The notes under the pieces were generated by a model. It saw nothing but the letters and a program-made list of their open reading frames with translations. It was not told the DNA's origin and did no database searches. A stretch of 37,867 bases of DNA from a virus. Position numbers and translations under genes: made by a program. Where the stretch lies: IMG/VR virus record IMGVR_UViG_3300031788_000051, positions 1-37,867 of that record. One strand, written 5' to 3'. Below, piece by piece: positions 1 to 37,867 of this stretch. Every line of letters starts with the position of its first letter. Position 1 is the first letter of the stretch.

Positions 1-330
1 AGGCGCGGGGAGCTCGTCGTGGATGATCCGGATGGCCTGCTGCGGCGTCTTCGAGTTCCGCAGCGAGACCTCCAGCGCGGTGATGGTGGAATCCTTCTGC
101 GCGCTGGTCTGGTCGCGCGCCTTGATCGAGTCCTGGGCGCCGTCGATCACCTGCTGCTGCGCTTCGACGATCTTCTGCTTCGCGGCGGCATTGGCTTCGG
201 CTTTAACGCGGGCTTCGCGCTCGAGTATCCAGCCGCGCACGAAGCACGCGCTGAGCGAGAAGACGATCACCGCGCAGAGGAAGATCAGCAGGTCGCGATA
301 GCTGAAGGTGGGTGTGGACTGGATGGTCAT
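1..330 (-). CDS. Spanin-like membrane coiled-coil protein (partial)
   Basis: The gene starts at ATG 330 and stays open for 110 codons to the window edge, so its C-terminus is missing. The ATG overlaps the lysozyme stop codon (ATGA), which implies translational coupling. A hydrophobic segment (residues about 13-30, LLIFLCAVIVFSLSACF) is followed by an Ala/Gln/Lys-rich, probably coiled-coil region (about 33-100). One N-terminal membrane anchor plus a helical periplasmic part, directly after an endolysin gene, is the layout of an inner-membrane spanin (lambda Rz). The assignment rests on position and topology, not on a recognised motif. It could instead be another small membrane protein. Confidence 0.55.
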   Translation of the reverse strand, partial: MTIQSTPTFSYRDLLIFLCAVIVFSLSACFVRGWILEREARVKAEANAAAKQKIVEAQQQVIDGAQDSIKARDQTSAQKDSTITALEVSLRNSKTPQQAIRIIHDELPAP

Positions 331-1214
331 GCGGGGTCTCCTGCTGCGGCGAGGAACTGCTGCTCGGTCCAGTGGTTGCGATCGGGGCCCGGGCCCACGC
401 GCGTGCAGTTGGCGGCGGCGGCGTGGAAGTCTGGAGGCGTGGCGGCGAGCGCGGCGAGCAGGTGGCCGAACTCATGCAGGCCAGTGGCGCGGCGCTGGGG
501 CGTGGCGCTGCGGCCGATGCCGAGGTTGAAGGCCATGTCCAGCAGCGCCTGGCGCGCGCGCCAGTGGAAGCTGTCGAAGGCCGGGAACATCGCGCGGAGC
601 TGCGCGAGGAACTCGATGCAGCGCTGATGGAGCAGCGAGCTGATGTCCAGGCTCATCAGCGAGAGCGTGGCGTCACCGTTGCGATAGAAGCGCGGCAGAT
701 GCGCGGGCGGCAGCGCCTTCACGCGCGCGAACTCCGCGGCGACGGCCTCCTTGCTGGCAACGTCGCCCTTCGCGGTGCGGAAGGGCAGAGAGCAGGCCGC
801 GGCGGCGTTGGGCAGCATGTTGCCGTCGGCGACGGTGACCAGACCGACGGTGTCGAGATACATCCAGGGAACGGTGCCTTCAAAGCGCGGGCAGATGTTC
901 AGAACGTAGTCGTCGAGCCATGCTTCAGAGTCAGCGGCCGCGGCGGCCTCGATGGCGCGGATCGCGACGCCGTGGTCACCGCCGGCGTAGACGAAGGCTT
1001 TGAGCAGGTTGTGGGTCTCGGAGGTCTGGCGCTCGATGTTGCGCAGCGCGAGATCGGCCTCAGAGCGCGGGAAGTAGTCGCGGGGCAGGCGGTCGGTGGC
1101 GACCTCCAGCCTTGCCACGCGCCGCGCGAGCGCCTTCACCTGCTCGCGCAGGGTGACGACCGTGACGACCAGGGAGATGGCCCAGCCGACGATGATGGCG
1201 ATGGTGTGGTCCAC
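327..1214 (-). CDS. Phage lysozyme (T4 type) with N-terminal membrane segment
   Basis: This 295-residue endolysin should cleave the peptidoglycan glycan strand. The T4 lysozyme catalytic triad (E11, D20, T26; offsets +9 and +15) is matched exactly by E112 (in FEG), D121 (in LDT) and T127. The helix ALLDMAFNLGIG near residue 225 matches the conserved lysozyme helix. An N-terminal hydrophobic segment (about 4-22) is followed by a charged helical stretch, suggesting a membrane-anchored or signal-arrest-release enzyme. It starts at GTG 1214 with a GAGGGA Shine-Dalgarno site just upstream. A terminator separates it from the fibre gene, so it probably needs its own promoter or readthrough. No separate holin was recognised in the window. 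Confidence 0.85.
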   Translation of the reverse strand: MDHTIAIIVGWAISLVVTVVTLREQVKALARRVARLEVATDRLPRDYFPRSEADLALRNIERQTSETHNLLKAFVYAGGDHGVAIRAIEAAAAADSEAWLDDYVLNICPRFEGTVPWMYLDTVGLVTVADGNMLPNAAAACSLPFRTAKGDVASKEAVAAEFARVKALPPAHLPRFYRNGDATLSLMSLDISSLLHQRCIEFLAQLRAMFPAFDSFHWRARQALLDMAFNLGIGRSATPQRRATGLHEFGHLLAALAATPPDFHAAAANCTRVGPGPDRNHWTEQQFLAAAGDPA

Positions 1215-1417
1215 GGCTTCCCTCCCCTCTGGCAGTGCTGTGGGTGTACCGGGAAAGCCGGAAAGCGGTCAAAAAACAGGCCGGACGCCCCTGGCTGCGG
1301 GGCGTCCGGCGATGGCTCTGGCGATTCTCCGCGACCTCCTTCTTGTCTCCGAATTCAACTCAGGTTGGAACGTTGTTGAGGTTGGGCCAATCGAGTCCGA
1401 GGGCGGGCTGAAGGCGA
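1215..1417. other. Gap between fibre and lysozyme genes
   Basis: About 200 bases without a supported gene. Besides the terminator (1271-1310) and the lysozyme ribosome binding site, nothing was recognised. No convincing -35/-10 pair was found for a lysis promoter between 1215 and 1270. Confidence 0.5.
1271..1310 (-). terminator. Rho-independent terminator after the tail fibre gene
   Basis: Perfect 12-base inverted arms (1280-1291 and 1299-1310, GCCGGACGCCCC) flank a 7-base loop. On the minus strand the hairpin is followed, after four bases, by six T residues (complement of 1271-1276). It lies about 110 bases after the fibre stop codon and ends leftward transcription ahead of the lysozyme gene. 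Confidence 0.8.
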
Positions 1418-4285
1418 CTAATTTATCGCATAGCAAATCGCGCTAGTGTCGCCTGTGACAACTGTGTTAGTTGAGGAGAGAGAATTGATGACGAACGAAG
1501 TACCGGCAGTAACAGTCCCGATTGACGGGACTCCTATAGCCGTGCCTGACGGGCCGCAGTTGGTCAACTTATAGACGCAGTCAGTGCTAGGGGTGCACGC
1601 GCCAGAATAACTCACTGTCTTTGTTCCTGAGACGAGAAAAGTCTTCCCAACCAACGTATTGCCCCGTGTGTAGACGAACCAGTTGGAACCGATGTTGCCG
1701 AGAATCATGCTAGTGCCCGGCTGGATCACGCTTGGCGAAGTAAAGGTGCTGTTGGGGTCAAGCCAACTGGCACCGCTGCCCAAAGCTAGTGTTATGGCCG
1801 AACTGGTCGAGTTGTAGATGAAGTAGGCGCCGTTGGTCCCAATACTGGAAGGGAGGGTCAGCGTCCCGCCCGTCAGATAGATTGCCTGGTCGGCAGAGCT
1901 TAGGGTGTGGGCTCCATAGCTGGCTTGGGCGAGAATGTTCCCATTGAGAACAGAAGAAAACGTGGGGTTCGGATACGTGAGCCCGGTCGGCAGCGTCGTC
2001 GCGCAGCCCGGAACGCCGCTGCTATTCGTGACGATGACGCAGTTGTTTGTCTTGGCTATCGCCGAGGTCGTATTCAATGCGGAATTGTAGAAACCAGAGT
2101 TGGCTGCTCCAGCCAAATTGGATGCGGCGCCGCCTGAAGCTGCGGTGAGCTGCGAGTAGGTCACCGACGACCCGCTTGACCCAATCGAGGATACCGAAGC
2201 TGCCAGCAGCCAGGTTGTCAGCGCGTTGGTGGTGCCGGAGAGCACCTGCACAGCCCCGGAGTTGTTGATGTTGGTAGCGACGTTGTAGTTGGCGGCGCGG
2301 GTGAAGACGGGAGATATTGAGGTGGCTCCGACCGTCGTGGCCGTGTAGACGCCGTTCTGCGACGCGGTAGTCTGGTTCTTCAGCAGAACGCGCTGGCCGA
2401 TGGTGTTGATGGCGATGCCGTCGAGCGTGAAGGCTCCGGTGGCCGTGACGGTGAAGGTGTCTCCAGCGCCGCCGCCGACTTGAGCGTAGGTTCCAGTGAG
2501 GTTCGCGGTAGATGCAGCCAGAACAGCTTGAGCAGGGTTGGAGTTGGCGACGGCGGTGTCGGCATAATTTGTGGAGCTGCACTTCGTCGAACTGTCGAGC
2601 GCGGCTTGCGTCGTGCAGGTGGTCCCGTTTGGGAGCGCCGGAGTGCCACTAAGGCCCGCCGCGGTGGTGGCTGCCGGCACGGTGCCCGTCACCTGAGAGC
2701 CTGGAAGCGAAAGAGCGGAGAGCGTGACCAGCGTGCTGTTGGTCGTCTGCGTATCGGCCGCCGCGGTGGTGGCTGCCGGGACGGTGCCCGTCACCGCTGC
2801 GCCCGGGACGGCCGTGATATTCGTGCCCGCGATCGTCGGGGCGTTGGTGCAGGCAGGAGCTTGCCCTGCGCTGCCGGTGCCCGTCTCCTGAAGCACGCAG
2901 GGCGTGGTGCTTGTATTCGGCGCAACGTACCCGGTCACTCCGGGGGCGGTCTGGTAAGGTACTGACCCGGCAACGCCGCCGGCGATGTTCGCCGCTGAGG
3001 CTATCGTTGTGGGGCAGTCCGTTCCAGTGCTTTGGCATCCTGCGTTCGGGCCAAGGTAGACATGCGTGACGCTGGCGTTACCGAGCTGCACGGTGTTGGA
3101 GGCGGCAACCTGGGCACCGTAGCCAACCGCCGTGGTGTTGGCTAAGTTGCTAGAGGCTGGGGATGCGCCCGATCCGACCGCTGTATTGTTACTGCCGGTG
3201 ACGTTGCTCGCTAGAGCGGCTGTCCCGACACCGGTATTATTTGAACCCGTGGTGGTGGAGGTCAGCGCAGTCTCACCTACGGCAGTATTCGCGTTCCCGG
3301 TGGTGCCTCCGCTGGCCTCGTAGCCAACCGCCGTGTCGTTGTTTCCTGACGAAATGCCCGCACCAGCTTGTGAACCGATGGCTGTGTTGTCGTAGCCCGT
3401 CGTGTTGACATAGAGAGCGGCCAGCCCGACAGCGGTGTCATTGTTTCCTGAAGTGTTCAGGGGCATAACCGCTGCGCCGACAGCGGTATTATCGGCGCCG
3501 GTCGTAGTGGCTGCGGGGACGGTGCCTACATTTACATTGTTGACCCCATAGCCCGATACAGGCACACCAGAGATGCTGGCGTATCCTGAACCGCTGGTGA
3601 CGATGGTGTAGATTACATTCGCCGGCAGCGTTGTTGTCGGCGCTGTCGTGGGGTTGGCAATCAGCGCTGGTCCAGTGCCGGGCGGCATCGCCGACCCTCC
3701 TACCCACTCGCTGTAAACGACGCTCCAGCAAAATTGGGCACTTGTGATCCCTAAAGCGGAGGGAGTGAACGTGTTGACCATGTTGCTCGGCCACGCAAAC
3801 GTATAGCTCGCCGTCTGGTTGAGCTGAACATCGGTGCAGGCACCGGGCGCCCCAGTGGGGATCGTCGAGCTGGTCACATTGCAGGTGAGGTTCAGCGCGT
3901 TGGTCGTATTACCTGTACCGGAGAGTGTCTCCGAGGACGCGCAGACCATCGTATAAGAGGATGTCGCGCCAGCGGGAGAACAACTTCCCCCCACGGGGCA
4001 AGCCGTCCCATTGATTGAAGTGCTCGGGAGAGCCCAGCCGGTTATTCCACACACATACTGCGAGTTGGGCGTGGTCGCCGTATCGAGAAACGGCTGGTCA
4101 TAGTTGGCGGAGTTGCACGCGACGCCGAGCGAGGACGGTGTCCCCGCGCCGGAGAGCTTGGCCCAGCGGATGTCTGTGGCGGGATTGACCTGGGCGTGCG
4201 CCGGCGCGCAGAACGACGCGCCCATGCAAGCAGCAGCGGCGGCGAAGAGGAAGAGCTTACGAAGGATAGATGACGAGCGCGCCAT
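1418..4285 (-). CDS. Tail fibre / adhesin with signal peptide and NTAVG repeats
   Basis: This 955-residue protein is probably a receptor-binding fibre. The start at ATG 4285 has a strong AGGAG site nine bases upstream. The N-terminus looks like a Sec signal peptide: positive residues (RSSSILRK), a hydrophobic core, and an APAHA cleavage-like motif near residues 27-31. Residues about 262-400 hold repeats of the (N/D)NTAVG type, like the left-handed roll repeats of YadA heads. Residues about 600-720 resemble a common fibre domain (GDTFTVTATGAFTLDG, QRVLLKNQT, NGVYTAT). GTVPAATT peptides recur three times. The start overlaps the upstream gene by 29 bases. A signal peptide is unexpected for a virion protein, so it may instead be a lysogeny-expressed adhesin. 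Confidence 0.75.
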   Translation of the reverse strand: MARSSSILRKLFLFAAAAACMGASFCAPAHAQVNPATDIRWAKLSGAGTPSSLGVACNSANYDQPFLDTATTPNSQYVCGITGWALPSTSINGTACPVGGSCSPAGATSSYTMVCASSETLSGTGNTTNALNLTCNVTSSTIPTGAPGACTDVQLNQTASYTFAWPSNMVNTFTPSALGITSAQFCWSVVYSEWVGGSAMPPGTGPALIANPTTAPTTTLPANVIYTIVTSGSGYASISGVPVSGYGVNNVNVGTVPAATTTGADNTAVGAAVMPLNTSGNNDTAVGLAALYVNTTGYDNTAIGSQAGAGISSGNNDTAVGYEASGGTTGNANTAVGETALTSTTTGSNNTGVGTAALASNVTGSNNTAVGSGASPASSNLANTTAVGYGAQVAASNTVQLGNASVTHVYLGPNAGCQSTGTDCPTTIASAANIAGGVAGSVPYQTAPGVTGYVAPNTSTTPCVLQETGTGSAGQAPACTNAPTIAGTNITAVPGAAVTGTVPAATTAAADTQTTNSTLVTLSALSLPGSQVTGTVPAATTAAGLSGTPALPNGTTCTTQAALDSSTKCSSTNYADTAVANSNPAQAVLAASTANLTGTYAQVGGGAGDTFTVTATGAFTLDGIAINTIGQRVLLKNQTTASQNGVYTATTVGATSISPVFTRAANYNVATNINNSGAVQVLSGTTNALTTWLLAASVSSIGSSGSSVTYSQLTAASGGAASNLAGAANSGFYNSALNTTSAIAKTNNCVIVTNSSGVPGCATTLPTGLTYPNPTFSSVLNGNILAQASYGAHTLSSADQAIYLTGGTLTLPSSIGTNGAYFIYNSTSSAITLALGSGASWLDPNSTFTSPSVIQPGTSMILGNIGSNWFVYTRGNTLVGKTFLVSGTKTVSYSGACTPSTDCVYKLTNCGPSGTAIGVPSIGTVTAGTSFVINSLSSTNTVVTGDTSAICYAIN
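2654..2794 (-). repeat. Direct repeat inside the fibre gene
   Basis: A segment of about 38 bases at 2654-2692 recurs nearly unchanged at 2757-2794. Both encode VTGTVPAATTAA-type peptides. A weaker third copy lies near 3501-3530. The pattern suggests expansion by internal duplication. Confidence 0.7.
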
Positions 4286-5108
4286 GGTGATCTCCTGATT
4301 GCAGGGGTGTGGTCCAACTGAAGGCGTTGGCGGTGCTGAAGGTGTAGGCGGAGGGGTCGACGGGCGTATCGTTGCGAAACATCACCACCACCTGCAGCGG
4401 CGTGCCGGGGATGGTGTAGGCGTTGCTCGTGCCGTCGATGGCGCCGGAGATCTGGTTGGCGCCGGTCTGTCCGTTGGAGAGGTAGTGCATGACCCCCGGG
4501 CTCACGCCGGGAGGCCCCTGCGGCCCGGGGGGACCCATCTGCACGATGGCCTGCCCAGCGACGTTGGGGGTGAAGGTGTCGAGGCTGAAGACCGGCCCGC
4601 TGGGCTGCACCAGGCGCAGCACGTAGATGGGGACACCGACGGCGTTCGCGATGGTGATGCGATAGCAGATGTTCGCTGGCCGGGTGAGCGTCGTGTCCGG
4701 CACCACGCTGCCGGCCGGGATCGCGCCGGAGGTCACAGCCCAGCTCGCGGCCGCGGTAGTGATGGGGCCACCGGCCGCCGATCCCACCGTCGCGGTGATG
4801 GGGTGGTCGTTGCCGTCGGTGGGCTGCACGGAGACCGTCCCGTTGGCCAGCAGGATGCCGGTGTCATCCTGGATGTTGAGCGCGGTCAGCAGCGTGTAGC
4901 CCAGCGGCACGGCGACAAGCTGGACCAGGGCGCCGCTGACCGTGGCGTTGGCGCTGAGGGTGAGTGGGCTGAGGATGGTGATGGTCGCGGCGGAGGGCAC
5001 GCCTGCGCCGACCATGCGCTGACCGATCGCGAGGCCGACAATGGAAGACGGCGACGCGATGACGTTGCTGCCGCTGGTGAGCGTGCCTGTGATGACGACC
5101 GCTTGCAT
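4257..5108 (-). CDS. Tail fibre-associated protein with collagen-like segment
   Basis: This 283-residue virion protein lies between the tail tip and the fibre. Residues 5-65 form a module shared with gpL and the tube protein of this phage (SPSSIVGLAIGQ and LSPLTLSANAT). The middle looks like a beta-sandwich domain. A short collagen-like triplet run (GPPGPQGPPG, near residue 195) precedes a C-terminal domain ending in a beta-rich region (YTFSTANAFSWTTPL). Collagen-like runs in phage fibres usually drive trimerisation. The gene starts at ATG 5108, and its last 29 bases overlap the start of the fibre gene, suggesting coupling. Its role as an adaptor or short fibre is inferred. Confidence 0.7.
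   Translation of the reverse strand: MQAVVITGTLTSGSNVIASPSSIVGLAIGQRMVGAGVPSAATITILSPLTLSANATVSGALVQLVAVPLGYTLLTALNIQDDTGILLANGTVSVQPTDGNDHPITATVGSAAGGPITTAAASWAVTSGAIPAGSVVPDTTLTRPANICYRITIANAVGVPIYVLRLVQPSGPVFSLDTFTPNVAGQAIVQMGPPGPQGPPGVSPGVMHYLSNGQTGANQISGAIDGTSNAYTIPGTPLQVVVMFRNDTPVDPSAYTFSTANAFSWTTPLQSGDHHGALVIYPS
4914..5096 (-). repeat. Shared virion module, copy 1
   Basis: Encodes residues 5-65 of the collagen-like fibre protein. It aligns with copies at 9959-10138 and 17159-17335 around GLAxGQ, GxPxxxTI and LSPLTxSANAT. Nucleotide similarity to copy 3 is visible too: GTGGCGTTGGCGCTGA occurs in both on the plus strand. Confidence 0.8.
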
Positions 5109-5139
5109 GGGGTGTTATCCCCCGCTGCTCACAAATCGG

Positions 5140-8100
5140 TCAAAACGCCGGGACGGGCGACGTGATCGGGGCGCCAAATGCGCGCCCGTAAGTCGAGGGC
5201 GAGCCGTCGATCGCGACCTGGTAGCCGCCCGGTGTGAGCGGAACCCTTCCGTCCTGCTTGCAGAAGGCGTCGGCGAAGGGGTCGTACGCGGCCGACAGGA
5301 TGGTCTGCGGGAGAGTGACTGTCGTGATGGGAATCCCCGGCAGCGTGAGGATGCTGGCTGTGCCGGCCGGCGTGGTCGGCGTCGCGAGCTTGATGCCGCC
5401 GTTGACCACGTCGAAGTACAGGAACGCCCAGTAGATGGTGCCCGACGTCGATGAGAGCCCCCAGGTGTAAACCGAGCCGTTCTGCACATAGGTAATGCCG
5501 CCGTCAGGCCACAGGATCACGATGTTGGTCCATGCGATGTAGATGGTGTTCGAGCTGGGGCCGCTGAGGTAGGTGACTGAGCCTGTGAAGGTCGGCAGCG
5601 TGCTGCCCTGCACGCGCAGCCCGGTGCTGCTGCCGGTGGTGAACAGGTCGTCGATCTGGCCCCTGGCATCGATGTCTGCCCAGAAGCTGGGGACGGTCTG
5701 GCCGACGGCGGGGATCTCCAGCAGGAAGTGGCTCAGCGTAACGATGCTGCCCACCGGAATACTGAGTCCGCTGCCGGCGAACGACGCGGCCACCACGACC
5801 TGCACGGTGCCGACGGGGATGGTCACCGGCGCGGTGTTGAACCGCGTGAGCGTTGGTTGGATTCCGCTGAGCGGGCAGCTCACCGTCTGCGTGCTAATCG
5901 TGGCGCCGGCAGAGTTATTGAAGAAGATCGCCAGAACCACGTTGCCCACGTTGGGCGCGGTGGAGACCAGGCACGAGTCCTCCACGTAAGCCGAGAGCAT
6001 CAACACATCGCCCACCGCCCACTTCGACGGCTGCACCACCTGGAAGAGGAAGCCCGCGGCGGCGGTGAGTGCAGCACCGGCGACGGTGTAGAAGGCCTCG
6101 CCGTCGTTGCCGTCGTCCCAGGTGAGGGTGTCGCCCCCGCGCTGCGCGAGGTTCCAGAAGGTGAAGCCTGACGCGAAGTTCGAGCCCAGCAGCAGGTTCG
6201 CTGCGATGCCCACGGCTTCAATCGTCACCTTCGGCGCGGTGGTGAACGCCGCGTAGGTGTCATTCACGTCATAGCCGACGACATAGTACGTGACCGTGGT
6301 GAGCGGAACCTGCTGCGCCTGCCACGTCGTGGGCGCGCCCGGCAGCCGCGCGACCATCTGAGGCAGACCTCCGGCGCCGTAGCTCGCATAGATGGCCACG
6401 CCCGCGGTGTCTGGGCCGTTCTGCCAGCTCAGGCTGGCGAAGCTCACGTTCGAGCCCAGCACCCACTGGAAGATCTCCGTGCCGGTGAGGTTGGTGACGC
6501 CGGGGTTGGTCACCACCACCGCCGAAGTCTCGCCGATCAGCGGCGTGCCGATGTCGTAGCAGTCGGCGTCATAGTCAATCCAGTCGATGGTGCTGCGCAG
6601 CTCGCTGGCGCGGCGGATCTGCATCACGCGCACCCACTTCACCGCTCCGGAGACGCCGTAGATGTAGAGCGCATAGTCGTCGGGCGTCTGCTCCAGTGGC
6701 GTGGCCAGGACCAGCGCGCCGGTCACGGGATCGATGCCGCTTACCGCGACGGTCTCCAGCACGTCGGTGTCGAAGAGCGCGAAGCTCTGCCCACCTGCAG
6801 GTGTAAAGCCCGTCGCCGGCGTCACTGTGATCTGGTTCACATTCGACGCGGTGATGACGCAGTCCTCGCCGTTCAGCACCGCGCGCGTGACGCGGTTGAC
6901 ATTGTCGAACGCGGAGAGCGTGAGCACCCAGGCGCCCGACGTCGTGGAGACGCTGCTGACCGTGCCCGCGTAGCGTTGCACGGCCGCGTGTTGCACCATC
7001 ACGCTGTAGCTGGTGCCGCCGACGAACGGGATGTCGTCGCGGTCCAGCAGCAGCCGCGTCGTCGTCGAGCCGGGGAGCGTGCGGCCGCCGAAGCCCCACT
7101 GCGGAACGTCATGCTGCAACGCGATCACGTTGAACGGCCGGCAGGCGATGCCATCCGTGTCGGTCTTGAAACTCCCCGAGCGCAGCAGGAACTCTGTGCT
7201 CCGCTGCTTGAAGCGCGCGAAGTGCCACGCCTGCGCCGGGATGGTGATGCCCTTGCCGCGGATGCGCGTGTTCTTGATGATGACGCCCGCGTCCTGCTGC
7301 GCGGGGTCCATGTAGACCAGCGGGTTGTCCTCCTTGTAGGAGCGTGTGGAGTCCGCGAACTGCACCTCGATCTGGTTGCTGCGGTCGGCGAGTTGCAGCC
7401 AGATCTCACTGAAGCTGTCCTGCAAGATGTTGCCGACGGTGAACATCTGCACCGGCGCCGCGACGGCCTGGTCGGTCGCCACGCCGTAGTCCAGCCCCAG
7501 CGGCACGATCGCCGCGCGCGACATTGCCGTGACCACGCCGAGCTGCTCCCACAAGTTGGACTCGTTATCGAAGACGCCGTTGAAGACGTGCAGCCGGATG
7601 CTGTTGCCGTTGCCGTCCGGGACCAGCGTGTCGTTCAGCTCCGCCCACGCGATCCACTCGTCGATGTAGCGCTCGAGGTTGGCCGCGGCGATGCCCGCGA
7701 AGCCGGGACCTCCAGCTCCCGCGCCGCCGCCGTAGAGATCGTCGAGCATCATGTCGGCCGAGACGCACGCCGGGTTGTCTTCCTCAAAGGCCAGCAGCGC
7801 CGCGGGCATCACGCCGGTGTCCACAGAGCGCAGACCGTGCTGCACCAGCGCGGTGACGTTCAGGCTGGAGCCGTTGAGCTGGCTGGTGGCCAGCGCGCGG
7901 ATGCCCAGCAGGATCAGGTTGGGGTAAGCGAGATCGAGCAGCGCGATCTCATTGACGCTGTGGACCCACATATCCTGCCCGATGGTCGGTGACCAGTTGT
8001 CGCCGAAGGGCACATTGTCATGCAGGCGCGTGCAGCCGTACTTGGTGATGCGGACGTCATAGATGCCCGGCGCCAGCCCGAGGATCTGCGTGCGGTTGTA

Positions 8101-9387
8101 GCACGGCGTGGTCTGCGCGGCGACGAAGTCCTGGTACCCGGCCGTCCAGTCGATCACATCGACATAGTTCATGTTCAGGTCGAGGAGCTGCCACTCGCCC
8201 TGCACCGTGTGCGAGCTGGTGGCGTGGTTGCCGTTGGGCTGATAGGTGGTGACGGTCTCGGTCGCGGTGTAAGGGTCGCCGGGGTTATGCGGGCCGTTGT
8301 CCAGCGCGTAGACCACACCGGAGCTGGGCGGCAGGTCGGTGGCCACCGCGCCCCACGCGTAGGGCAGGTAAGCCGAGCCGTCGAGATGATAGTCGTAGAT
8401 GCTGGCCGTGGTGCGCGGCTGGAGCACCGGCAGCCAAACGCCCGAGCCATGCAGCGAGTACTCGACCAGGTAGGTGATCACCGCGGGGATGATGTTGCCG
8501 TCATTGGTGTTGACGAAGATGCCGTCCGGGAACTGGATGTCCACCTGCAACGCCTGGGTCAGGTCGCCGGTTCCGGGTACCACCACCGGCACGCCGGCGA
8601 GACACTGCGTGTCCTGCGGATAGCCGTTGACGATGCGGTTGAAGTTCGAGATCTCGGTCTGGGAGTTGGTGCCGAGCCGGACGTAGTACTGCACATTCTG
8701 GTAGCTCGAAATGTCCTTGCCGTTGATCTGGATAGAAGAGAGCGCGCGCGCCGGCCCAAAGCCGAAGCACACCAGCACGTTGATGTACTGGTCGCTGCCG
8801 GCGAGGTCCGTGAAGCTGGAGATGATATTGCCGCCCCAGCGGAAGGTGCCATTGCCTTTGGGGATGACGACGCCCGACTGCGCCAGCGATCGCGGACCGT
8901 CAGGATCGTAGCTGGCCGAGGTTCCCTTGTTGCTGGGCTGCGATGAGCCGAACGCGGAGAGGATCAGGCTGCCCGCGATGCTGACTGCGCCGCCCAGCAA
9001 CGCGGAGGTCATCGCGACGGTCAGGCCGAAGAGGGCCACGCCGGCGCCCGCGGTGAGCACCGTGGTGACCACAGCCGCGGCCATGATGGCGATCGACGCC
9101 AGCGTGCGCAGCAGGCTGCCGCCGGCAACGCCCGGCACGATGACGATGGTGCTGCACTCCGGAGGCGTAATCTCGGTCCACATCGAGCGGCCCCAGACGT
9201 GGCCGTTGAGCGAGACGGTGACGTTCCGCGCCCAGGTCTCGTAGCCTTCCTTCGGTGCCGGCGCGAAGCGCAGCTCCCAGTCGTCGCGCATCAGCTCGTC
9301 GAGCGTGTGCTGCCAGCCGTCGAGCGTGCGGCGCTCGGTGCCTTCGCTGGGCTGGAGCGGATTGGTGACGCGGATGATGGTTACCAT
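5140..9387 (-). CDS. Tail tip protein J with gpI-like N-terminus
   Basis: This 1415-residue protein is the host-specificity hub at the tail tip (lambda gpJ family). I start it at ATG 9387 (VTIIRVTNPLQ); the frame is open further upstream, but there it only shadows the NlpC/P60 gene. Residues 1-200, with a Gly/Ala-rich hydrophobic stretch (93-145) and ASYDPDGPRSLAQSG, resemble lambda gpI, which is otherwise missing. A central gpJ-like body follows (about residues 200-1000, including QYINVLVCFGFGPA), then fibronectin-like and beta-rich domains. It overlaps the gpK gene by seven bases. Position directly after gpK fits gpJ. Confidence 0.85.
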   Translation of the reverse strand: MVTIIRVTNPLQPSEGTERRTLDGWQHTLDELMRDDWELRFAPAPKEGYETWARNVTVSLNGHVWGRSMWTEITPPECSTIVIVPGVAGGSLLRTLASIAIMAAAVVTTVLTAGAGVALFGLTVAMTSALLGGAVSIAGSLILSAFGSSQPSNKGTSASYDPDGPRSLAQSGVVIPKGNGTFRWGGNIISSFTDLAGSDQYINVLVCFGFGPARALSSIQINGKDISSYQNVQYYVRLGTNSQTEISNFNRIVNGYPQDTQCLAGVPVVVPGTGDLTQALQVDIQFPDGIFVNTNDGNIIPAVITYLVEYSLHGSGVWLPVLQPRTTASIYDYHLDGSAYLPYAWGAVATDLPPSSGVVYALDNGPHNPGDPYTATETVTTYQPNGNHATSSHTVQGEWQLLDLNMNYVDVIDWTAGYQDFVAAQTTPCYNRTQILGLAPGIYDVRITKYGCTRLHDNVPFGDNWSPTIGQDMWVHSVNEIALLDLAYPNLILLGIRALATSQLNGSSLNVTALVQHGLRSVDTGVMPAALLAFEEDNPACVSADMMLDDLYGGGAGAGGPGFAGIAAANLERYIDEWIAWAELNDTLVPDGNGNSIRLHVFNGVFDNESNLWEQLGVVTAMSRAAIVPLGLDYGVATDQAVAAPVQMFTVGNILQDSFSEIWLQLADRSNQIEVQFADSTRSYKEDNPLVYMDPAQQDAGVIIKNTRIRGKGITIPAQAWHFARFKQRSTEFLLRSGSFKTDTDGIACRPFNVIALQHDVPQWGFGGRTLPGSTTTRLLLDRDDIPFVGGTSYSVMVQHAAVQRYAGTVSSVSTTSGAWVLTLSAFDNVNRVTRAVLNGEDCVITASNVNQITVTPATGFTPAGGQSFALFDTDVLETVAVSGIDPVTGALVLATPLEQTPDDYALYIYGVSGAVKWVRVMQIRRASELRSTIDWIDYDADCYDIGTPLIGETSAVVVTNPGVTNLTGTEIFQWVLGSNVSFASLSWQNGPDTAGVAIYASYGAGGLPQMVARLPGAPTTWQAQQVPLTTVTYYVVGYDVNDTYAAFTTAPKVTIEAVGIAANLLLGSNFASGFTFWNLAQRGGDTLTWDDGNDGEAFYTVAGAALTAAAGFLFQVVQPSKWAVGDVLMLSAYVEDSCLVSTAPNVGNVVLAIFFNNSAGATISTQTVSCPLSGIQPTLTRFNTAPVTIPVGTVQVVVAASFAGSGLSIPVGSIVTLSHFLLEIPAVGQTVPSFWADIDARGQIDDLFTTGSSTGLRVQGSTLPTFTGSVTYLSGPSSNTIYIAWTNIVILWPDGGITYVQNGSVYTWGLSSTSGTIYWAFLYFDVVNGGIKLATPTTPAGTASILTLPGIPITTVTLPQTILSAAYDPFADAFCKQDGRVPLTPGGYQVAIDGSPSTYGRAFGAPITSPVPAF

Positions 9388-9836
9388 GGCGCCGCCAGTT
9401 CCTCGGGCACGTAGTACCCGATGACGCGCCGCTGCCACACTGGCCGTAAGAGGCTTTCCGTGCAGGCCGCGCCGATGCCCCGCTGAGTGTGCAGCATGGT
9501 CCAGGCGTCGAGCATCGTGCCCAGATGTAGCTCGCCGCCCATCATGCGCAGCAGCACCGCGCAGCCTGGTACCGCCGTCGGGATCTCGCGCGCGGGGCCC
9601 AGGATGCCTGGATGCCCTTCCGCGCCCGGCTGATAGTGCTGGTGGAACTCCTCGATGGTTGAAGCGAAGTCCGGGACTTTTCTGCCCTGGCGGCGCTGCA
9701 TCTCGATCGCCAGGCCGAGGCAGTCGAAGGCCTCGGGGCCGCGACCCGCGTCGCGGTAGGGCTTGCCGATGAGGTCGGAGTAGAGACGGGCAGAAAGACG
9801 ACGAGATTGTGTTTTTTCGGAAATTTGCTGGCTCAT
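9381..9836 (-). CDS. Tail assembly NlpC/P60 peptidase (gpK-like)
   Basis: A 151-residue NlpC/P60-family protein. The catalytic cysteine motif is AFDCLGL (C39); H104 in ELHLG is the likely catalytic histidine, with H116 as a possible third polar residue. In lambda-like phages this protein joins the tail tip during assembly and may cut peptidoglycan at infection. The N-terminal gpK Mov34/JAB domain is absent, so only the peptidase half is present, as in many siphoviruses. Its ATG overlaps the gpL stop codon (ATGA), and its end overlaps the gpJ start by seven bases. Confidence 0.85.
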   Translation of the reverse strand: MSQQISEKTQSRRLSARLYSDLIGKPYRDAGRGPEAFDCLGLAIEMQRRQGRKVPDFASTIEEFHQHYQPGAEGHPGILGPAREIPTAVPGCAVLLRMMGGELHLGTMLDAWTMLHTQRGIGAACTESLLRPVWQRRVIGYYVPEELAAPW

Positions 9837-10711
9837 GCGACACCTGCCGCGGCCGCGCCGTTGGAGTCAATGCCCGGGAAGCCGCCGAAGCGCAGCAGGT
9901 TCGCGTGCGCCTGGCAGCCGGTTGAGCCGTCGATGGTGTGCGCGCAGGTGGTGAAGGCGATGGTGATCGTCTTGCTGCCCGAGGCCGTTGCGTTCGCGGA
10001 CATCGTCACCACGCCGCCGGTGATGGAGAGGATCGTGGTGTTGGCAGGGATGCCGGCCGCGGCCAGCGGCATGCCTACTGCTAGCCCGGTGACGCTCGCG
10101 GGAGTGAACAGCGGCGAACCCGAGGCCAGCGTCGCGCTGAAGGGCGCAGGGTCCACGTAGCCGCACTGGAGGCCCTTGTACTGCCAGATGCAGTAGTTTG
10201 GCCGGTACATGAACAGCGGGAAGAGCCGCCGCAGCGGGCTGCACGCTCCCAGCTTGAAGGTCACCAGCTTCACGTCGCAGGTGGTTTGCAGGACGGTGAA
10301 GGCCAGCGCCAGCTCGGGCTCGCCGGCGGGGTTGGCGGCGTTCACCACATAGAGGTTCAGGTTCGCGCCGACGACGCCACCGTAGGCCTCAATGGTGGTC
10401 TGCAACACGCGCATCACGTTCGAGACCTTGATGGAGGACTCCGGATAGCTGCCCTGCGTCGTCGACGTCACATCGCCGAGCTCGAAGTTGAAGGGCGTGT
10501 AGAGCTGCGGGCCGTTGCCGTCGCCGGCGTCAAAGGTCACGGGGTCCAGGTTGCGCACCAGGCGGACGTGCTGCTGCGTCGCGCCGGGGTTGGCGGCGCC
10601 GGGATAGACCAGGTCCAGCAGCAGCAGCCAGGGCTCGCCGCTGGCGAGCTTGTGGCGCTCCTGGTTGGCGACCACCGAGAGCAGGCTGAACATGGGCCGC
10701 GTGGTGCTCAC
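9833..10711 (-). CDS. Minor tail protein L with Fe-S cysteines and an inserted module
   Basis: This 292-residue protein matches the lambda gpL tail-tip family. The N-terminal two thirds are the gpL fold. The C-terminal domain has the expected cysteines C174 and C183 (spacing 9, as in lambda), C256 and C266, and ends in LLRFGGFPG, typical of gpL. Lambda gpL binds a 4Fe-4S cluster through four such cysteines. Between C183 and C256 sits an extra domain (residues 192-251) shared with two other virion proteins here. The start is GTG 10711 with GGAGG six bases upstream, next to the gpM stop. C157 is an additional cysteine. Confidence 0.85.
   Translation of the reverse strand: MSTTRPMFSLLSVVANQERHKLASGEPWLLLLDLVYPGAANPGATQQHVRLVRNLDPVTFDAGDGNGPQLYTPFNFELGDVTSTTQGSYPESSIKVSNVMRVLQTTIEAYGGVVGANLNLYVVNAANPAGEPELALAFTVLQTTCDVKLVTFKLGACSPLRRLFPLFMYRPNYCIWQYKGLQCGYVDPAPFSATLASGSPLFTPASVTGLAVGMPLAAAGIPANTTILSITGGVVTMSANATASGSKTITIAFTTCAHTIDGSTGCQAHANLLRFGGFPGIDSNGAAAAGVA
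9959..10138 (-). repeat. Shared virion module, copy 2 (inside gpL)
   Basis: Encodes gpL residues 192-251 (SVTGLAVGMPL, AGIPANTTIL, VTMSANATASGS). It lies between the second and third cluster cysteines. It is the most divergent of the three copies. Confidence 0.75.
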
Positions 10712-11083
10712 CTACACCTCCCGCAGTTCGAAGGTGCAGTTCTGGCGGAACTCGCCGTTCACGCTGCCCGCATCCGCATAGGCCGGCAGCGTGGAGAAGC
10801 GCACCGTGTACCAAGCTGGATTTTTAGGGTCGCGCACGTCGGGAAAGAGGAAGATCTCCGCGCCGTAGACCGCGACGTTGACGACGAAGATCTCCAGCGC
10901 GTTGACGTCCCAGGGGGTGAGCGCGTCCACCGAGACCGCAAACTGCCGCCGCTGCCGCGTGTAACGGGCGCGGGTGCTCTCCATCCCGTTCTCCATGTTG
11001 TCGCGGAGGGTGGGATCGAGCGTCGACCGGCGCTGCTTCAGCGCAGGCTTGCGGCTCAACTCGGGGAAGGGTGGGTAGCTCAC
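10712..11083 (-). CDS. Minor tail protein M-like
   Basis: I start this 123-residue protein at GTG 11083 (SYPPFPELSRKP) because gpM-family proteins often begin with a YPxFP motif. An upstream TTG (11119) would overlap the divergent gene. The stretch RARYTRQRRQFAVSVDALTP and the end GEFRQNCTFELREV fit tail-tip proteins that bridge tube and gpL. The stop codon abuts the gpL start, matching the lambda order M-L-K. No clear Shine-Dalgarno site precedes either start, so the start is less certain than the family. Confidence 0.7.
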   Translation of the reverse strand: MSYPPFPELSRKPALKQRRSTLDPTLRDNMENGMESTRARYTRQRRQFAVSVDALTPWDVNALEIFVVNVAVYGAEIFLFPDVRDPKNPAWYTVRFSTLPAYADAGSVNGEFRQNCTFELREV

Positions 11084-11138
11084 CGCAAGGTTATGGCGTA
11101 AGTTGCCGGTTTCGGGCAAAAGCCGCGAGACTCAGCGC

Positions 11139-11909
11139 GTGATCACCCTCAAGTGCGATCTCGGCGACGTGCCCGGCGGCATCGAGAAGATGCTGGGCGA
11201 CGACCTGCCGTTTACGATCGCGCGCTTCCTCACCATGCAGGCCCAGAGCGGGCAGACCGCTGCCCGCGCGGGGGAGAAGGGCGTCTTCAAGCTGCGCAAT
11301 GACTGGACCGTGCGCATGACGAAGATCACGCCGGCGAAGAAAGAGACCCAGTTCTCTGAGGTCTACACGGACACCAGCAACTGGAAAACTGGAGCCCCAG
11401 ACTACCTGCCCCGCCAGGACACGGGCGGGGAGAAGGTTCCGCTGGCCGGCCACACCTTCCTGGCAATCCCGACGAGGTATCTGCGCAACGTGGCGCCGGG
11501 CGTGCTGCCTGACGCGCTGCGGCCGAAGAACCTGCTGCCGCCGGGCGTGGAGATCGGCGTGAAGTACTCCGGCAGCTTCGCCGCGCGTGGCGACCGGCCG
11601 CGTCGCGGAGACACGAAAGCCATGCGTAAGCGGCTGGTCAACGGCGAGTTCGTCGCGTTCATCCAGCAGACCCAGGCGGGGACGCTGTGCATCTTCGTGC
11701 GCCACGGCGGCATCGGCTACCACGGCGGCAGCCAGGACGCCGAGCCCTGGTACGTGCTGGTCCGGCACGCGCACATCAAGCCGCGCTTTCCGATGGAGGA
11801 CCTGGTCGCCGCGGCCGTCGCCGCCGACCAGGAGAAGAACTTCACCCGCGCCGCCGCCGAGGTGCTGGTGAACAACGCGCTCAAGAGCGGGATGCGGGTT
11901 ACGTTTTGA
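11139..11909 (+). CDS. Minor tail protein Z-like, opposite strand
   Basis: A 256-residue protein on the plus strand inside a minus-strand tail operon. Its opening (ITLKCDLGDVPGGIEKML, LPFTIARFLTMQAQ) resembles gpZ/tail-completion proteins, whose N-terminus has a PFAxAxALT helix. Its composition is ordinary, whereas the reverse-strand frame is a low-complexity Arg/Ala shadow, so I trust this strand. The start could be GTG 11139 (chosen for family fit) or TTG 11103; neither has a good ribosome binding site. Its 3' end overlaps the convergent gene by 11 bases. How it is expressed with the tail operon is unclear. Confidence 0.6.
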   Translation: MITLKCDLGDVPGGIEKMLGDDLPFTIARFLTMQAQSGQTAARAGEKGVFKLRNDWTVRMTKITPAKKETQFSEVYTDTSNWKTGAPDYLPRQDTGGEKVPLAGHTFLAIPTRYLRNVAPGVLPDALRPKNLLPPGVEIGVKYSGSFAARGDRPRRGDTKAMRKRLVNGEFVAFIQQTQAGTLCIFVRHGGIGYHGGSQDAEPWYVLVRHAHIKPRFPMEDLVAAAVAADQEKNFTRAAAEVLVNNALKSGMRVTF

Positions 11910-12441
11910 GCTTAGCCTTCACCAGCCGCACGCTGCCCAGCAACGACAGCTTGCCGGTGAAGCGCTCGCCGACCGCTGCGATTCTGAAGCTGGTGGACTT
12001 GTAGGCGGCCTTGGACTGCTTCAGCATCGCCGCGCCGGTGAAGGTCACGCTGATCAGCAGCCACACCGGCGCGCGCAGATCCTGCACGCGGGCGTTGACC
12101 ATGTCGTAGCTCATGCCCATATTAGCGTTCGGCTTCTTCATCTCCTCGGCGACCTCCGGGAAGTCGTGGCAGAACAGGTGCCCCTGCACGCGCAGCTCAT
12201 CGCCCACGATGGCCGCGGCGGTGATCACGCCGCACTTCTGCCGCACGTCGTGGTCGTCAAAGGTCTCGCTGAAGTTGACGGCCATGCCGACCAGAGTCGG
12301 CAGCGCGTCCTGCGCGGCCGCCGAGGTGAGGATGACAGGGTGCCCCAGCGCGCCGCGGGGGGACTTGTCGCTGGGTTGGTCGAGCCGCGTGAGTACGCCC
12401 TCAAAGGGGACACGGTTGGGATGGAGTCTGAGCGTCGTCAT
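11899..12441 (-). CDS. Prohead protease-like protein in the tail region
   Basis: A 180-residue protein starting at ATG 12441 (TTLRLHPNRVPF). It resembles proteins with the herpesvirus/HK97 prohead-protease fold: GHPVILTSAAA, DDHDVRQKCGVI, VGDELRVQGHLF, MGMSYDM and APVWLLISVTFTGAA fall in the order expected for that fold. The usual protease is fused to the capsid protein elsewhere, so this is a second, diverged copy with an unknown role. It follows the tape measure gene with a 47-base gap and converges with the gpZ-like gene. It may be inactive or have a structural role. Confidence 0.5.
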   Translation of the reverse strand: MTTLRLHPNRVPFEGVLTRLDQPSDKSPRGALGHPVILTSAAAQDALPTLVGMAVNFSETFDDHDVRQKCGVITAAAIVGDELRVQGHLFCHDFPEVAEEMKKPNANMGMSYDMVNARVQDLRAPVWLLISVTFTGAAMLKQSKAAYKSTSFRIAAVGERFTGKLSLLGSVRLVKAKLKT

Positions 12442-12488
12442 GGCCCGTTGTGTATGCGCTACCGCGAGGCTTTCGGGCAAATGCCCGT

Positions 12489-15134
12489 CTAGCTTGACTG
12501 CCGGAAGGCCTGTGAGATCGGGCCGCCCTGCGCCAGGTCGGTGAGGACCGTGTGCGAGATCCACGATCGGCCTTCCTCGTCGTAGTTCACCTGGGGCGGC
12601 TGTGCCGTCACCGGCTGCGAGCTCTGATTGATGATGTTCTGCGTGATGTTGGGCGCGCCGCCGCCGCCGCTCTTCGCGAGCTGTGTGGTCAGTGAGCTGG
12701 GTACGATGGTCCCCGGGCCCTTGGGCATGAAGAGCTCCGGCCCCTGCTCGCCGACGATGCTGGGCCCGGTGGGATCGCCACCCGAGGCGAAGCCCGGCAG
12801 GTCCATGCTGGCGAACATACTGTCCGGCACCTGCGGCACACCGCCGCCGGCGCCGCCGTTGAAGAGCCCGGTCAGCAGCGGCGTGAGGAACTTCTGGAAC
12901 GCGAGCTTGATAGCGAGCTGCGTGATGTCCTCCTCGATGCCCTGCGCCATCTTGTGGAAGCTGTCCTTGCCGCTCTCGCTGGCGCGGGCCATGCGCTCGG
13001 CCATGGACTCCACGCCCTGGGCGACGTCCTCGCCGATCTTGGCGCTGCCCTTGTTGCTGGGCGTGTTCATCTCATCGAGCTGCGCGTGCAGCTCCTTCGA
13101 CTTCGCGAGGTACTCGCCGCCGAGCACCTTCGCCAGCGCGTCGTAGGCCGCGACGAGCTGCTGCAACTGCTGGGCCTCGGCCCTGTTGAGCGCGTTGATC
13201 TCGGCGGTGGACTCCTTCTTCAGCCGCGGGTCTTTGGCGGCGGCATCGTTCAGCCGCTGCACGGCCGCGCGGTTGGCTTCCTCGCTCTGCTCGATCTGGC
13301 GATTGATGTCGGTGATCTGCAACTTCTTCGCGGCCAGCTCGCCGGCGTCGCGGATCTGCTGCGCGGCCGCGGCGGATCCACCTTCGCGCGTGACCTTCTG
13401 CGCTTCAAGTTCATGCTCACGCTGTAGCAGCGCAATCTGCGCGGCCGTGCCGTGCCCGCGTTCCTTCTCCAGCTCCGCCGCAGCGCGCAGGTTGGCCAGC
13501 TCGGCCGCCGCGGCGCCGGAAGTGACCTGCGCGTTGTAAGCAGCCTTCAGCTCGTTGCGCTTGGCCTCGTTCTCCGTGAGCTGCGCGCCGACGGCCAGCA
13601 TCTCGCGCTGCGTGTTGTACTCTTCGGCCGACGTACCGGTGCTGTCACGCTTCAGCGTCTTGTCGCCGTGCTGTTTCCCCTGGAGGGCTGCGAGGTCGTT
13701 GTACTTTGAGTTCAGCCCGTCGTGCTCCGTGTCGAGCTCGTCGAGCTGGAGCTTGAGCTTCTCCGCGTAGAACTCCTGGTCGGACATCAGCAGTTGCTTG
13801 TGGTGCGACTCCAGCTCCGCCAGCTCCTCCTGGTCGAAGGCCTTGCGCGCATCGGCGGCTGCCTTGGCCTGCTCGGCAGCGTAGGCCTCGGCCGCGCGAG
13901 CGACGCCATCTGTGGACTTGCCTTTGCCGCCCTGGTGCTGCTGATCGAAGTCGTCGGTGCCGGTGCCGCCAGGCTTCGGCCGCTTCATGGCCTTGTTGCC
14001 GTTGGCCAGCGTGATGACGCCCTGGTCGCCGCCGTCGAGCCCCATGGCGAGTTTGTTGGCGAAGGTCTGGTAGTCAGCCTCGGCGTCCTTGATGTCCTGT
14101 AGAGCCGCCTTCTCTCCCGCGAGGGCGTTGGTGTTGTCCGCGCGGTATTGGCTGCGCGAGGCGGATCCGATCCCCAGCATCGAGTCGAGCTTGCTGGCGT
14201 CGGCGGTGCCGAGCTGCCCCAGCGCGACCCACTCGTCTTTAGCCTGGCGCAGGAACTTCACAAGATAGGCGGCCGCGTTCGCGACGCCGAGCAGGATGTT
14301 GCCCATGTGCTGGCCCATGGTGACAAAGCCGTCGCCTGAGCCGGTCACGCTGGCGATGGCCTGCTCCAGCTCCAGCAGCGCGGGCTCCAGCCCCTCGGTG
14401 ATGCCCAGGCCTGCGCCGCGCAGCGCTCCCTCCACCTTGATCGTCGCGGCATGGAGGGCTTCCATCTTCGCGATGCCCTGCTCGTCGAGTACCAGGCCCA
14501 GCGATTCAGCCTCCGACCTGAAGCCCTCGATGCCGGCGCGCCCTTGATTGAGGATCGGGATCAGCGCCAGTCCGCCCTTGCCGAAGAGATCGACGGCGGA
14601 AGCGGCCTTCAGCGGCCCGTCGGGCAGCTTCTGGAAGCGGTCCGCGACCAGGCCGAGCATCGCGTACATGTCGCCGCCGGTCTTGCGGACGGTTTCCTGC
14701 GAGATGCCGATCCGCGCGAACGCCTGGACGGCCGGCTTCGATCCCTCGTCGGTGTTGCGGATCTCCGTGCTGAATTTTTTCGCGCCCCTGGTCAGCGCGT
14801 CGAAGCTCACGCCGGTGGAGTCGGCCATGTACTTCAGCACCGAGAGGTTCTCCGTGCTGATGCCGGTCTGCTGGTGTAGATGCCCCAGCTCCACGCCCAG
14901 CTCGACCGAGCCGCCGACCATCTCCTTGAGGCCGTCGATCGCCTCGCGGATGCCCATGTAGATGCCGACATATTCGAGCGAGTGCTTGATCCGCTCCATC
15001 GACTCGCTCATCATGTCGGCGGTGCGAGAGCCCTGCTCGCCGGTCTGTGCGAGCTGCTCGCGCACCATCTCCAGCGCCGCCTTCGCGCTGGCGCCGTCGC
15101 CTTCAATACGGATAACTATCCCTCTACCAGCCAT
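12489..15134 (-). CDS. Tail tape measure protein (gpH-like)
   Basis: This 881-residue protein sets tail length and is ejected with the DNA. The N-terminal part carries tape-measure motifs (GMSVELGVEL-like region, STGVSFDALTRGAKKFSTEI, LFGKGGLALIPIL). Hydrophobic patches near residue 285 (GNILLGVANAAAYLVKFL) could insert in membranes. Residues about 400-700 are a long charged coiled coil rich in Ala, Gln, Glu and Lys. The C-terminus has the common GFASGGDPTGPSIVGEQGPELF motif seen in many tape measures. ATG 15134 follows the gpGT stop immediately. At roughly 1.5 angstrom per residue it would specify a tail of about 130 nm (inference). Confidence 0.92.
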   Translation of the reverse strand: MAGRGIVIRIEGDGASAKAALEMVREQLAQTGEQGSRTADMMSESMERIKHSLEYVGIYMGIREAIDGLKEMVGGSVELGVELGHLHQQTGISTENLSVLKYMADSTGVSFDALTRGAKKFSTEIRNTDEGSKPAVQAFARIGISQETVRKTGGDMYAMLGLVADRFQKLPDGPLKAASAVDLFGKGGLALIPILNQGRAGIEGFRSEAESLGLVLDEQGIAKMEALHAATIKVEGALRGAGLGITEGLEPALLELEQAIASVTGSGDGFVTMGQHMGNILLGVANAAAYLVKFLRQAKDEWVALGQLGTADASKLDSMLGIGSASRSQYRADNTNALAGEKAALQDIKDAEADYQTFANKLAMGLDGGDQGVITLANGNKAMKRPKPGGTGTDDFDQQHQGGKGKSTDGVARAAEAYAAEQAKAAADARKAFDQEELAELESHHKQLLMSDQEFYAEKLKLQLDELDTEHDGLNSKYNDLAALQGKQHGDKTLKRDSTGTSAEEYNTQREMLAVGAQLTENEAKRNELKAAYNAQVTSGAAAAELANLRAAAELEKERGHGTAAQIALLQREHELEAQKVTREGGSAAAAQQIRDAGELAAKKLQITDINRQIEQSEEANRAAVQRLNDAAAKDPRLKKESTAEINALNRAEAQQLQQLVAAYDALAKVLGGEYLAKSKELHAQLDEMNTPSNKGSAKIGEDVAQGVESMAERMARASESGKDSFHKMAQGIEEDITQLAIKLAFQKFLTPLLTGLFNGGAGGGVPQVPDSMFASMDLPGFASGGDPTGPSIVGEQGPELFMPKGPGTIVPSSLTTQLAKSGGGGAPNITQNIINQSSQPVTAQPPQVNYDEEGRSWISHTVLTDLAQGGPISQAFRQSS

Positions 15135-15916
15135 TTAGGGACGCTCCTTCGAGGGCTTCCTGAGCCCCGCCTCGTCCATCTTTTTCAAGAGCTTCTCCAC
15201 CGAGGCCTCCGCCTCGGCAGTGCGGTCGGCGAGCTCTTCGGCTTCTTCGCCCAGCAGCATGGCTGCGGTGACAGGCTGGCCGGTCTGCGCGGAGAGCAGC
15301 AGCGCCATCCAGCCGGCGGTCTCGCGGCTGTGGGATTCCTGCGCGTCAAAGTGCCCCTGGCGAGCCAGGTTGAACTCGCGCGGGGTGCTGGTCCAGAACT
15401 GTTCTACCGACCAGTGGAGCGTCGCGAGGGCGAAGCGGAGCGCTTCATCGAAGTCGAAGCCCGCGTAGCTCCGGGCTCCGGCGGTGTCTTCCTCTTCGCC
15501 GGCGCGGCAGAATCGGCCTCGGCTGTCTCTTCGGCTGCGCTCGCGCTCGCCGACAGCGGGAGCGCGGCGGATTTTCCCGGCCGCTGCGGCATCGCAGCCG
15601 CCCCCATCAGCGACTTGACCAGCGCGCCGGCGATCTCGCGGATGTTCCACGGCCCGATCGCGGCGCGGACCTCGTCCAGGGTCATCTCCTCGCCGCGCTG
15701 ACGGCACTCCGCCTGCACGCCGATGTGGATCACGTCGACCAGCGCGTCAGGATCGGCGAGCACCAGGGCTGTGCCCTCCAGCCGGTAGATCGCGCGCAGG
15801 TAGTTGAGCCCGTACTTCTGCACCAGGGTGAAAGTGGCGGCGAGGTCGAAGAAAAGAACTCGCGGTTTATCGAGGTCGATGGGCTGGGCGCCGCGCTGCA
15901 AAAGGAGGTCCGTCAT
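15135..15916 (-). CDS. Tail assembly chaperone gpGT by -1 frameshift
   Basis: A -1 slip at the heptamer 15572-15578 joins residue K115 of gpG to 145 residues of the overlapping frame, giving a 260-residue product. The T part has a basic linker (IRRAPAVGERERSRR), then a real domain beginning SYAGFDFDEALRFALATLHWSVEQFW and TPREFNLARQGHF, ending SVEKLLKKMDEAGLRK. The domain has normal composition only in this frame. It ends directly before the tape-measure ATG. In lambda, gpGT is made at a few percent and its T domain binds the tube protein. Confidence 0.85.
15404..15916 (-). CDS. Tail assembly chaperone gpG (zero-frame product)
   Basis: A 170-residue protein made when no frameshift occurs. The first 115 codons encode the conserved helical domain (FDLAATFTLVQKYGLNYLRAIYRL, MTLDEVRAAIGPWNIREIAGAL). 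Downstream of the slippery site the frame encodes an Arg/Ser/Pro-rich tail that looks like readthrough of the other frame. It sits between the tube and tape-measure genes, as in all lambda-like tails. The chaperone coats the tape measure and recruits tube protein during assembly. The HicAB module lies just upstream. Confidence 0.85.
   Translation of the reverse strand: MTDLLLQRGAQPIDLDKPRVLFFDLAATFTLVQKYGLNYLRAIYRLEGTALVLADPDALVDVIHIGVQAECRQRGEEMTLDEVRAAIGPWNIREIAGALVKSLMGAAAMPQRPGKSAALPLSASASAAEETAEADSAAPAKRKTPPEPGATRASTSMKRSASPSRRSTGR
15572..15578 (-). promoter_or_regulatory. Slippery heptamer G GGA AAA for -1 frameshift
   Basis: On the coding strand the sequence is GGGAAAA, split in the gpG frame as G GGA AAA (X XXY YYZ). 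Lambda uses GGGAAAG at the same point. Slippage by -1 opens the T frame, which runs without a stop to 15135. Confidence 0.85.
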
Positions 15917-16016
15917 GCAGCCGAATCTGCGGCAGGACGGCGATTCATGTCAAAGACGCCCGCTCAGCGAGCGCGATGGAGCCTCAGAAATGTTAGAGAA
16001 ATCTTTTACAAACTAC

Positions 16017-16045
16017 TTGACATTGTAATAGAAATCTATTACATT
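16017..16045 (+). promoter_or_regulatory. hicAB promoter with palindromic operator
   Basis: The -35 box TTGACA (16017-16022) and -10 box TACATT (16040-16045) are spaced by 17 bases. A perfect inverted repeat with 8-base arms, TGTAATAGAAATCTATTACA (16024-16043), fills the spacer and overlaps the -10, an ideal site for HicB autorepression. The ATG of hicA begins only six bases after the -10, so transcription should start at or next to the ATG. Confidence 0.8.
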
Positions 16046-16051
16046 ATCTTT

Positions 16052-16234
16052 ATGACGAGTTCAGAGCTGAAGCGCTGGCTAAAGAAACAGGGAGTCACCT
16101 TCAGCACACAAGGAAAGGGCTCCCACCAGCGGGCTTACCTGAACGGCAAAGTGACCACGTTCCCCAACCACCCGAGCAAGGAAATCCCCACGGGCACCGT
16201 AAACGCCATCAAGAGAGACCTCGGTCTCAAATAG
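16052..16234 (+). CDS. hicA: HicA mRNA interferase toxin
   Basis: A 60-residue HicA toxin with a dsRBD-like fold that cleaves mRNA. It shows SSELKRWLKKQGV, the GKGSH motif with the catalytic histidine (H25), and the closing TVNAIKRDLGL. Length and motif order are typical of the family. No Shine-Dalgarno site precedes ATG 16052, and the promoter predicts a leaderless transcript. hicB follows after nine bases. The pair sits on the plus strand inside the minus-strand tail operon, as an independently transcribed moron. Confidence 0.9.
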   Translation: MTSSELKRWLKKQGVTFSTQGKGSHQRAYLNGKVTTFPNHPSKEIPTGTVNAIKRDLGLK

Positions 16235-16243
16235 GAGCTAACT

Positions 16244-16657
16244 ATGCGCTACCCCATCACCCTGACGCCCAGCGACGGAAAGCTGGTCGTTGCCGTCGAC
16301 GATGTCCCCGGCGTGAACACCTTTGGCGACGACGAGGAAGACGCTCTGCTTCAAGCCGCCGATGCGCTGGAGACGATGCTGGATCACTACTTTGAGAACA
16401 AGCTGCCCGTGCCTCTGCCGTCGAAGGTTCGCCGGGGCAGGCCTTCGATCAATATCCCGGTAAGCCTGGCGGCGAAGGTCCTGCTGCACAACGAACTGCT
16501 GACCCAGCAGGTGCGTCCGTCCGAGCTGGCGAGGCGATTGAACCTGCCCCGCCAGGAGATGACGCGCCTGCTGGACCCGCATATCGTGACCAAGATCGAT
16601 TCGATCGACGAAGCGATGAAGGCGCTGGGCAAGAACATCGAGTTGCAGGTCGCCTAG
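16244..16657 (+). CDS. hicB: HicB antitoxin and repressor
   Basis: A 137-residue HicB antitoxin. The N-terminal partial RNase H-like fold (YPITLTPSDGKLVVAVDDVPGVNTFGDDEEDALLQAADALE) binds HicA. The C-terminal part has a helix-turn-helix (VRPSELARRLNLPRQEMTRLL, about residues 88-110) that should bind the palindrome in the hicA promoter. GGAG at 16234-16237, overlapping the hicA stop, gives a strong ribosome binding site six bases before ATG 16244, unlike hicA. This predicts excess antitoxin. Confidence 0.9.
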   Translation: MRYPITLTPSDGKLVVAVDDVPGVNTFGDDEEDALLQAADALETMLDHYFENKLPVPLPSKVRRGRPSINIPVSLAAKVLLHNELLTQQVRPSELARRLNLPRQEMTRLLDPHIVTKIDSIDEAMKALGKNIELQVA

Positions 16658-16673
16658 CACCGCGGCCATGGAC

Positions 16674-16705
16674 GCACAACGGCCTCCCGAAGGAGGCCGC
16701 TGTGC
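16674..16705. terminator. Hairpin between convergent hicB and tube gene
   Basis: Inverted arms CGGCCTCC and GGAGGCCG flank a CGAA loop. After one mismatch, GCACA (16674-16678) pairs with TGTGC (16701-16705), giving a long stem. There is no T-run on either side, so termination is only plausible. Its position between two converging genes fits a bidirectional stop. Confidence 0.5.
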
Positions 16706-16738
16706 TGAGAGGCTCGCGCCTCGATGGAGTTACAGTAC

Positions 16739-17683
16739 CTACTCCTCTGCCTGGAGTCCAGTGGTGGTTGTGGAAATCACCGGTGCGGTCTGCGCGAGCT
16801 GCGTGAGCGGCCCGGTGCCCTTGAGCGAGACATCCAGACCAACGACCTTGCCCACGCCGGCGGCGAGCGTGATGCCGTCGATGAAGGCCTGACCCTGGAA
16901 GCCGGCGCGGCCGGTGGCGATGGTGGGGAAGAAGTTCCACATCAGCGCGCCGGTGGGCGTCTGCAACGCGGCCAGGATGTTCGTCGCCTGCGAGCTGTCG
17001 CCGTCGATGAACATGTGCTTCGACTTGACGGTCCAGCTCGCCGTCGAGGGGAGCGCGGACTCGTAGGTCGCGCTGTCGGTGGTGGTGGTGTCCACGGTCT
17101 TGCGCTTCCAGTCGATGGTCCACTCGCTCAGGCCGAGGACCTGCACCTCGGCGTCGGCGATGAGCGCGACGCCGGAGCCGGTGGCTGTGGCGTTGGCGCT
17201 GATGGTGAGCGGGCTGAGCAGCGAGAGGGTCGCGTTCGCCGGGATGCCGGTGCCGGAGACCGGCTGGCCGACCGCGAGGCCTGTCATCGAACTGGGGCTG
17301 GTGATCACCGCTGAGCCGGTGGTGGTGCTGCCGGTGAACGCGATCGAGCTGCCGACGCTGGCCTGCGCCAGGTCGCCGGTGAGCTTCGTCGGCGTGACGC
17401 CGGTGGCATGCAGCGACTCCAGCACCTCAGACATCTCGGCGGGGTCATAGTCGGCGAGCTCGATGGGCGGAACGTGGCCAATCAGCTCGGAGATCAGGCC
17501 GTCGTCGTCGCGCACGATGCGCTCGATATGGCCGCCGGCTGCTTGAATCGCCGCGACGATCTCTTCGCCGGTGACCTCGCGCAGGGGCTCGTTGTCCTCT
17601 GTCGCGGCGCTGGCTGCGAGGTGAATGGTGGACGCGTTGCGCCGCGCGATCGCGGCGGCCAGGTTGAAGTCGAGAGTCTTCAT
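16739..17683 (-). CDS. Major tail (tube) protein
   Basis: This 314-residue protein is the probable tail tube subunit. The C-terminal half carries a tube-like pattern: SEWTIDWKRKTVDTTTTD, SATYESALPSTASWTVKSKHMF, DSSQATNILAALQTPTGAL, and GFQGQAFIDGITL before GLDVSLKGTGPL. Residues 117-174 are the module shared with gpL and a fibre protein, probably a surface decoration. The N-terminal 100 residues are acidic and not typical of tube proteins. ATG 17683 has AAAAGGAG nine bases upstream. It follows the tail terminator gene after 20 bases. Confidence 0.82.
   Translation of the reverse strand: MKTLDFNLAAAIARRNASTIHLAASAATEDNEPLREVTGEEIVAAIQAAGGHIERIVRDDDGLISELIGHVPPIELADYDPAEMSEVLESLHATGVTPTKLTGDLAQASVGSSIAFTGSTTTGSAVITSPSSMTGLAVGQPVSGTGIPANATLSLLSPLTISANATATGSGVALIADAEVQVLGLSEWTIDWKRKTVDTTTTDSATYESALPSTASWTVKSKHMFIDGDSSQATNILAALQTPTGALMWNFFPTIATGRAGFQGQAFIDGITLAAGVGKVVGLDVSLKGTGPLTQLAQTAPVISTTTTGLQAEE
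17159..17335 (-). repeat. Shared virion module, copy 3 (inside tube protein)
   Basis: Encodes tube-protein residues 117-174 (ITSPSSMTGLAVGQPVSGTG, LSPLTISANATATGS). It is closest to copy 1, with shared DNA runs, implying a recent exchange or duplication. Confidence 0.8.
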
Positions 17684-17703
17684 CGGTGGATCTCCTTTTC
17701 GAA

Positions 17704-18135
17704 CTAGAACAACTTCACGCTCGGATCACTCCGCGACGTGCTGAACTCAACCTCGTAGGTGACGGCGAGCGCGCACATGTCGTGCTCGGCGTCTTCAAAC
17801 TCCCACTTCGATCCGCGCTCGCGGCAGATGTGGACCAGGCCGCCGAGCGTGGGGTCGGCAAGAATCGCCTTGTGCCCCGCGACGTACAGCGCGTCCACTG
17901 CGACATCCACCTCATCGACGGCCTGCGCGGTGTTGCGCACCGTGAAGCGGAAGCGATGCTCTGTGCCGTCGGTGGTCTCATACTCGGTATCGTCCTCGGC
18001 CGGGAGCACGTTGTACGCCGGCAGCTCGTTGGTGCCGAAGGTCGTGATGCGCGTGCGGTAGGCCCGGGGTCCGCCCACCGCGTTGAGCAGCGCGACGATG
18101 GCGGCGATGACCTGCGACTGGATCGAGACGCTCAT
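17704..18135 (-). CDS. Tail terminator / minor tail protein U-like
   Basis: A 143-residue protein starting at ATG 18135, which overlaps the upstream stop codon (ATGA); an in-frame TTG at 18153 is less likely. The opening SIQSQVIAAIVALLNAVGG, the central TEYETTDGTEHRFRFTVRN and the end DMCALAVTYEVEFSTSRSDP match the layout of gpU-like tail terminators, which cap the tube and stop polymerisation. Its place between the head-tail joiner and the tube gene supports this. Confidence 0.65.
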   Translation of the reverse strand: MSVSIQSQVIAAIVALLNAVGGPRAYRTRITTFGTNELPAYNVLPAEDDTEYETTDGTEHRFRFTVRNTAQAVDEVDVAVDALYVAGHKAILADPTLGGLVHICRERGSKWEFEDAEHDMCALAVTYEVEFSTSRSDPSVKLF

Positions 18136-18458
18136 GACGTGGCCTTCAGGCAATAACAGAGGAACGCGCCATCGTCCTCGGCTGTGGGTGCGGTGACGGT
18201 GTAACCCACGCCGCCGACGGTGATGGCTGCACCGGCAGTCGGCATGGGCGAAAAAGCGTTGTACGGCAACCGCAACTCGGGCAGCTCAGCGGCGACTCCT
18301 GCACCGCCTTCGCCGGCGAGCTTGATCTGCATCGGCTGGTCGAGCAACCCCATGACGGGCGTTCCGTCGTCGGAGTAGGTCGAGACGCTGTTGAACGCCA
18401 CGGCCACGCTGCCAACCGTCCTGCAAAAGGCGCGCAGATCGCGGTCGCCGAAGGCCAT
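18132..18458 (-). CDS. Head-tail joining protein (gpFII-like)
   Basis: A 108-residue protein that probably forms part of the head-tail interface. It opens AFGDRDLRAFCRTVGSVAVAF and ends AITVGGVGYTVTAPTAEDDGAFLCYCLKAT, a small beta-barrel pattern like gpFII-type completion proteins. ATG 18458 follows the previous stop by three bases, and its own stop overlaps the next start (ATGA). The family call rests on size, order and fold pattern. Confidence 0.6.
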   Translation of the reverse strand: MAFGDRDLRAFCRTVGSVAVAFNSVSTYSDDGTPVMGLLDQPMQIKLAGEGGAGVAAELPELRLPYNAFSPMPTAGAAITVGGVGYTVTAPTAEDDGAFLCYCLKATS

Positions 18459-18461
18459 CGG

Positions 18462-18782
18462 CTAGGCGGCCTTCTGCGCGGCCGCGATCTCTGCGGGTGT
18501 GGCCAGCAAGGCTTTGTTCGTCATCTTGAGGTAGCGCGACTCGGCCTCGGTGACCTCGACAACGTCGCCGATGGATACGGGCTGCTCCTGTCCCGAAACG
18601 TAGAAGAGCGTCTCGGCCTTGACGCACACCAGCTTGTCGCCGGTGGTGAAGCCACGGAAGGCGGATGCCTGGACGTCGACGGTGTCTTTGCCGGCTGCGG
18701 CCTGCAGGTCGGCCATGCCGGGGTGCGGGTAGCGCGTGGCGAAGGCAGAGGCCGTCGCTGCGAGGGTGATGAGCTTGGACAT
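18462..18782 (-). CDS. Small head-region protein, unknown
   Basis: A 106-residue protein starting at ATG 18782, with CAGGAG nine bases upstream. It is MSKLITLAATASAF at the start, a likely small beta domain in the middle (GFTTGDKLVCVKAETLFYV, PVSIGDVVEVTEAESRYL), and an Ala-rich helical tail. It lies between the capsid gene and the head-tail joiner, where lambda has gpFI. It may be an FI-like or connector protein, but no family motif was recognised. Confidence 0.6.
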   Translation of the reverse strand: MSKLITLAATASAFATRYPHPGMADLQAAAGKDTVDVQASAFRGFTTGDKLVCVKAETLFYVSGQEQPVSIGDVVEVTEAESRYLKMTNKALLATPAEIAAAQKAA

Positions 18783-18868
18783 GGTGGAACTCCTGTCTGA
18801 ATTGGGGTGTTGCGAAAGTCTGCGGGGACGGGCTGGTTGGCGCCGTCCCCTCTCAGGGGTGTGTCGGT

Positions 18869-20266
18869 CTAGCTGGGGACCGCCGAGGTGCAGGCGATGA
18901 AGGCAGCGATGTGGCGGAAGTTGATGTCGTAGAAGGCATGCTCGGTGATGTTGATCGTGGCGTTCGCTGCGCCGGTGTACGGATCGACAATCACCTCGGA
19001 GAGTCCCCAGTCGCCGATGAGCATCTGGTTCCAGATCCCGAGAATCGCAGCATGGCAACCGGCGACGCTGTTGGCAGTGAAGCCAGTCAGCGCCGAGTTG
19101 GTGATGCACTTGGCCTGGTAGCCGCGCGGACCAGCCTGTAGCCCGAGGGAGTTGAGCGGGGAGTCAGGCCAGATGAAGTCGGTCGCGGTGCCGGGGATCT
19201 TCGGGGTGCTGAGCAGAGCGCCACGGATGCCGAAGGTGGTCAGCCATGCGGGGGTACCGAGCTGGCCAGCGTTTCCGGTGCCGAGCGCGGATTCCATGTG
19301 AGCGATGTCCACGAAGCTGAGCGGTACGCCGCCCAGGCCTGCGGTGACTGCGCCGGTCGTCGCGCTGCGCGTGGAGCCCGCCAGCACGGCACCGAGGCCG
19401 GTGTAGTTGAACAGGCCTTTGGGAACCGGCGCGGTGCCGGAGCCAGCGATGCCTGCGGTGTCGAGTGAGATGCCGAGGACCTCGCGGCGGTCATCGGCGA
19501 GGAGCGCTTCGATCGCAAAGTCCGACTGCGCGAGGAAGTCGCGGGTGTAGGCGTTGGCGATGCTGAGACGGTTCGGCTTCATCACAAAGAAATCGAAGCC
19601 AGGATCCGACTCGCTCACCGACCCGCTTTCAGCGAGCCATGAGCTGCTGGCTGCCGCGTTCTGGCGCGTCATCTGCATCGCTCCATGGAGGCCGCTGAGC
19701 ATACGTGCGCCGAGTGCAAGGCACCCGGTCTGCGTGCGGAGCAGCTCGATCGGATCGGGGTTGACGACGGTGAAGTTCGACGCCGTTCCAGCGTTACCGC
19801 CGGAGGTGACGGCGCGCTCAAGCTGTGCCTGCCACAGACGCTTGTTCGATACGCTGGGGATGACAACGCCCGCGCCCAGGGTGCGTACACCGTTGGCCTC
19901 GGCTTCCTTGAGGAGAGACTCGGACACCTCGCGCTCGAAGCCGCCCTCTTCCTTGCCGCGGAACGTGCCGGGGTTGGTAAGGTTGACGGCCGCGCGATAC
20001 GCCGCTGCGATGGAGTAGTTCCGGATCTCCTTCGTGCTCATGCGGCCAAAGGTGTCGTCGCCAATGGTCGGGACGTCGGTGGCTTCGGCGGCGCGGACGA
20101 TGCCATCGAAGATCGACTCCTGCACGCGCTGCGCAGGGATGTCGAGCGCAATCGCGTCGTTGAGCTGGCGCTCCGAGAAGAGCTTGGGGTACGTAGTGTG
20201 CAGCGTGCGGAGCCGCGCGGTGCGCGCCTCATTCTGTGCTGCGAGGTCAACGGTCGCTTCTGCCAT
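18869..20266 (-). CDS. Major capsid protein from internal start
   Basis: An in-frame ATG at 20266 (MAEATVDLAAQNEAR) is preceded by AAAGGA eight bases upstream, a good ribosome binding site inside the fused gene. It would yield a 465-residue HK97-fold capsid protein: a helical delta-like arm (about 1-110), then VVIPSVSNKRLWQAQLERA, WLAESGSVSESDPGFD and SDFAIEALLADD, typical of the family. Capsid protein is needed in hundreds of copies and protease in far fewer, so internal initiation would solve the stoichiometry. Whether it is used is inference. Confidence 0.65.
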   Translation of the reverse strand: MAEATVDLAAQNEARTARLRTLHTTYPKLFSERQLNDAIALDIPAQRVQESIFDGIVRAAEATDVPTIGDDTFGRMSTKEIRNYSIAAAYRAAVNLTNPGTFRGKEEGGFEREVSESLLKEAEANGVRTLGAGVVIPSVSNKRLWQAQLERAVTSGGNAGTASNFTVVNPDPIELLRTQTGCLALGARMLSGLHGAMQMTRQNAAASSSWLAESGSVSESDPGFDFFVMKPNRLSIANAYTRDFLAQSDFAIEALLADDRREVLGISLDTAGIAGSGTAPVPKGLFNYTGLGAVLAGSTRSATTGAVTAGLGGVPLSFVDIAHMESALGTGNAGQLGTPAWLTTFGIRGALLSTPKIPGTATDFIWPDSPLNSLGLQAGPRGYQAKCITNSALTGFTANSVAGCHAAILGIWNQMLIGDWGLSEVIVDPYTGAANATINITEHAFYDINFRHIAAFIACTSAVPS

Positions 20267-21031
20267 GGTGTGGGTCCTTTGTGGTGTTGCTGGGGTGGGT
20301 GGTGCGGGTGTTTCTAAAGTCGTGGGGGTTGCGGCGCGCTCGGCGTCGCTGCCGGTGGCGGCATCGTCTTCGTCGTCGTCGCCTTCGCCGCCGTCGTCAT
20401 CGGTCTCGGCCGCGCGTTCCGCGTCATCAGCCTTGGTAAAGCTGCGCACCTTGACGGCGACCTCCTCGGAGGAGCGGCCGACGCCGACGGTGGGATCTGC
20501 CGGCACGGTGACCAGTGAAACTTCGAGCAGCTCCCAGTCGACGGCCAGATAGTCGCGGCTGCCGTCCTTGTTCTCCGTGATCGCCCACTCGTGTACCAGG
20601 TAGCCGATCGAGACATCGACGAGGATGCCGCTGGCGACGTCGGCTTCCTTTTCGACTGCCAGAGGGCTGGGGCCGAAGCGCGATGTGACGTGCAGCGGAT
20701 CGCCAAGCTCGAAGCTCTGTGACCGGCCGAGGTGCTGGTCCATGTCGTGGTTGAAGAGCAGAGCTATGCCGTTCTTCAACCGGCCGGTGCGGATCGCGCC
20801 CTTCTCGTGCGAGAGGGTCTCGATGCCGTAGAAGCGCTCGACCGGCGTCGACGAGCTCACCGCCATGGTGACGGTGTGGGTGTCCTTGTCGTAGCCGGAG
20901 ATGGTGGCCTTGCGCGCCTGGCGCCCAAGCTTCTTCGGGATGCCGCGCTCGTCGAGGTTCTTGGCCTCGGCGGCGGAGAGCGTCTTCAAGACGCCGGAGT
21001 ACCGGTTTGTCAGGGGCTGCTGCTTGGACAT
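18869..21031 (-). CDS. Prohead protease fused to HK97-type major capsid protein
   Basis: One 720-residue frame encodes two head proteins. I start at ATG 21031 (SKQQPLTNRY). Residues about 25-200 are a prohead serine protease: LLFNHDMDQHLGRS with H95, VSIGYLVHEW with S141, and ELLEVSLVTVPADP. An acidic linker (about 203-230) leads to a Pro/Thr-rich joint and then the capsid protein (from residue 256). The protease should cut itself and the capsid N-terminal arm during maturation. An internal start (see 20266) could also give free capsid protein. Fusions of this kind are known in other phages. Confidence 0.85.
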   Translation of the reverse strand: MSKQQPLTNRYSGVLKTLSAAEAKNLDERGIPKKLGRQARKATISGYDKDTHTVTMAVSSSTPVERFYGIETLSHEKGAIRTGRLKNGIALLFNHDMDQHLGRSQSFELGDPLHVTSRFGPSPLAVEKEADVASGILVDVSIGYLVHEWAITENKDGSRDYLAVDWELLEVSLVTVPADPTVGVGRSSEEVAVKVRSFTKADDAERAAETDDDGGEGDDDEDDAATGSDAERAATPTTLETPAPPTPATPQRTHTMAEATVDLAAQNEARTARLRTLHTTYPKLFSERQLNDAIALDIPAQRVQESIFDGIVRAAEATDVPTIGDDTFGRMSTKEIRNYSIAAAYRAAVNLTNPGTFRGKEEGGFEREVSESLLKEAEANGVRTLGAGVVIPSVSNKRLWQAQLERAVTSGGNAGTASNFTVVNPDPIELLRTQTGCLALGARMLSGLHGAMQMTRQNAAASSSWLAESGSVSESDPGFDFFVMKPNRLSIANAYTRDFLAQSDFAIEALLADDRREVLGISLDTAGIAGSGTAPVPKGLFNYTGLGAVLAGSTRSATTGAVTAGLGGVPLSFVDIAHMESALGTGNAGQLGTPAWLTTFGIRGALLSTPKIPGTATDFIWPDSPLNSLGLQAGPRGYQAKCITNSALTGFTANSVAGCHAAILGIWNQMLIGDWGLSEVIVDPYTGAANATINITEHAFYDINFRHIAAFIACTSAVPS

Positions 21032-21066
21032 CGCGCTCGGTTTATCGAGCCAACGGCGAAATCCTG

Positions 21067-21303
21067 TCAAATTCCGGGCGCGTCCGGTGGATTTGGGAGT
21101 TTTTCGGACAGTTTCGAGAGCTTCGCGGTGGTGTCGCCCATAATGTGGCAGGCAACATCGCCCGCGGCGACGGCCCACGCTGCCTGAATATGCCAGGCCA
21201 GCTCCTCCCACAGCGGGAGCGGCGCGCCTGAGACCAACGACACGCCGCCAGTGGTCCGGCGATAGCCGTCATACGCGAGCTGCCCCAGCTCCATCAGCTT
21301 CAT
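21067..21303 (-). CDS. Small phage protein, paralogue B
   Basis: A 78-residue protein paralogous to its upstream neighbour. Shared core: LGxLAYxxYxxxTGGVSLVSGAxLPxxExL followed by an Ala-rich helix with a conserved AW. This pattern occurs in small phage proteins near portals and in early regions, with no settled function. ATG 21303 overlaps the stop of paralogue A (ATGA). It lies between portal and protease-capsid genes. Confidence 0.7.
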   Translation of the reverse strand: MKLMELGQLAYDGYRRTTGGVSLVSGAPLPLWEELAWHIQAAWAVAAGDVACHIMGDTTAKLSKLSEKLPNPPDAPGI

Positions 21304-21521
21304 AGCTTCGCGTTGACCTTGTCGATCACACGGAGGGCTATGGTCACGGCGGCCTCATTCCAGGCCACCCGGGTCGGTTCCGACAGCCCTTCGAACGATG
21401 GCAGATGGGCGCCGGAGACGAGCGACACGCCACCGGTGCTCTTGCAGTAGGCCGCATAGGCGAGCCGCCCAAGATCGGAGGGACTGAACTCCAGCGTGTG
21501 TGTGCGGCGAAGGAATGCCAT
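21300..21521 (-). CDS. Small phage protein, paralogue A
   Basis: A 73-residue protein immediately after the portal gene. LGRLAYAAYCKSTGGVSLVS and LPSFEGLSEPTRVAWNEAA align with the next gene, so the two arose by tandem duplication. An AAAGGAA site precedes ATG 21521. The function is unknown. Confidence 0.7.
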   Translation of the reverse strand: MAFLRRTHTLEFSPSDLGRLAYAAYCKSTGGVSLVSGAHLPSFEGLSEPTRVAWNEAAVTIALRVIDKVNAKL

Positions 21522-21523
21522 TG

Positions 21524-23182
21524 TTATGGCTTTCCTTTCTTCTCCGGCTTCGCGGCCGCTGCACCGCCCGAGCCGCCGGGTTTGACGCCGCCCTCAGCGG
21601 TGACGTCTTCCTCAGCGCCGGCGGCGACGCCCTTGCCGCCCTGGTCGCCGGCGAGATCGGTGCCCAGCGTAACCGGGTTCCTGAGAGTGAAGCGCTTCTG
21701 CAAGTCCTCGACATACTTCTGCTCGGAGGCGCGCTGGTCCATGGTCTCTTCGAAGTCCAGGCCGCGCTCCGCCAACGCCTCGGAGTAGGTGGTCAGGCCG
21801 TTGCTCAACTTCAAAATCGTCGCGTTCGCGTCCTTCTGCGGATCGACCCAGTCCCAGCCGCGCGCGCGCCACGTAATCTGCTTGCACTGCTGCGGCGTGA
21901 GCTCGAGATCCGCGAGCGTCGTGAGCAGCGCCATGCGCAGCCACGCCGCGAAGACCGGCTTGTGCAGATGCGTGATGAACCAGTGCTGGATCACGCGCCA
22001 CGAATCGCGCTCGTCGAGCAGGCCGGCGCGGATGGAGCTGAAGTTCACGCCCTCAAGGTCGTTAGCCAGCGACGGATAGCTCACCAGCAGCGCGGTGGCG
22101 ATCGACCGCAGGCAGGTCTGCGAGAACTCCTTGTGCGAGTTCATCGGGAAGCGCGGGTCGATGAAGTTGGCCTTCGCGCCGGGGTCGAGGTTCAGCGCCT
22201 CGCCGGCGTCGGCGGTCATCATCTGCGTGCCGTCGGTGTTGACGGAGTCGCCGGCCTCGTCCTCATCCTCGCCGGTGTAGCCGTCTTCGAACTCGTTTTC
22301 GATGACCAGGAACTTCGCCGCCGACGCGCGCGCAGCGACCAGCGTGGCCTCATCCCAGCCGGCGTACTGGTTCAACGCCAGGATCGCGGCCGCGAACCAG
22401 GTGTAGCCGCGCGTCTGCCCCGGCCGCTCCCACACGGCGGTGTGGACGATCTCCGTCGCCGGCACGCGCATGCGCCGGCGGTCGCTGGCGACGATGTCCT
22501 GCGGATGGCCGTTCCACAGGTGGTACGCGAGCGGCTTGCGGTACTTGTCCACCTCCACGCCCATGCGGATCGAGCTGCCGTCGATGTTGCCGATCATCAT
22601 CGTGTCATCGAGCTGGTCGTTGTCCAGCGGTTGCAGCGCGAAGCCGACGGGGTTGAAGCCGCGGCAGTAGACGAACTTCACCAGGTTCTCGCCCTCGCGC
22701 GCGACGTTTTTGATCGCCATCTGCTGGTACTCGACCCAGCTGAACTTGCCGTCGGCGGTGCAGCTCCCGGTCTCGCACCAGTCGCGGAAGGCGGACTCAA
22801 TCTTCTCGTTGATGACCTTGGTTTCAGCGGTGACCTTGCCGTTCTTGCCGGTAATCTTGGCCTGCATCAGCACGCCGTGGGGCCCGACGACGTTCTGCAC
22901 GCACATCGCCAGGAACTTGCGCGCGAACGGATTGTTGACGGCCAGATCGCGGGCGCGGGCACGCAGCCGGATGTTGTCGCCGAAGAGGTCCTGGTCGGCC
23001 GAGCGCGACCGCGCGATGAAGTCCATCGTGAGCCGGTTGATCTTCGCGGCCGCAAAGCCGCCGGCGCCGCTGCCGGGGATCAAGCCGGGGATGTTCTCCA
23101 GCGTGCGGCGGGCGTGTCTGGAAGTGCGAGCAGACTTGTAGCCTTCGAGGGGCTTGGCGCCGTTGAGGTCGAGGAGTGGCAT
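21524..23182 (-). CDS. Portal protein (lambda gpB type)
   Basis: A 552-residue portal, forming the dodecameric DNA channel at one capsid vertex. Motifs of the lambda-type family: NPFARKFLAMCVQNVVGPHG, AFRDWCETGSCTADGKFSW, REGENLVKFVYCRGFNP, WERPGQTRGYTWFAAAILAL, and YPSLANDLEGVNFSSIRAGL. The C-terminus is a Gly/Ala/Lys-rich tail. The start overlaps the previous stop as TGATG. The gene order terminase, W-like, portal, protease and capsid follows lambda. Confidence 0.92.
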   Translation of the reverse strand: MPLLDLNGAKPLEGYKSARTSRHARRTLENIPGLIPGSGAGGFAAAKINRLTMDFIARSRSADQDLFGDNIRLRARARDLAVNNPFARKFLAMCVQNVVGPHGVLMQAKITGKNGKVTAETKVINEKIESAFRDWCETGSCTADGKFSWVEYQQMAIKNVAREGENLVKFVYCRGFNPVGFALQPLDNDQLDDTMMIGNIDGSSIRMGVEVDKYRKPLAYHLWNGHPQDIVASDRRRMRVPATEIVHTAVWERPGQTRGYTWFAAAILALNQYAGWDEATLVAARASAAKFLVIENEFEDGYTGEDEDEAGDSVNTDGTQMMTADAGEALNLDPGAKANFIDPRFPMNSHKEFSQTCLRSIATALLVSYPSLANDLEGVNFSSIRAGLLDERDSWRVIQHWFITHLHKPVFAAWLRMALLTTLADLELTPQQCKQITWRARGWDWVDPQKDANATILKLSNGLTTYSEALAERGLDFEETMDQRASEQKYVEDLQKRFTLRNPVTLGTDLAGDQGGKGVAAGAEEDVTAEGGVKPGGSGGAAAAKPEKKGKP

Positions 23183-23538
23183 CAGAGTGTCCCCGCAAGC
23201 GACCGAATGATGTACGTTGTCATCCGCGCGGCCGCAGCCTCTGCACTGCCCCGCAGATCTTGATCGTCGACAAAGAAGCGCTCTATCCCAGACGGGAGCG
23301 AGATCTCGAGGCAGAGCCGATCATCCCAGCCGACCTCATCGCTGCCGTATTGTGCGAACCGCAGGACATGGTGACTGCCCTTCGCCACCGGGATATTTTC
23401 CTCCAGCGTCTGAAGGAACGACATCCACCAGTGGGCGCGCCGCCGATCCCAGCGCACCAGGGCCTTAGCGGCATCTAGCAGACAGGACGCCGCGAGGTAA
23501 GCGGCCACGTAGGGCAACACGTCTTTGAGAAATGTCAT
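23182..23538 (-). CDS. Hypothetical protein between gpW-like and portal
   Basis: A 118-residue protein not recognised. It has a mildly hydrophobic N-terminal helix (VLPYVAAYLAASCLLDAAKAL), a Trp-rich stretch (WDRRRAHWWMSFLQTL) and a C-terminal helix. It is supported by coupling at both ends: ATG 23538 overlaps the preceding stop as ATGA, and its stop overlaps the portal ATG as TGATG. This is an unusual place for an extra gene in a lambda-type head operon. Confidence 0.65.
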   Translation of the reverse strand: MTFLKDVLPYVAAYLAASCLLDAAKALVRWDRRRAHWWMSFLQTLEENIPVAKGSHHVLRFAQYGSDEVGWDDRLCLEISLPSGIERFFVDDQDLRGSAEAAAARMTTYIIRSLAGTL

Positions 23539-24128
23539 CGCATCTGCCCCCGGCCGCCGAAGGTGATGCCGATGGTGTTGGGGGGCACGTACTCGCCGCG
23601 GCGGATGCGTTCGCGGCGCACGCGCGCCTCATACTTCGCCTGCCAGCGCAGCAGCTCGTCGATGGGAATCTTCGTGAGCTCACGTGTGCCGATCTTGTAC
23701 ATCGCCACATCGTCCAGCGCCTTGCCTGCGATGAGCGCGGTGATCTGCCCGAGGATCTGCACGTTCATGCTGCGCGGGTCGGGGATGGTGCTGGCCGTGG
23801 GGTTGGGTTGGATGTAGATCACGCCCTGGGCGAGCTCGTCGCGGTTGCTGCTGGGGTCCACCGAGAAGGCGATCCACTGGTAGCGGCCGGGCGCATAGTT
23901 CACGGTGTCAGTGCTGGCCAGCGCGAAGGCGGCCACGCCATTGGCGTCGACGGCTACGGTGGGCAGCGTGATACGTGTGGGGGTGGTGCCGATGACGGCC
24001 GTCAGAACGAAGAAGACGCTGTAGCCGACGGCGAGCTGCGTCTGCACCGACCAGTTCAGCGCGTCGCCGGCGCGGAGCCGCGGCGGCAGGCTGAGCGGCG
24101 GCAGGACCGGGATCGCGGGGGAGCTCAC
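23535..24128 (-). CDS. gpW-like head completion protein with N-terminal beta domain
   Basis: A 197-residue protein. The C-terminal 70 residues (ILGQITALIAGKALDDVAMYKIGTRELTKIPIDELLRWQAKYEARVRRE) match the gpW pattern of two helices and a hairpin that seals the portal. The first 120 residues resemble an Ig-like beta sandwich (ALNWSVQTQLAVGYSVFFVL, YAPGRYQWIAFSVDPSS) not present in lambda gpW. The start is GTG 24128, 37 bases after the terminase stop. The fusion of an extra beta domain to gpW is the odd feature. Confidence 0.65.
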   Translation of the reverse strand: MSSPAIPVLPPLSLPPRLRAGDALNWSVQTQLAVGYSVFFVLTAVIGTTPTRITLPTVAVDANGVAAFALASTDTVNYAPGRYQWIAFSVDPSSNRDELAQGVIYIQPNPTASTIPDPRSMNVQILGQITALIAGKALDDVAMYKIGTRELTKIPIDELLRWQAKYEARVRRERIRRGEYVPPNTIGITFGGRGQMR

Positions 24129-24165
24129 CGCATGGTTCTAGGGGGTCGGTTGAAATTCGGTCAAA

Positions 24166-26154
24166 TCAGCGGGAATTTCCGTGAATCCAGCCAAAACCAG
24201 GGCGACGCACGACTTTCTTCCGCTTTTTCGACGTGGGCTGCGGTGCCCGCTCAGGCCGCGAGGGTGATGCCGCCGAGGAAGCCGGTGATGGTGAGGACAG
24301 CAGCCCGGCCGCGGCCATCTGCCGCCGCACGAAGGCTTCGCGCTTCGCCTGGACTATCTCCGGCTTGAGCGCCGCGGCTCGCGCCGCCATCTGCCGCGCC
24401 AGGTGTTGCAGCTTCACTCGGATGAACAGCCGGGCTGCATAGGCGTAGACCGCGCAGTCCAGTGACTCGTTGCGCTTTCTGATCGGTTCCCATTTGGATG
24501 TCTCCCCACCTTTAGTTTGCCTTGTAACCAAGGCCTCTGCGGTGAGATGCTCAAAAAACTCGCGGCCGCAGCCCGCGTCGGGGTCCGCCGGGAAGTGGAT
24601 GTAGCCCGGCGCGGTGCTATCAGCGATCTTGAGCCGCGCGAAGATCACATCCTTCGCCGTCGACGCGCCGACCATCACCAGCAGAACGCGCTGCCGGCCG
24701 ACGCGCTTAGCCTCATTCACCAGCGGCGCCGCGGTCAACGAGCTGCCCTTGCATGCGAAGACGCCCTGGCCTTCGCGCCAGCGGCAATAGTCATACACCG
24801 CCTGGGTGCGGTTGCCGTCTCCGGAGTCGACGAACGTGCATGCGGTGGGCAGATCGAGGCCGCTCTCATGCTCGACGCGCATCCGGCGCCAGGCATCGAA
24901 CTCCAGCCACGCGCCCTTGCGGCCGTCAGACGTAGCTCCGTAGAAGACGCGGTGCTCGATCACGCCCGAGACCTCATCCAGTCCCCAGCCCCACCTGGTC
25001 GCCTCGATGCGGTCCGGCTGCACGTCTGCTCCACAGGTCACCGCGACGACCCACGCCGGCGCCGGCGCGTCATACTCCTCGACGCGCTTCTGCAACTCGT
25101 TCAGGTCCGCGCCCTCGGCCTGCTCATCCCAGGGCAGCGCAAGCACCGTGTTGGTGAAGACCTGCAGCTTGTCAGGGATGCCCTGGCACTTCACGAACTC
25201 GGCCGCGATCTCGCCCCAGGTGTAGCCGATGGTCGAGTACAACGCGTTGAGATGGAAGCCGGCCGTTCGCGCACCGGGGTTGTGCGCGATCCACTTGCCG
25301 TTGCGGATCATGGCGTACTTGTCGGCCTCGGTGATCTCGCAGCCGTTCTGCTCGCAGACATAGTAGGCGTCCTCCGGATGATCGACGGGCCACTTCACCT
25401 GCTCCCAGCGCAGGGTCTGCTGGTGACCACATTGCGGGCAGGCGACGTAGAAGTAGCGCTGGTCTGAGTCGCCGAGCGCTTTGGTGATGCGGCAGGTCCT
25501 CCGCAGCGCCGGCGATGACACGCGCGCGTGCTTGCGGTTGGGGAATGTCGCGAGACGCTTCTTGCCCTGGTCGACCGGGTCGCCTTCCTTGTTGGCGGCC
25601 GCCTCGTAGCGGCCTTCCTCGTCGGTGATGAGGACGCGCTTCGGCCGAGAGGCCATCTGCGCCGGCGAGCTGGCCCAGGCGAAATCTAGCTGGCCGCCAG
25701 GGAAGGGCTTGTGCATCGTGTCCTTTCTGCCCTTCATGGCGGCGAAGATGTCCCGGAGCCGGGGCGTGTCGCGGATCATCGGATCGATACGGTCGTTGGA
25801 GATGACCTTGCAGAGATCCTCGGAGGGCTCGACGAAGAGGATGGGCGCGGGGTCGTGCTCGATGTGATAGCCGGCCAGGTACAGCACGATCTGCGTCTTG
25901 CCGACCTGCGACGCCCAGCACAGCACGACTTCCTGAAATGGCGTGCCGGGGCTGAGGACCTGCATAGGCTCGCGCTGGTACTCCGCGTCGGAGATGTGGA
26001 ATTTGCCGGGGCGCGCGGACCCTTCCGGCGAGAGCATTGCGTACTTGTCGCACCACTCGGCGAGGTCCAGCCGCTCCGGCGGCCGCACCAGCGCGCAGCT
26101 ATCGAAGAGCGCCTGGTCAAACGCTGCGAGGCCCTCGCGGCTAGACGCGAGCAC
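24166..26154 (-). CDS. Terminase large subunit (gpA type)
   Basis: A 662-residue ATPase-nuclease that cuts concatemers and drives packaging. Walker A is ASQVGKTQ (81-88); Walker B is RVLITDEEG (D178, E179). A zinc-finger-like pair (CPQCG and CEQNGC) lies in the middle, as in lambda gpA. Nuclease-domain acidic residues occur in GADVQPDR, FVDSGDGNRT and ESLDCAVYAYAA. I choose GTG 26154 because the frame upstream is a shadow of the small subunit; it overlaps that gene by 14 bases. The C-terminus is basic (SKKRKKVVRR). Confidence 0.92.
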   Translation of the reverse strand: MLASSREGLAAFDQALFDSCALVRPPERLDLAEWCDKYAMLSPEGSARPGKFHISDAEYQREPMQVLSPGTPFQEVVLCWASQVGKTQIVLYLAGYHIEHDPAPILFVEPSEDLCKVISNDRIDPMIRDTPRLRDIFAAMKGRKDTMHKPFPGGQLDFAWASSPAQMASRPKRVLITDEEGRYEAAANKEGDPVDQGKKRLATFPNRKHARVSSPALRRTCRITKALGDSDQRYFYVACPQCGHQQTLRWEQVKWPVDHPEDAYYVCEQNGCEITEADKYAMIRNGKWIAHNPGARTAGFHLNALYSTIGYTWGEIAAEFVKCQGIPDKLQVFTNTVLALPWDEQAEGADLNELQKRVEEYDAPAPAWVVAVTCGADVQPDRIEATRWGWGLDEVSGVIEHRVFYGATSDGRKGAWLEFDAWRRMRVEHESGLDLPTACTFVDSGDGNRTQAVYDYCRWREGQGVFACKGSSLTAAPLVNEAKRVGRQRVLLVMVGASTAKDVIFARLKIADSTAPGYIHFPADPDAGCGREFFEHLTAEALVTRQTKGGETSKWEPIRKRNESLDCAVYAYAARLFIRVKLQHLARQMAARAAALKPEIVQAKREAFVRRQMAAAGLLSSPSPASSAASPSRPERAPQPTSKKRKKVVRRPGFGWIHGNSR

Positions 26155-26899
26155 GGAAGTACCCCTTGACCTGGTCACGCAGATCGCGCGCAGCGCGCAC
26201 CAGCGCGTTGGCCTCCCGCAACGCCTCCGGCTGGGTGGCGATGGTGAGGAGATAGCCCAGCACGTGTGGGTAGATCGGGCCGGCCGCGGACGCTGCCAGC
26301 TCGTCGACGACGTCGCCGGCACCCTCCGCCTGGTCCACCGGCAGGTCGACGACGGCGCCAGTGGAGATCTCGCGGCAGAGGTTCTCGAGCTCCTCCTTGA
26401 TGACGGCCTCGCGCGTGGTCCGCGTCTTCTCGCCCTCGATGCGGCTGGCCAGCTTCGGCGCCAGGCTCAGCAGCTTCGCGCGGAGGTTGCCCATCATCCG
26501 GTCCAGCCGCGTCTTTGCGTCCGGGATCGAGATTACCTGGCCCCGCAGCCGGCCGAGTTGCAGCTCCTTCAGGTTGGCCTCGGCGCGGGTCTTGCGCAGG
26601 TTCGCCGCGCGGATGTCTTCCTTGCCACCGCGGCCGCTGTCGGAACTCTCACCGTCAAGATCGCCGTCGTCACTTCCGCCATTTCCGTCACCATGCTCGA
26701 GCGCGATCCGGTAGCCGACGAACCACTCCAGCACGTCGCACCACACGAAGCTCCGCGACCGGCCGGAGCCAGACGACGGTAAACCCTTATGATTGATATA
26801 GTTATTGAGCTGCCGCGTCGAGACGCCGAGAAGATCGGCCACCGTCTCCGCGTCCATCGCCTCGTGCTTACCCGACTTAGCCACCTGCGAAACCCTCAT
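26141..26899 (-). CDS. Terminase small subunit (Nu1 type)
   Basis: A 252-residue DNA-recognition subunit. A helix-turn-helix at residues 15-42 (MDAETVADLLGVSTRQLNNYI and GLP) is typical of Nu1 proteins, followed by a linker rich in Asp, Gly and Ser and a long helical region (EDIRAANLRKTRAEANLKELQLGRL). The C-terminal part binds the large subunit in relatives. It starts at ATG 26899 and overlaps the large subunit start. The cos site would be expected just upstream. Confidence 0.88.
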   Translation of the reverse strand: MRVSQVAKSGKHEAMDAETVADLLGVSTRQLNNYINHKGLPSSGSGRSRSFVWCDVLEWFVGYRIALEHGDGNGGSDDGDLDGESSDSGRGGKEDIRAANLRKTRAEANLKELQLGRLRGQVISIPDAKTRLDRMMGNLRAKLLSLAPKLASRIEGEKTRTTREAVIKEELENLCREISTGAVVDLPVDQAEGAGDVVDELAASAAGPIYPHVLGYLLTIATQPEALREANALVRAARDLRDQVKGYFRARV

Positions 26900-27049
26900 G
26901 GAAACGGAAATGCCCTTTTTGGGCTTTATATAGGCGCGCCGAGCGGTGGCGCGTTACCCGCGCGGCGGAAAGTCCAGAGAGTACCTATGGACACTCCCCG
27001 GACGCTGAGCCCCTCCTTCGCCCAGGTCGAGCGCTGGCAGGCGTGATGG
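26900..27049. other. Non-coding region upstream of terminase (cos/promoter candidate)
   Basis: Some 150 bases without a supported gene. On the minus strand there is a TATATA/TATAAA box at about 26930-26937 and a small hairpin (GCCC, five A, GGGC), but no clear -35. In lambda, cos lies in this place. No repeat set resembling cosB could be identified by eye, so this is positional inference. Confidence 0.3.
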
Positions 27050-27595
27050 TTATCGGTTGGCAGCCGTCATCATGTCAAAGCCTGCTTGCTTGTGTGCCCA
27101 GCGCGGCGGATCGCCGTGCTCGATGCCGGCGACGTGCTCGTAGTCTTTGGCGCTGACTAAAGGCATCTCGTACTGTCCTGCGATTGCGATGGGCACACCA
27201 GCGCACGAAAGCACAGCCGCACGCCGAAGGGTGACGGTCGCGCGTGAGAACTCACGCATCGACTGCTCCAGCGCTGCATCGATCACGATTAGCAGACGGA
27301 TGCGTTCAGTGTCAGCGTCCATCTTGAGCCAGCCACACGCGCACTCGAATGACCGCTCCCACTCGGTGCGCTGGCGCTGGTCTGGTCTACAGTCTTCAAT
27401 CCACCAGCGAGCAAGGATCGCGGCATCGGAGGGCAAGCCACACACCGTCTGACAGGCATCAGCAACTGCACTATCTATCAATCGACGCCAGAATAAGAGC
27501 TGTGAATCTGGCATCACACGCCGGCGTGCCGGCGCAGACGCGACGAGGCTGCGGTTGGTCTTGCTTGCGGTGAGTTGAACGCTTGGGCCCGACAT
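27050..27595 (-). CDS. Hypothetical protein upstream of terminase
   Basis: A 181-residue protein not recognised. I use ATG 27595 because GGAG lies seven bases upstream; a GTG at 27613 is also in frame. The core is FWRRLIDSAVADACQTVCGLPSDAAILARWWIEDC followed by WERSFECACGWLKMDADTERIRLLIVIDAAL, a helical, Trp- and Cys-containing protein. No paired Cys motif for metal binding is obvious. It follows the small ribbon-helix-helix gene and may regulate or support late expression. Confidence 0.6.
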   Translation of the reverse strand: MSGPSVQLTASKTNRSLVASAPARRRVMPDSQLLFWRRLIDSAVADACQTVCGLPSDAAILARWWIEDCRPDQRQRTEWERSFECACGWLKMDADTERIRLLIVIDAALEQSMREFSRATVTLRRAAVLSCAGVPIAIAGQYEMPLVSAKDYEHVAGIEHGDPPRWAHKQAGFDMMTAANR

Positions 27596-27651
27596 CGAAC
27601 TCCATTCTGACACTCAGAATGCCGCAGAACGTGCCGTGTAAAGCTACTTTG

Positions 27652-27867
27652 TTACGTGAAGAGTTTCGGCTGGCCACTTCCGGCGATGATGAGCCGCTCG
27701 ACCACCTGCGTCATCGATTCAGGGCGTCCGTCGTTGCGCAAACGCGCCTGCTCAATCAGTTGCTGCTTCTGTTCTGGGCGTAACCGGAAGTTCATCAGGA
27801 CTCGGCGTCGCGGCAAACCTGTTCGTTGCGCTGGCGCAACCCCTGTCGATCTGAGGGGGGCGCTCAT
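27652..27867 (-). CDS. Ribbon-helix-helix regulator
   Basis: A 71-residue protein starting at ATG 27867. Residues 24-64 (LMNFRLRPEQKQQLIEQARLRNDGRPESMTQVVERLI) have the beta-strand, helix, turn and helix pattern of Arc/MetJ-type DNA-binding dimers. The N-terminal 20 residues are basic. It diverges from the SWIM-domain gene and is the first gene on the minus strand before the terminase operon, so it may regulate either promoter. Confidence 0.7.
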   Translation of the reverse strand: MSAPLRSTGVAPAQRTGLPRRRVLMNFRLRPEQKQQLIEQARLRNDGRPESMTQVVERLIIAGSGQPKLFT

Positions 27868-27948
27868 ATCTCGACTCTAGTCCTTATGTGCGCGGTTTTT
27901 GCTCAAATCGACGCTCCGATGCCACGATTCCCGCCGAGGCAGACATCG
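27868..27948. promoter_or_regulatory. Divergent intergenic region
   Basis: The space between two divergent genes, so at least two promoters are expected. No consensus -35/-10 pair was convincing on either strand. A GAGGC site (27937-27941) serves the plus-strand gene start at 27949. Confidence 0.3.
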
Positions 27949-28566
27949 ATGGCGAACTTCCCTTCCCGTCCCGACTGGCGTCGCAAGCGGCCGGCGCCGC
28001 GCAAAGCTGCAGGTGCTCCACTTTCGCTCAGCGAGAACATCGTCTGGAAGCGCATCGTCGAGCCACGCGAGCGGTATCGGATCGTCTATCGTGATGGCGA
28101 CAACGTGATGAGTGACCGCACGGTCGAGCTACTAAAGATCGGCGAGTTCAGTCACAAGATTTACTTCGGCGTGATGCACGCCGGCATCTTCAAGACGCTG
28201 CGATCGGACCGCATCGTCAGTGTCGTCGAGCAGCTCACCCAGGGCCACGAACCCAGCATCCGGCCGCAGCCGACTTACTCGACGCAACTACCAGGATTCC
28301 CGCTGCCCAACGCGGTTTTCAAGATGCCGACGACAGCGGTGAGTAACAAGACGTGGACGGTCGATCTGAACAAATACACCTGCACCTGTCCTGAGAAGCG
28401 CATCCGCAGCGGCTTTGGCTATGAGAGTGGGCAGCTGGGTTTCGTGTGCCCTCACATGGCGAAGGCCATCCTCACCTACCTGCCTAAAAGCGCTGAAGGC
28501 TGGTCGCAGGAGCTACTGATCTTCCTCCGCGACACCACGCGCATCCACATCGACAATCTCACTTAG
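27949..28566 (+). CDS. SWIM zinc-finger protein
   Basis: A 205-residue protein (ATG 27949; ATG 27919 in the same frame is possible). The C-terminal half has a SWIM finger: C145, C147, C167 and H169 (TCTCPEK and FVCPHM), preceded by the typical WTVDLNKY strand. SWIM fingers bind DNA or proteins, often beside ATPases or transposases; this one is alone. The middle (RYRIVYRDGDNV to GIFKTLRSDRIV) is a small beta domain also found at the C-terminus of the gene at 34589. It is the only plus-strand gene in this stretch. Its 3' end overlaps a small convergent gene by 54 bases. Confidence 0.8.
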   Translation: MANFPSRPDWRRKRPAPRKAAGAPLSLSENIVWKRIVEPRERYRIVYRDGDNVMSDRTVELLKIGEFSHKIYFGVMHAGIFKTLRSDRIVSVVEQLTQGHEPSIRPQPTYSTQLPGFPLPNAVFKMPTTAVSNKTWTVDLNKYTCTCPEKRIRSGFGYESGQLGFVCPHMAKAILTYLPKSAEGWSQELLIFLRDTTRIHIDNLT

Positions 28567-28680
28567 AGGCATCACCGGCGGGAACATCGAGTCGTAGGGC
28601 ACGAACGGCCTCTGTGCCGCCCAGGCCCGCGCGCGCAGGAAGGCTAGTTTGTCCAACTCGGCATCACCGATGTCGCTCAT
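28513..28680 (-). CDS. Small hypothetical protein (55 residues)
   Basis: ATG 28680 overlaps the stop codon of the KH-protein gene (ATGA), which supports translation. The product reads MSDIGDAELDKLAFLRAR at the start and has a PYDSMFPPVMPLSE stretch. No family was recognised. The gene ends inside the convergent SWIM gene. Confidence 0.5.
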   Translation of the reverse strand: MSDIGDAELDKLAFLRARAWAAQRPFVPYDSMFPPVMPLSEIVDVDARGVAEEDQ

Positions 28681-28967
28681 CGCCGGAGCCCTTCCCTGTC
28701 ACGATCCGACTCGACGAGGTTCAGCTCGAGGTGAAGGCCTTCCCGGCCGCAGGCCGCGCCGAGCACCGTGCGGATGGACCGAGCCATTCTGCCCTGTTTA
28801 CCGATCATCTGGCCCACATCGCCCGGCGCCGTGACGATGGTCAGCAAGATCCCCTGGTCCCCACACATCGATCCCGCGACATTCACCGCGTCCGGCGTAT
28901 TCACCACGGCTGTCACCATCGTCCTCGCTAACATCTCCATGCTCCTGCACTTCTCTTCATCGGTCAT
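28677..28967 (-). CDS. KhpA-like KH-domain RNA-binding protein
   Basis: A 96-residue protein starting at ATG 28967, with AAAAGGAG seven bases upstream. It carries the KH signature: a strand (GILLTIVTAP), then DVGQMIGKQGRMARSIRTVL with the GKQG loop at residues 56-59, followed by a strand (LHLELNLVES). This is the KhpA/YlqC type, a small single-KH chaperone of RNA. An N-terminal helical extension (1-30) is added. KhpA is normally a chromosomal housekeeping gene, so a copy in a phage early operon is unusual. It could affect mRNA or sRNA handling, but the target is unknown. Confidence 0.8.
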   Translation of the reverse strand: MTDEEKCRSMEMLARTMVTAVVNTPDAVNVAGSMCGDQGILLTIVTAPGDVGQMIGKQGRMARSIRTVLGAACGREGLHLELNLVESDRDREGLRR

Positions 28968-28981
28968 CGTGTGGCTCCTTT

Positions 28982-29158
28982 TCAAAACAGATTCTCCTGC
29001 ACCGCGGCCGGGGGCACCGCCGGCAGATCTTCCAGCTTCTTCAGGCAGACCAGGCATGCCCCGCGGAGTCCGTTATCGATGCGGTGCAGCGTGGCCTTCC
29101 CGCACTTGGCACACCACACACTCGCCTCGACCGTCCCCTTCGTGAAGCGCTCGGCCAT
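28982..29158 (-). CDS. Small zinc-ribbon protein
   Basis: A 58-residue protein with two Cys pairs: C16 and C19 (WCAKCGK), C35 and C38 (ACLVCLKK), spaced as in a zinc ribbon. AAAGGAGAG precedes ATG 29158. Its role is unknown; small zinc ribbons in phages may bind nucleic acid or host polymerase. It lies 14 bases before the KH gene, in the same operon. Confidence 0.7.
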   Translation of the reverse strand: MAERFTKGTVEASVWCAKCGKATLHRIDNGLRGACLVCLKKLEDLPAVPPAAVQENLF

Positions 29159-29171
29159 CGCTCTCTCCTTT

Positions 29172-29207
29172 GGGTGCCTGGGTGCCCAGGCTCCCGGGCG
29201 CTCAGCC
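29172..29207. repeat. Octamer array A1
   Basis: Four 8-base units (GGGTGCCT, GGGTGCCC, AGGCTCCC, GGGCGCTC) in perfect phase, with the palindromic core GCCTGGGTGCCCAGGC. The last unit supplies the TGA stop codon of the 102-residue gene on the minus strand. Confidence 0.9.
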
Positions 29208-29510
29208 AAAAGTGATCTTGGACGGACTGCCCGTCGCTTCCATACGGGCGTTCGCGCGGTCCTCATAACGCTGCACTTCACGCTCGGCCTCGTCCGCGAG
29301 CTCCTGCTCATACTCGTCCAGAGTGAACACGCCCTTCGCCATCAGCAGCCTCACCAGCGCGGCTTGGTCACACTTCGACAGATTGACGCCGGTGCGGAGA
29401 CTCTTTGGGCTGGTCCCAGCGGCAGCGTCGCCCTGGGTCATCTCATAAGCCACACCCGATTGAATCGCGTGGCCCGCGGCGTGATACCTCGTTCTGCTTT
29501 CTTCGCTCAT
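29202..29510 (-). CDS. Hypothetical helical protein (102 residues)
   Basis: Start at ATG 29510, with GGAGG seven bases upstream. The second half is helical and charged (DEYEQELADEAEREVQRYEDRAN). SKCDQAALVRLLMAKGVFTLDEYEQEL resembles a small winged-helix or helical domain seen in unannotated phage proteins. The stop codon lies in array A1. Not recognised further. Confidence 0.6.
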   Translation of the reverse strand: MSEESRTRYHAAGHAIQSGVAYEMTQGDAAAGTSPKSLRTGVNLSKCDQAALVRLLMAKGVFTLDEYEQELADEAEREVQRYEDRANARMEATGSPSKITFG

Positions 29511-29532
29511 GGATCCTCCATTCCTAACCTCT

Positions 29533-29564
29533 GGGTGCCCAGGCTCCCGGGCGCTCAGGCACCC
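29533..29564. repeat. Octamer array A2
   Basis: Four phased units (GGGTGCCC, AGGCTCCC, GGGCGCTC, AGGCACCC). The stop codon of the ParG-like gene (29555-29557) is formed by the junction of the third and fourth units. Confidence 0.9.
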
Positions 29565-29842
29565 ACATACTTCTGCAACAACATCTCGACCAGGTCGGAG
29601 AAGTCGCCGCCGTTGGCGTCCACCCACTTACGCTCGGCCGCGCGGCGCGTCTCCTTGCGCAGGTAGACCTTCACCGGCGCGAAGTCCGGGTGCGATCGCT
29701 TCGCCGTCCCCTGCAAGGGAAGACCAGCGGCTGGGCGCTTGAGCGCCTGGGTGCCTGAGCGCCCAGGTGCCCGGGTGCCCGACGCCTGAGTACCCACAGT
29801 CTTCACCGCCTTCATTCCTTCGAACGCTTTTGCCAGATTCAT
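29555..29842 (-). CDS. ParG-like ribbon-helix-helix protein with a repeat array in its linker
   Basis: A 95-residue protein. The C-terminal domain (about 55-93: FAPVKVYLRKETRRAAERKW and GGDFSDLVEMLLQKYV) is a ribbon-helix-helix fold, as in ParG-type centromere-binding proteins. The N-terminal 16 residues may be a flexible arm like the one ParG uses to stimulate ParF. Residues 17-37 (GTQASGTRAPGRSGTQAL and following) are encoded entirely by octamer array A3, so repeat DNA has been adopted into the protein. Its ATG overlaps the upstream stop (ATGA). It lies one gene away from parA. Confidence 0.7.
   Translation of the reverse strand: MNLAKAFEGMKAVKTVGTQASGTRAPGRSGTQALKRPAAGLPLQGTAKRSHPDFAPVKVYLRKETRRAAERKWVDANGGDFSDLVEMLLQKYVGA
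29733..29795. repeat. Octamer array A3, inside a coding sequence
   Basis: Units GGGCGCTT, GAGCGCCT, GGGTGCCT, GAGCGCCC, AGGTGCCC, GGGTGCCC and a degenerate end. On the coding strand these read through without a stop. Unlike the other arrays, GAGCGCCT rather than AGGCGCTC is on the plus strand: the opposite orientation. Confidence 0.85.
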
Positions 29843-30060
29843 GGACGCACCCCCGCCTTCGCTGCCGATAGCTTCATCACATCGTTCTTCGTCGCGACCT
29901 TGAGCATCTCCTCGGGCGCATAGGGCACCACGCGCGCCGGCAGACCAGCGGCGACCGTGCGCTGATAAGCGTCGGCCGCCTCTGAAGTCAGGAAGCCCTT
30001 CACTGCACTCCAGGTCAGGAGCTTTGAGTCGCGATACTCGACCACGAAGAGTCTCCTCAT
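29839..30060 (-). CDS. Small hypothetical protein between ParA and ParG-like genes
   Basis: A 73-residue protein starting at ATG 30060, overlapping the parA stop codon, with its own stop overlapping the next ATG (both ATGA). Sequence MRRLFVVEYRDSKLLTWSAV, then LTSEAADAYQRTVAAGLPARVVPYAPEEM, suggests a small alpha/beta fold. Strict coupling implies it is made in step with ParA and the ParG-like protein. Confidence 0.65.
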   Translation of the reverse strand: MRRLFVVEYRDSKLLTWSAVKGFLTSEAADAYQRTVAAGLPARVVPYAPEEMLKVATKNDVMKLSAAKAGVRP

Positions 30061-30677
30061 CGCGCACCTGCCTTGAGTTCGTGCCCGGCGGCTTCGTAGG
30101 CAGCCCACGCGCGCTCAGCCTGGCGGTCGTCGACGGCGTCCACGATCAGCCCTTCGCCCGCGGCCTTCTCGAAGGCCTTGAGCCGTGGGATCTCTGCTTT
30201 GAATACCGGTGCGCCGATCGAGCGCAGCAGCTCGCGGAGGTCCGCTGCCTGGCGCGCTGCGTCCGGAGCCACGCGCGTAAGCAGCACTTTGTAGTTGTCG
30301 ATCTTGAGCTGCTGCAACGCACGCACCGTCTGCCCCAGCCCGTCAGTGTCGAGAGCGGATGGCACGGCGGGAATCACCAGCAGGTCGCAACCCTCGGCCG
30401 CGGCTTCGAGATCGGCGGCGCTCGGCCGCTGCCCGGTGTCGATCACGATGTGCGGATACTCGCGCGCCAGCTTCGCAGCCATATCGATCGGCTCGACGCG
30501 CAGAGGGAACGCGCCGGCTTTCGCGCGCTGCGCCCAGGCCGTGGCGTTGCGCGTGGAGTCGCCATCCAGCAGCAACGCCGGCTTGTTTTTCGAGAGTTGA
30601 TTGAGGAAGGCGGCCGCGTGGACCGCGGTGGTGGTCTTGCCCACGCCGCCTTTGTAACTCGCTACGGTCAGGATCAT
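30057..30677 (-). CDS. parA: ParA/ParF-type partition ATPase
   Basis: A 206-residue ATPase, the length of ParF from plasmid TP228. The deviant Walker A KGGVGKTT lies at 9-16 with the signature lysine K9; switch regions follow as LLLDGDS and HIVIDTGQR. No N-terminal DNA-binding domain is present, so it is the small (type Ib) class that pairs with ribbon-helix-helix partners. TAGGAG precedes ATG 30677. It would position or segregate the replicon on the nucleoid. MinD/Soj-like roles cannot be excluded. Confidence 0.88.
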   Translation of the reverse strand: MILTVASYKGGVGKTTTAVHAAAFLNQLSKNKPALLLDGDSTRNATAWAQRAKAGAFPLRVEPIDMAAKLAREYPHIVIDTGQRPSAADLEAAAEGCDLLVIPAVPSALDTDGLGQTVRALQQLKIDNYKVLLTRVAPDAARQAADLRELLRSIGAPVFKAEIPRLKAFEKAAGEGLIVDAVDDRQAERAWAAYEAAGHELKAGAR

Positions 30678-30724
30678 GTTGGCTCCTAAGTGCTCGGGGT
30701 TGATGCTCGGGAAAAAGGAACTGC

Positions 30725-30756
30725 GGGTGCCTGGGTGCCCAGGCACCCACGCTCAT
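30725..30756. repeat. Octamer array A4
   Basis: Units GGGTGCCT, GGGTGCCC and AGGCACCC, then the degenerate unit ACGCTCAT, which contains the stop codon of the HerA-like gene. It lies 48 bases upstream of parA, where ParF-type systems keep their centromere. Confidence 0.9.
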
Positions 30757-32537
30757 AGAAACAAAACCTCCGCGTTGGCGCGCGCCGTGCCGGCGCCTGT
30801 AGTGATGAGGCCAGCGGAGCGCAGGAGGCTGAGGTAGTCGTCAAAGGTTCCGCTGCGTTGCATGCCCGCCAGTTCGGCGAGTTTCTCGTAGACGAGAGGT
30901 TGTCCACGCTGGGCGACCAAAACCTCTAGCAGCACCTTTGACTTGCCGCGCAGCTTCGGCATCCAGAGCGCGAGAGCCTCCTCTGTGGTAGTGGGGGGAG
31001 AGGGCGCCGTAGTGTCGAGGCGACGCAGACCTTCCTCGGTCGCATACCAGAGCCCGTCGACGAACTGGACGCAGCCAGATCTCTTGAGGAGAGATTTGTA
31101 GTCGTCAAACGTCCCACTGCTGCGCTTCATGCCGGCCTGCATGGCGACCTGTGCTGGGGTCAGCCCAGCCGGATACATGCCGACGCAGGCCGCAAGCATC
31201 GCCATGCTCTTGCCGCGGAGCTTTAGCTCGCCGTCGACGGGCGGTGGCGCGGATGGCGCGCGGCGCGGGACAGGTGCCGCATGGACGGGCTGGACGATCG
31301 GGGCAATGGGCGTAGCGAGATACCTGGTCGGTGGCTGCTTTGACGGGACCGGCTTGACCACACCCTCGGTCGCGAGCGCAGCGAGGCCGCGATCGCACAG
31401 CTCCTTCATCGAACCTAGAATGTTGCCGACCGAGGTCAGTTTAGCTTTCACGCTCTCGGCCTGCTGCTGCGCGGCTTCTAGATCAACCTTCGCCTGGTCG
31501 TAGAGCGCGGCCTTCTCCTCCAGGTCCTTGATGTGCTTTTGGAGCTCCATGCTGGGCTTGCCTCCTTTGGCGACTTCTTTTTCGAGTGCTGCGATGCGCT
31601 GCTTGAGGAACTCCGGCGACTCTTCGCGCGCGCGCTTCACGCTGTCTGCGATCTTCTGGCCCAGCTTCGCAATGTCGATCTGCGCGAGGATCTTCGGGAC
31701 GATGGCCCGCTCTCCCGGCTTCGGAGTAGCTCCGGAGTTGAACGTCTCGCGCTTGCGTATCTCCACGCGCTGCGCGATGCCGAGCGGCGCTGAGGCAACG
31801 AACGCCACGCCCACCGGCAGCGATGGCTGCTCGGCGTAGACCTGGGCGGCGAACTCTTTCGTCGTCTCGCTCTGGAGCCAGTTCTGCACCGGCCGGAGAT
31901 CGTGGGGCGCGCTCATGCGCAGCACGGTGAGGATGTCCACCTGGCTCAGCACGTCCCAACTGAGCGATGCGGAACGCTGGCTTATCATCGTGAAGCCCAC
32001 GCCCTTGATGCCGCCCTGCTTCACCAGACGACTGACGGCACCCAGGCATTTGATCTGGAGCTTGCTGCCGCGCTGGGGAGCGAAGGTGTCGGCCTCGTCC
32101 ATGAACAGGTGCATGGCGTTGCGGTTGATGCGGAGCAGCTCGCTGCACAGGTCCATGACGAACTGCACCTGCTCCTCGGTGTGGAAGTTGCCGATGTCGA
32201 AGATGGCGGAGAAGCCATGCTCGACTAGCGCGGTAGCCATCGCCTTGCCCGCGCGGTAGTCCAGCGGCGCGTCGGCGTGGTCCCCGCCGAAGACGATGAT
32301 GTCGAAGCCGGCCGACCTGCCGTCGGCGCTGGAGCGCAGTCCCCACCACGCCGAGGTCGGATCGATCACCGCGATCTGCTGCTTGGCCTTGAGCATCTCC
32401 TCGGCCTCTACGGAACCGGTGTAGCTCTTGCCGGAACGCTTGCGCGCGAGGATGGCCTGCGTGTACGTCACGAGACTCAGAGGCAGAGTGAACGGCTTGC
32501 GATGACTTCCGGTGGTGCCGATGGTCAGTTTTTCCAC
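30753..32537 (-). CDS. HerA-type ATPase with coiled coil and duplicated C-terminal domain
   Basis: A 594-residue protein. The N-terminal ATPase has a P-loop LARKRSGKSYT (30-40; the first Gly of GxxxxGKS is Ala31) and Walker B HLFMDEAD (143-150), typical of HerA/DUF87 pumps. A coiled coil spans about 300-385 (IAALEKEVAKGGKPS, QKHIKDLEEKAALYDQ). After a proline-rich linker, two similar 68-residue domains follow (about 438-505 and 527-594), each with KLRGKS and a SGTFDDYxSLLxxxG core, probably winged helices. Start GTG 32537, with GGAGG eight bases upstream. Its role may be DNA translocation, partition or interference; none is shown by context alone. Confidence 0.8.
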   Translation of the reverse strand: MEKLTIGTTGSHRKPFTLPLSLVTYTQAILARKRSGKSYTGSVEAEEMLKAKQQIAVIDPTSAWWGLRSSADGRSAGFDIIVFGGDHADAPLDYRAGKAMATALVEHGFSAIFDIGNFHTEEQVQFVMDLCSELLRINRNAMHLFMDEADTFAPQRGSKLQIKCLGAVSRLVKQGGIKGVGFTMISQRSASLSWDVLSQVDILTVLRMSAPHDLRPVQNWLQSETTKEFAAQVYAEQPSLPVGVAFVASAPLGIAQRVEIRKRETFNSGATPKPGERAIVPKILAQIDIAKLGQKIADSVKRAREESPEFLKQRIAALEKEVAKGGKPSMELQKHIKDLEEKAALYDQAKVDLEAAQQQAESVKAKLTSVGNILGSMKELCDRGLAALATEGVVKPVPSKQPPTRYLATPIAPIVQPVHAAPVPRRAPSAPPPVDGELKLRGKSMAMLAACVGMYPAGLTPAQVAMQAGMKRSSGTFDDYKSLLKRSGCVQFVDGLWYATEEGLRRLDTTAPSPPTTTEEALALWMPKLRGKSKVLLEVLVAQRGQPLVYEKLAELAGMQRSGTFDDYLSLLRSAGLITTGAGTARANAEVLFL

Positions 32538-32567
32538 GTCTTGCCTCCAGCGATCGATACAGGGAAT

Positions 32568-32613
32568 GGGTGCCTGGGTGCCTGGGTGCCCAGGCGCTCA
32601 GGCGCTCAGGCGG
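32568..32613. repeat. Octamer array A5
   Basis: Two GGGTGCCT, one GGGTGCCC and two AGGCGCTC units in perfect phase. The last provides the stop codon (32606-32608) of the replication gene. It is the cleanest array, with identical neighbouring units. Confidence 0.95.
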
Positions 32614-34147
32614 TCGAAGAAAAGTCCGGCATGTGGAACAGCGACAGGTAGGGCGCGTCGACGGCGTCGCAGATCTTCTTGCGCCGCATCGGGACGAGTT
32701 GCGCGGCGAACTGCGCGCGGGTGAGGTTCAGCGGGAGCTGCGACGCCCTGGCGTCGATCTCATCGTTCGCGGCCTTCGCTGCCGGCACATGCGCCACCAG
32801 CGCATCGAGCATCGCGGCCTCGAGCTCACACAGCCGCTGATCTGCGACGTCGAGCGCCTCGCCATCGCGCAGGCTGCCGGCAACGGCGCGCAGCGATGTG
32901 ACCACGGTGGAGAGTGCGGCCTTCGCCTCCTCCGGCACGTCGAGCGCAGCGATCTGGTCGGCGTTGCTCTCGGTCCACGCGGCACGCCGTTCATTCGCGG
33001 CGGCTTCAGCCGCGGCGCGGAACGCCTCGGCTTCGGGGCTGTCATCGTATCGCGCAACGGAAGGCGATCGCCGCGCTGCGTCGACCCACGGCCACGTCGC
33101 GCTGCTGGTCCAGTGCCCCTGGCCGAAGAACGCAGGGACGCTCCACGGCCCAAAGCGCATATCGCCGGCAGCGAAGGCAGCGGTGTAGGCCGCGTTGTTC
33201 GCGGCGGCGAGTTGGGCGACGGCCGGCAGGTCCTCGCCGGTGGACTTCATGCGCAGGGTCAGCGCCGCGGTGACGTGCTTTTCCATCCGCGAGTTCGAGA
33301 TCCCGCACCGCCGCAGCACCCAGCGCGACGCCAGCCCCACGTTCAGCGCGAAGTCGGCGTCGCCGGGTTGAGCGTCGGGGTGGGGCAGCACCAGCTCGAC
33401 GCCTTGAGCCGAGACCTGGTCGGAAAGTTCCAACCCGCTCCCCCCGCTTGCGGGGGGTTGGGGGGTCTTACGGTTGTGTAACGGTTCAGTAACGGTTAAG
33501 TACTTAAAGGGCGAGCTTAAAATGTCACCTGTCAGGTGACACTGGTGTGGGTTGTCAGGTGACATTTTGTCACCTGAGTTTCCATCTTCTGAGGCGGTTT
33601 CAGCCCCTAAATCGCCCGTAACTGAGGCAATGGCGGCAATCCGGTCGATTGTGCCCCCATTTTGGGGCTCAGCGCGCCCAAACTCAGGTGACAAAATGTC
33701 ACCTGTGTTTTCGTCGCCGAAGAGGTCGCCGGTGACCACTTCACCCGCACCATCGGCGGGTTTTTCGAACTTCAGGCGGCCGCCTCTTTGGTACAGTTTG
33801 TCACCTGTGTTCAGCGCGCGCATCAGCCGCTGCATGTCCGCCCACATGGGGCTGTGCCGCGCCGTTGAGGTCGGGATGACCCCGAGCTTCTGAATGTCGA
33901 TGAAGTACACATTCCCGCGGCCGCCCAGGACCTTACGCTCCACGCGCATCCAGCCCTCGGCCTCCAGGCGTCCGCTGTTGCGGATGACGGTGCGCTCGTC
34001 CCAGCAGCAGGACTTGGCCAGCAGCTCGATGCCGGGGCAGGCGAACCCGAAGTCGTCGGCGCTGTTGGCGATCGCCAGCAGAAGAGATCTCATTGAACCT
34101 TTAGCCGGCCCACGGTCCATCACCGCGCCCATGATCGATACACTCAA
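32606..34147 (-). CDS. Replication initiator (lambda O-like) containing the origin
   Basis: A 513-residue protein. Residues about 5-90 form a winged-helix domain of the O/DnaD-like type (MRSLLLAIANSADDFGFACPGIELLAKSC, RTVIRNSGRLEAEGWMRVERK). Residues about 114-226 are an unstructured linker encoded by iterons (TGDILSPEF, SGDKMSPD repeats). The C-terminal half is helical and would recruit a helicase or loader. I use TTG 34147 because GGAG lies six bases upstream and it overlaps the previous stop; ATG 34132 is the alternative. No DnaB or loader gene is visible. Confidence 0.75.
   Translation of the reverse strand: MSVSIMGAVMDRGPAKGSMRSLLLAIANSADDFGFACPGIELLAKSCCWDERTVIRNSGRLEAEGWMRVERKVLGGRGNVYFIDIQKLGVIPTSTARHSPMWADMQRLMRALNTGDKLYQRGGRLKFEKPADGAGEVVTGDLFGDENTGDILSPEFGRAEPQNGGTIDRIAAIASVTGDLGAETASEDGNSGDKMSPDNPHQCHLTGDILSSPFKYLTVTEPLHNRKTPQPPASGGSGLELSDQVSAQGVELVLPHPDAQPGDADFALNVGLASRWVLRRCGISNSRMEKHVTAALTLRMKSTGEDLPAVAQLAAANNAAYTAAFAAGDMRFGPWSVPAFFGQGHWTSSATWPWVDAARRSPSVARYDDSPEAEAFRAAAEAAANERRAAWTESNADQIAALDVPEEAKAALSTVVTSLRAVAGSLRDGEALDVADQRLCELEAAMLDALVAHVPAAKAANDEIDARASQLPLNLTRAQFAAQLVPMRRKKICDAVDAPYLSLFHMPDFSSTA
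33440..33457. other. GC hairpin at the edge of the origin
   Basis: A perfect stem CCCCCCG/CGGGGGG with a CTTG loop. On the plus strand it is followed by TT and a second run of six G. It sits next to the ACGGTT repeats. Confidence 0.6.
33470..33497. repeat. Three ACGGTT repeats at 11-base spacing
   Basis: ACGGTT occurs at 33470, 33481 and 33492, exactly one helical turn apart; the last two extend to GTAACGGTT. The flanking DNA to 33520 is the most AT-rich in the gene, as expected for an unwinding element. Confidence 0.75.
33524..33807. repeat. Origin iterons GTCACCTG/CAGGTGAC
   Basis: Seven exact copies of one octamer: plus-oriented at 33524, 33569, 33698 and 33800; inverted at 33533, 33556 and 33685. 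They form one tight palindrome, GTCACCTGTCAGGTGAC (33524-33540), and two inverted pairs with 5-base A/T spacers (33556-33576 and 33685-33705). They lie inside the initiator gene, as lambda's iterons lie inside O. Confidence 0.85.
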
Positions 34148-34485
34148 GCTCTACTCCGGTCTACGTGCTTTGCTATGTTCATTGGGTCGTCGTCGGCGAC
34201 GAAATAATTTTCTGCCGTAGGCGCGATGCACGCCGAGCAGGTCAGGAAGCGCAGAACGCGCGCCTGCTCCAGCGTGCAGCGGTTGGCTCCCAGCTCTGCC
34301 TGGTAGCTCTCGGTGGACTTGTTGAGCGCGGTTTGCAGGTCATGGTCCATCTCTCCGGCCAGGAACTCCGCAATGGTGTGCAGGCAGTTCATACACGCAG
34401 CCGGCTCAGCGTGGCAAAGCCGGAGCCACGTGAGGCGGTCACGGAGCAGCGCGAGTTGGGGAGCGGCGTCGGGCATGGGGTTCAC
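34144..34485 (-). CDS. Hypothetical protein ahead of the replication gene
   Basis: A 113-residue protein from GTG 34485 (or ATG 34476), first gene of the replication operon. Six cysteines, with CHAEPAACMNC near the start and CSAC near the end, suggest metal binding. The rest is helical (IAEFLAGEMDHDLQTALNKS). Its stop overlaps the TTG of the replication gene. The promoter lies 27 bases upstream. Not recognised. Confidence 0.6.
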   Translation of the reverse strand: MNPMPDAAPQLALLRDRLTWLRLCHAEPAACMNCLHTIAEFLAGEMDHDLQTALNKSTESYQAELGANRCTLEQARVLRFLTCSACIAPTAENYFVADDDPMNIAKHVDRSRA

Positions 34486-34507
34486 AGGCTGCCCACTGAT
34501 GAGCTAG

Positions 34508-34543
34508 ATGGTTTATTACACCTTCAGCGTGGTGTGTCAAGCC
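34508..34543 (-). promoter_or_regulatory. Replication operon promoter and operator
   Basis: On the minus strand, TTGACA (34540-34535), 17 bases, then AATAAA (34517-34512). An ACACC, eight bases, GGTGT inverted repeat fills the spacer. The 36-base block is an inverted near-copy of 35471-35506, so the same regulator should bind both. Confidence 0.8.
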
Positions 34544-34588
34544 ATTCCCTAGGGTGGGGTAGTCAAGGGTGGGCCTTTCATCGGGTTT

Positions 34589-35095
34589 CTACGGTTTTTC
34601 TGGAACTGCGTCGCTCAGGTAGCTAGCAGTTAGGATGCGGTCTGTACGGTAGGTTTTGAAGGTCGCACCCTCATAAGCCCCGATATATTCGTGGCCATTG
34701 TTGCCGGTGCCGCGCCGCACGACATGCACGAGGCCAGTGTATAGATCCCCATCGACGTTGTGATATTCGAGTTGGCACGCCCTCGGCGGCCGGTAGAACT
34801 CCGCCCAGGTCACTTTGAGCCGGTTCGGGGAAAGCGGGCGCGCCAGATCGTGAGCCGGGAACGTGCCTGCGTGGATGTATTCGAGCAGTTCGTCTTCGGT
34901 GATGACGAGAGAGCCTCCCCCCTCAAATCGAAGCACCTTCGATGAGAGCGGATCGTTCGCGACGATGTAATGGGACGGCACGCGAGGATTGGCTACATAC
35001 TTCGCGTTGCTCACGCCGTTGATCATTTCGCCGAGCAGCCCACGGTCTGCCTGGGTCAAGCCCGTGATCGCGACACTCATCCGTGGGTCGCTCAC
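34589..35095 (-). CDS. Hypothetical protein with SWIM-gene-like C-terminal beta domain
   Basis: A 168-residue protein. I start at GTG 35095, which overlaps the upstream stop (GTGA); ATG 35110 is possible. The N-terminal part is alpha/beta (LTQADRGLLGEMINGVSNAKY). The C-terminal 60 residues (CQLEYHNVDGDLYTGLVHVV to ATFKTYRTDRIL) match the middle of the SWIM-finger protein at GxFKTxRxDRI. The fold may be WYL- or Sm-like, but this is inference. It is co-transcribed with the XRE regulator, so it may be an accessory regulator. Confidence 0.6.
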   Translation of the reverse strand: MSDPRMSVAITGLTQADRGLLGEMINGVSNAKYVANPRVPSHYIVANDPLSSKVLRFEGGGSLVITEDELLEYIHAGTFPAHDLARPLSPNRLKVTWAEFYRPPRACQLEYHNVDGDLYTGLVHVVRRGTGNNGHEYIGAYEGATFKTYRTDRILTASYLSDAVPEKP

Positions 35096-35427
35096 TGCGC
35101 CGCCCCGCATTTAATGCTGTTGAGAATGAGATCCAGCTTGGAGTCCATATTGATCAGCAGGGGCAATGGATCACGCTTCGACGAGGGGGGCGAGCCCGGC
35201 GACAAGGCGCCGGAGGCTGGCGTCTTCGGTTGGACCTCGAAAAAGGAGGCCACCGGAACGCCGAGCGCTTTCGCGATGCGCTCCAGGTTGTCTCTCGTCC
35301 ATGTGTAATCGCCGCGCTCCAATTTGGAGAGGTTGCTGGGGTCCATTTTGGCAAGGTCGGCCAGCTCTTTTTGTAGATAGCCCCTCGCACGTCTTAGGCT
35401 GCGAATGTTGGCTCCAACGATATCCAT
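35092..35427 (-). CDS. XRE-family repressor (CI-like)
   Basis: A 111-residue regulator starting at ATG 35427. The helix-turn-helix covers residues 2-60 (VGANIRSLRRARGYLQKELADLAKMDPSNLSKLERGDY). A proline/serine-rich linker leads to a short helical tail; there is no LexA-type protease domain, so RecA-driven cleavage is not expected. It faces the cro-like gene across the shared operator. No clear Shine-Dalgarno site is visible. Confidence 0.82.
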   Translation of the reverse strand: MDIVGANIRSLRRARGYLQKELADLAKMDPSNLSKLERGDYTWTRDNLERIAKALGVPVASFFEVQPKTPASGALSPGSPPSSKRDPLPLLINMDSKLDLILNSIKCGAAQ

Positions 35428-35470
35428 GCTCAATTTTGACGCATAAATGGTCTAATAAGCCACGGAGTTT

Positions 35471-35506
35471 TAGGGCTTGACACACCATTATGATGGTGCG
35501 ATAAAC
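35471..35506 (+). promoter_or_regulatory. cro-like promoter and operator
   Basis: TTGACA (35477-35482), 17 bases, GATAAA (35500-35505). The spacer holds an inverted repeat with 7-base arms, ACACCAT (35482-35488) and ATGGTGC (35493-35499), six of seven positions complementary. A looser TGG...CCA dyad near 35449-35463 may serve the leftward repressor gene. Confidence 0.8.
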
Positions 35507-35525
35507 CATGAAGGAGGATGTTCAT

Positions 35526-35786
35526 ATGATTACGCCACTGAGAGCTCATCGCGAGAGTTTGAAACTGACCTCGCGGCAAGTGGCCATAGCGCTCGACATA
35601 ACGCCGAGTCACTATCGCCGCATTGAGATCCGGGAGACCAAGGCTAGTCCGGCCGTCGCAAACAAAATTGCCAAGTACTTCGGCAATGCCGTCACGCGCG
35701 ACCAGATTCTATTTCCTGAGGACTATCACGTCGCACTCATAAAGCCGGTGGGGAGGGTGCGCCGGCAGGAAGAGCTCGCAGCGTGA
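35526..35786 (+). CDS. Cro-like XRE regulator
   Basis: An 86-residue helix-turn-helix protein. I use ATG 35526 because AAGGAGG (35511-35517) lies eight bases upstream. The DNA-binding domain is residues 1-55 (LRAHRESLKLTSRQVAIALDITPSHYRRIEIRE, SPAVANKIAKYFG). It diverges from the repressor and is transcribed from the promoter at 35477, so it is the Cro counterpart of the switch. Confidence 0.8.
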   Translation: MITPLRAHRESLKLTSRQVAIALDITPSHYRRIEIRETKASPAVANKIAKYFGNAVTRDQILFPEDYHVALIKPVGRVRRQEELAA

Positions 35787-35806
35787 GGGCGAATCACAGC
35801 GCGTCT

Positions 35807-35865
35807 GGGTGCCTGGGCACCCAGGCACCCAGGCACCCGGGCGCTCAGGCGCTCAGGCGTTCAGC
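35807..35865. repeat. Octamer array A6
   Basis: Seven phased units: GGGTGCCT, GGGCACCC, two AGGCACCC, GGGCGCTC, AGGCGCTC and AGGCGTTC. The last contains the stop codon (35861-35863) of the superinfection-immunity gene. It is the longest array and lies between convergent genes. Confidence 0.95.
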
Positions 35866-36601
35866 TCTTGCGGTGGAACAGGCTGCCCACAGCGCGCCCA
35901 GCATCAAGCATCGGTCCAGGTCCGGAGATCACCCGACTTTGTGTGGGCAGCGGGGCAGCGACCACGGTTGCGGCATGCTGCTGTGCGCGAAGCATCGCGG
36001 CCGCCATCTGGTCGTAATCCACGACGTGGGCTTTGACCTGCGCCTCGGTCTCGGCGCTGCATGCCCAGACGAGGGCAACGACCCAGCCGATCAGCGTCCA
36101 GCCCAGCAGCAGGTTGACCAAGCCGATGCCGGCAGAGGAGTGGACCTTACGGTAGGCAGCCACGATGCACGGCAGGAAGTAGAAGCCCAGGATGACTGCC
36201 AGCAAAAGCGCGGCGCCGCTCCCGTCGCCACTGCTGGGTGTCGGCGCAGGCGTGGATGTCAGCCCGGTACCAGCAGCCGGCGCGGTCGTCATCGCGTTGC
36301 CGATGCACGGCACTTCGATGATGAAGTCCTCGCGCGTGGCCTTTGGCCGTCCCTTATAACTTCCCCGCACCAGAAACCACGGCCCGGAACGCTGCTCATA
36401 GACGGCGGTGAAGTTCCTGTAGGTCAGGGTCCGGTTGCGATGGCCAATCATGCCGACATCGGGCACGAGCTGGTCGCTGACGGGAGCGCCGCACTCAGTG
36501 ATGGTGCGCGCGGCTTCGTCGGGTACGGTCGCAGTTTGAGCAGACGCGGACGTAGCCGCAAGGATGACGACCAGGGCCCAGATATTTCTCATGCGCGCCA
36601 T
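35861..36601 (-). CDS. Exported membrane protein with superinfection-immunity domain
   Basis: A 246-residue protein starting at ATG 36601, with a signal peptide (ARMRNIWALVVILAATSASAQ). A periplasmic region (about 23-125) is followed by two membrane segments, residues about 130-150 and 158-181 (AVILGFYFLPCIVAAYRK, LVNLLLGWTLIGWVVALVWA), matching the T4 Imm-type superinfection immunity family (PF14373). Such proteins block DNA entry of later phages. Here the domain is joined to a large extracytoplasmic domain, unlike the small family standard. Expression from the control region suggests a lysogenic role. Confidence 0.75.
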   Translation of the reverse strand: MARMRNIWALVVILAATSASAQTATVPDEAARTITECGAPVSDQLVPDVGMIGHRNRTLTYRNFTAVYEQRSGPWFLVRGSYKGRPKATREDFIIEVPCIGNAMTTAPAAGTGLTSTPAPTPSSGDGSGAALLLAVILGFYFLPCIVAAYRKVHSSAGIGLVNLLLGWTLIGWVVALVWACSAETEAQVKAHVVDYDQMAAAMLRAQQHAATVVAAPLPTQSRVISGPGPMLDAGRAVGSLFHRKS

Positions 36602-36649
36602 CGTACACGTTGCGGCGCCTTCGTCATGTCCGGTGGGATTCACGCGGCC

Positions 36650-36685
36650 GGGTGCCTGGGCACCCAGGCACCCAGGCGCTCAGGC
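36650..36685. repeat. Octamer array A7
   Basis: Four phased units (GGGTGCCT, GGGCACCC, AGGCACCC, AGGCGCTC). The last gives the stop codon (36680-36682) of the antitoxin gene. Confidence 0.9.
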
Positions 36686-37030
36686 CGCGACGGCGACGCG
36701 CTTGCGAACGTTGCCTCGTTTTGCCGGCGTCACGGTCACAGTCATGTCCATCGCTCCGAGCAATCGAAGCACCGTTCCAAAGCTCGGGTTCCGTTCGCCG
36801 GCGAGCGCCGCATAAAGTCCGCTCCGCGTCATCCCGCTATCTTTGGCGAGCTGCGTCATGTTTCTGTTCTGGGCTCGCGCCGCGGTGTTCAGCACGTTCA
36901 GGATCAGGGCCTGGTCGCCCTGTGCCTCTTCAATGGAGACGCTGAGAAAACCAGCGATCATCTCCGGGCTGTCGAGCATCTCAGCCACATCGAAGCGGCG
37001 AAAGGTCATCTTCTTCTTTTTGGTTGGCAT
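36680..37030 (-). CDS. HigA-type addiction antitoxin
   Basis: A 116-residue antitoxin of the probable addiction module antidote family. FDVAEMLDSPEMIAGFL, then the helix-turn-helix MTQLAKDSGMTRSGLYAAL and ERNPSFGTVLRLLGAMD are hallmarks. AAGGAG six bases before ATG 37030, within the end of the toxin gene, gives strong translation. It follows the toxin after three bases. It likely represses the operon at the two dyads upstream. Confidence 0.88.
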   Translation of the reverse strand: MPTKKKKMTFRRFDVAEMLDSPEMIAGFLSVSIEEAQGDQALILNVLNTAARAQNRNMTQLAKDSGMTRSGLYAALAGERNPSFGTVLRLLGAMDMTVTVTPAKRGNVRKRVAVAA

Positions 37031-37033
37031 AGG

Positions 37034-37330
37034 TCACTCCTTGAAATCGAGGGCGATTTCCTTCGCCCGTTCGATGTCTTTCTGTTGGGTCGATTTATCG
37101 CCGCCGCACAGCAGAATCACAATCTCCGCTCCGCGCTGCATCAGGTACACGCGATAGCCGGGGCCGTAGGGGATGCGCAGCTCAGAGATGCCGGAACCGA
37201 CCGGCTTCACATCGCCGAAGTTTCCCGCCGCAACCCGACCAAGACGGGCGGCTATCCGCTTCTTCGCTTCCAGGTCACGCAACTTGCCGGTCCACTTCGT
37301 AAACTCGGCGCTTGCGACCAACTCAACCAT
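37034..37330 (-). CDS. HigB/RelE-type toxin
   Basis: A 98-residue RelE-superfamily toxin starting at ATG 37330. Typical motifs: EFTKWTGKLRDLEAKKRIAARL, GDVKPVGSGISELRIPYGPGYRVYL, and IVILLCGGDKSTQQKDIERAKEI. It would cleave mRNA on the ribosome. The -10 box ends six bases before the ATG and no Shine-Dalgarno site is present, so the mRNA is probably leaderless. The toxin-first order is that of HigBA. Confidence 0.88.
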   Translation of the reverse strand: MVELVASAEFTKWTGKLRDLEAKKRIAARLGRVAAGNFGDVKPVGSGISELRIPYGPGYRVYLMQRGAEIVILLCGGDKSTQQKDIERAKEIALDFKE

Positions 37331-37378
37331 GTGTCCACTATACGGGACACCTGTGTAGCTGTCAACTATTCTGGACAC
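37331..37378 (-). promoter_or_regulatory. higBA-like promoter with two operator dyads
   Basis: On the minus strand, TTGACA (37365-37360), 17 bases, TATAGT (37342-37337). A dyad with perfect 6-base arms, GTGTCC and GGACAC with eight bases between (37331-37350), covers the -10. A related, less perfect dyad (37359-37378) covers the -35. Their centres are 28 bases apart. Confidence 0.85.
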
Positions 37379-37404
37379 TTTATTTTCGCGCAGGAGGTCC
37401 GCTG

Positions 37405-37647
37405 ATGCCGCTCGATGAAATCGATCTCTACCTCGCCGGGATGTACGACCACCACAAGGCGTTGAGCGTGGCGCGCACTGCCGTCATCGCCAAGATCGTG
37501 GCGCCCGAGGATGAGGTCACCATCTACATGCGCGAGATCCAGCACCTGATCGAGCAGCGTATCGCGCGCGGCGAGCTGCCCTACAAGAAGCCGAACGGCC
37601 GCGCCGGCGTCGATGACTGGCGCCACGCCACAGGGAGCCCCAACTGA
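37405..37647 (+). CDS. Hypothetical protein (80 residues)
   Basis: Starts at ATG 37405 with AGGAGG eight bases upstream. A mostly helical protein (LYLAGMYDHHKALSVARTAVIAKI, TIYMREIQHLIEQRIARGELP) of unknown function. It diverges from the toxin-antitoxin operon and its stop overlaps the next ATG (TGATG), so the two plus-strand genes are coupled. Confidence 0.7.
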   Translation: MPLDEIDLYLAGMYDHHKALSVARTAVIAKIVAPEDEVTIYMREIQHLIEQRIARGELPYKKPNGRAGVDDWRHATGSPN

Positions 37648-37867
37648 TGGCCGCCGCTTCCATGACGCGTCCACGCCCTCGCGAGCCCCGCGCACAGCCG
37701 CGACGCCTCCGGCGCGATGGCGTCGCGCCCAACATGCTCGATCAGATCATGGCGTACCAGCGCCCGCTCACCGTGCCCGAACTCGCGGCCATTCTGGGGA
37801 AGTCGCGTGCGTCGCTCTACCGCATGGCCGAGCGGGGCGACATCCCGCAGTTCAATCTCCCTGGGTG
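37647..37867 (+). CDS. Excisionase-like helix-turn-helix protein (partial)
   Basis: Open from ATG 37647 to the window edge (73 codons seen). After a basic N-terminal stretch (RPREPRAQPRRLRRD), LTVPELAAILGKSRASLYRMAERGDIPQF is the helix-turn-helix typical of excisionase/AlpA proteins. An integrase gene may follow outside the window. A regulator of another kind is possible. Confidence 0.7.
   Translation, partial: MAAASMTRPRPREPRAQPRRLRRDGVAPNMLDQIMAYQRPLTVPELAAILGKSRASLYRMAERGDIPQFNLPG

Follow-up and report, generated by a model that had tools for sequence, protein, structure and literature searches.

Our results suggest that the fibres of the phage studied here, a virus of soil bacteria, and of many related viruses, mature outside the cell interior, which is the usual site of their construction. 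The window, i.e., the whole stretch of DNA analysed, is a complete IMG/VR record of 37,867 bases. Behind the central tail fibre gene J, it encodes a fibre-type protein, P0001, that opens with a Sec signal peptide and, as far as its sequence can tell, is very probably exported. Tail fibres determine host range, and tailed phages assemble in the cytoplasm, which is also the assumed site of fibre assembly. The preliminary description had pointed out that a genuine signal peptide on a tail-fibre-type gene clashes with cytoplasmic virion assembly, and both parts of this statement are supported by our data. Judged by its genes for terminase subunits, portal, head, major tail protein, tape measure, L and J, the phage is a lambda-like siphophage, with the following genes surrounding P0001:

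327-1214, minus strand: probable endolysin (weak lysozyme/endolysin matches), encoded downstream of the fibre gene; a membrane segment lies at its N-terminus
1418-4285, minus strand: P0001, signal-bearing fibre-type gene, 955 residues (matching a PHROG tail spike family over residues 314-408)
4257-5108, minus strand: P0002, signal-less short tail protein of 283 residues, with an N-terminal post-J domain and a collagen-like GPPGPQGPPG stretch
5140-9870, minus strand: J ORF, central tail fibre (PHROG 31, E 6.5e-75)
9833-10711, minus strand: minor tail protein L (Pfam PF05100)
12489-15134, minus strand: tape measure protein, without cysteine

The order behind J is P0002, the P0001 fibre gene and the probable endolysin gene, and the 3' end of P0002, for which a single-sequence scan found no relatives, overlaps the start of P0001 by 29 bases (4257-4285). 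A programmed frameshift fusing P0002 to the fibre, which would turn the signal into an internal segment, was considered and set aside; it would need a +1/-2 shift, and no classical slip site was seen by reading. Mis-binned host DNA was ruled out, as terminase, portal and head genes lie in the window along with those for tape measure and J, and a search of the genome collection with two conserved patterns gave no relative of the P0001 module described below. Elsewhere in the window, the ORF at 1-330 (minus strand), which has an N-terminal membrane segment and a long helix, looks spanin-like by eye. Similarly, the ORF at 30057-30746 (minus strand) has a start, MILTVASYKGGVGKTTTAVHA, that appears ParA-like by eye and lies beside an ATPase-like ORF of 594 residues (30753-32537), a pair that may indicate a plasmid-like prophage.

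Within and just upstream of P0001, we distinguish these elements:

4292-4296, minus strand: ribosome binding site AGGAG, with a 6-base spacer to the ATG
4193-4285, minus strand: Sec signal peptide, residues 1-31, with rule-based predicted cleavage at APAHA/Q (the slash marking the cut)
3758-4039, minus strand: fibre module with five cysteines, residues 83-176 (its signal-less aligned relative L010 has zero cysteines)
3062-3346, minus strand: NTAVG-type head repeats, residues 314-408 (PHROG 4636 tail spike, E 6e-14)
2144-2650, minus strand: fibre module, residues 546-714, common to 26 viral loci and PDB 9efk 'orf22'

The reading frame runs from an ATG at 4285-4283, the earliest start codon in frame, to a stop at 1418, and the AGGAG site six bases 5' of the ATG bears out the earlier claim that it fixes the start. 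The basic region, hydrophobic core and APAHA motif described at the same time also proved accurate. The N-terminus reads MARSSSILRKLFLFAAAAACMGASFCAPAHA up to the predicted cut and QVNPATD behind it, with an n-region of charge +3, a subsequent hydrophobic core, A-H-A at positions -3 to -1 and Q32 at +1. By rule, it thus combines the basic n-region, hydrophobic core and small -3/-1 residues of a textbook Sec/signal peptidase I signal with the +1 glutamine of the Q rule. The signal-peptide prediction that had been recommended as a check took the form of a custom rule-based score, applied at the first start codon of each ORF. It was matched by 6 of the 221 window ORFs, with P0001 reaching the top score (36.0), followed by a plus-strand ORF at 27826-28566 (34.0); none of the other four comes close in score. 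As a background, 34/612 ORFs in J-containing viral loci scored at least 30, a figure that contains genuine fibre signals as well as membrane anchors.

The assignment of P0001 to the tail fibres and spikes is based on its position in the tail operon behind J and on its fibre/spike sequence modules. Residues 554-705 match the PDB 9efk chain 'orf22', present there in 18 copies (E 1.3e-15; profile A2, E 3.7e-24), and the module at residues 546-714 recurs in six cultured phage records (E down to 5e-8), five of them annotated as tail fibre and one as hypothetical. The signal was absent in all three cultured-phage records examined that carry this module. The NTAVG repeats resemble the YadA head by motif. 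Residues 32-82 gave no family match in Pfam or PHROG, and a Pfam scan of the whole protein at E 0.05 returned 0 families and hence no recognised surface anchor.

Among viral loci, the signal is a nearly constant companion of the 546-714 module. The IMG/VR scan yielded 26 loci, from which the 5'-cut L028 was left out and to which the window was added, and 25 of the resulting 26 assessable ORFs have a signal by rule; a stricter assignment leaves 24 ORFs, window included, with a signal in 23. The signals of L039 and L024 (114 and 108 codons past the first start, respectively) were caught only by a freer rule, which also gave false matches inside the module (L026, L036, L041), and L036 has only a weak candidate by eye. 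The loci include near copies (L017/L018, L021/L023). The N-termini of the module ORFs are mostly unrelated, suggesting that the rest of the sequence was swapped, with the signal either retained or gained anew, and Q is usual at +1; for P0001 and L048, BLASTP found no homology between the N-termini. In several of these phages, two to four large signal-bearing ORFs stand in tandem (e.g., L029, L042). The fourth of four in L029 (8959-16428) encodes 2489 residues, 78 of them cysteines, and gives Kelch and Ig-like matches. A scan of 18 signal-less ORFs near such arrays in six loci identified head proteins (L018, L032), a tail-fibre match (L025) and a marginal one (L019). PHROG 31, representing J, was found in 0/8 module-relative contigs tried, indicating that those phages have other tails. 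A search of 84,980 bacterial and archaeal species genomes, using two conserved patterns only, found no module relatives.

A second line of evidence comes from phages whose J protein is related to that of the window. In 24 rows, one of them the window, the J proteins are at least 49% identical. Of these, 15 have a cleavable-signal ORF behind J by rule, and L067, which the rule misses, was accepted by eye; seven have no signal, and one contig ends behind J. This tally leaves uncounted the membrane-anchor-like matches of ~230 residues in L046, L049, L157 and L171 and includes a 236-residue ORF with a cleavable signal in L174. In rows with more distant J proteins, most first post-J ORFs lack a signal, and on the J tree the signal trait changes at least four times. 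A conserved post-J domain, TASNIQDxxGxxLAxGTLxVxPTDxND, opens the signal-less fibres and directly follows the cleavage site in the signal-bearing ones. Six of its columns hold cysteines in 12, 12, 11, 11, 11 and 11 of 13 signal-bearing rows, as opposed to 1, 0, 3, 0, 0 and 0 of eight signal-less rows, so that signal-bearing domains contain three additional, probably disulfide-bonded cysteine pairs. The rows were hand-picked (23 with and 8 without a signal for cysteine counts, 13 and 8 for the domain columns); L059 and L159 are truncated by the end of their contigs, L058 was omitted because it nearly duplicates L054, and L051, L052 and L174, which have no post-J domain, were excluded. In L059 and L067, the second half of the domain is lost and the first cysteine pair alone is retained. 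An AlphaFold model of the domain (pLDDT 82, pTM 0.76) places C81/C100 and C113/C121, two of the pairs, on adjacent hairpin strands. In the domain tree, the signal-bearing rows form nearly one clade, which also includes, on a long branch, the signal-less fibre of Acidobacteriaceae bacterium ZG23-2. The signals of L158 and L159 are 40% identical and their mature parts 80% (dN 0.15, dS 1.61), a divergence pattern by which the mature domain is under purifying selection. Profile and fold searches with the post-J domain gave weak matches only, with E 0.001 reached by 0/342 in the PDB and 0/241 in BFVD. GDSL hydrolase and beta-helix domains occur in two of the signal-bearing fibres (L054:9611-12220 and L158:11634-14261).

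The cysteines of the signal-bearing proteins are also unusual in number and spacing. P0001 has 20 of them behind the cleavage site, mainly in short-range pairs, an arrangement as extreme as that seen in 11/20000 random placements and 302/20000 gap shuffles. In the strict signal set, which comprises 36 ORFs from all viral loci and leaves out rule-signal ORFs without a +1 Q, the cysteine number is even in 31 (P 6e-6); among the 261 signal-less ORFs that have at least two cysteines, it is even in 137 (P 0.23). For 27 signal ORFs, the neighbour pairing share is 0.208, where the null gives 0.531 (P 4e-7); for 66 others, it is 0.513, where the null gives 0.566 (P 0.19). The median cysteine density per 1000 residues amounts to 19.1 in signal ORFs compared to 9.1 in signal-less ORFs, a set that includes mechanical ORFs. 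There are exceptions on either side: L157 has 18 cysteines and no signal, and the L183 and L184 fibres carry a signal but lack cysteines altogether, so that disulfides cannot be the sole reason for export.

The residue following the predicted cut bears on the identity of the host. With cleavage sites picked without use of the +1 residue, Q occupies this position in 33/58 signal ORFs from the module loci; for the J loci, it does so in 10/24 rule matches, among which there are membrane anchors. The corresponding figure is 18/46 in 360 kb of Acidobacteriaceae bacterium ZG23-2 (G009, 18 stretches, L131-L148) and 0/11 in 50 kb of E. coli. A search with J profiles identified two bacterial genomes, ZG23-2 and a Desulfarculales MAG, and the J proteins of the window and of the ZG23-2 prophage are 36% identical. 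Given the +1 Q habit common to the viral loci and ZG23-2, the host of the window phage is probably an acidobacterium, which is more likely than a member of the Bacteroidetes. The preference in Acidobacteriaceae itself resembles the Bacteroidetes Q rule.

Export signals are also found on fibres of other lineages. In L127 (a Desulfarculales prophage), L183 and L184, a signal precedes an ordinary (M)AQHDYVI-type fibre start, with cuts placed by motif at ANAS/QNDYVIS, ALAS/QHDYVIA and AVAA/QHDYVIN, respectively, or possibly one residue earlier. The alignments with PHROG 29834 begin at position 2-3 of the family and at residues 33, 22 and 21 of these proteins, and Pelagibacter phage fibres start one codon ahead of their P0004 match. 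The L183 fibre lies behind J (PHROG 31, E 9e-121) and has a C-terminal Gp10_C tail domain. Behind the signal-bearing fibre genes of L183 and L184, there are ORFs (L183:10138-13028, L184:6661-8487) that by eye resemble sugar-transfer enzymes, and modification of fibre or host glycans is a possible role. L075 and L106 each contain two nearby ORFs with a common start domain, the first signal-less and the second signal-bearing. In Bradyrhizobium phage ppBdUSDA122-1 (L191:1935-4288, OP596612), the gene for a tail protein is followed by two successive fibre ORFs, WAX24264.1 and WAX24263.1, each with a signal ahead of an ordinary fibre N-terminus. One of them is annotated as a tail fiber protein; by eye, each has a cysteine pair at a site without cysteines in canonical fibres. 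None of five canonical contrast fibres (L181, L182, L192-L194) carries a signal.

Taken together, these observations are most readily explained by a pathway in which P0001, made from the tail operon as a protein of the tail-fibre class, would be delivered to the periplasm by the host Sec system, cut by signal peptidase I at APAHA/Q and folded there with disulfides among its 20 cysteines. The mature fibre would then most likely be held in the periplasm and join tails once lysis mixes periplasm and cytoplasm. We infer the individual steps, i.e., export, cleavage, oxidative folding, trimer formation and virion attachment at lysis, from the conserved and swappable signal, the host-like +1 residue, the paired cysteines, the tail-gene context and the virion-type domains behind the cut in relatives. 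Late joining appears feasible, since finished fibres of other phages, such as the P22 tailspike and T4 fibres, join particles in vitro. However, the post-J domain of the window belongs to the signal-less P0002 rather than to P0001, so that we infer tail attachment of P0001 from its position and modules. We consider the full sequence of export, oxidative folding and joining of virions at lysis about evenly balanced. Somewhat more tentatively, tailed phages of several lineages may complete their virions outside the cytoplasm, with fibres that are exported, cut, disulfide-bonded and added at lysis.

The main alternative, which we consider less likely, is that P0001 is exported without ever becoming part of the virion. 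It would then be a secreted protein built from borrowed fibre modules, such as a receptor blocker, a decoy, a matrix adhesin or a polysaccharide-acting protein, and would act extracellularly near lysis or against superinfection. The arrays of two to four large signal-bearing ORFs in single phages are seemingly more than one tail needs, relatives have beta-helix and GDSL hydrolase domains as well as Kelch and Ig-like matches, and a candidate for the virion fibre exists in the signal-less post-J protein that comes first in the window, in L062 and in L068. Yet the domain right behind the cleavage site is the start domain of signal-less fibres and under purifying selection, and no ORF of more than 500 residues other than the signal-bearing one lies downstream of J in the examined stretches of L054, L056 and L063.

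The two readings offered by the preliminary description fare less well. According to one, the fibre stays in the cytoplasm, its hydrophobic N-terminus masked in the trimer or, as we would add, by fast folding. This idea agrees with the established cytoplasmic assembly of virions and with the cysteine-less fibres of L183 and L184, but it gives no reason for a host-like +1 Q, for even and paired cysteines or for the independent re-appearance of signals, be it on unrelated N-termini or with the cut at the canonical N-terminus; we regard it as very unlikely for these reasons. A mere chance hydrophobic N-terminus was ruled out by the signals of the module ORFs, the +1 Q, the cysteine columns, the even counts and the pairing. 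The other reading, a host-surface adhesin made in lysogeny, for which the lambda moron Lom would be a model, is highly improbable. Lom is likewise a signal-bearing protein encoded behind J, and an integrase-like ORF was seen by eye downstream in L047. There is no positive evidence for such a role, though: P0001 lies in the tail operon behind J and overlaps the upstream tail gene, it has no recognised anchor (0 Pfam families), and it is a large fibre-type protein rather than a small barrel.

If many soil phages indeed export their fibres, new models will be required for superinfection and receptor blocking as well as for the timing of assembly and for disulfide stability in soil, and it would be a mistake in annotation to mistrust a signal peptide because it stands on a phage structural gene. 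On the more tentative reading given above, signal-bearing and signal-less fibres would be exchanged as cassettes, and the assembly compartment itself could evolve. Phage ppBdUSDA122-1, as a named phage, brings the question to a culturable soil bacterium. Our search of the open literature, from which most subscription journals are missing, turned up no description of a tail fibre with a signal peptide; the nearest case is that of the Porphyromonas gingivalis phages treated below.

Several known systems share individual features with P0001. Trimeric autotransporter adhesins of the YadA type combine head-type NTAVG repeats with a signal peptide, as does P0001; they differ from it in their C-terminal membrane anchor, for which the Pfam scan (E 0.05) gave no counterpart, and P0001 is part of a phage tail operon. 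Lambda Lom is a small outer-membrane barrel, whereas P0001 has 955 residues and fibre modules. Phages of Porphyromonas gingivalis carry signal-bearing genes of unknown function that follow the Bacteroidetes Q rule (PMC10367356) and thus resemble P0001 in having a signal whose +1 Q echoes a host habit; the parts of that report available to us name spanins and capsid proteins but not tail fibres, and the phages and hosts differ. The endolysin Lys44 of phage fOg44 is a signal-bearing protein exported by Sec in the lytic cycle (PMC6116005), and thus a tailed-phage protein with a Sec signal like P0001, although it is a lysis enzyme and not a fibre. Known post-J fibres of lambda-like siphophages differ from P0001 in that those checked have few cysteines and no export signal (0/3 module-bearing cultured phages, 0/5 canonical fibres), but the tail fibres and spikes of this group (PHROG 4636, 4492 and 29834; PDB 9efk orf22) are like P0001 in gene position and fibre modules and like its relatives in their N-terminal domain.
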